From the NCBI GenBank assembly GCA_021781655.1, contig JAJXWJ010000032.1:1-35341 (forward strand): a stretch of DNA of 35,341 nt. The letters run 5' to 3'. Below the pieces are notes generated by a model that worked only from the letters and a program-made list of their open reading frames with translations, did not search any database and was not told the DNA's origin. This DNA comes from Bacillota bacterium (lineage in GTDB: Bacteria > Bacillota > Clostridia > Clostridiales > Clostridiaceae). The translations under genes and the position numbers were made by a program. Shown one piece after another: positions 1 to 35,341 of this stretch; the stretch's first letter is position 1, and every line of letters starts with the position of its first letter.

Positions 1-118
1 TAAAAAATTTTTTTAAAAAGGTCTTTTTGTCATGCACATTTCTATAATTAGTTGATTCAAATGGTTTTGAAACCCTAATAGCTGCTATTGCAGCTCTATG
101 AGAATCATTATTAATCGA
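1..118 (-). pseudogene. Unrecognised coding fragment at the window edge
   Basis: Reading leftward from 118 there is an open frame that continues past the window edge. It encodes a basic stretch containing HRAAIAAIRVSKPFES followed by YRNVHDKKTFLKKF. The composition looks protein-like, but an in-frame TAG lies at 119-121 and there is no ATG, GTG or TTG with a ribosome binding site at its head. It is therefore either the remnant of a longer gene or a chance frame. I do not recognise the family. Confidence 0.3.
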
Positions 119-183
119 CTATACTAAATTTATAACTAAATTATAACAATCCTTTATACTTCTATGCAATTACATAAAATAAT

Positions 184-226
184 AAAAAGCGAATCACAAG
201 AATAATTTTCTTGCGGTTCGCTTTTT
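184..226 (-). terminator. Rho-independent terminator of the ABC exporter operon
   Basis: Arms 184-202 and 208-226 pair over about 19 positions with one mismatch and one G-U, around a 5-nt loop. Read leftward, the stem ends in a T-run. It lies 12 nt past the stop of the downstream ABC gene. The outer arm carries GGTTCGCTTTTT, which recurs in the nifK-nifE gap. Confidence 0.85.
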
Positions 227-238
227 GATACTCTTTTA

Positions 239-2110
239 CTAGCTTGCTTCAACTTCATCAAATTGGCTATTATAAAGATTTGCGTATACTCCATTTTTAA
301 GAAGTAATTCTTCATGATTGCCTTGTTCAACTATATCTCCATGCTGCATAACAAGTATTAAATCTGCATCACGAATAGTTGATAGACGATGAGCTATTAT
401 AAAGCTTGTTCTGTTCTTCATAAGATTATTCATAGCTTTTTGAATTTGAACTTCAGTTCTTGTATCAACAGAGCTAGTGGCTTCATCTAGAATTAATATT
501 CTAGGATCTGCAAGAATTGCTCTAGCTATAGTTATAAGCTGTTTTTGTCCTTGAGACACATTGCTTGCTTCTTCATTTAAAATCATGTTATATCCATCTG
601 GTAAAGTGTGTACAAAACTATCAACATGGGCTGCTTTTGCTGCTGCTATTACTTCTTCATCAGTTGCGTCAAGACGTCCATATCTTATGTTTTCCATAAT
701 GCTTCCATTATATAACCAAGTATCTTGTAATACCATTCCAAACATTTTACGTAAGTCTGCACGAGTAAAATCTTTGATATCATGTCCATCTACCAATATT
801 TTACCTGCATTTACGTCATAGAAACGCATCAAAAGCTTAACCATAGTTGTTTTACCAGCACCAGTTGGTCCAACAATTGCAACCTTTTGACCTGATTTAA
901 TTTTAGATGAAAAGTCATTTATAATAATCTTATCTGGATTGTAACCAAAATGAACATCTTCAAAATCAACATTTCCTTTAACTTCTTGTAGCTTAACTGG
1001 GCTCTCAGTTTCAGAAACTTCTTCATCCTCATCTAAAAATTCAAATACACGTTCTGCAGCTGCTGCTGTTTGTTGAAATATATTTGAAATATTTGCAAGC
1101 TGAGCAATAGGCTGAGTAAAGGATCTAACATACTGTATAAAGGCTTGAATATCTCCTACTGTTATTTTGTTATTAACTACAAGATAGCCACCTAATATAC
1201 ATATTACAACATATCCTAAATTACCTATAAAGTTCATTATTGGCATCATTAGTCCTGATAAAAATTGGGAAACCCATGCTACTCCAAATAATTTATTATT
1301 GTATTCATCAAATTTTTCAATACTTTTTTCTTCCCCATTGAAGGCTTTCATTACAACGTGACCGCCATACATTTCTTCTGCATGACCACTTAAATGTCCC
1401 AAAAATACTTGTTGCTCTTTAAAAAATCTTTGAGACTGCTTAATAACTAATATAATAAGCGCCATAGATATAGGGATTATTGCCAATGCAACTAACGTCA
1501 TCTGCCAGCTAATTGTTAACATCATTACAAGTACACCAACAACCGTAGTAGCAGAAGTTATAATTTGAGTCAAACTTTGGTTTAACGTCTGGCTCACTGT
1601 ATCTACATCATTAGTTACACGAGATAATACTTCACCATGATTTGTTCCATCAAAATATTTTAACGGCATTCTATTGATTTTTTCAGCAATTTCTCTTCTA
1701 AAACGATAGCTTACCTTCATTGCTACACCAGACATTATAAATCCTTGAATATAACCAAATACTGCACTTAAAATATATAAGCCTAAAAGTTCTGCGATTA
1801 TTTGACCTATATAGTTGAAGTCTACTCCTTTTCCTGTGCCAGCGATTTTATTCATTACCCCTTCAAAAAGTGTAGTTGTAGCATTTCCTAAAATCTTAGG
1901 TCCTACTATTGAAAAAACAGCACTAGCAGCAGCAAATATAATTACTACAACTATTGATATTTTATATGCACCTAAATATTTGAGCAGCTTTTTCATTGTT
2001 CCTTTGAAGTCGTTAGCTTTTTCGCCTCCGCCAGCCATGGCACCGCCGCCCATTGGTCCGCCCATTGGTCTTCCTCCTTGAGGCTTTGTTCCACGATTAT
2101 GCTCACTCAT
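239..2110 (-). CDS. ABC exporter half-transporter, canonical ATPase subunit
   Basis: 623 aa: an N-terminal six-helix exporter membrane domain, then a nucleotide-binding domain. The tail before the first helix is rich in Gly, Met and Pro. Visible motifs are Walker A GPTGAGKTT, Walker B ILILDEATSSVD with the catalytic Glu, and an H-switch IIAHRLST. The signature motif is altered to VSQGQ. It overlaps the upstream ABC gene by 4 nt (ATGA), so the two are translationally coupled and should form a heterodimer. In such pairs (BmrCD, TM287/288) one ATP site is catalytic and the other degenerate. This subunit supplies the catalytic Walker motifs, and its odd signature belongs to the degenerate site. 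The neighbouring MarR gene suggests inducible export of a toxic compound, but the substrate cannot be told from sequence. Confidence 0.92.
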   Translation of the reverse strand: MSEHNRGTKPQGGRPMGGPMGGGAMAGGGEKANDFKGTMKKLLKYLGAYKISIVVVIIFAAASAVFSIVGPKILGNATTTLFEGVMNKIAGTGKGVDFNYIGQIIAELLGLYILSAVFGYIQGFIMSGVAMKVSYRFRREIAEKINRMPLKYFDGTNHGEVLSRVTNDVDTVSQTLNQSLTQIITSATTVVGVLVMMLTISWQMTLVALAIIPISMALIILVIKQSQRFFKEQQVFLGHLSGHAEEMYGGHVVMKAFNGEEKSIEKFDEYNNKLFGVAWVSQFLSGLMMPIMNFIGNLGYVVICILGGYLVVNNKITVGDIQAFIQYVRSFTQPIAQLANISNIFQQTAAAAERVFEFLDEDEEVSETESPVKLQEVKGNVDFEDVHFGYNPDKIIINDFSSKIKSGQKVAIVGPTGAGKTTMVKLLMRFYDVNAGKILVDGHDIKDFTRADLRKMFGMVLQDTWLYNGSIMENIRYGRLDATDEEVIAAAKAAHVDSFVHTLPDGYNMILNEEASNVSQGQKQLITIARAILADPRILILDEATSSVDTRTEVQIQKAMNNLMKNRTSFIIAHRLSTIRDADLILVMQHGDIVEQGNHEELLLKNGVYANLYNSQFDEVEAS

Positions 2111-4332
2111 GCTAATTCCTCCTTTGATAATTGTGATAATGCTATTTCTTTGTAAGTTTCACAATTTTCCATAAGTTCTTCATGGGTTCCTTTTCCAACA
2201 ATTTTACCCTCATCAAGAACTAATATTTGTTCAGCATTCATTATAGTTGAAATACGCTGTGCAACAATAATAACAGTACTATTTTCAGTTTCGCTCTTAA
2301 GCGCTTTTCTTAATTTAGCATCCGTCTTAAAGTCTAAGGCTGAGAAACTGTCGTCAAATATGAATATTTCAGGTTTCTTTACAAGTGCACGAGCAATAGA
2401 TAATCTTTGCTTTTGTCCTCCCGATACATTTCCACCACCTTGAGCAATTTCAGTTTGGTAGCCTTCTGGTTTTTCACTTATAAATTCCATTGCCTGTGCT
2501 ATTTCAGAAGCTTTATTTAAATCTTCTTCACTGGCATTTTCATTTGCATATTTTAAATTAGATTCAATAGTACCTTTAAATAAAGAGCCTTTTTGAGGTA
2601 TATATCCTATTTTATCCCTTAATTCATGTTGAGTTACATCTTTTATGTTTACTCCATCAATTAAAATTTCTCCACCTGTTATATCATAAAAACGTGGAAT
2701 CAAATTAATTAAAGTAGTTTTTCCAGAACCAGTTGATCCAATAATTGCTGTTGTTTCTCCTGGTTTTGCAGTAAAGGTTACATTTTTAATTGCATCTTCA
2801 TCTGCTGAATCATACCTAAAACATACATTTTTAAATTCAACAGTAGAGTTAAACTTGTCGTTGAACTTTTTAGGTTTTTTAGGATCTAAAATAGTTAAAT
2901 CTGTATCTATAACTTCTATAACTCTCACTGCAGATACCGATGCTCTAGGTATAAATATAAACATCATTGAAAGCATTAAGAAAGCAAATATGATTTGCAT
3001 AGCATATTGCATAAATGCCATCATATCTCCAACCTGCATACTGGATTCTGATATTTTATGGGCACCAACCCAAACAACTAAAAGCATAGTTCCATTCATA
3101 ATAAACATCATTGCTGGCATTAAAACTGACATCAATCTGCTTACGAAAAGATTCGTTGAAGTTAAATCATTATTAGCCTTATCAAATCTATTTTCCTCGA
3201 AATTTTGAGTATTAAACGCTCTAATTACCATCATTCCGGAAAGATTTTCACGAGTAACTAAGTTTAATTTATCTATAAGCTTTTGTATAGACTTAAACTT
3301 AGGAATAGCAACTGCAAACACCGATAGCATTAAACCTAGCAAGAGCACTACTGCTAAAGCTATTATCCATGACATAGAGGTGCTTTTACCAAGTGCTTTA
3401 ATTACACCACCAACACCTAGAATAGGTGCATAAATAACCATTCTAATTATCATTACAATAACATTTTGAATTTGGGTTATATCATTTGTCGTTCTAGTTA
3501 ATAAAGATGCTGTTGAAAATTTATCGAATTCATTATTAGAAAATTTCTCAACTCTTTTAAATAAATCACTACGTAAATTTTTAGACATTCCTGCTGCAAC
3601 TCTTGATGCTAAAAGCGATACTGTAATTGTTGCAATTGCGCTTCCTAATGCTAATGCAAGCATCAAAAAACCTGTTTTAAAAATGTAATCACTTTGAATT
3701 TTATTTGTATTCATTCCAAGCGCTGCGTACTCATTCTTTATCAAGCCTGCTGCTGCTTGAGTAATCATACTGTCACCTAAAGCAGTAAATTTATTGTTTA
3801 TGCTATTACTAATTTTTGAAATTTCACTTTGAGGCAATTTTGTGAATAATGCAAATAAGTCCGTTTTTGCTGGAATCATCTGTCCATTTAAATTTATAAA
3901 TCCATTTTTTGCTGTGGACTTCATTTTATTGATGCCATCAACAGTTAAAAACGCTTTTCCCATTATAGGATTAAGCTTATTTGTTTCTGTAGTGCTAATG
4001 CTATTCAAAACATATATTGGTTCCTTACTTAAATCTGGATATTTGCTTAAATATTTATTATAATCCGAGCTATTTTTATTTATAAGAGTATAATCCTTTA
4101 AAACCTCAGTCTTATTTGAAGAACTCATAAAAATAGTCATTTTATCCATTTGGCTAGCCCTTACTGCTTCTGGAACTGCTGTTTCAACACCATTTTGTTG
4201 TATACCTACATTTACTATATTAGACATATAATCCGGCAATGACAAATCGCAAAATGCCTGACCAAATAGTATTACTATGCAAAGGATAATCACTCCAATA
4301 AATGGTTTGAAATATCTTCCTAATTTAAACAT
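2107..4332 (-). CDS. ABC exporter half-transporter, degenerate ATPase subunit
   Basis: 741 aa, about 120-150 residues longer than a usual half-transporter. The extra length is a hydrophilic stretch (about residues 35-215) between the first and second membrane helices, which should face outside the cell. The ATPase domain has Walker A GSTGSGKTT and a normal signature VSGGQKQR. Its Walker B, however, reads IFIFDDSFSALD, with Asp in place of the catalytic Glu, and the H-switch His is Gln (IVAQRIST). These are hallmarks of the non-hydrolysing partner in a heterodimeric exporter, complementary to the overlapping downstream gene. It is the second gene of the marR-ABC-ABC operon, with 14 nt between it and marR. 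Start: ATG at 4330-4332. Confidence 0.92.
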   Translation of the reverse strand: MFKLGRYFKPFIGVIILCIVILFGQAFCDLSLPDYMSNIVNVGIQQNGVETAVPEAVRASQMDKMTIFMSSSNKTEVLKDYTLINKNSSDYNKYLSKYPDLSKEPIYVLNSISTTETNKLNPIMGKAFLTVDGINKMKSTAKNGFINLNGQMIPAKTDLFALFTKLPQSEISKISNSINNKFTALGDSMITQAAAGLIKNEYAALGMNTNKIQSDYIFKTGFLMLALALGSAIATITVSLLASRVAAGMSKNLRSDLFKRVEKFSNNEFDKFSTASLLTRTTNDITQIQNVIVMIIRMVIYAPILGVGGVIKALGKSTSMSWIIALAVVLLLGLMLSVFAVAIPKFKSIQKLIDKLNLVTRENLSGMMVIRAFNTQNFEENRFDKANNDLTSTNLFVSRLMSVLMPAMMFIMNGTMLLVVWVGAHKISESSMQVGDMMAFMQYAMQIIFAFLMLSMMFIFIPRASVSAVRVIEVIDTDLTILDPKKPKKFNDKFNSTVEFKNVCFRYDSADEDAIKNVTFTAKPGETTAIIGSTGSGKTTLINLIPRFYDITGGEILIDGVNIKDVTQHELRDKIGYIPQKGSLFKGTIESNLKYANENASEEDLNKASEIAQAMEFISEKPEGYQTEIAQGGGNVSGGQKQRLSIARALVKKPEIFIFDDSFSALDFKTDAKLRKALKSETENSTVIIVAQRISTIMNAEQILVLDEGKIVGKGTHEELMENCETYKEIALSQLSKEELA

Positions 4333-4346
4333 TATACTGTCAACTC

Positions 4347-4790
4347 CTATTCTATACTTTTTCTGCTAAGTACCATTTCCAAGGTTTTAAGTCCATTTAA
4401 AATGACTTCTTTTTCCTCTTCTGTTGCTTTTGAAATTTTGCTTCCTATATTTTTTTCCATTTCATTAAATCTGTCTTTTGCTTCACTTCTAAATTCGTCA
4501 GAAATTTTAACATATACTACTCTTCTATCTTCGTCACTTCTAACTCTTTCAACAATATTTTGCTTTTCCAATCTGTCAATAATGCCAGATACTGTGCTGT
4601 TTGTTAAGCAAAGCCTTTCACTTAAATCACTAATCTTCATTTTTTCTGTATGCATCAATATTCCAATTAACATTCCTTGTGGCCCAGTTAAATTGCTATC
4701 TTTAAAATGATCCTGTGATGAATGTCTAATACTCATCATGATTTTTTTTAAATCTCTCATAACTTCAATGCCATATGCATAATCATCCAT
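4347..4790 (-). CDS. MarR-family transcriptional regulator
   Basis: 147 aa, the usual MarR length. The winged helix is visible: a recognition-helix region LCLTNSTVSGIIDRLEKQNIV, then the wing segment VRSDEDRRVVYVKIS, with the D-R-R typical of MarR wings. It is the first gene of an operon with two ABC exporter subunits. The promoter ahead of it (4876-4904) overlaps an inverted repeat, so it probably represses itself and the exporter until a ligand binds. The ligand is unknown. Confidence 0.9.
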   Translation of the reverse strand: MDDYAYGIEVMRDLKKIMMSIRHSSQDHFKDSNLTGPQGMLIGILMHTEKMKISDLSERLCLTNSTVSGIIDRLEKQNIVERVRSDEDRRVVYVKISDEFRSEAKDRFNEMEKNIGSKISKATEEEKEVILNGLKTLEMVLSRKSIE

Positions 4791-4841
4791 TTATCAACTC
4801 TCCCTTTCTAATTTATTTCGCATTGAAATGTTTTGCGTAAG

Positions 4842-4893
4842 AATATTTCGTATATAAATATTTCGTATACAAAATATATTACACGAAATATTT
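4842..4893. promoter_or_regulatory. Putative MarR operator, three half-sites
   Basis: AATATTTCGT occurs at 4842-4851 and again within AAATATTTCGT at 4856-4866. Its exact inverse ACGAAATATTT lies at 4883-4893. The outer pair is a perfect 11-bp inverted repeat with a 16-nt spacer that covers the -10 box of the marR promoter. That placement fits repression by the MarR protein encoded just downstream. Confidence 0.6.
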
Positions 4894-4904
4894 TATATTG
4901 TCAA
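4876..4904 (-). promoter_or_regulatory. Promoter of the marR-ABC operon
   Basis: Reading leftward, TTGACA (4899-4904) and TAATAT (4876-4881) are separated by exactly 17 nt. This is a near-consensus sigma-A promoter, and its -10 lies inside the putative operator. Confidence 0.75.
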
Positions 4905-4956
4905 CTTTATTTTTAGAAATATTTATTCATATAATATTAATATTTAAAACACAAAA

Positions 4957-4988
4957 AACCCCCTAAAGAGTTTATTCTTTAAGGGGTT
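4957..4988 (-). terminator. Terminator of the cold-shock gene
   Basis: Arms around 4957-4970 and 4975-4988 (AACCCC...GGGGTT with an A/T-rich inner stem) form a hairpin. Read leftward it is followed by TTTTTTGTG. It lies 12 nt beyond the stop of the cold-shock gene. Confidence 0.85.
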
Positions 4989-5000
4989 AAACAGTTCAAA

Positions 5001-5198
5001 TTAAGCTTTAGTTATGTTAGATGCTTGTGGTCCTTTTGGTCCTTCAACTACTTCATAAGTAACTTTTTGACCTTCTTCTAATGTTTTGTAACCATCTGCA
5101 TTTATTTGTGAGAAGTGAGCGAAAACGTCATTTCCATCTTCTCCTGTAATAAATCCAAATCCTTTTTCTCCATTAAACCATTTTACTGTACCATTCAT
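5001..5198 (-). CDS. Cold-shock protein, CspA family
   Basis: 65 aa, a single cold-shock domain covering the whole protein. RNP1 is KGFGFI and RNP2 is VFAHF. The start [15 protein letters not shown] is typical of the family. It binds single-stranded RNA and DNA and acts as an RNA chaperone in the cytoplasm. A GGAGG lies about 10 nt ahead of the ATG. The gene is monocistronic, with its own terminator. A long untranslated leader of roughly 130 nt is likely if the candidate promoter near 5335-5361 is real, as is common for csp genes. Confidence 0.95.
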
Positions 5199-5332
5199 GT
5201 ATGTGTACCTCCGAAATTTTATTCCCTTAAACTCCTTTTAATAATCCACAACAAAATTTCGACATTATAATACTATAACTAATTGAAATATAACTGTGTA
5301 AACTTATTAATCTTTCATTTAAGCTAGTTATA

Positions 5333-5361
5333 ATTGTAACATCAAATAATCTATAAATCAA
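5333..5361 (-). promoter_or_regulatory. Candidate promoter of the cold-shock gene
   Basis: Reading leftward, TTGATT (5356-5361) and TACAAT (5333-5338) are 17 nt apart. It would give a leader of about 130 nt. The 5199-5440 stretch is AT-rich and holds no convincing gene. Matches in such sequence can be chance. Confidence 0.4.
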
Positions 5362-5440
5362 GTTATTTTGAACTTTATAAACACCATTGAAGTTAATAAT
5401 TTGTAACAATTTGTTTTAAGGCTAGTATAACATTAATATT

Positions 5441-5998
5441 TTAACCTAAATATTTTTTTTCTAGGCTTTCTAAAAGCATAATATAATTATGTTGAACTTG
5501 CTTTTCTTCTTCTTCTTTTTCAAAAGCTTCACACTGTATATTAATTGTATTTAATGTCTCTTTGGATAGTTTTCTTTGAGCAAAGGTATATACTGTATTA
5601 TCTTCTTTGTTAATGTGCCTAGTCAATAAATGAGTGTAAGACACAGCATTTGATATTACATCGATTTTTGCTTCATCATCTCCATTTTTAACTTTTATTA
5701 ATGCTTCTTCTAGATCTCTCATAAAAAGACGTCCAAGATCGTGTTCAACATGCATTCCATATTTCACTAAAACCTCTGCAACATCTCCTATTTCATCAAC
5801 CATTTTAGTGAAAAGCAGCTTTTCTTCTTTTCCATGATGATGATTGTCAGCATAATTTCTAACAAAATCTATAATGGCAAAAAAGTCATCAAAGTTAATA
5901 TTTTCTCCTTTTACTATTCCATAGCTTGCTTTTCTTATTACAAGAAGCATTCTCTTAATATATTTATGCTCTTCAACCATTAATTTTATACCATCCAT
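5441..5998 (-). CDS. Hemerythrin-like HHE-domain protein
   Basis: 185 aa. Candidate di-iron ligands are spaced as in the hemerythrin HHE fold: H11 in EEHKYIKR, the HHHGKEE block at 53-59 (His plus E58), H83/H86 in GMHVEHD, and H128 with E132 in RHINKED. The C-terminus is Glu- and Lys-rich and probably helical. Members of the family bind O2, NO or iron, or repair Fe-S centres. In an anaerobe a role in sensing or scavenging oxygen is plausible, but this is inference. The gene starts 2 nt after the stop of the upstream gene, and its AGGAGGAATT ribosome binding site lies inside that gene's end. The two are therefore co-expressed. Confidence 0.88.
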   Translation of the reverse strand: MDGIKLMVEEHKYIKRMLLVIRKASYGIVKGENINFDDFFAIIDFVRNYADNHHHGKEEKLLFTKMVDEIGDVAEVLVKYGMHVEHDLGRLFMRDLEEALIKVKNGDDEAKIDVISNAVSYTHLLTRHINKEDNTVYTFAQRKLSKETLNTINIQCEAFEKEEEEKQVQHNYIMLLESLEKKYLG

Positions 5999-6000
5999 TT

Positions 6001-6627
6001 TTAATTCCTCCTAATCGTATTTGTACCATCCTCTGTTCTTTGGTAATCTAAAGCTTCTCCACTGGCAGCTAAAAAGCCTTTTATCCATGCATCTCTAAGC
6101 CTATAATAAATTTCAACATCTCCGCCTGCTTTTTCAAAGAAAACTTTATGAAGGCAAATTCTTCTTTCCCAAACCAATTCTTTCTCATCGCTTTTTACAA
6201 CTTCATTTACCATGTCGCAAGGCATTCCATCTATCATATAATCAAATATAAGGTTGTAATAATCTTCTAATGAATAGTTTGATTTTTCTAAGCCATTCAT
6301 CATACTAGCACCACTATTTTTAAATATTTGTTCCATTTCTTCGATTTTAACTACTTGACTATTAATTAGTTTTGTAACATCGTATGCTAATCTACCTTCT
6401 ACACTGTCAATTCTACTTTTTAACCAACCGTGTATATTTCCATGATCAATTACATCTTGAAGTTCACCTAACACTCTATCACCATAAATTTTTATACTTT
6501 CTTCTTTTAATGTCTCAACATCAAAATTTTTATTTTTTGCAATTTCTAATATTTGCTCCAATAAATTTTCATGTAATTGTATTTTATTATATAACCAATA
6601 ATGAATCTTTCCTAAAAATGCACTCAT
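6001..6627 (-). CDS. Conserved-looking protein of unknown function paired with hemerythrin
   Basis: 208 aa if started at the ATG at 6625-6627, which has AAAGGAG about 10 nt upstream. A GTG further out (6654) lacks this. I do not recognise the family. It is soluble and mostly helical by composition. It has a distinctive N-terminus MSAFLGKIHYWLYNKI, a GNIHGWL motif in the middle, and several His and Cys that could bind metal or haem. It is translationally linked to the hemerythrin-like gene, which hints at a shared role with oxygen, NO or iron. There is no signal peptide or membrane helix. Confidence 0.7.
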   Translation of the reverse strand: MSAFLGKIHYWLYNKIQLHENLLEQILEIAKNKNFDVETLKEESIKIYGDRVLGELQDVIDHGNIHGWLKSRIDSVEGRLAYDVTKLINSQVVKIEEMEQIFKNSGASMMNGLEKSNYSLEDYYNLIFDYMIDGMPCDMVNEVVKSDEKELVWERRICLHKVFFEKAGGDVEIYYRLRDAWIKGFLAASGEALDYQRTEDGTNTIRRN

Positions 6628-6722
6628 AATTTTATTCTCCTTTTCTATTTCCACTTTAACTATATTTTAAACCAATATAAATTATAGTTCGGTATCATAG
6701 GTTACGCTAATTGTGTTAAAAA

Positions 6723-9700
6723 TTAATTTCGAAACAGATTTAAAATTTCATCATCTTTTAAACTTATTAATCCATTATTTCCATACAGTTCATCATCTAA
6801 TATGCTTTCAATAAGCTTTTTCTTTTCTTTTTGAAGAGAAATTATTTTTTCCTCTATCGTATCTTTTGCAATAATTTTTATAACTTCTACTACCTTTTCC
6901 TGTCCAATTCTATGTGCTCTATCCGTAGCTTGATCCTCTACTGCAGGATTCCACCAAGGATCAAAATGGATTACTATGTCTGCAGAAGTTAAGTTTAAGC
7001 CCGTTCCACCTGCTTTCAAGCTTATCAAAAAGACCTTATTATCTCCTTCATTAAAATCATTTACCATTTGCATTCTCTTTTCGGAAGGAATAGTTCCATC
7101 AAGATAGCTATATTTTACACCTTCTAATTTTAAACGTTCCCCAATATTTTTTAAAACAGATGTAAACTGTGAAAAAACAAGAATTTTATGTCCTTCTTCA
7201 ATACTTTCGTTAAGTAACTCAAGCAAGGCATCTATCTTCGAGCTTTTACCATTATAATTTTCCATTACTACTGATGGATCAAGGCAAAGCTGTCTTAACT
7301 TTGTTATATATACTAAAATTTCTATTCTGCTCTTTGCAAATTCATCATCTTCTACCTTTTTTTCTATTATATCCATTACATATTTTGCATAGGTTCCGTA
7401 TACTTTCTTTTCCTCATTAGTTAGACTAACAAAAATCGTATTTTCTATTTTATCTGGTAATTCTTTTATTACATCTTTTTTCTTTCTTCTTAAAATAAAT
7501 GGTTTTATTAGTCTATTTAAATCTTCTATAACTACAGGGTCTTCCTTTAACTGTTTATGATATCTAACACTAAATCTCTTCTCATCATATAAATACCCAG
7601 GCATTATAAAGTCAAATATAGACCACAACTCCATAAGTGAATTTTCTATGGGCGTTCCTGTTAGTGCAAATTTTCTTTTGCTTTCAATTTCTTTAACTGC
7701 TTTTGCATTTTGTGAATGAGAATTTTTTATATTTTGAGCTTCATCTAAAATAAAATAATCAAATTCAATTTTTTTATAAATTTCTATATCTAACTTCAAT
7801 AAATTATATGTGGTAATCAATACATCATAATTTGTAATAGTACCTAGTTGATTTACCCTTTCATTTTTAGAGCCATTTACAATTTGAACCTTTATGCTTG
7901 GTGCAAATTTTTCAAACTCCTTTGCCCAATTGTACACTAAAGATGTTGGTACTACTATTAATGTTTTACTTTCTTTATTTGAAAGCAAAAAAGCGATAGT
8001 TTGCAAGGTTTTTCCGAGACCCATTTCATCTCCAAGTATACCTCCAAAGCCAAGATAATCTAAAGTCTTAAACCAATTAACCCCAATCTTTTGATAATTC
8101 CTTAAACTTACTAGCTGATTGTTTTCTTCATTAAATTCTAAACTATGTATGTTCTTAATTTTTTCTTTAACAGTTTCAAGCTCATTTTTGCCTTTTATAT
8201 ATCTCATGTTATTTTCTTCAATATACTCATCAATATACATACTTTTATTTTTAGGGATATTAATGCTATTATCTTTAATTTCCTTTTCAGAAACTGCATC
8301 CACAAGCTTTAATAATTTTTTTAATTCCAACTGTTCAAGATCTAAAAACTCTCCATTTTCTAGCTTGTAATACTTCAAATTATCCCTAAAGGCTCTTAAT
8401 ATATTCGTAGTTTCGTAATCATTAACATTATCGATTTTGAAGGCAAATTCAAAATAATCATATTTTCCTGCCCTAATTTCTGCGCTAATATTATTTGACC
8501 CTAAAGACTTAATGCCTTTAAAGTTTTCCGAATAAAATACCTCTCCAAACTTATGCAGTTTTTCAATTTCAGTTTTGAAAAATCTAAAAATAAAATCATC
8601 CTCGCCATCTAAATAAAACTTGTTATTTACTTTCAAAAATCCTAATACCGTTAAAAGTGCTAATACCTTTTCTTCTGTTTTTTCTCTATAAACTATTTTT
8701 TCATTACAATCTTCAAATATGTTAAATTCATATTCACCATATTTTACTTTTGTAATTAATAAAATTTTATCTCCATCCTTGTCAAAATAAAATTTAAACT
8801 CACAATTTTCTTTAACTATCTTTTCTAATATGTTTTGAGAAAGCGTTAATTTAGAAGATAAGTAATTAAGTCTTGGAATCAATTTTCTAAGAAGCTTATT
8901 TTCCAAGCTATTATTAAAGGTAACAACCTTACCTGAATCTAAAGCTGTAATATAAGGCTCTATTTTTTCTAAATATGGGTCATCTGGCATATATATTTCC
9001 GTTCCATAAAAAAACACATTGTTTTCTGAGCCTAACAAAATAGGCATCCCATAAGGTGCTTTTAATACATATTCATTTTTTATTAATTTTAAGTCAAATT
9101 CAATTGGAGGTCTTTCTTCTAAAACTTCAGTTTCAAAAATTCTAGATAAAAATCCTTTAGCTAAAAACACCCTATGATTTTTTATTACTTTAAAAAATTG
9201 TTTCACTAAATATTCTGGAATATTTAGCTGTTTCCCATCGATAATTGGCTTGCTCTTCCTAGAAGAAAAACCTCCTTCTATTTTTTTTATCAAATGAATA
9301 AAATCTATAAGTGTTTTATCCTTCATTGATAATTTTTGTTCCTTCATATTTAAAATAAAATTTTTACCATAATTAATAGCTATATCGTTATCTATGGCTA
9401 ATAAAAAGTGGTTAATATCTTTTACAATGTAAAGACTGTTAGAATTCATTTCTTTTATACCTATTTTGAATTCTGCCGAAATATTATGGTCCCAAAAATT
9501 TCTGTTTATATATACATCAATTTTTATCTCTGCTTTATTAGCATCTTCTCCAATTAACAAATTTAAAAGCTTTTCTCCCGTTTTACTTTTAGATATATCA
9601 TTCTTATTATTTTCATAAAAAAACGGTAACTTTTCAATTTGTTCTATAGACTTATAAAAGGCAGCACAAATATGTTTGCAGGCATAATTTTCTTTTTTTA

Positions 9701-9956
9701 ATTCATTTTCTTCATAATCTTTACAAGTACAATAAGTTGAAATTACTGTTCCATTTAAGACATCTAATTCAACCTTTGCTATATACTCGTTAAAAAGGCT
9801 TTCAGAAATGACGTTTCCTTTGATATATATCATTTCTTCGCTATTTTTAACTTTTATATCAGCTACTAAATCATTTTCTACAATCCTTTGACCTTTAAAA
9901 TAATTTTTCCCGCTAACCTGCTCATTGAATATTTGTATCAAATAATCTTTGTTCAC
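6723..9956 (-). CDS. SNF2-family DNA-dependent ATPase with SWIM zinc finger
   Basis: 1077 aa starting at GTG, with AAAGGAG about 10 nt upstream. An N-terminal SWIM zinc finger has CxC at 76/78 and CxH at 93/95. Then comes a long region of about 500 residues like that of bacterial SNF2 proteins. The helicase core begins near residue 610: Walker A GDEMGLGKT (642-650), DEAQ box (738-741), TGTPIENS, and in the second lobe FSQFTSVL, KAGGTGLNLTSA and ATDRAHRIGQ. These proteins translocate on double-stranded DNA and remodel protein-DNA complexes. The exact bacterial role is unclear. The gene stands between unrelated genes, with no sign of a linked nuclease or methylase, so there is no positive evidence for a defence role. 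Confidence 0.93.
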   Translation of the reverse strand: MNKDYLIQIFNEQVSGKNYFKGQRIVENDLVADIKVKNSEEMIYIKGNVISESLFNEYIAKVELDVLNGTVISTYCTCKDYEENELKKENYACKHICAAFYKSIEQIEKLPFFYENNKNDISKSKTGEKLLNLLIGEDANKAEIKIDVYINRNFWDHNISAEFKIGIKEMNSNSLYIVKDINHFLLAIDNDIAINYGKNFILNMKEQKLSMKDKTLIDFIHLIKKIEGGFSSRKSKPIIDGKQLNIPEYLVKQFFKVIKNHRVFLAKGFLSRIFETEVLEERPPIEFDLKLIKNEYVLKAPYGMPILLGSENNVFFYGTEIYMPDDPYLEKIEPYITALDSGKVVTFNNSLENKLLRKLIPRLNYLSSKLTLSQNILEKIVKENCEFKFYFDKDGDKILLITKVKYGEYEFNIFEDCNEKIVYREKTEEKVLALLTVLGFLKVNNKFYLDGEDDFIFRFFKTEIEKLHKFGEVFYSENFKGIKSLGSNNISAEIRAGKYDYFEFAFKIDNVNDYETTNILRAFRDNLKYYKLENGEFLDLEQLELKKLLKLVDAVSEKEIKDNSINIPKNKSMYIDEYIEENNMRYIKGKNELETVKEKIKNIHSLEFNEENNQLVSLRNYQKIGVNWFKTLDYLGFGGILGDEMGLGKTLQTIAFLLSNKESKTLIVVPTSLVYNWAKEFEKFAPSIKVQIVNGSKNERVNQLGTITNYDVLITTYNLLKLDIEIYKKIEFDYFILDEAQNIKNSHSQNAKAVKEIESKRKFALTGTPIENSLMELWSIFDFIMPGYLYDEKRFSVRYHKQLKEDPVVIEDLNRLIKPFILRRKKKDVIKELPDKIENTIFVSLTNEEKKVYGTYAKYVMDIIEKKVEDDEFAKSRIEILVYITKLRQLCLDPSVVMENYNGKSSKIDALLELLNESIEEGHKILVFSQFTSVLKNIGERLKLEGVKYSYLDGTIPSEKRMQMVNDFNEGDNKVFLISLKAGGTGLNLTSADIVIHFDPWWNPAVEDQATDRAHRIGQEKVVEVIKIIAKDTIEEKIISLQKEKKKLIESILDDELYGNNGLISLKDDEILNLFRN

Positions 9957-9982
9957 TTAATTTTCTCCTTTCATATTGCTTC

Positions 9983-11809
9983 CTATTTTAAATATTGTTC
10001 AACATCATGAGCATTAAGTGGTTTGCTGAAAAAATATCCTTGAACATAGTTACAGCCATTTTCGTATACTATTCTTGCCTGCTCTTCAATTTCTATTCCT
10101 TCTACTATAATTTTAAAGTTCAATTTTTTAGCCATTTCAATTATTAATTTTATTATCTCTAAAGTATTTTTATTAGTTACTATATCTTTAATAAAAAAAG
10201 AATCAATTTTCAAAATATCAATAGGTATATCTTTTAAAAGACTTAAGGATGAATAACCTGTTCCAAAATCATCGATTGCAACCTTTATGCCTATATTTTG
10301 TAATTCTTTAACTATTTTTAATGATTTGTCAGTATCTTGAATAATGCTTTCTGTAAACTCTACTACTATCCTTTTTGCAGACAAATTTTCTTCTTCAAGA
10401 TATTTTTTTAACATGTATATCAATTTTGAATTCTTAAGCTGAATTCCAGAAACGTTAACAGCAATAGGAACTGTATTTAGGCCTTTTCTCTCCCATTCTT
10501 TACTTTGTCTACATACAGTTTTAACAATCCATTCTCCAATAGGAATTATCATTCCCGTTTCTTCAGCTATTGGTATGAATTCCGATGGCGTTATGTTGCC
10601 TAGAGTTTTATTATTCCACCTTATTAAAGCTTCCAAGCCAGTAGTGACACCAGAACTAATTTCTATTTGAGGCTGATAAGCTAAAGTAAATTCATTATTT
10701 TGCACTGCTCTTCTTAGTAAACTTTCTATTTCTGCCCTTCTCTTTAAAGCTGCATCTATATCCTTTGAAAAAAACTTATAAGTATTTTTTCCAGTACTCT
10801 TTGCTCTGTACATAGCAGCATCAGCATTTCTAATTATATTTTCAATTTCATTGCTATCATCTGGATATAAACTAATTCCAATGCTAGGAGAAGTATACAC
10901 TTCTAACACACCAACCTCTAACGGTTCTATAAATTGCTCCATTATCCTATTTGCAAAGCCATTAAGTTCTTTTTTATTAATATTTTTAAATAATATAATA
11001 AATTCATCTCCACCATATCTAAAAACGTTATCACTTTGTCTAACAGATGCTTTCAACTTATTAGCAGACAACTTCAAAGCATCATCTCCTACATTATGAC
11101 CAAAAGCATCATTAATATTTTTAAAATTATCTAAATCGATAAACATTACTGCACAATTTTCTTTGTTTTTCAAATAGTTTTCTTTGCATTCTATTAAATA
11201 ATTATTTAGCATATGTCTATTTAATATTCCTGTCAAAGTATCAGTATTTGCTATTTTTTCAATAATATTATCACTTTCTGCTATTTTTATTTTCATTTTT
11301 TCTTCTATATTTAAATTATAAAAAGCAATAATAAAAACAACACTAATTTCAACCATAGTTACAAATTTAAACACAAGAGATTGATTAATAAATACTATAG
11401 AAAGGAGCACAATAGGATATATAACAATTATATAATTTATTAATTTTTTAACCTCTTTTATAATTAAAATGCTTAAAGTAATTACTGATAATAACATTGT
11501 AAATTGCAAATAGTCATTATAAATATAATTTGCATATATGGCCGCAATACTTGCGAAATAATACAATATATGCATTACTTTACTTGCATTTCTCTTAACA
11601 AATTTAGTAGTAAAAGACAATATTAATATTATTACAAATAATATTACAAAAACCGAAACTATATAAATTTGTATCGTTACTAAATTGCTATACTTTTTCA
11701 TTAAAAGCAATATTGATAAAAATAATGCTGAAATTGTAGAAATAATTCTCAAAAGCTTAACATTTTCTTCTGCAATCGTTTCATTAATTTTATTGTCTTT
11801 TTTTTCCAT
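9983..11809 (-). CDS. Membrane GGDEF-EAL cyclic-di-GMP signalling protein
   Basis: 608 aa. About six predicted membrane helices lie in residues 18-165, followed by a GGDEF domain and then an EAL domain. The cyclase site is intact (GGDEF at 266-270), and RQSD five residues upstream matches the RxxD product-inhibition site. The EAL domain also looks active: EAL at 393-395, a VNVSGIQL segment, EFTES, the metal-binding IDDFGTGYSS, and KIDSFF. It could therefore both make and break c-di-GMP, with direction set by a membrane signal. The substrate-binding N-terminus has no recognised sensor family. It is monocistronic and divergent from ung. Confidence 0.93.
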   Translation of the reverse strand: MEKKDNKINETIAEENVKLLRIISTISALFLSILLLMKKYSNLVTIQIYIVSVFVILFVIILILSFTTKFVKRNASKVMHILYYFASIAAIYANYIYNDYLQFTMLLSVITLSILIIKEVKKLINYIIVIYPIVLLSIVFINQSLVFKFVTMVEISVVFIIAFYNLNIEEKMKIKIAESDNIIEKIANTDTLTGILNRHMLNNYLIECKENYLKNKENCAVMFIDLDNFKNINDAFGHNVGDDALKLSANKLKASVRQSDNVFRYGGDEFIILFKNINKKELNGFANRIMEQFIEPLEVGVLEVYTSPSIGISLYPDDSNEIENIIRNADAAMYRAKSTGKNTYKFFSKDIDAALKRRAEIESLLRRAVQNNEFTLAYQPQIEISSGVTTGLEALIRWNNKTLGNITPSEFIPIAEETGMIIPIGEWIVKTVCRQSKEWERKGLNTVPIAVNVSGIQLKNSKLIYMLKKYLEEENLSAKRIVVEFTESIIQDTDKSLKIVKELQNIGIKVAIDDFGTGYSSLSLLKDIPIDILKIDSFFIKDIVTNKNTLEIIKLIIEMAKKLNFKIIVEGIEIEEQARIVYENGCNYVQGYFFSKPLNAHDVEQYLK

Positions 11810-11847
11810 TTTTTATCTCCTATTTTATTATAATAAAGATACGTTTT

Positions 11848-11876
11848 ATTATACTGTTTTTATTTTTCCTTTGCAA
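11848..11876 (-). promoter_or_regulatory. Promoter of the GGDEF-EAL gene
   Basis: Reading leftward, TTGCAA (11871-11876) and TATAAT (11848-11853) are 17 nt apart, and a ribosome binding site AGGAGAT lies downstream. Confidence 0.6.
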
Positions 11877-11948
11877 ATAAGCATATCAATTATCTTTACT
11901 TATTTAACTTATAAAATCAAGCTATATTACATTATCTTATTTATTTTA

Positions 11949-11979
11949 TTACATTTAAAATCGCTATTTATGGTATAAT
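11949..11979 (+). promoter_or_regulatory. Promoter of the ung-nfo operon
   Basis: TATAAT at 11974-11979 is preceded by TGG, an extended -10 (TGnTATAAT). The best -35 is a weak TTACAT 19 nt upstream. It lies about 58 nt before the ung start. Confidence 0.6.
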
Positions 11980-12036
11980 TATTTTAATTATAAGCAATTA
12001 AATAAGATTATAGTATAAGAATTGTAGGTGATTAAC

Positions 12037-12714
12037 ATGGCTGTTAATATAAAAAATGATTGGAAAGAACTTTTAAAGGATGAATTTGAAAAAGATTATT
12101 ATTTAAAATTAAGACATTTTCTTGTTAATGAATATAATACTGAAAGGATTTTCCCAGATAAATATGATATTTTTAACGCTCTAAATTTTACTGCATATAA
12201 AGATGTAAAAGTAGTTATTTTAGGCCAGGATCCTTATCATGGTGAAAATCAAGCACATGGTCTTAGCTTTTCTGTAAAACCCGGAATACCTGCTCCACCT
12301 TCCTTAGTTAATATTTATAAAGAACTAAGAGATGATCTTGGCTTATATATACCAAATAACGGTTATTTAAAAAAATGGGCAGACCAAGGTGTCTTACTGC
12401 TAAATACATCCTTAACAGTAAGATCTGGCGAGGCAAATTCGCATAGGAACAAGGGTTGGGAGCTATTTACAGATAAAATAATTTCTTTACTAAACGATAG
12501 AATTGACCCAGTAATTTTTATTTTGTGGGGCAACAATGCCATATCAAAAGAAAAGATAATTACAGCTAAACAACATTATATTATTAAATCTGTTCATCCG
12601 AGTCCACTTTCAGCTTCAAGAGGTTTTTTTGGCAGTAAGCCATTTTCTAAAACAAATAAAATTTTAGAGTCTATAGGAAAAACACCTATAGACTGGCAAA
12701 TCGAAAATTTATAA
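12037..12714 (+). CDS. ung: Uracil-DNA glycosylase
   Basis: 225 aa. This enzyme removes uracil from DNA as the first step of base-excision repair. The catalytic-water loop GQDPYHG has Asp at residue 65. Also visible are the proline-rich segment [26 protein letters not shown], and the minor-groove loop [13 protein letters not shown]. This places it in family 1. The start is the ATG at 12037. The GTG nine bases earlier is part of the AGGTG ribosome binding site. It is the first gene of a two-gene operon with the endonuclease IV gene, whose product cuts the abasic site that Ung leaves. Confidence 0.97.
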
Positions 12715-12728
12715 AAGAGGTGATTTTT

Positions 12729-13628
12729 ATGTTGAAAATAGGTTCTCATGTGTCAATGTCTGGTAAGAATATGCTTTTAGGCTCTGTTAAAGAGGCACTT
12801 TCCTATAACGCTAATGTTTTTATGGTATATACTGGTGCTCCACAAAATACGATTAGAAAATCTATTGACCAGCTAAAAATAGAAGAAGCTTTAGAATGTA
12901 TGCAGGCTAACAACTTGAATGAGATAATTGTTCATGCCCCTTATATTATTAATTTAGGGAATACTGTAAAAAACGAAACTTTTGAACTAGCTGTAACTTT
13001 TTTAAAGGAAGAAATAAATAGAGCACAAGCTTTGAAACTTGCAAAACAGCTTGTACTCCATCCTGGTGCCCACGTTGGTGCTGGTGATGAAATTGGAATA
13101 AAGAAAATAATTTCCGGTTTAAATGAAGTTATTACAAGAGAGCAAACCGTTAATATTGCTCTTGAAACAACTGCTGGTAAGGGTAGTGAATGCGGAAGAA
13201 CCTTTGGTCAGTTAGCAGATATAATTTCTGGTGTTACCTTCAATGAAAAGTTAACTGTATGCCTAGATACCTGTCATATCCATGATGCTGGCTACGATAT
13301 AATAAATAACTTTGATAGTGTACTTGAAGAATTTGATAAAACTGTGGGTCTAGATAGACTTAAAGTAATTCATCTAAATGATAGTAAAAATCCATGCGGT
13401 GCTAGAAAAGACAGACATGAATTAATAGGTCATGGATTTATAGGCTTCGATGCTTTATGCTATATTGCCAACCATGAAGCCTTAAAGGATGTACCAAAAA
13501 TACTTGAAACTCCATATGTTGCAGGAGATAATGGTGATAAAAAAGCCCCTTATGGTTTTGAAATTCAGATGCTCAAAAACAAAAAGTATGATCCAAATAT
13601 TAAAGAGGCTTTATTTATAGATTTATAA
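12729..13628 (+). CDS. nfo: Endonuclease IV (AP endonuclease)
   Basis: 299 aa, close to the family's usual 280-300. It cleaves the phosphodiester 5' of abasic sites and acts directly after Ung, the preceding gene 14 nt away. Metal-binding and barrel segments visible include IGSHVSMSG at the N-terminus, [73 protein letters not shown], and ILETPYV. These carry the three-zinc His, Glu and Asp ligands. The start is the ATG at 12729. The GTG nine bases earlier overlaps the AGAGGTG ribosome binding site. The stop abuts the convergent transporter gene. Confidence 0.95.
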
Positions 13629-14924
13629 TTAAGCTTGACTTTCAATATCCTTAAACTTAAGAAGTGATGAATCCTTATCCTTATTGTCGCTATATTGTAC
13701 TCTCATTAATATTAAGCCTCCAATAATGAAAAGTACTAAAATGCTTAATACTCCATTGGTGGATTTTCCAGTTATAAGTGTAGCTATGCTTACTAATAGC
13801 GGTCCAATTATAGTAGCAAATCTTCCAAAAATATTAAAGAAACCAAAAAATTCATTGTTACTTTCTTTGGGAACAAGCTTCCCAAAGAAAGATCTGCTTA
13901 GTGCTTGTAACCCTCCTTGAGAAGTACCAACAAGCATTGCTAAAATCCAAAAACCAACTACGTCTCTAATGAAAAATCCATATATGCATATGCCTGAGTA
14001 GATTATGATACCTACATAAAGCATTGTCTTACCTTGATATTTTTCTGCTAATTTTCCATATATTATAGCTGAAGGAAATGCTACAAGCTGAGTCAATAAA
14101 AGCACCAATAGCATACTCGTTGTACTTATTCCAAGATCAGCCCCAAAGGATGTTGCCATGGTTATTATAGTATTTACTCCATCTATAAAGAAAAAATATG
14201 CTAATAGAAATACAAATAAATTTTTGTTTTTCTTTATATTTTTTAAAGTGTTATAAATTCTTTTAAAGCTGTTTTTAACTATTTTATCTTCTTTTTCTAT
14301 ACCATACTCCTGCTTAACATTTTTTATTATTGGAACAGAAAATATCGTACACCAAATTGCTGTTATTACAAAGCATATTTTGTAAGCCGCACTTGTAGAA
14401 AGAGGTATTTTATGAAGCTGAGAAAGTATTACGATTACCATACAAACTGCAAAAGCAATCAAATTTCCAATATAACCAGCTGCAAAACCAATAGATGATA
14501 TAATATCCATTCTGTTTTTTTCTGTAACATCTACTAGAAATGCATCGTAAAATATGTTGCTTCCAGCATTACCAATAGTACTAATTACAAAAATAGCAGC
14601 AATAAGCAAATAAAACTCATCTGGAACTATTCCCAATAAAGCTGTAAAAATAATTCCAATAACACAAAAAACTTTAAAAAACTTCATTTTGTATCCTTTA
14701 TAATCAGCAATAGTACCAAGTACCGGAGCAGCAATTGCAATTAGAAACCTTCCAAAGGAATTTAAATATCCCCAGTACACTGTAAAAGAACCATCCATAA
14801 CACCTCCATTTTTAAAGCATAGCCTTAAATATAGAGGGAAAATTGTACTTACCATTATCATACTATAAGTTGAAATTGTGCAATCGTATAATATCCAGCT
14901 TTTTTCCTTTTTACTACTTTTCAT
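13629..14924 (-). CDS. MFS transporter, UMF1/Atg22-like family
   Basis: 431 aa with about 12 membrane helices. The N-terminal SWILYDCTISTYSMIMVSTIFP resembles the WxLYDxANSAF opening of the UMF1 (Atg22-like) branch of the major facilitator superfamily. The helix 2-3 loop ADYKGYKMKFF is the family's form of the MFS loop. Substrates of bacterial UMF1 proteins are not known with certainty, and small amphipathic solutes have been proposed. It follows the phosphodiesterase gene with a 19-nt gap, so co-transcription is likely. A link such as export or uptake of a product of that enzyme is speculative. Confidence 0.82.
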   Translation of the reverse strand: MKSSKKEKSWILYDCTISTYSMIMVSTIFPLYLRLCFKNGGVMDGSFTVYWGYLNSFGRFLIAIAAPVLGTIADYKGYKMKFFKVFCVIGIIFTALLGIVPDEFYLLIAAIFVISTIGNAGSNIFYDAFLVDVTEKNRMDIISSIGFAAGYIGNLIAFAVCMVIVILSQLHKIPLSTSAAYKICFVITAIWCTIFSVPIIKNVKQEYGIEKEDKIVKNSFKRIYNTLKNIKKNKNLFVFLLAYFFFIDGVNTIITMATSFGADLGISTTSMLLVLLLTQLVAFPSAIIYGKLAEKYQGKTMLYVGIIIYSGICIYGFFIRDVVGFWILAMLVGTSQGGLQALSRSFFGKLVPKESNNEFFGFFNIFGRFATIIGPLLVSIATLITGKSTNGVLSILVLFIIGGLILMRVQYSDNKDKDSSLLKFKDIESQA

Positions 14925-14943
14925 TTACTTTACCTCTCAACCT

Positions 14944-16224
14944 TTATTTTAAAAAACTTTCTATTACTTTACCATCTGCATCCTTTAACTCTATGTCTAA
15001 AAGCTTTGCTATAGTCGGTCCTTCGTCTACTAAATTCATCTTTTCAACTATTTCTCCTTCTCGGATTCCTTTTCCACTTGCCATAAATACCGTAGTATAC
15101 TTTTCCTTAAAAGGAGAATAACCATGCGTAGCTTTTGTATATTTATGATTATTATTTATATCAACAACCACATCCCCTTCGTGTTCATCTTGAAAATAAT
15201 ATCCACATCTTGCTTCTAACATTAATGCACAATTAGGGTCTGCACCTAGTGCTTCTGCTTCTTTTTTAGAATATATTTTTTCTATGCATTTATGTTCTTC
15301 GTTAAATTTTTTAATGATTTCAAAAACATTTCCAACCTCATCGCTATTTTTAACATAGACATAGGCTGATCCATCACAGTTTTTTACTATAGCTCTGTAG
15401 TCTACTATTTGATTTTTTTCACCAATTTTAAAATAGTTATGCTTTTTTAACAAAACATTTAAATTAATAACTTTATTCTCATCTATACTGCTATGGTCTC
15501 CAAGAATAATAATTGTACTATTTTCATACATATTATTTTCCTTTAAAGTATTGATAATATCTCCTAGCCTTAAATCATGTCTTTGAAGTGCTAATTTTGC
15601 TTCTAAAGAATTATAGCCAAAATAATGTCTTATACTATCAAGATCAGTGTAATGTACTAGTGTTAAATTTGGTTTTTTATCTTTCAAGGTGTCTAGTAGT
15701 GCTTCATGGGTAAAATTATCAAGCTGCGGCTGATTAATTCCATTTCTCAAATATCCATATTTATAATTCATTTTAAACTGAAACCACGGACTACCATTTA
15801 AAAGTGAAACTAAGATTTGATTTTGCCAGCTTCTATTAGCCATTACTTCCGGCATGTTGTACTGTATTTTAGATTTTGCTGTAACTGGCCATAAAAGAGC
15901 TGCTACTTTCATTCCCTTTTGCATAGCCAAATCGTATATGGTATCCCCTTTAATATATTTTCTTTGCCAATACCAATCTGGCTCCTTTCTATCAACTTGT
16001 AATAAGGTATTATTTATTATCCCATGATTTTTAGGGTATTTACCAGTAACTATAGTTGCATGAGCTGGATATGTTAAAGTTGGATAAACACTAAACACTT
16101 TTTTACAATAAGATGCCTTTTCTAAGTACATCCCAAAATTTGTTAAATTCTTAATATAATCAAAATCTTGTGTAGAAAGTCCATCAAAAGATATTATGAT
16201 TAAATGATTATTTAATTCTCCCAT
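14944..16224 (-). CDS. ENPP-like type I phosphodiesterase / nucleotide pyrophosphatase
   Basis: 426 aa of the alkaline-phosphatase superfamily. The metal-binding Asp lies in IISFDGL near residue 14. The nucleophile Thr is in VYPTLTYPAHATIVTGKYP (T51), which matches the ENPP consensus. Later ligands are in HYTDLDSIRHYFG and ILGDHSS, with a C-terminal KATHGYSPF supplying His. There is no signal peptide, so the enzyme should act in the cytoplasm on a phosphodiester or pyrophosphate. The substrate is unknown. GGAGAA precedes the ATG at 16222-16224. A TTG 15 nt earlier lies in the ribosome binding site and is unlikely to be the start. It is the first gene of a pair with the UMF1-like transporter. 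Confidence 0.88.
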   Translation of the reverse strand: MGELNNHLIIISFDGLSTQDFDYIKNLTNFGMYLEKASYCKKVFSVYPTLTYPAHATIVTGKYPKNHGIINNTLLQVDRKEPDWYWQRKYIKGDTIYDLAMQKGMKVAALLWPVTAKSKIQYNMPEVMANRSWQNQILVSLLNGSPWFQFKMNYKYGYLRNGINQPQLDNFTHEALLDTLKDKKPNLTLVHYTDLDSIRHYFGYNSLEAKLALQRHDLRLGDIINTLKENNMYENSTIIILGDHSSIDENKVINLNVLLKKHNYFKIGEKNQIVDYRAIVKNCDGSAYVYVKNSDEVGNVFEIIKKFNEEHKCIEKIYSKKEAEALGADPNCALMLEARCGYYFQDEHEGDVVVDINNNHKYTKATHGYSPFKEKYTTVFMASGKGIREGEIVEKMNLVDEGPTIAKLLDIELKDADGKVIESFLK

Positions 16225-16337
16225 AATTATTCTCCTCAATACATTAATGTTAGATTTAATAATATCATTGAAAAATTACATAAATATTATCTTATTGTAA
16301 AATTTATTTAATGAATGCTACGTAAATGCGAACACGA

Positions 16338-16365
16338 ATTTTTAGCATAAAAAAATGCGAAAAAT
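16338..16365 (-). terminator. Weak hairpin after modC
   Basis: ATTTTTAGCAT (16338-16348) and ATGCGAAAAAT (16355-16365) form a 10-pair stem with one mismatch and a 6-nt loop, 7 nt past the modC stop. There is no clean T-run after it on the leftward transcript, so its role as the nif-mod terminator is doubtful. I see no better candidate. Confidence 0.3.
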
Positions 16366-16371
16366 ATATGA

Positions 16372-17442
16372 CTATTCTTCGCTTAAAAGAAATATTTTAT
16401 TGATATCTAATTTAATATTTAAAAATTGAGATTTGTTTTTAACTGCAAACCAATTTTCTTTTGGAATTTCAAGATGAAGCTCTCTAATAGCTTTGTCTTC
16501 TACGAACTCTGTTTTTTTTAGATAAATAGTGAAATTAAAAGAACTTTCTATCATCCTTACGATAGTAAACTTAAATGTATTTATATCCTCTTTATTTGTT
16601 ATTTTTATATCATGAGCTCTTATACCTATATGTGAAAAAGTTTCATTAACATTATTTACTTTTAAAGCTATTCCCCATTCTACAGCTTTCACGTATCCAT
16701 TTTCTAAAGCCCTTATTTTCGATATATTTTTACAACCTGTAAGCTTTGCCGAAGAAACATTAGGAGGAGCTTTAAATATATCTTTCTTTAAGCCGTTAGC
16801 AACAACTTTGCCCTTATTTAAAACTACTAAGCTATCACAAATGCGATAAGCTTCGTCCATATTGTGAGTAACAAATATTGTATCTCCCTCATATTCAGCT
16901 AAAAGTTTTAAAAGTTCTTTTTCTATTTGATTTTTAATGTGGTTGTCTAAAGCCGAAAAAGGTTCATCTAAAAGTAAAACTTCTGGATTTATAACTAATG
17001 CTCTAGCTAATGCAACCCTTTGCTGTTGACCACCAGATAGTTCAAGTGGGTACCTATGTTCAAAGCCTTGAAGCTTCATAATTTCAAGTTTATTCATAAT
17101 TATTTTTTGTTTTTCAGCTTTGTTAGCTTTGTTTAAACCAAAACTAATATTTTCGTAAACTGTCATATTGGGAAAAAGCGCATAATTTTGAAACAGAAAT
17201 CCTACTTTCCTATCTTTAGCCTTAACATTAACCCTTTTTTCAGAGTCAAAAAGTGTCCTATCATTTAAAATAATTTTTCCAGCTGTAGGAGTTTCAAGTC
17301 CTGCAATGCACTTTAAGGTCATGCTTTTCCCTGAGCCAGATTCACCAAGTAAGCCTAAAGAATTTTTATTTGTGTCAAAACACACCTTTAGCTGAAAGTT
17401 GTCCATTTCTTTTATAATATCAACATATAATGACAAAAACAT
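16372..17442 (-). CDS. modC: Molybdate ABC transporter ATP-binding protein ModC
   Basis: 356 aa. Walker A GESGSGKS (33-40), Q-loop FQNYALFPNM, signature LSGGQQQR (135-142), Walker B VLLLDEP (155-161) and the H-loop FVTHNMDEAYR make a full importer ATPase. A C-terminal regulatory region of about 130 residues begins at LTGCKNISKI, as in ModC/CysA relatives. It powers molybdate uptake with the adjacent modB and modA products, supplying Mo for FeMo-cofactor. The start is uncertain: the ATG sits only 1-2 nt from AAAGGTGGG, while a TTG at 17436 (MSLYVDI...) has ideal spacing and may be the true start. It is the last gene of the nif-mod transcription unit. Confidence 0.95.
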   Translation of the reverse strand: MFLSLYVDIIKEMDNFQLKVCFDTNKNSLGLLGESGSGKSMTLKCIAGLETPTAGKIILNDRTLFDSEKRVNVKAKDRKVGFLFQNYALFPNMTVYENISFGLNKANKAEKQKIIMNKLEIMKLQGFEHRYPLELSGGQQQRVALARALVINPEVLLLDEPFSALDNHIKNQIEKELLKLLAEYEGDTIFVTHNMDEAYRICDSLVVLNKGKVVANGLKKDIFKAPPNVSSAKLTGCKNISKIRALENGYVKAVEWGIALKVNNVNETFSHIGIRAHDIKITNKEDINTFKFTIVRMIESSFNFTIYLKKTEFVEDKAIRELHLEIPKENWFAVKNKSQFLNIKLDINKIFLLSEE

Positions 17443-17449
17443 CCCACCT

Positions 17450-18136
17450 TTAGTAACTATACTTTTTCCTAGCTTTTTTTGTTCCTTTTTGAAACCAGAT
17501 ATTCATAGAAAATATAACTATCATAGAAATAATTACAATTATTATTACCCAAATTAATGCTTCATTCATATTTCCATCTTCTGCAGCAAAATATATAGCT
17601 ACTGGAATAGTTTGTGTACGATTTGGAATATCACCAGCTATCATCAAAGTTGCCCCAAATTCTCCTAAAGCTCTCGCAAAGGATAGAAGGGTTCCTGATG
17701 CAACTCCTGGTAATGCAAGTGGAAGAATAACTTTGTAAAAAATTTTCCATTCAGAAGCTCCTAAGGTTCTTGCAGCATTAACAACATTTGTTTCTATTTG
17801 TTCAAAAGCACCTCTAGAGGTCCTGTACATTAAGGGAAATGCAACTACTGTAGCTGCAATTACTGTAGCCGGCCAAGAAAATATTATTGTATATTCAAAT
17901 TTAATAAGAAATTGTCCTAAAGGACCATTTTTCCCAAATAGCAATAGTAGCAAATATCCTACTACAGTAGGAGGCAAAACTAATGGTAATGTAAATACTG
18001 TATCCAATATATTTTTTAATTTACCTTTGTAATTTGACATAAATCTTGCAGCAAAAATACCAATGAAAAAAGTTATTACTGTTGCTGTAATAGATGTTTT
18101 AACAGATATGAATACAGGTGAAATATCAAAATTCAT
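17450..18136 (-). CDS. modB: Molybdate ABC transporter permease ModB
   Basis: 228 aa with about five to six membrane helices. The cytoplasmic coupling loop NAARTLGASEWKIFYKVILP carries the conserved EAA-type motif with G-A-S, and VLPPTVVGYLLL is typical of ModB. AGGAGGT precedes the ATG. It sits between modA (26-nt gap) and modC (7-nt gap). It forms the membrane channel through which molybdate delivered by ModA passes into the cell. Confidence 0.95.
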   Translation of the reverse strand: MNFDISPVFISVKTSITATVITFFIGIFAARFMSNYKGKLKNILDTVFTLPLVLPPTVVGYLLLLLFGKNGPLGQFLIKFEYTIIFSWPATVIAATVVAFPLMYRTSRGAFEQIETNVVNAARTLGASEWKIFYKVILPLALPGVASGTLLSFARALGEFGATLMIAGDIPNRTQTIPVAIYFAAEDGNMNEALIWVIIIVIISMIVIFSMNIWFQKGTKKARKKYSY

Positions 18137-18162
18137 TGCTATTACCTCCTAATATTATTGTA

Positions 18163-18960
18163 TTAATTCGTTATAAAACCATATTTCTTAAATATTGCTT
18201 TTGCTTGACTACTAGATAAAAATTTCAAAAATTTGTTTGCTTCTGATGAGTTCTTTGTTGCTTTTACAACAGCTCCTGGATATACAACTTCTTTATGAGA
18301 ACCCTTTGGGGCAGTAGCAACTATTTTTACCTTTTTAGAAGTTTTAGCATCTGTTGAATATACTATACCTGCATCTGCATTTCCTTCCTCTACCCAACTT
18401 AGCACTTCCTTAACGTCTTTGCCTAAAATTTCTTTAGATTTAACCTTTTCTGTTATATTTAAAGCATCAAATACTTGTTCAGCATATTTACCAGCTGGAA
18501 CTGCCGCTGGTTCACCTACTGCAATATGTTCAACGCTATCCTTAGTTAAATCAAGGAAACTTTTTAACTCTAATTTAGAATCCGTTGGAACTATCAAAAC
18601 AACCTCGTTTTTTAATATGTTAACAATTGACTTTTCATCAACCAAGCTTTTATCCTTCAATTTATTCATATTAGTTGTGTCTGCTGAAATAAACAAATCT
18701 ACTGGAGCACCTTGCTCTATTTGCTGTTCTAAAGTTCCAGAAGCTCCATAATTATTTGTAAACTTTATATTTGCATTATCCTTTTTATATTCAGCTTCTA
18801 CTGCGTTTAGCGAATCTGTTAAGCTAGCTGCAGCAGATATATTTAAAGTTACTGCTTTTGCATTATTAGTTGTGTTAGCTAAAGAAGAAGAGCTACCACA
18901 ACCACCTAGACTAAACATGGTAATTATTGATAAACAGACCACTATTAATATTTTTTTCAT
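18163..18960 (-). CDS. modA: Molybdate-binding lipoprotein ModA
   Basis: 265 aa. A lipoprotein signal MKKILIVVCLSIITMFSLGG ends at lipobox LGGC, giving a lipidated Cys21. The mature protein has the ModA fold: ISAAASLTDSLNAVE near the N-terminus, NYGASGTLEQQIEQGAPVDLFIS, VGEPAAVPAGKYAEQ and a late GIVYSTDAK. It captures molybdate outside the membrane and hands it to ModB. GGGAGGT lies 7 nt ahead of the ATG at 18958-18960. A TTG 15 nt earlier is within that ribosome binding site and is rejected. It is preceded by a hairpin that could lower or tune read-through from the nif genes. Confidence 0.95.
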   Translation of the reverse strand: MKKILIVVCLSIITMFSLGGCGSSSSLANTTNNAKAVTLNISAAASLTDSLNAVEAEYKKDNANIKFTNNYGASGTLEQQIEQGAPVDLFISADTTNMNKLKDKSLVDEKSIVNILKNEVVLIVPTDSKLELKSFLDLTKDSVEHIAVGEPAAVPAGKYAEQVFDALNITEKVKSKEILGKDVKEVLSWVEEGNADAGIVYSTDAKTSKKVKIVATAPKGSHKEVVYPGAVVKATKNSSEANKFLKFLSSSQAKAIFKKYGFITN

Positions 18961-18985
18961 TATGCTACCTCCCAAAATATAAAAT

Positions 18986-19019
18986 AAAAACTACCACATA
19001 TTTTAAAACAGTAGTTTTT
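18986..19019 (-). terminator. Hairpin between anfO-like gene and modA
   Basis: AAAAACTAC (18986-18994) and GTAGTTTTT (19011-19019) form a perfect 9-bp stem with a 16-nt loop. On the leftward transcript the stem runs into ATTTTATATTTT. It may be a weak terminator or attenuator that sets the nif to mod expression ratio. At 82 nt the gap is too short for a known molybdenum-cofactor riboswitch. Confidence 0.4.
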
Positions 19020-19042
19020 TACACTGTAAATTTCATTATTGT

Positions 19043-19660
19043 TTACCCACATACTTTTTTTCGAACAAAAATCTTTATATCTTTTTCATTATACTTTATT
19101 ACTTCTTTTTCAACATTGTAACAATCTAACCCATTTTCAAACCACCCTGGTACATGAGAGCATTGAATTTCAAGTTCATAGAAGGGAGTATTTTTTAAAA
19201 ATGGAATCAATATTTGTTTTGATGAAATTCCTTTATTATTTTCTTGTGCTTTTTTTAAATTTATAAAATAACAACCATTTTCACTTTTTTTTATAGGAAA
19301 AGGAATGACCTCATTTTTTTCTTCCTTATTCAATTCTTCCTTCTCTTTATAATAAACATAATCGAGAAACTGCTCTGGTTTTCCTTCCATTTCCCAAATA
19401 TTAAAGCCCTTATTTTCAAGTACATTGAATAATAACCCTGTAACCTCCTTCCCTATAAATACCTTGCAACCTTTTAAACTATTTGCTATTGAAATTATGT
19501 TTTCACGAATTATATTGAATTTACCTGTATTACTTAATTTAAAATCAATTGTTTTTAAAATATGCCAATATCCGTTTTCATTGTCGTAAACATTAATAAT
19601 TCCAACATCGTAAATAGATGCTGTATTGTTATCTTTCCCTAAAAATACAGCTATTTTCAT
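19043..19660 (-). CDS. AnfO-family nitrogenase accessory protein
   Basis: 205 aa. The start is the ATG at 19658-19660, with GGGAGGG 7 nt ahead. An upstream in-frame start is poorly placed. The protein resembles the AnfO family: an N-terminal MKIAVFLG strand, a central CKVFIGKEVTGLLFNVLENKGF segment followed by IWEMEGKPEQFLDYV, and a C-terminal ISSKQILIPFLKNTPFYELEIQCSHVPGWFE. AnfO genes are known next to Fe-only nitrogenase genes (anfHDGK), where their function is poorly defined. Here the gene follows nifN-nifB by 48 nt and precedes modA in a molybdenum nif operon, with no anf genes in the window. Likely a cofactor or maturation helper. The family assignment is from memory of conserved segments. 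Confidence 0.65.
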   Translation of the reverse strand: MKIAVFLGKDNNTASIYDVGIINVYDNENGYWHILKTIDFKLSNTGKFNIIRENIISIANSLKGCKVFIGKEVTGLLFNVLENKGFNIWEMEGKPEQFLDYVYYKEKEELNKEEKNEVIPFPIKKSENGCYFINLKKAQENNKGISSKQILIPFLKNTPFYELEIQCSHVPGWFENGLDCYNVEKEVIKYNEKDIKIFVRKKVCG

Positions 19661-19708
19661 AAAAACCCTCCCTAAATTATTCTGAGTCATAATAGCGATA
19701 ATTACCCT

Positions 19709-22366
19709 TTATGACAACTGTTTAATTACCTTTCTTATTCCCTCATTTATGGAATCATACATTTGAACTATCTTTATACCCTCTGCTTCTAGTTTTTTTG
19801 TTGGCTCCATACCTGCCCTTAGTGCTAATACCGCATCACAATCTGATATTATTTTTATTAGCTTATCTATTTTCCCCTCCTCACTAAAACACTCATCACT
19901 TCCATTGCAATATTTATCAATATCGCGTTTTTCAAGATACCTTATAGTTCCTCTGTCGTAAGAATATATATGAAATTCATTAGCGTGTCCAAAATGTTCA
20001 TCAATGTTAAGTCCAGATTTTGATGCTATTGCTATCTTGTACTTTTTAATAGTTTCTTCATTTTCTATATTTAGCTGGCCAACACAAGAACCCGTGCAAC
20101 CTATATCTCTAAATTCAGCTGACTGATCATTAGCTAAAGTTCCAATAGCATCTGCTCTGCATTGTTTACAATGATACATTTGTTTAACATGAGCACCGCA
20201 TTTTTTTCTCATTTCATTAAGCTCTACATTACTGACCATAGGCATGTTTTCAAAAACACTTCCTTCAACAGGAATCATTTGCATTATATTTGTTACATAT
20301 ACTCCACATTGTTTTGCTTTTTTAATTACAGCTTCTACATGTGCATCATTTATGCCTTTTACCATAACTATATTTACCTTACAAACTATTCCCTTAGATG
20401 CCAAATAGCTTAATCCAGTAAATTGATTGTTTATCAATATTTCTGCTGCTTCCTCTCCTGTATAGGTTTGTCCAAGATAATCGATCTTTTTATAAATCTG
20501 AGCTCCAATCTTTTTATCTACGGAGTTAATTGTAACTGTAACATGAGATACCCCTAGTTCAACTAAATCATTAGCATAAAATGGTAACATAAGTCCATTG
20601 GTAGATAAACAAAAGGTCACTTCTGGATCTTCCTTTTTAATAAGCTGAATTGATTTTTTGGTTTGCTCAAAATTTGCAAGAGCATCACCAGGTCCCGCAA
20701 TACCAACTACAGTTAAATTAGGCATTTTACTTTTTACATACTTATACTTTTCTAGTGCTTGTTCTGGTGTTAAAACTTCACTAGTTACTCCTGGTCTGCT
20801 CTCATTTGCACAATCATATTTTCTTGTACAATAATTGCAGCTTATATTACATTTGGGAGCTATTGGTATATGCATTCTTGCATAAGTATGAGCATTGGTT
20901 CCAAAACAAGGGTGCGTTGCATTTTTGTCAAAATTACTTTCTGTTTCCTTTTCTTTTATTTCAATTGTTTCTAACATATCCTTCCTCCCCTTTTCCCGCT
21001 CAAAATACTTTTCATATGCTTCTTTTCTAAAACTATTTTCCGTCTGTTCTAAAATTGTATTTGCAATATCATCTAGTAGAGCTGAAGAACCATTGTATCC
21101 TGTTATTACCTTCCTTTGTGCTCCAACTCTATCATGAACCGGGAATCCAATTCTTACTATTTTTAAATCCATCCTCTCAGCCATTCTTCTTCCATCAGAA
21201 TTTCCTATAATAACATTGACCTTTAAATTTTTACAATACAATTCGATAGTTTCAAAATCTGTCTCATCTATAATAATTGGTTTTTCTGCTTGCTTTTCTA
21301 ATTCTTTTTGTACAGCTTTCTTAAGCTTTACATTTTTAGTTCCAAGTGCTACAAGTTTTAATTGCACTCCATTTTCTACACAAATTTTTGTTACTGCAAG
21401 TACCATTTCTGGCTCTCCATAAAGAACAGCCTTTGCCTCACCATTATACTTATGACTATCTATCATAGCATCTAAGTATCTTCCTCTTTCAAGCTTAAAA
21501 ACCTCAGGGATCGGTTTTCCACTTATTTCAGATATAATAGAGAGAAATTTATCTGTATTTCTAATTCCTATTGGTATACCACAAGTATATAGCGGTACAT
21601 CATATTTTTCTTTTAAAAATGTTCCAGCTGATTCAGCTTCTGAAAGGGTTTCTCCCATTTCAATGGTCCCTAGGGCACCACTCATTTTTTGTATATCTAA
21701 AATTTTGGTGCCACCTTTTGGTAACCTATTATACTCCTCAGCATGAGGACCATCTAAAGTATTTGAAACATCCGGCAACATCGTATACTCTACTCCAAAA
21801 ACTTCTAAAATATTTTTAATATTTCTTATATCACCAGGATTTAAATTTGCAGCTATAATATTAATTTTGTTTGTTTTTTCACTTTGAAAAGTAAGCTGTT
21901 CTACTATACTCCTTATAGCTCTAAAGTATCCTTCGTTTTGAGTTCCACCATAACCTGGAGTGGATACTGTTATTATTTTTAAATCAGCAAGATTTTCCTT
22001 TTCAGCTTCTTCATCTATAAACTCCTTAGTAATTCTCTTTATATCTTCACCAATTGTTTCAGCTAAACAAGTTGTCATAACTCCTATTGATTTAGGGTTG
22101 TACATTTTTATCATATTTTTGAGCCCTAGTTTTAAATTTTTGGTTCCACCATACACTGTACCATTTTCTGTTAGAGATGAAGATGCTATATCTATAGGTT
22201 CATTGTAGTGAGTGGCCATATGTCTTCTTATATAAGTACTGCAACCCTGTGATCCATGCAAAATTACCATATTTCCTTCTATACCTTTAAATGCCATTAC
22301 AGCACCCATCGGCATACACATTTTACATGGATTCACATCTAAATTTACTGAAGCTTTATTTTCCAC
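19709..22366 (-). CDS. nifN-B: NifN-NifB fusion, FeMo-cofactor assembly
   Basis: 885 aa in three parts. Residues 1-450 are NifN, homologous to the nitrogenase beta chain (HGSQGCSTYIRRH with C42, TTCLAETIGED with C100). It pairs with NifE as the cofactor scaffold. Residues about 485-765 are NifB, a radical-SAM enzyme with the CX3CX2C cluster motif at C506, C510 and C513 and downstream YHCKQCRADA and GCTGSCVG. It makes the NifB-co iron-sulfur-carbide core. Residues about 775-885 are a NifX/NafY-like cofactor-binding domain (SGLNIDEHFGHANEF). The fusion can pass NifB-co directly to the scaffold. It starts at GTG with AAGGTGG 7 nt upstream, 15 nt after nifE. The fusion is known from clostridia. 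Confidence 0.97.
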   Translation of the reverse strand: MENKASVNLDVNPCKMCMPMGAVMAFKGIEGNMVILHGSQGCSTYIRRHMATHYNEPIDIASSSLTENGTVYGGTKNLKLGLKNMIKMYNPKSIGVMTTCLAETIGEDIKRITKEFIDEEAEKENLADLKIITVSTPGYGGTQNEGYFRAIRSIVEQLTFQSEKTNKINIIAANLNPGDIRNIKNILEVFGVEYTMLPDVSNTLDGPHAEEYNRLPKGGTKILDIQKMSGALGTIEMGETLSEAESAGTFLKEKYDVPLYTCGIPIGIRNTDKFLSIISEISGKPIPEVFKLERGRYLDAMIDSHKYNGEAKAVLYGEPEMVLAVTKICVENGVQLKLVALGTKNVKLKKAVQKELEKQAEKPIIIDETDFETIELYCKNLKVNVIIGNSDGRRMAERMDLKIVRIGFPVHDRVGAQRKVITGYNGSSALLDDIANTILEQTENSFRKEAYEKYFEREKGRKDMLETIEIKEKETESNFDKNATHPCFGTNAHTYARMHIPIAPKCNISCNYCTRKYDCANESRPGVTSEVLTPEQALEKYKYVKSKMPNLTVVGIAGPGDALANFEQTKKSIQLIKKEDPEVTFCLSTNGLMLPFYANDLVELGVSHVTVTINSVDKKIGAQIYKKIDYLGQTYTGEEAAEILINNQFTGLSYLASKGIVCKVNIVMVKGINDAHVEAVIKKAKQCGVYVTNIMQMIPVEGSVFENMPMVSNVELNEMRKKCGAHVKQMYHCKQCRADAIGTLANDQSAEFRDIGCTGSCVGQLNIENEETIKKYKIAIASKSGLNIDEHFGHANEFHIYSYDRGTIRYLEKRDIDKYCNGSDECFSEEGKIDKLIKIISDCDAVLALRAGMEPTKKLEAEGIKIVQMYDSINEGIRKVIKQLS

Positions 22367-22381
22367 GAAATCACCACCTTC

Positions 22382-23719
22382 TTATAAATAACTCCATACC
22401 GGACTGTTAACTGTTAAATCTATTTCCTTTGCAAAATTTACTGCTCCAACATAGCCACATAAAGCATGTTTCCTTTCATGGTTATGATCGCAAAAAGCAA
22501 CTCCAAGCTTATATGCAAGTGGCCTTTCTTTTACACCACCAACTAAAATGTCAGCTCCCTTTTCCAATATGAATTTTTCAAGTTCAGCTGGATTTGCATC
22601 ATCAAGTATTACGGTACCTTCCTTTGCCAAACTTCTTATAGTATCATAATCACCCTTTTTACCTGTTTGAGTTCCTACCATTACTGTTTCCATTCCTAAT
22701 TCTCTAAACTGCTTGATTAAAGATATTGCCTTAAAACCGCCGCCAACATAAATAGCTGCACTTTTTCCTTGTAATCTATTTCTATAATATTCAAGGTCTT
22801 TTTTAACCTTGCTCTCTTCTTCTTCAATAAACTTTAATGTCTTTTCTCTTATATCTTCATTACCTAAAATATCTGCTATTTTTAACAAAGAATTTCTTGT
22901 ATCTTCTAATCCATAAAAACTAATTTTTACATTTGGAATTCCATATATTTCTTCCATTCTTTCTGCAAGGTATCCCATAGAACCTGCACACTGTACAATA
23001 TTTAATGTTGCTCTTTTAGCTTTAACAAGCTCATCTATATTTCCATCTCCTGTTATTTTAGCTAAAACATTTATACCTAATTTTTTCAAGTAACTTTGTA
23101 TTATCCACGATTCACCAGCTAAATTAAAGTCTCCCAAATAATTTGCAGCATGTATTTTTTGTTCATCCGTCTTTTCTCCAATTAAGTTTAATATTGCATT
23201 ACATGCTGCTTTGTAACCTGTTGATTTATTTCCTGCAAAACCTGGCGATTTTACTGGAATCACTCTTATATTATGTCTATTTTCTGCTGCTTTACATATT
23301 GCATCTGTATCATCGCCAATCACCCCAACTATACAGGTGGAATATACAAATATGACCTTTGGATGATGCTTTAATACTATTTCATCAATTGCTTTTGTAA
23401 GCTTTTTTTCTCCCCCAAATATAATGTCCTTTTCTTTTAAATCTGTGGAATAGCTGTTTCTATATATTTCTTTATCACTACTTAAGCTTCCTCGTATATC
23501 CCAAGTATAGCTTGAACAGCCAATAGGTCCATGAACTAAATGATACGCATCAGTTATTGGGTTGAGAACAACCCTTGCACCACAATAAACACAAGCTCTT
23601 TGGCTTACAGCCCCAGATACGCTTTCTGTATCGCATTTAAAAACTCCGCTCTTTCCTTTTTTGTTATAGCAAACGAAATCTTCTCTTTCTTCTAATACTT
23701 CTACTTTTTTATTTTCCAT
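22382..23719 (-). CDS. nifE: FeMo-cofactor scaffold protein NifE
   Basis: 445 aa from the ATG at 23719. The ATG 15 nt upstream overlaps the GGAGGTGA ribosome binding site. It is homologous to the nitrogenase alpha chain, with cluster-ligand cysteines in ACVYCGA (C43/C46), GPIGCSSYTWD (C68) and YSTCIVGVIGDD (C129). It forms a complex with the NifN part of the following fusion protein, where the NifB product is converted to FeMo-cofactor. It lacks the nitrogenase alpha FeMoco His context, and it lacks the NifD insertion. It is separated from nifK by a 297-nt gap that holds a long hairpin, so its expression may be set apart from that of nifHDK. Confidence 0.96.
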   Translation of the reverse strand: MENKKVEVLEEREDFVCYNKKGKSGVFKCDTESVSGAVSQRACVYCGARVVLNPITDAYHLVHGPIGCSSYTWDIRGSLSSDKEIYRNSYSTDLKEKDIIFGGEKKLTKAIDEIVLKHHPKVIFVYSTCIVGVIGDDTDAICKAAENRHNIRVIPVKSPGFAGNKSTGYKAACNAILNLIGEKTDEQKIHAANYLGDFNLAGESWIIQSYLKKLGINVLAKITGDGNIDELVKAKRATLNIVQCAGSMGYLAERMEEIYGIPNVKISFYGLEDTRNSLLKIADILGNEDIREKTLKFIEEEESKVKKDLEYYRNRLQGKSAAIYVGGGFKAISLIKQFRELGMETVMVGTQTGKKGDYDTIRSLAKEGTVILDDANPAELEKFILEKGADILVGGVKERPLAYKLGVAFCDHNHERKHALCGYVGAVNFAKEIDLTVNSPVWSYL

Positions 23720-23802
23720 AAATCTCACCTCCATAACTTTGTTGTTTATATGAGATACTATATTTTAAGATTACGCACTAAGATTCAACTAAAATTCGTT
23801 AG

Positions 23803-23913
23803 AAAGTGAACCGCGGTAAGTTTTAACTAAGAGGTAAGAGGTAAGAAAATCCACATTCTACCTATTAACTCTTAGTTTTTACCTATTAGCTATTACAATC
23901 TGAGGTTCGCTTT
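23803..23913. repeat. Long imperfect hairpin in the nifK-nifE gap
   Basis: The arms pair in several blocks: 23803-23812 with 23904-23913 (10 bp, one G-U), GGTAA 23815-23819 with 23879-23883, AACTAAGAG 23825-23833 with 23869-23877, and AGGTA 23839-23843 with 23859-23863. GAGGTAA is repeated in tandem at 23831-23844. T-rich tracts follow the stem on both strands. It could be an mRNA stabiliser or processing site, a partial terminator between nifHDK and nifEN-B, or a small mobile repeat. The rest of the gap, 23914-24016, holds no gene. Confidence 0.65.
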
Positions 23914-24016
23914 TTATCATTTCAGATTTTGAGACTGCAAAATGCTTGTTCAAGAATCACATGGACACGCCCAAACCCCAAAGGTGAGTAAATTTTTTTA
24001 TTGCTAAATCTTAAAT

Positions 24017-25381
24017 TTATCTAACTAATTCAAAATCATCATCTGAACTATCTCTTTCAATTCTATCTAAGATAGCATTTGTGATTTGTTCAACTAATCT
24101 TATTCCACCTTTATATCCAACTGTTGGATTGTAGTGGAATGCAAATCTATCTAAGGTAAAAAAACCAAATCTTACAAATGGTATATCTTCTGCTTTAGCA
24201 ATATATTTTCCATGACTGTTTCCTATAAGTAGATCTACACCCTCATTTTTAATCCATTGTTGAAGCTCGAACAAGTCACTTGCTGCTTTTACCTTGCAAT
24301 CCTCAATTCCAGCCTTTTCTAGATATCCATTTATTACTTTTTCAAATTCAGAGCCAGGAGTTCCGGTAATTACATACTTAGGAATCATACCTAACTCTAA
24401 TACAAATCTAGTTAGTGAAATAACTACATCTGGATCACCAAAAATCGCTACTTTTTTACCATAAACATATTGATGACTATCAAGAAGAACATCAACTAAT
24501 TGACCTCTTTCTTCTTCTATTTCTTCAGGTATTTCTTTACCAGCATCTTTCGCAATGGTATATATAAATTCGTCTGTAGCTTCTATTCCAATTGGAGTAT
24601 ATAATGTTTTGAATGGAACTTTAGTTGATTTTTCTAAGGTTACTGCCCCTAGTTCCGATGCAAAGCTTCCAATTGCATAAGTTATTTTTGAGTTTCCGGC
24701 ATCTTCAATATCTTCTTTAGTAGCTCCTCCCTTTGGATACATTTTATATTCTCCAGTCATCGGTGTATCTAATACTCCGCTTTGATCTGGGAAGGTAATA
24801 TGATTTAACCCCAATGCTTCTACTAATCTTTTCATCTCTTTTATATCAGCCGGTCCAACCATTCCAGGTATTAAATTAATCTTTCCATTATCCAAACCAC
24901 TATTTTTTGCAAGATAGCTAACCATACCCTTAACCATATTGGAATAGCCAGTTATATGAGAGCCAACATAGCTGGGAGTATTAGCATGAATCATTATCTT
25001 TCCTTCTGGCACATCAACATCCCTTATATAAGTAGGAATATCATCACCGATAGTTTCAGAAAGACAGGTTGTGTGTACTGCTATTACATCTGGCTCATAT
25101 AGCGAAAATATATTTTTAGCAGCAGTTTTCAAGTTAGAACCTCCACCAAAAACCGAAGCTCCCTCTGTAAATGAACTGGTCGATGCCATTACTGGTTCTT
25201 TAAATATTCTTGTAAGCTGCATTCTGTGAAATGAGCAACAACCTTGTGAGCCATGGCTATGAGGAAGACAGTTGTGAATTCCAAGTGCTGCATACATAGC
25301 ACCAATTGGTTGACATGTTTTTACTGGATTAATTTTTAATGCTTTTCTTTCTACTATTTCTTTTGGTGTTGCGTTTAGCAT
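24017..25381 (-). CDS. nifK: Nitrogenase MoFe protein beta chain NifK
   Basis: 454 aa. P-cluster cysteines lie at C23 (VKTCQPIGA), C48 (SQGCCSFHR) and C106 (HTTCLSETIGDD). HSHGSQGC and the IGNSHGK segment are typical of NifK. The protein lacks the roughly 50-residue N-terminal extension of the Azotobacter chain, as in C. pasteurianum. It binds NifD as an alpha2-beta2 tetramer that reduces N2. Its ATG overlaps the nifD stop (TAATG), so the two are translationally coupled. GGAGGTGA lies inside the end of nifD. Confidence 0.98.
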   Translation of the reverse strand: MLNATPKEIVERKALKINPVKTCQPIGAMYAALGIHNCLPHSHGSQGCCSFHRMQLTRIFKEPVMASTSSFTEGASVFGGGSNLKTAAKNIFSLYEPDVIAVHTTCLSETIGDDIPTYIRDVDVPEGKIMIHANTPSYVGSHITGYSNMVKGMVSYLAKNSGLDNGKINLIPGMVGPADIKEMKRLVEALGLNHITFPDQSGVLDTPMTGEYKMYPKGGATKEDIEDAGNSKITYAIGSFASELGAVTLEKSTKVPFKTLYTPIGIEATDEFIYTIAKDAGKEIPEEIEEERGQLVDVLLDSHQYVYGKKVAIFGDPDVVISLTRFVLELGMIPKYVITGTPGSEFEKVINGYLEKAGIEDCKVKAASDLFELQQWIKNEGVDLLIGNSHGKYIAKAEDIPFVRFGFFTLDRFAFHYNPTVGYKGGIRLVEQITNAILDRIERDSSDDDFELVR

Positions 25382-26976
25382 TACTCTTCACCTCCAATTA
25401 CAGATTGTTTTTTCCATGGTGGAGTTACAAATTTCCAAGCTGGTGTGTAAACTCCTGCATCTAAACTATTTGCTAGCACTAATGCACCTCTAAAGCCAGC
25501 ATATGGACCAGAATAATCATATGAGTGTAGTTGTTTCGATACTGCACCTGCTTTTTGAGTTACATACTTTTCTTTTATTCCCGATAAGAAAAAATCTGGT
25601 TTTAAAAGTTTAATGAGTTCATCACTTTCATGATGATTCAAATCATCTATTATGATTGTTCCTTCTTCTGAAGTCTTCATCAAGCCACCATAATAAGCTA
25701 ATGGCACCCCATCTTTAACTAATTCTTGGTATCTATCTTCTGGTATAATGATTCTGTATTTTTCATCATCTTTAGTTACCGTTATTTCAGGAATATTTTT
25801 ACTGTCAGCATCTAATTTTATGCTTGGAATTATTTCTCTTCCTTCAAAATCATCTCTATGAGCAAATTCAAAGCCTGCAACTATGGATTTTATGCCCAAA
25901 TCCTGCAATACTCTTTGATAATGATCAGATCTTGATCCACCAACATAAAGTATAGCTGTTTTACCTTCTAATCTTTCCCTGTAAAAAGCTAGCTGTCCTT
26001 CTATTGCTGAAAGCTCATCTGCAATTACTTCTTCTGTTCTTTTAATTAAAGCTTCGTCTCCAAATACTTTTGCCAGATTTCTTAATGTTTCAATAGTTGC
26101 CTCTACTCCTATAAAGTTGCCCTTTATCCACGGTGTACCATACTTAGTTTCAAGCATTTCAGCAATATAGTTTATGGATCTATGACATTGAACTATATTT
26201 ACTTCTGCTGTATGGGCATTTTGAATACTTTCTATATCGGCATCTCCACTTAAAGTGGCAACTACATCATAACCAATCCTTTCAAGTACTCTTTCAATTT
26301 CCCAAGCATCGCCGCCTATATTGTATTCACCAAGAATGTTAATAGGATACTTTTTAGGAACCCTTGTTCCTTTCCCTATAATATCAGTAAACACTATGTT
26401 ATTTGCTATATGATGACCTGCAGATTGACTAACCCCTTTGTAACCCTCACAGCTGAATGCAAGAACATCTATTCCGTATTTTTTTCTAGCTGCTGATGCA
26501 ACTGCTCCTATATCGTCACCTATGAGACCAACTGGACATGTTGAATATATTCCAATAACCTTTGGATGAAATATTTCAACTGCTTCTTCTATAGCAGCTT
26601 CTAATTTCTTAGTACCACCAAAAACAATATCTCCATCTTGAAGGTCAGTTGAAAAGCAATATTCAGAGAAATTTTGAACACCTTCTACTGTTCTAACCTT
26701 GCTTCTTCTAGTTCCCCAAGTATAATATGAACATCCTATTGGACCATGTACTAAATGAAGCATATCTTTAATCGGACCCATAACAACGCCTTTACAACCT
26801 GCATAACAACAACCTCTGCTAGTTATAATACCTGGTATAGTTCTTACATTTGCAACAATTTCAGGATTTGGAACTTCTTTAGTTTTTACAACAATGTGTG
26901 TCTTTCTATTCTTTTGTGTCTTAGCAGGATATTTTTCAAGAACCTCTTGTACAACATGATTAATATCATTTTCCAT
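25381..26976 (-). CDS. nifD: Nitrogenase MoFe protein alpha chain NifD
   Basis: 531 aa, longer than the roughly 490 of proteobacterial NifD because of an extra segment around residues 375-430 (rich in Asp, Lys and Ile), as in C. pasteurianum. P-cluster cysteines are in RGCCYAGCKG (C56/C57), C82 (GPIGCSYYTWG) and C147 (YSTCPVGLIGDD). The FeMo-cofactor ligands are C264 (IVQCHRSINY) and H484 (LHSYDYSGPY). The substrate-site residues Q184 and H188 (SQSAGHH) are conserved, so the active site looks complete. AGAGGTGAAAG precedes the ATG. The 39-nt gap after nifH holds no nifI1 or nifI2. Confidence 0.98.
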   Translation of the reverse strand: MENDINHVVQEVLEKYPAKTQKNRKTHIVVKTKEVPNPEIVANVRTIPGIITSRGCCYAGCKGVVMGPIKDMLHLVHGPIGCSYYTWGTRRSKVRTVEGVQNFSEYCFSTDLQDGDIVFGGTKKLEAAIEEAVEIFHPKVIGIYSTCPVGLIGDDIGAVASAARKKYGIDVLAFSCEGYKGVSQSAGHHIANNIVFTDIIGKGTRVPKKYPINILGEYNIGGDAWEIERVLERIGYDVVATLSGDADIESIQNAHTAEVNIVQCHRSINYIAEMLETKYGTPWIKGNFIGVEATIETLRNLAKVFGDEALIKRTEEVIADELSAIEGQLAFYRERLEGKTAILYVGGSRSDHYQRVLQDLGIKSIVAGFEFAHRDDFEGREIIPSIKLDADSKNIPEITVTKDDEKYRIIIPEDRYQELVKDGVPLAYYGGLMKTSEEGTIIIDDLNHHESDELIKLLKPDFFLSGIKEKYVTQKAGAVSKQLHSYDYSGPYAGFRGALVLANSLDAGVYTPAWKFVTPPWKKQSVIGGEE

Positions 26977-27015
26977 GTATAACTTTCACCTCTTTTTCTA
27001 TTTTTATATCTCATT

Positions 27016-27852
<837 letters not shown>

Positions 27853-27892
27853 TTATTTGTTAATTTTTGCTATTGTTAAATAGCTTATTTGA

Positions 27893-27921
27893 ATAATATC
27901 ATATTAAAAACAATAAAACAA
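27893..27921 (-). promoter_or_regulatory. nifH promoter
   Basis: Reading leftward, TTGTTT (27916-27921) and TATTAT (27893-27898) are separated by 17 nt, with TGA just before the -10 (extended -10). This would start transcription about 50 nt before nifH. There is no sigma-54 (GG-N10-GC) element, so control should not be NifA-type. Confidence 0.65.
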
Positions 27922-27929
27922 TAGTTTTT

Positions 27930-27945
27930 TTGATAAATCAATAAA
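27930..27945. promoter_or_regulatory. Palindromic site shared with the ferredoxin gene (nif copy)
   Basis: TTGATAAATCAATAAA, with the inverted repeat TTGAT-AA-ATCAA at 27930-27941. It lies 8 nt upstream of the nifH -35 box, the position of an activator site. The same 16 nt recur at 31315-31330. Confidence 0.6.
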
Positions 27946-28135
27946 TATTCTAAAATTATTTTAATAATATGATAAAATTAGTTTAATTTTATTGTTATTT
28001 ATTCATTTTGTATATTGCTACATTCTTTACTTTACATTAATTTTCATATACTTATATTTATATTTGTTTACGTTTTATATCTTTTTATATTGTTATAAAA
28101 TTTTGAACATTTTTTTATCTTTTATAATTATTTTC

Positions 28136-28164
28136 TTGTAATTATGATAATTTTATATTATTAT
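28136..28164 (+). promoter_or_regulatory. Candidate promoter of the nif-linked regulator
   Basis: TTGTAA (28136-28141) and TATTAT (28159-28164) are 17 nt apart, about 78 nt before the regulator start. The 400-nt gap 27842-28241 is extremely AT-rich and otherwise holds only the nifH promoter and palindrome. Chance matches are likely in such sequence. Confidence 0.35.
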
Positions 28165-28241
28165 AGCTTTATATTAATAAATTAATAATTTTGATCATTA
28201 TTTTTTTTTAAACCTTCATTTCTATAGAAAGGAGATAACTT

Positions 28242-29201
28242 ATGATTGAAGATATAGCTCTTACTCCTCAAGAAGTTGCCGACATATTAAAAATTGCTAA
28301 AAATACAGTTTATGAACTTATAAAAAGAGGGGAACTAAACGGTTATAAGGTTGGTAAGAAAATTAGAGTAGACTTTAGTGATGTTGAGGAATATAAAAAC
28401 AAAACAAAGCATAAGGAAATAAATATATCAAAACCAAGTAATGATGAATTTTCTTTATATAATAATTGTTCTAACCATAGCGAAAATATTCATAATAATG
28501 ATTTTGTGATTTGTGGACAAGATATATTATTGGATATTCTTTCTAGATACTTAGAATTACATCCACAAGGTGTGCACCCTCTTAGATCATACACAGGTAG
28601 TTATAATGGATTAACTTCCCTTTATCATGATAAAGTTCAAGTTGCTACTGCCCATCTTTGGGACAGTGACAGTGATCAATACAACATACCGTATATTAGG
28701 AGATTAATTCCTGGGATACCAACAGTAGTAATTAATATAGCTTACGTAATGCTTGGTTTTTATGTTATAAAAGGCAATCCTAAAAAAATTAGTAGCTGGG
28801 AAGACTTAAAAAGACAAGACATAAAAATACTAAATAGAGAAAAGGGAAGTGGAACTAGAATATTATTAGATGAACATCTAAGACTTCTAGACATCGATAG
28901 TAATAGTATAAATGGCTACAATGATGAATGTTTAACTCATCTTGCAGCTGCAAGTACCGTTGCTAGAGGTGGAGCCGATGTTGCCCTTGGAAATGAGAAA
29001 ACAAGTTTTCAAGTAAGCAATGTTGATTTTATTCCCTTAGCAAGAGAAAAATACGATTTAGTAATTAAAAAATCTAATCTCAATAAACCTCCATTTAAAG
29101 CAATTATAGAAATTTTAAAATCTGAAAGCTTTAAACGAGAACTAATCGGCATAGGTGGATATGACATTTCAAGCATTGGCTCCATAGTTACCGAACTATA
29201 A
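28242..29201 (+). CDS. HTH plus PBP-like ligand-domain regulator divergent from nifH
   Basis: 319 aa. Residues 5-52 are an excisionase/MerR-like helix-turn-helix (LTPQEVADILKIAKNTVYEL, then GYKVGKKIRV). After a polar linker, residues about 87-305 form a PBP-like domain of the kind seen in LysR and MoeA relatives, with LNREKGSGTRILLDEHL (197-213) and AAASTVARGGADVALG (235-250). Such domains resemble oxyanion-binding proteins, so molybdate, tungstate or a related ligand is a reasonable guess. It is divergent from nifH, in one unit with a HesB-like gene, and in the same island as modABC. I infer that it regulates nif transcription. AAAGGAGAT precedes the ATG. The ligand and direction of control are unknown. 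Confidence 0.8.
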   Translation: MIEDIALTPQEVADILKIAKNTVYELIKRGELNGYKVGKKIRVDFSDVEEYKNKTKHKEINISKPSNDEFSLYNNCSNHSENIHNNDFVICGQDILLDILSRYLELHPQGVHPLRSYTGSYNGLTSLYHDKVQVATAHLWDSDSDQYNIPYIRRLIPGIPTVVINIAYVMLGFYVIKGNPKKISSWEDLKRQDIKILNREKGSGTRILLDEHLRLLDIDSNSINGYNDECLTHLAAASTVARGGADVALGNEKTSFQVSNVDFIPLAREKYDLVIKKSNLNKPPFKAIIEILKSESFKRELIGIGGYDISSIGSIVTEL

Positions 29202-29223
29202 ATATTAGAAATGAGGGATAGAC

Positions 29224-29547
29224 ATGGATATAATTGAAATTAGCGAGGAAGCTTATAATGAATTTAAAGCTTATCTTAATAACAGTGGTGTAGGAAGTTA
29301 CAATTTAAGAATTGGATATGTAGGAAAAGATTGCAATGGTGCTATATTTAATATAGAAGAATCTTCTGAACTTCCAAATGATCTTGTTGTGGAATTAAAT
29401 GAACTTGTTTTATATATAGACGAAAAGTTAGTAAATGAATATGAGGGCTTTATTATTTTATCAAATAAAGAAAATAACGGTGAAGGCTTGGAACTTAAAC
29501 CAATAAAAGCACCTCCTAATCCATGCATTGGCTGTTCAGGCTGCTAA
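29224..29547 (+). CDS. HesB/IscA-like iron-sulfur protein
   Basis: 107 aa, the usual A-type carrier length. The core fold of the family is recognisable (IEISEEAYNEFKAYL, then NLRIGYVGKDCNG with C37), but the C-terminal CGCG-type motif is replaced by PNPCIGCSGC, giving C101, C104 and C107. A-type proteins carry Fe-S clusters or iron, and HesB relatives are often found in nif regions. The extra-cysteine tail could bind a cluster or metal in a different way. It lies 22 nt after the regulator gene with GAGGGA as ribosome binding site, so they share a transcript. The final codons contain no in-frame TGA, so this is not a selenoprotein form. Confidence 0.75.
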   Translation: MDIIEISEEAYNEFKAYLNNSGVGSYNLRIGYVGKDCNGAIFNIEESSELPNDLVVELNELVLYIDEKLVNEYEGFIILSNKENNGEGLELKPIKAPPNPCIGCSGC

Positions 29548-29553
29548 AATTAG

Positions 29554-29604
29554 AAATAAGGGGCTAAACTCCCTTTCTTTCTATCTAATAGCAGCCCCTT
29601 ATTT
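29554..29604. terminator. Bidirectional terminator
   Basis: AAATAAGGGGCT (29554-29565) and AGCCCCTTATTT (29593-29604) are perfect 12-nt inverse copies, with T-rich sequence following on both strands. It separates the HesB-like gene from the convergent DUF2325 gene, whose stop codon lies in the right arm. Confidence 0.85.
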
Positions 29605-31152
29605 ATTTATAAGTTTCTTTATCTCATCCATAAGCTCATATTCTACCAACTCCATATTTGTTTTGCCTATATAACCAAACTTCAAGACATTTGCTCTAAT
29701 AAAATTCATAGCCCTATAATATGTAGCATGATTCATATAACCAGAATAAAAAAATATATATTCATAACCTCCCAAAATAGCAACATCAAAATTTTCATTA
29801 AAACCGCTTAAGGTTCTTAAATTAGGATACTTTTCTCTAAATCTTCTCCTCCATTCTTTTGTACCTCCAATTATTAATATTTTTGAACAATCTATATACG
29901 AGTCTAGGGTTTTTTCTCTTTCTTTTGGAATATATTCATTATTTACTTCAAACACATATTCCCTTAAAGTATTTAATTCATTTCTATATTTTCTTTCTTC
30001 TAAAAGACATTTTTCTAGTTCTAATATCTTGCTATTCATCTCATTGATTTGAATTTTATGTGATTTTTCTATTTTATTTATTTCATAATTTAGTGCTTCA
30101 TTAAAGCTATTTTTTTCATCTGCAACATTATTAAGTTCAATTTTTAAATTAAGATTTTCCTTTTCTATGGTGGCAAGTCTGCCTTCTAAATCATCGATTT
30201 TATATAGAAGCGTTTCTTTATTGTTCTTAAAATACAAATCCTTTGAATTTTTATACTCATTGATTAAACTTTTTATAAAAACACCACATATAACATTATT
30301 TATCATGTCTTCAGGATTTTTAATTCTTCTGCTCTTTATATTAGCTAAAATAATTTCTTCAATATCCCTTTCGCTAAGGCTTTTAAAAAGATGGTTTATA
30401 TTTAATTTATTTATTATAAAAAGATTTTCTGTTATATTTCCAAACTCTTCAATAAGTTTATTATCATGATTTATTATATTTTTATAATTAAAAATATTTC
30501 CATACCTTTCTATAATTAAATTCATAACTTTTCCAATTTGATCTCTATTTCTATTAAGTTCCTCTAAAATATCAGTTGTTATTGGAGCATTAAACTGAAA
30601 ATCTTGAAACTCATTAATAATAGATACAACACAGTTTTGATCTATATTATCAGGATATTTATACATTGAAATATAAAAATAGACTGCTGCATCTATTCTT
30701 GATTGGGTCTCCCTTGTTATTAAGTCCATTTGTGAATATCTTTCCTTAAGCTCCCTCAAATTATGTCTTCGTACAGCTTTAAATACTATAGGATAAAACT
30801 TTTTAAGTAATTTAATTATTTTATACCTTAAATTAAAATCCTCTTCTGCACACAATAATATGCCTAAAACTTTCCTAGCATAAATAATTTGTTCTAATGT
30901 CCCTTCTGTCATAATAATATGATTTATAGCCGTTGACTTTTGCATTGTATTGTAATAAAAAAGTTTATTCTGTGAATATATTTCTTCTATTTCCAAAATC
31001 ATTTCTTGAGTTTTTACTAATCCTACACTTATATTTGAAAACAAATAATTTTTTAAAACATCCTCTGCTATTTCTAACTTTCGTCCTATAGCTTTCGAAA
31101 ACCCATCTATATTAACTATTTCATTTTTATTTTTATCTACTTTTCTCTCCAA
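29599..31152 (-). CDS. Coiled-coil protein with C-terminal DUF2325 domain, function unknown
   Basis: 517 aa starting at TTG (31150-31152) with AGGTGG just ahead. The next Met is about 50 residues in. The first 300 residues are helical, rich in Ile, Lys and Glu, and match no family I know. A coiled coil runs from about 318 to 400. Residues 425-510 look like DUF2325: KILIIGGTKEWRRRF, then LRTLSGF, FDVAILGGYEYIFFYSGYMNHATYYRA, and a VLKFGYIGKTN strand, a small Rossmann-like fold. The domain has no assigned activity. The gene sits between the nif regulator-HesB unit and the nitrogenase-linked ferredoxin, and its promoter region is shared with the ferredoxin. A nif-related role is inferred from position only. 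Confidence 0.72.
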   Translation of the reverse strand: MERKVDKNKNEIVNIDGFSKAIGRKLEIAEDVLKNYLFSNISVGLVKTQEMILEIEEIYSQNKLFYYNTMQKSTAINHIIMTEGTLEQIIYARKVLGILLCAEEDFNLRYKIIKLLKKFYPIVFKAVRRHNLRELKERYSQMDLITRETQSRIDAAVYFYISMYKYPDNIDQNCVVSIINEFQDFQFNAPITTDILEELNRNRDQIGKVMNLIIERYGNIFNYKNIINHDNKLIEEFGNITENLFIINKLNINHLFKSLSERDIEEIILANIKSRRIKNPEDMINNVICGVFIKSLINEYKNSKDLYFKNNKETLLYKIDDLEGRLATIEKENLNLKIELNNVADEKNSFNEALNYEINKIEKSHKIQINEMNSKILELEKCLLEERKYRNELNTLREYVFEVNNEYIPKEREKTLDSYIDCSKILIIGGTKEWRRRFREKYPNLRTLSGFNENFDVAILGGYEYIFFYSGYMNHATYYRAMNFIRANVLKFGYIGKTNMELVEYELMDEIKKLINK

Positions 31153-31202
31153 ACTCCCACCTACTCTTTCGTTTTATTGAGATTAATACGCAATATAAAT
31201 AA

Positions 31203-31232
31203 ATTATATAATATCTTCATAATTTTAGTGAA
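31203..31232 (-). promoter_or_regulatory. Candidate promoter of the DUF2325 gene
   Basis: Reading leftward, TTCACT (31227-31232) and TATAAT (31203-31208) are 18 nt apart, about 50 nt before the TTG start. A separate perfect palindrome GTTAATATTAAC lies upstream at 31263-31274. Confidence 0.45.
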
Positions 31233-31314
31233 CCTTTAAGCTTTAATTGTATTTTCTATTTTGTTAATATTAACCGTTTTTTATGTGTCTATAAATAATT
31301 TTAGCTTATTTTAA

Positions 31315-31330
31315 TTGATAAATCAATAAA
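31315..31330. promoter_or_regulatory. Palindromic site shared with nifH (ferredoxin copy)
   Basis: TTGATAAATCAATAAA, identical to 27930-27945, lies about 83 nt ahead of the ferredoxin ATG and 163 nt ahead of the divergent DUF2325 gene. It sits upstream of either possible ferredoxin promoter. Confidence 0.6.
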
Positions 31331-31337
31331 AATAAGC

Positions 31338-31366
31338 TTGTATAATTATCAAATTAATGTTATCAT
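31338..31366 (+). promoter_or_regulatory. Candidate promoter of the [2Fe-2S] ferredoxin gene
   Basis: TTGTAT (31338-31343) and TATCAT (31361-31366) are 17 nt apart, with TGT before the -10. This is the same architecture as the nifH promoter. A consensus TATAAT at 31341-31346 is an alternative -10, but its best -35 (TTGATA in the palindrome) is 20 nt away. Confidence 0.45.
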
Positions 31367-31408
31367 TTAATTCAAATAAAAAATATTAAGAAAGCTGAGG
31401 TAATATTA

Positions 31409-31717
31409 ATGGTTAATCCTAAGTATCATATTTTTGTATGTACGAGTTGCAGAGTAAATGGAAAACAACAAGGTCTATGTTATTCTAAAGATTCTGTACA
31501 AATAGTTAATAATTTTATGGAAGAAATCGATGAAAGAGACCTATCCAGTGAAGTTATGGTAACTAACACTGGATGCTTTGGTGTTTGCAGTAGCGGTCCA
31601 ATTGTAGTTGTATATCCTGAAGGAACTTGGTACGGTAATGTATCTCCAGATGATGTAGAAGAAATTGTTGAAAAACATATTGAAGGTGGAGAAATTGTGA
31701 CTAGACTACAGATTTAA
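31409..31717 (+). CDS. Thioredoxin-like [2Fe-2S] ferredoxin linked to nitrogenase
   Basis: 102 aa with cysteines at 11, 14, 24, 56 and 60 (FVCTSCRVNGKQQGLCY and NTGCFGVCSSGP). Length and Cys positions match the C. pasteurianum [2Fe-2S] ferredoxin, a thioredoxin-fold protein known to interact specifically with the MoFe protein of nitrogenase. Four of the cysteines bind the cluster and the fifth lies in a flexible loop. Its exact role is not settled; electron transfer or nitrogenase protection or assembly are options. GAGGT precedes the ATG. It is monocistronic and shares a palindromic upstream site with nifH. It is strikingly acidic. Confidence 0.93.
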   Translation: MVNPKYHIFVCTSCRVNGKQQGLCYSKDSVQIVNNFMEEIDERDLSSEVMVTNTGCFGVCSSGPIVVVYPEGTWYGNVSPDDVEEIVEKHIEGGEIVTRLQI

Positions 31718-31793
31718 TTACATTTTTTATGTATTCCTGCTTAAGCACGTCTTTATTAATAATAGCTTTAGCAGGGTACAAAATATTATTAAA

Positions 31794-31907
31794 CTATATT
31801 GGTAAACTAAAGCTCATCGTTGTCCCTTCTGAAGTTACGGTAATTAGATTATGAATAATCATCAAATTCACCACCATCTGGAATATATTCTCCAGTAATT
31901 CTTTAGT
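31794..31907 (-). pseudogene. Remnant of a sensor histidine-kinase ATPase domain
   Basis: A leftward frame of about 38 codons ending at TAG 31794-31796 reads KELLENIFQ, then IIHNLITVTSEG, then TTMSFSLPI. These match in order the pieces of a HATPase_c domain: the G1-box tail (PKELLEKIFE), the helix before GGxI, and the C-terminal GTTFxFxLP. The glycine-rich stretch that should lie between is missing, and a stop precedes the fragment. The remainder of 31718-31926 holds no gene that I can see. Confidence 0.4.
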
Positions 31908-31926
31908 TTGCTTTTATCGCTGAGAT

Positions 31927-32625
31927 TTACTCTTGCACATCATATTCCTTATTAAACTCCAGCTCTAGATAATGCACTCCGCTACCATTTAATTCTTCTT
32001 CATATTTCTTCGGGTCTTCAGTATTTTCTGCAAACATACCATAATGAGTAGGTATACCAATTTTAACTCCTAGCTCTTTAGAAAGCTTTGCTGCCTCCAT
32101 GTAATTCATATTTCCCAGTTTTCCATTAATACAAACTACAATTATATCTATTTCAAACGTTTTTACTTCTAATAGCTTTTCATTAAATAAACTATCGCCA
32201 ACAAAATATATATTGGTATTGTTATAGGAAACAATAACTCCTATACTATCTTCTGTATGATCAGCATACACAGCAGTAATTTGGGTTTCACCTAAGTTAA
32301 TCTTATTATTACGATCTAATGCTATTATTTTATCTTCCTTAATTCCTATCTTTTTAAAGTGTTCCATGCAACTCTTAGGTCCTGCATAAAGTATTTTATC
32401 GTGATTTGTATATTTTAGTGTCTCCTCATCAAAATGATCCATATGATCATGTGTCGTAATTATCATATCTGCCTCTAAATCCTTTGGTGAAATAGGTGCA
32501 GGTATTAACCTATTTAAGCCTTCCACTTCGAAAACCGAATTTGAAAAATACGGATCGATACATAAAGTTTTACTTCCTAATGTAATTAAATAACCACCTT
32601 GTCCTATCCATTTTAATTTCAACAT
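31927..32625 (-). CDS. MBL-fold metal-dependent hydrolase
   Basis: 232 aa from the ATG at 32625 (GGAG 9 nt upstream). An earlier ATG lies 18 nt out with a poorer site. The metallo-beta-lactamase fold is shown by the THDHMDHFD motif (zinc ligands), a VYADHTEDSIGV segment, YFVGDSLF with a metal-bridging Asp, and a late GIPTHYGMF. It resembles the UPF0173/UlaG-like branch, whose members include small-molecule hydrolases, but the substrate is unknown. It is followed by no operon partner. The isochorismatase-family gene lies 75 nt upstream in the same direction. Confidence 0.85.
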   Translation of the reverse strand: MLKLKWIGQGGYLITLGSKTLCIDPYFSNSVFEVEGLNRLIPAPISPKDLEADMIITTHDHMDHFDEETLKYTNHDKILYAGPKSCMEHFKKIGIKEDKIIALDRNNKINLGETQITAVYADHTEDSIGVIVSYNNTNIYFVGDSLFNEKLLEVKTFEIDIIVVCINGKLGNMNYMEAAKLSKELGVKIGIPTHYGMFAENTEDPKKYEEELNGSGVHYLELEFNKEYDVQE

Positions 32626-32700
32626 AACAACAACTCCATTCATTTATTCGTTTAATTTTTTACAATTTTTTCATAGATATTTCAATACTTTATATGAATT

Positions 32701-33222
32701 TTATTTCATTCTAATAATTGCTTCATCCACAGAAATACATTGTGCATATCTGTCTTTCCAAATAAATTCATTATAATATTCATAGCTTTGCTGTGCTGAC
32801 ATGAATTTATTATCGACTGTTGTATTTGCATATGCTGGAACTATTACATTAAATCCATGTTCAAATCCGCATTTTATAGTAGCATCAATACAATAATCTG
32901 TCTGAAGCCCTGTAACAATTATTTCTTTTTCGCCCTTTTCTATCAAATATTCCAGCAAGCCTGTCCCTTTAAATGGGCTATTAACTTCTTTATCAAATAT
33001 TTTTTCATCATCTATTGGCTGAAATTTTTCATATATTTCAAAGCCCTCTGTTCCTTTTGTTAAGTCATTTCCTACTCCATCATCATGACGGATATATATT
33101 ACCTCAATATTATTTTTTCTTGCCTCTTTTATTATTCTCTTAACATTTTCAACAAACACATCAAATTTATATAATCTTTCGTTGGTTATTAACTTTTGTG
33201 TATCAACAACTAATAAAACCAT
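32701..33222 (-). CDS. Isochorismatase-family cysteine hydrolase
   Basis: 173 aa. The catalytic triad of the family is visible: D7 in LLVVDTQK, K78 in FDKEVNSPFKGT, and the nucleophile C111 in VTGLQTDYCIDATI. The cis-peptide-type loop precedes C111. Family members hydrolyse amides such as nicotinamide or ureidomalonate derivatives, and this one cannot be assigned to a substrate. AGAGGAAG precedes the ATG. A short decayed reading frame ends 5 nt before it. Confidence 0.87.
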   Translation of the reverse strand: MVLLVVDTQKLITNERLYKFDVFVENVKRIIKEARKNNIEVIYIRHDDGVGNDLTKGTEGFEIYEKFQPIDDEKIFDKEVNSPFKGTGLLEYLIEKGEKEIIVTGLQTDYCIDATIKCGFEHGFNVIVPAYANTTVDNKFMSAQQSYEYYNEFIWKDRYAQCISVDEAIIRMK

Positions 33223-33227
33223 TTTAA

Positions 33228-33320
33228 CTACTTCCTCTCTAACTTCTCAACTATATTTTTTAGTTCTTCAACAACAGAATTATGTTCTAAATTAAATCCT
33301 CCTTGAAAAGTATTATAAAC
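33228..33320 (-). pseudogene. Short C-terminal-like fragment upstream of the cysteine hydrolase
   Basis: A 30-codon leftward frame between two stops reads FQGGFNLEHNSVVEEL followed by KNIVEKLERK. It has the look of an amphipathic C-terminal helix of a lost gene. It has no good start codon and I do not recognise the family. The remainder of the 307-nt gap 33223-33529 holds only the terminator at 33438-33471. Confidence 0.25.
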
Positions 33321-33437
33321 TTAAAATTTGATTCCTAAACAGAATGTTATATTTTAATATTATAGCATTTTATCCAATCTTTATATTGTTTTTTTAATAC
33401 TTTTATTTTACTTTTTATACCAATATATATCACAAAA

Positions 33438-33471
33438 AAATTACTGACTTTGGCTTTCAAGTCAGTAATTT
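33438..33471 (-). terminator. Terminator of the cupin gene
   Basis: AAATTACTGACTT (33438-33450) and AAGTCAGTAATTT (33459-33471) form a perfect 13-bp stem with an 8-nt loop. The leftward transcript continues into seven T residues. Confidence 0.85.
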
Positions 33472-33529
33472 ATAATTCTTTTATCATTCCAATTTATAAA
33501 TATTATAAAATTTTCATAAAAGTTGCTGT

Positions 33530-33913
33530 TTATTCCACTATAATTTTATCATTTTTTATTATTTCTCTCTTATCTATTCCTTCAGGAACAAATCTAAACA
33601 CAATAAAATCCACTTCTTCATCAGTTTCATTTTCAAATGTATGAATCGAATTTCCTACTTTTACAAGCTCATTTCTATTAATCTTTTTGGACTTTTCTTT
33701 GCCATCTTCTAACCATCTACATGTCAATTGGCCTTTAGTAATTAACAATGTTTCTTCAATTCTTAAGTGATAATGCCATTCCTGAATACTTTTAGGCGGA
33801 ATGGTATTCAAATGAATTTCATATTCATTAAATATATAATAACTAACTTCAGTTCCATTATTCTTATGTACATTAATAGCATCATTTTCTGTTATAAACT
33901 TAATACTTTCCAT
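33530..33913 (-). CDS. Single-domain cupin protein
   Basis: 127 aa from the ATG at 33913 (GGTGA 5-6 nt upstream). An ATG 12 nt earlier is possible, but its GGAG is 12 nt away. The cupin motifs are HLNTIPPKSIQEWHYHLRIEE (His and Glu metal ligands) and, after the RWLEDGK turn, GNSHTFEN-like GNSIHTFENETDE. It is a small metal-binding beta-barrel. Such stand-alone cupins have varied or unknown roles, and none can be assigned here. Confidence 0.75.
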   Translation of the reverse strand: MESIKFITENDAINVHKNNGTEVSYYIFNEYEIHLNTIPPKSIQEWHYHLRIEETLLITKGQLTCRWLEDGKEKSKKINRNELVKVGNSIHTFENETDEEVDFIVFRFVPEGIDKREIIKNDKIIVE

Positions 33914-33950
33914 ATCAATCACCATAATTAATTATTTCTCCGCTTATTAT

Positions 33951-34208
33951 TTAATTTGTATTAATAGTTCCTTTTATGTTTTTAAGATACCCTTCCTCTA
34001 ACTCTCTTGCCATACTCCATTCAGCATTTTTATCTTTATCTCTTATATGAAAAATCTCATATTTATTTGTAGGGCTAAATCCAATTTTATGATAAAAATC
34101 TGGATTTTTGCATATAGGTGATAATAACAATTCTATTATCTTGACAGTATCGTTTGTTATCACTGTTTTATACAGGACAACTTGTCCTATTAATTCATCA
34201 TAATGCAT
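33951..34208 (-). pseudogene. GNAT acetyltransferase with internal deletion
   Basis: 85 aa. The N-terminal part ELIGQVVLYKTVITNDTVKIIELLLSPIC matches strands of a GNAT acetyltransferase up to where the acetyl-CoA pyrophosphate loop (Q/RxxGxG/A) should follow. Instead it joins directly to KNPDFYHKIGFSPTNKYEI and MARELEEGYLKNIKGT, which match the C-terminal end of the same fold. About 40 or more central residues with the cofactor loop are absent, and the N-terminus is also short. The frame is open, but the product cannot be a working enzyme of the usual type. Confidence 0.6.
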
Positions 34209-34278
34209 CTGAAAAATTAATTATTAAAGATTGCAAAATAATTTTGCATAATACTTTGTTAATATTGTAACATATTTA

Positions 34279-34590
34279 CTAAAAACAATGTATTTTTTTC
34301 ACTTGCTCTTCTGAAATTTTACACTCTTTAGTTTCATTACTTGACATTTGTTTTTCTTTACATTCATCAAATTTAGGTAATTCAATAAATACTAATTCCA
34401 ATAATTCTGTTAATGCTTGCATTGTAGTCTTTTCAAATAAAGCATAACTTTTACTAAAACTTTCTCCATCTAGATATTTAAAGTTTAATATATTTATCGT
34501 CACAGTCCTCTTCAAGCAAGAATAATCTTCTCCTTTTTCTAACTGCGTTAATAGCATCTTTGACATATAAAATATTGTTCGTTTAATCAT
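34279..34590 (-). pseudogene. Fragment of an Rpn / PD-(D/E)XK nuclease-family transposase protein
   Basis: 103 aa against roughly 280-300 for the family. The visible part, RTIFYMSKMLLTQLEKGEDYSCLKRTVTINILNFKYL, followed by LTELLELVFIELPKFDE, matches the middle of recombination-promoting nuclease proteins (PDDEXK_2 family). The N-terminal catalytic motif is missing, and the C-terminus ends in an unrelated-looking tail. It directly follows the glyoxalase-like gene without a convincing ribosome binding site, and is most likely a relic. Confidence 0.6.
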
Positions 34591-34591
34591 A

Positions 34592-34975
34592 TTATACTGT
34601 TATCTCAATTTGATTTCCCTCTATACCGATAATACAGCTCTCATAATATCCATCTCCTGTAGTTCTTGGTCCACTAATAACTTCATACCCATCTTGTTTA
34701 AGTCTTTCAGTTAGTTCATCAACCTTTTCTTTACTTCCTACGCTAAAAGCAATATGAATAAGTCCAGTACGCGTTAAAGCTTTATCTATATCGTTCATAT
34801 TTGGTTTATTCATAATTTCCAAACGTGTATCCCCATCGAATGTTAAAAAATAAGATTTAAAATCCGTAGTTTTATTATAGTATCCTTCATTTGACTTTGC
34901 GTTTAAGTAGGAAATAAAGAATTTCTTTGTTTTTTCTAAATCATTTACATACATTGCAACATGTTCTATTCTCAT
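34592..34975 (-). CDS. Glyoxalase/VOC-superfamily protein
   Basis: 127 aa from the ATG at 34975 with GGGTGA upstream. A more distant in-frame start is less well placed. The paired beta-alpha-beta-beta-beta modules of the vicinal-oxygen-chelate fold are evident: [20 protein letters not shown] at the start with metal ligand His5, then [18 protein letters not shown] with His, and [19 protein letters not shown] with the last Glu ligand. Likely a metal-dependent lyase, isomerase or resistance protein. The substrate is not identifiable. Confidence 0.85.
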
Positions 34976-35010
34976 ATAAATCACCCTTTTATCCGTAAAT
35001 TTCACAAAAC

Positions 35011-35088
35011 TCATTTAAGTTTCACATCTTGAAGAATATCTCTATCTGGATATAATTCATCCCATTGCTTTATATTATTTTTATTCAT
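35011..35088 (-). pseudogene. N-terminal-region fragment of a GNAT acetyltransferase
   Basis: A 25-codon frame, MNKNNIKQWDELYPDRDIL then QDVKLK, ends at TGA 35011-35013. The IKQWDELYP segment is typical of the early part of GNAT acetyltransferases (NINQWDExYP), but nothing follows. It overlaps the end of the UPF0158 fragment. Confidence 0.4.
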
Positions 35089-35227
35089 ATTGTAAATTGT
35101 TACTCTCACACCATTCTACAGCTATCTTTTTATATTCATTTGCTTGAAACTCAAACCACTGTTTTTCTATTTCCATATTATTAACTGCATCTTTAAATTT
35201 TCTAAAAGCTCCTTTCAGCTTTAAAGA
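35081..35227 (-). pseudogene. C-terminal fragment of a UPF0158-family protein
   Basis: A leftward frame preceded by an in-frame TAA and ending at TAA 35081-35083 reads LKGAFRKFKDAVNNMEIEKQ, then WFEFQANEYKKIAVEWCESNN. It matches the tail of UPF0158 proteins (KGAFRRFKD, then W-F-F...AIEWCEENGI). The N-terminal two thirds are missing. Together with its neighbours this makes 35015-35230 a stretch of relics. Confidence 0.55.
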
Positions 35228-35253
35228 TTAAAAATATTTCGAGTTAAATAGCC

Positions 35254-35317
35254 CCAAAAATGTAATAAAATATAGTATAATAGTATTAGAAATACGTTGA
35301 TTTCACTACATTTTTGG
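35254..35317. promoter_or_regulatory. Inverted repeat flanking a rightward promoter
   Basis: CCAAAAATGTA (35254-35264) and TACATTTTTGG (35307-35317) are perfect 11-bp inverse copies. Between them is a consensus TATAAT at 35276-35281. The right arm runs into the GGAGG ribosome binding site of the next gene, so the repeat could be an operator or an RNA stem that hides the ribosome binding site. Confidence 0.55.
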
Positions 35318-35326
35318 AGGTTAATA

Positions 35327-35341
35327 ATGGAAAAAATAACA
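35327..35341 (+). CDS. Start of a rightward gene cut by the window edge
   Basis: ATG at 35327-35329 follows GGAGG at 35316-35320 with good spacing, and reads MEKIT before the window ends. With a promoter upstream this is very probably a real gene, but the product cannot be named. Confidence 0.6.

Follow-up and report, generated by a model that had tools for sequence, protein, structure and literature searches.

The window analyzed here, a 35,341-nt stretch of a Clostridiaceae genome, contains a same-strand run of nif genes that starts with nifH and has molybdate transport genes at its far end (the names modB and modC are inferred from reading frames). Divergent from nifH lies a gene for a 319-residue protein that combines a helix-turn-helix (HTH) with a PBP_like domain, hereafter the HTH-PBP regulator, and a ferredoxin gene follows on the same strand as the regulator (Table 1). 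Both regulator domains score above the Pfam cut-offs (HTH_17, 58 bits; PBP_like, 231 bits); the HTH is of the HTH_17 type, and no LysR HTH was detected in the protein by Pfam at an E value of 0.001. Residues from about 82 to 319 match the BenM/CatM and ModA/TupA folds with Z scores of 15–17, a shared fold that names no ligand, and a search of solved-structure sequences with the regulator profile returned two weak matches to sulfate-binding proteins. No Rfam match was found in the window at gathering scores.

Table 1. Features of the nifH–ferredoxin region and associated genes in the window
Feature	Position	Strand	Remarks
Molybdate transport genes, far end of same-strand nif run	16372..18975	-	modA by TIGR01256
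nifH, first gene of nif run	27016..27840	-	TIGR01287
Predicted sigma-A-type nifH promoter, TTGTTT-N17-TATTAT	27893..27921	-	Sequence prediction
Proximal 15-bp nifH element, TTATTGATTTATCAA (read towards nifH)	27930..27944	-	Center 27937, 8 nt upstream of -35
Distal, weaker nifH copy, TTATCATATTATTAA	27961..27975	-	8.0 bits; center exactly 31 bp upstream of proximal center
Possible third weak nifH copy, tentative	27992..28006	-	3.8 bits; 62 bp upstream
Possible regulator promoter, TTGTAA-N17-TATTAT	28136-28164	+	Read by eye
Third element, TTAATAAATTAATAA	28174..28188	+	Between possible regulator promoter and regulator start
Divergent HTH-PBP regulator gene, candidate reader	28242..29201	+	HTH_17 (PF12728) + PBP_like (PF12727)
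Proximal 15-bp ferredoxin element, TTGATAAATCAATAA	31315..31329	+	Center 31322, 8 nt upstream of -35
Predicted ferredoxin promoter, TTGTAT-N17-TATCAT	31338..31366	+	Sequence prediction
Clostridial [2Fe-2S] ferredoxin gene	31409..31717	+	NF041612

A first-pass annotation of this DNA had drawn attention to a 16-nt sequence shared by the nifH and ferredoxin promoters, and the repeat is there as described: TTGATAAATCAATAAA occurs at 27930–27945 and 31315–31330, both times on the plus strand, with a core, TTGATAAATCAA, that is a perfect inverted repeat centered on AA. Because nifH is on the minus strand and the ferredoxin gene on the plus strand, the two copies are oppositely oriented relative to their genes. 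The two promoters it proposed are likewise present, with the 12-mer core 8 nt from the −35 box at nifH and 11 nt at the ferredoxin gene. The 16-mer is far from common, with these two copies being the only ones in the whole 3.71-Mb genome; the statement that the window holds no further copy is correct for the exact 16-mer but misses a related site, TTAATAAATTAATAAT, at 28174–28189.

In Markov simulations of two orders, 3000 runs for each, sequences resembling these two gaps shared a 16-mer with a probability of 0.009–0.013; of 4000 gap pairs drawn at random from this genome, 11 did so. The two-copy identity by itself (P about 0.01) is only moderately unlikely. Matches to TTGATNNATCAA with at most one mismatch number six in the window against 4.9 expected, and the loose palindrome therefore carries no meaning by itself. 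Genome-wide, TTGATNNATCAA has 23 matches and its backwards control 10; 11 of the 23 are TTGATAAATCAA, and the nine TTGATAAATCAA copies outside the window all fall within mechanically called reading frames. We discarded the 12-nt palindrome as the conserved unit, since its exact form is present in 0 of 120 fetched upstream regions.

A 15-bp element at a fixed register

Comparison with other genomes turns the 16-mer observation into a strong case. What is conserved is a 15-bp element, about TTRATAAATTAATAA, in which two 7-bp arms flank one base; the idea of conservation upstream of nifH in relatives thus fails for the palindrome and holds for this element. Framed as 15-mers, both window copies lie exactly 8 nt from the −35 box. 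A matrix of 26 sites from other genomes (19 nifH, 7 ferredoxin) places the window 16-mers joint first at 15.4 bits and finds one equal-or-better place, within a frame, in 20 stretches of the genome that come from six contigs and total 400 kb; the information content of the matrix is low, at 10.3 bits. Scored at the register with the 19-site nifH matrix, the window nifH site reaches 15.6 bits (in the reverse reading; 5.3 forward) and the ferredoxin site also 15.6; among 365 generic TTG-type promoters from the same genome, none reaches 10 bits and two reach 8. The 19 nifH training regions were selected, partly by eye, for their visible resemblance in a list anchored on the −35 box; two of them have weak sites (3.8 and 5.4 bits), and one promoter in the training set, L141, was picked by motif. 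Exact copies of TTRATAAATYAWYAA number 14 in the genome, three of them within 3.4 kb in the window; eight of the other 11 are within frames, and the remaining three are intergenic, without a TTG at the register on reading.

A common element at matching positions of two nif-linked promoters points to one regulon, as had been proposed from the promoters themselves, and relatives bear this out: they carry the element at nifH and at further nitrogenase genes, and more patchily at the ferredoxin gene. Searches of 206 family genomes with a composite pattern gave 24 and 14 places, against 5 and 7 for the backwards control. Reading of neighboring frames links 15 of the 24 and 4 of the 14 to nitrogenase (nine at nifH, the window ferredoxin gene, four at alternative-nitrogenase D genes, two at anfO and three beside nifB), and 19 of the 38 have no such link; the strict pattern by itself marks 13 genomes with a nif-linked match. 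Register scores at the anfO, alternative-D and nifB-side promoters are circular because a search for the element is what brought these promoters to light; their gene identities and −31 copies are non-circular. Gene names at these places and at regulator loci were read from translations of mechanically called frames, and all counts and statistics are uncorrected for relatedness among genomes.

Conservation at nifH is partial. Our own tally lists 120 nifH-like places, 79 of which were fetched besides the window's; one of the 80 regions (L071) is the second nifH of this genome, and a guessed place beside a regulator gene that is not a nifH region (L149, genome G161) sits in the totals of 80/81 and 120 and is counted with the divergent regions of low score. 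With the genus left out of training, 62 of 80 relatives' nifH regions score below 8 bits, including all 19 of genus group g3, as do 11 of 23 divergent regulator–nifH pairs. At the register, ferredoxin promoters of relatives score from 4.8 to 11.8 bits. Many ferredoxin orthologues seem to lie close behind other nif genes without a TTG-type promoter of their own, which makes most of the 40 ferredoxin regions unfit as a test of the element; nine of the 40, plus the window's, passed the promoter cut.

Phasing of copies at 31-bp steps

The nif promoter set shows a second copy of the element that precedes the first by 31 bp, or three helical turns. The window nifH promoter has one; matrix scoring detected no good copy at −31 of the window ferredoxin promoter. 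Offset −31 is the best of 158 offsets both for 35 promoters (z 4.6) and for 15 non-nifH promoters (z 4.2), and 21 of the 35 promoters have at least 3 bits at −31 or −30, versus 0 of 38 control sites. This test used five of the seven ferredoxin training promoters (L154 and L155 left out) and omitted the second nifH. The L300 array took as its anchor the strongest of its sites, one that does not adjoin the −35 box. A one-per-lineage set (z 5.4) was hand-picked after the scores had been seen and is biased; we do not rely on it. The selection-free check is the search for centers anchored on the −35 box only: 23 nifH regions outside training have their two best centers at −16 and −47, a distance of 31 bp (z 2.6 for both), and 10 ferredoxin regions have theirs at −16 (z 4.1). 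A scan for named relatives gave seven loci, and stretches of identical sequence show G100 to be Clostridium thailandense and G123 to be C. polyendosporum. Two gaps in C. thailandense follow the same spacing. Three copies, each 31 bp from the next, stand in the gap that separates the regulator gene from modA, and the final one lies exactly 8 nt ahead of TTGATT-N17-TATAAT. Two strong copies, again with 31-bp spacing, stand in the gap that an HTH-PBP paralogue shares with an anf-type nifH. The upstream partner copies in the nif promoter set speak against chance as well as against a simple UP element.

Candidate reader and competing explanations

The element, its register, the 31-bp phasing and the nitrogenase linkage are established by computation. 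From these comparisons we are nearly certain that it is a real conserved nif cis-element, and very probably it is the landing site of a nitrogen-fixation regulator. In the explanation we prefer, the 16-mers would be copies of a conserved 15-bp operator that stands 8 nt upstream of the −35 box in nitrogenase-linked sigma-A-type promoters of a group of Clostridiaceae, centered near −52 from the predicted start and often with a further copy exactly 31 bp upstream. Its reader would be the one-component HTH-PBP regulator whose gene adjoins nifH, and the PBP domain of this protein may sense molybdate or tungstate; dimers on phased sites would act cooperatively and touch RNA polymerase, so that nif and the ferredoxin gene are transcribed more strongly when the metal is available. 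The copy at 28174, whose place relative to a start site is presumed, may allow the regulator to control its own gene. Up to the identity of the reader, we give this chain somewhat better than an even chance on sequence comparison; that molybdate or tungstate is the signal could go either way.

Coincidence in A+T-rich gaps has in its favor the simulated P value, about 0.01 for two such gaps, and is set against a matrix from other genomes that puts exactly these two places first, as well as the register and phasing results; we give it next to no weight. The element could also be nothing more than the UP element of strong sigma-A promoters, rich in A+T and contacted by RNA polymerase with no other protein involved. 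Its composition would fit, as would its position at about −59 to −45 from the predicted start, which is where UP elements lie. However, none of the generic promoters of this A+T-rich genome reached 10 bits at the register, copies at 31-bp steps are not a known property of UP elements, and half of the family-wide matches sit at nitrogenase genes. We regard an UP element as very improbable, and a transcription-factor operator in its place as highly likely. A protein bound there might act as a repressor that holds nif off and is released under nitrogen-fixing conditions, and the 28174 copy, downstream of the possible regulator-gene promoter, is where a repressor site would be expected. At nifH, the ferredoxin gene and the promoters of relatives, by contrast, the element sits shortly ahead of the −35 box and has its phased partners farther out on the upstream side; activators more usually show such a layout, from which we infer an activator site. 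Activation is thus the likely mode of action and repression an unlikely one.

A more serious competitor, although still the less probable reading, is that the operator is real and read by another factor, such as a nitrogen-status regulator, with the HTH-PBP protein a mere neighbor that has its own sites. Neighborhood and co-occurrence agree with the first-pass annotation, which had named the HTH-PBP protein as the natural candidate reader; what does not agree is that element and gene sometimes occur apart. Leaving the genus out of training, we found scores of at least 8 bits in 12 of 23 regions that have a divergent HTH-PBP gene and in 7 of 58 others (Fisher P = 3e-4, kinship uncorrected; 12 of 22 and P = 2e-4 with L149 removed), and genomes lacking a full-length HTH-PBP match, counted at 260 bits or more, have the element at 8 bits in 0 of 9 nifH regions. 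Of 29 regulator genes, 13 have TTGATAA/TTATCAA arms in their upstream regions (16 copies versus 7.6 expected). CGTTATA arms have a similar fold excess in far fewer regions, 2 of 29 (5 copies versus 2.2 expected), on which count a CGTTATA-type operator was rejected as the HTH-PBP site and kept merely as a rival lead. HTH-PBP homologues adjoin mod genes in 8 of 20 fetched Clostridiaceae loci (translations read) and also in Cereibacter, and the full architecture recurs at modA beside the regulator in C. thailandense. Against a GlnR-type reader, the consensus operator TGTNAN7TNACA has 0 matches in the window.

Several observations nevertheless favor a different reader. Compared with shuffles, only the C. 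thailandense gap is significant among 12 regulator or mod gaps; the other 11, among them those of Cereibacter, a Syntrophomonadaceae MAG, G096, G099, G122, G142 and G165, are not. Genome G130 keeps the element at nifH although its regulator match spans residues 37–319 only and misses most of the HTH. The second nifH of the genome studied here has a different palindrome, CGTTATATTATAACG, upstream and neighbors an HTH-PBP paralogue whose HTH is very similar. By our own tally, at least 16 genomes have an HTH-PBP match of at least 260 bits without a nifH match at E 1e-90; the protein is thus not nif-specific. We also rejected general autoregulation through a site near the regulator start, since such a site exceeds 95% of background in only 4 of 21 regions (the window, L250, L252 and L255). 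On balance, neighborhood and co-occurrence make the HTH-PBP protein the slightly favored candidate reader.

Relation to known regulatory systems

Under NifA and sigma-54, nifH and the gene for its electron donor answer to a single activator bound upstream. The window promoters, in contrast, are predicted to be sigma-A-like, and −24/−12-type sites (TGGCAC-N5-TTGCW) are not enriched: the window has 15 matches, all with two mismatches, against 11.6 expected, and none in the nifH gap, consistent with the earlier reading that sigma-54 elements are lacking. Paenibacillus nif genes are under GlnR control with sigma-A promoters; the present case is alike as a Gram-positive nif system with such promoters and differs in operator and spacing. 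LysR-type regulators use several dyad sites upstream of −35 and, like the window regulator with its BenM/CatM effector-domain fold matches, join an N-terminal HTH to a type-2 periplasmic-binding-protein domain in one protein, whereas the HTH here is of the HTH_17/excisionase type. ModE and Mop proteins control alternative nitrogenases and mod genes. The molybdate logic and the mod and nif/anf neighbors are alike, and the CGTTATA arm upstream of the second nifH resembles the ModE half-site; the sensor here is PBP_like, and the operator at nifH and ferredoxin is different. A further likeness is to regulators with PBP_like and HTH_17 domains, both of which the window protein has; we found no operator or target for these in the open-licence literature.

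Clostridia were among the first organisms in which nitrogen fixation was studied biochemically, and the open-licence papers listed name no transcriptional regulator or operator of clostridial nif. A NifA-independent, metal-sensing HTH-PBP master switch, with 15-bp operators every 31 bp and sigma-A activation from about −52, is a possibility that we put a little short of even. Such a system, not previously described, would govern Mo- and alternative nitrogenases, ferredoxin and, in some members, molybdate uptake. A defined 15-bp element, a fixed register, 31-bp phasing and one candidate reader make clostridial nif regulation testable.

Two familiar operators were considered and set aside. The FNR-type consensus is TTGAT-N4-ATCAA; the window arms are two bases apart, and the 15-bp unit of relatives has its arms around one base. 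The Fur box consensus is TGATAAT-N-ATTATCA, and in the conserved unit TGATAA and its mirror arm stand closer together. As a separate observation, the gap of one relative holds a perfect TGATAATAATTATCA, away from the element.

The repeated 16-mer and a conserved 15-bp element

The first-pass annotation described an identical 16-nt palindrome, TTGATAAATCAATAAA, ahead of nifH and of a nitrogenase-linked ferredoxin gene. Exact matching recovered both copies, which are inverted relative to their genes because nifH lies on the minus strand and the ferredoxin gene on the plus strand. These are the only two copies of the exact 16-mer in the 3.71-Mb genome; for a 16-mer common to both gaps, P is about 0.01. 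The loose palindrome is unremarkable (6 places versus 4.9 expected at no more than one mismatch), and TTGATAAATCAA has 11 genome copies, of which the 9 outside the window all fall within reading frames.

Features of the window and of the second nitrogenase-type cluster
Feature	Location	Strand	Remarks
nifH	27016-27840	minus	
16-mer, nifH copy	27930-27945		exact match
Distal partner of nifH element	27961-27975		8.0 bits
107-aa HesB-like protein	29224-29547	plus	C-terminal CIGCSGC; TIGR01911, just below cut-off; downstream of regulator gene
517-aa protein	29599-31152	minus	between HesB-like and ferredoxin genes
16-mer, ferredoxin copy	31315-31330		exact match
[2Fe-2S] ferredoxin gene	31409-31717	plus	NF041612
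Second cluster (names from translations)	G000:C50		nifH2, D, 112-aa delta-like protein, K, E/N-like, two nifV-like
Second cluster, further genes (names from translations)	G000:C50		AnfO-like, ferredoxin-like, two HTH-PBP paralogues

The palindrome itself is not the conserved unit. We fetched 80 regions as nifH upstream sequence (79 of 119 other nifH-like places, counting this genome's second nifH, plus L149, which is in fact not a nifH region), along with 40 upstream of ferredoxin homologues (the last two distant); the exact form was missing from all 120. What recurs is a 15-bp element, about TTRATAAATTAATAA, on which the nifH promoters of 19 relatives align when anchored on the -35 box. It lies 7 to 9 nt upstream of a TTG-type -35, followed by a TGATATATT-type -10, and scores at least 11 bits in 17 of the 19, being weak in two. 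When each region was scored by a matrix trained without its genus, 18 of the 80 had a promoter site of at least 8 bits; the other 62, including all 19 of genus group g3, stayed below that score. In the 15-bp frame the window copies read TTATTGATTTATCAA (nifH) and TTGATAAATCAATAA (ferredoxin), each exactly 8 nt from its -35 box. The matching position proposed earlier holds, and in this frame the unequal 8- and 11-nt spacings of that first reading disappear.

Specificity and 31-bp phasing

Under a matrix built on 26 sites taken from other genomes, both window copies rank joint first (15.4 bits), a score equaled at one place, inside a frame, in the 400 kb of the own genome searched. The first reading had noticed no other copy in the window; a related site at 28174-28189, shortly ahead of the divergent regulator gene, ranks third. 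With a nifH-only matrix applied at the register (position relative to the -35 box), window nifH (reverse reading) and ferredoxin each score 15.6 bits, and none of 365 generic promoters of the genome reaches 10. A composite pattern of element, gap and promoter, scanned over 206 family genomes, matched 24 and 14 places, whereas its backwards control matched 5 and 7. Nitrogenase-linked places (15 of 24 and 4 of 14, spread over 13 genomes) involve nifH, the window ferredoxin gene, alternative-nitrogenase D, anfO and gaps beside nifB; 19 of the 38 are not so linked, 5 of them within frames.

The element also recurs in phase. When each promoter was scored at 158 distances from its own proximal element (the copy nearest the -35 box), offset -31 stood out (mean 0.7 versus a mean of -13.0, SD 3.0, over 158 offsets), and the same offset scored highest when the 19 nifH relatives (z 3.75) or 15 non-nifH promoters (z 4.2) were taken alone. 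Scores of at least 3 bits at -31/-30 occurred in 21 of 35 promoters versus 0 of 38 control sites of the own genome. Regions anchored on the -35 box without choice by motif gave centers at -16 and -47, again 31 bp apart, as the two best in 23 nifH regions outside training (a modest z of 2.6 each), and -16 as the best in 10 ferredoxin regions (z 4.1). A step of 31 bp amounts to about three helical turns, which puts the copies on the same face of the double helix. Window nifH has a weak third copy at -62 (3.8 bits); the ferredoxin promoter, scored at -31, has no partner there. In three g21 species (L276, L278, L281), the gap separating a nifB-like gene from a small XRE-like HTH gene contains an element pair spaced 30 bp, which may mark a further regulon member.

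A candidate reader and a proposed mode of control

The 319-aa protein divergent from nifH contains HTH_17 and PBP_like domains, and its HTH is strongly conserved across 20 homologues. In its predicted structure (mean pLDDT 82), residues 82-319 match LysR effector domains and ModA/TupA/phosphate-binding proteins (Z 15-17). Its earlier nomination as reader is favored by sites of at least 8 bits in 12 of 23 regions where the regulator gene is divergent to nifH, versus 7 of 58 others and none of 9 from genomes that lack a full-length homologue, and by the C. thailandense regulator/modA gap (L239). This gap carries three copies (2741, 2772 and 2803, steps of 31 bp), of which the third precedes TTGATT-N17-TATAAT by exactly 8 nt, the nifH layout at a molybdate-transport promoter. 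However, 11 of the 23 divergent pairs fall under 8 bits, 11 of 12 regulator or mod gaps scored in whole or part have no significant site (C. thailandense being the exception), and one relative (G130) keeps the element although most of the HTH is missing from its regulator match. In addition, the protein occurs in at least 16 genomes that gave no nifH match. Molybdate-transport genes, named from translations, adjoin 8 of 20 fetched regulator loci, and likewise a homologue in Cereibacter. In the C. thailandense gap between a paralogue and an anf-type nifH, two strong copies are spaced 31 bp and, read from sequence, a weak third follows 31 bp further, 8 nt before a TTGCAA -35. On a Rhodobacter capsulatus plasmid (L305), the annotation splits a homologue beside arsenic genes in two, with the HTH separate from the substrate-binding domain.

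Our best reading is that the array would act as an activator operator at sigma-A promoters. One dimer would bind near -52, at the proximal element, and a second would bind a phased copy, both contacting RNA polymerase; a PBP-domain ligand, probably molybdate or tungstate, would set regulator activity, and the copy at 28174 may permit feedback on the regulator. Sequence statistics demonstrate the element, its register and its phasing, while activation, reader, ligand and feedback belong to the inferred part of this reading. In operation it would resemble a LysR-type system, but the HTH-PBP protein lacks a LysR HTH. A pattern scan of the window found no sigma-54-type promoter at nifH, distinguishing it from sigma-54-controlled nif and agreeing with that part of the first-pass annotation, and no GlnR site, unlike GlnR control. 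The consensus spacings of FNR and Fur operators are unlike that of the element. Among the matches listed, a literature search gave no account of the element or its regulator; older C. pasteurianum nifH work, outside its coverage, may have noticed the sequence.

Second cluster, g3 leaders and neighboring genes

The genome carries a second nitrogenase-type cluster (loci L061 and L062), whose nifH2 product is 95% identical to window NifH. Upstream of nifH2, a perfect CGTTATATTATAACG palindrome shares bases with a weak copy of the 15-bp element that sits at the usual register.

Many g3 nifH leaders (e.g., L097-L103, L111-L116, L147) contain GACA..G..GTC hairpin-like motifs, several before T-runs. 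The motif is present in 11 of 19 g3 regions versus 5 of 62 others. These motif-bearing leaders lack the 15-bp element, and the motifs resemble ANTAR antitermination targets.

Searched at E 0.001, the 517-aa protein of the window matched nothing in Pfam or NCBIfam; a similar-looking protein adjoins an HTH-PBP gene in loci L257/L299.
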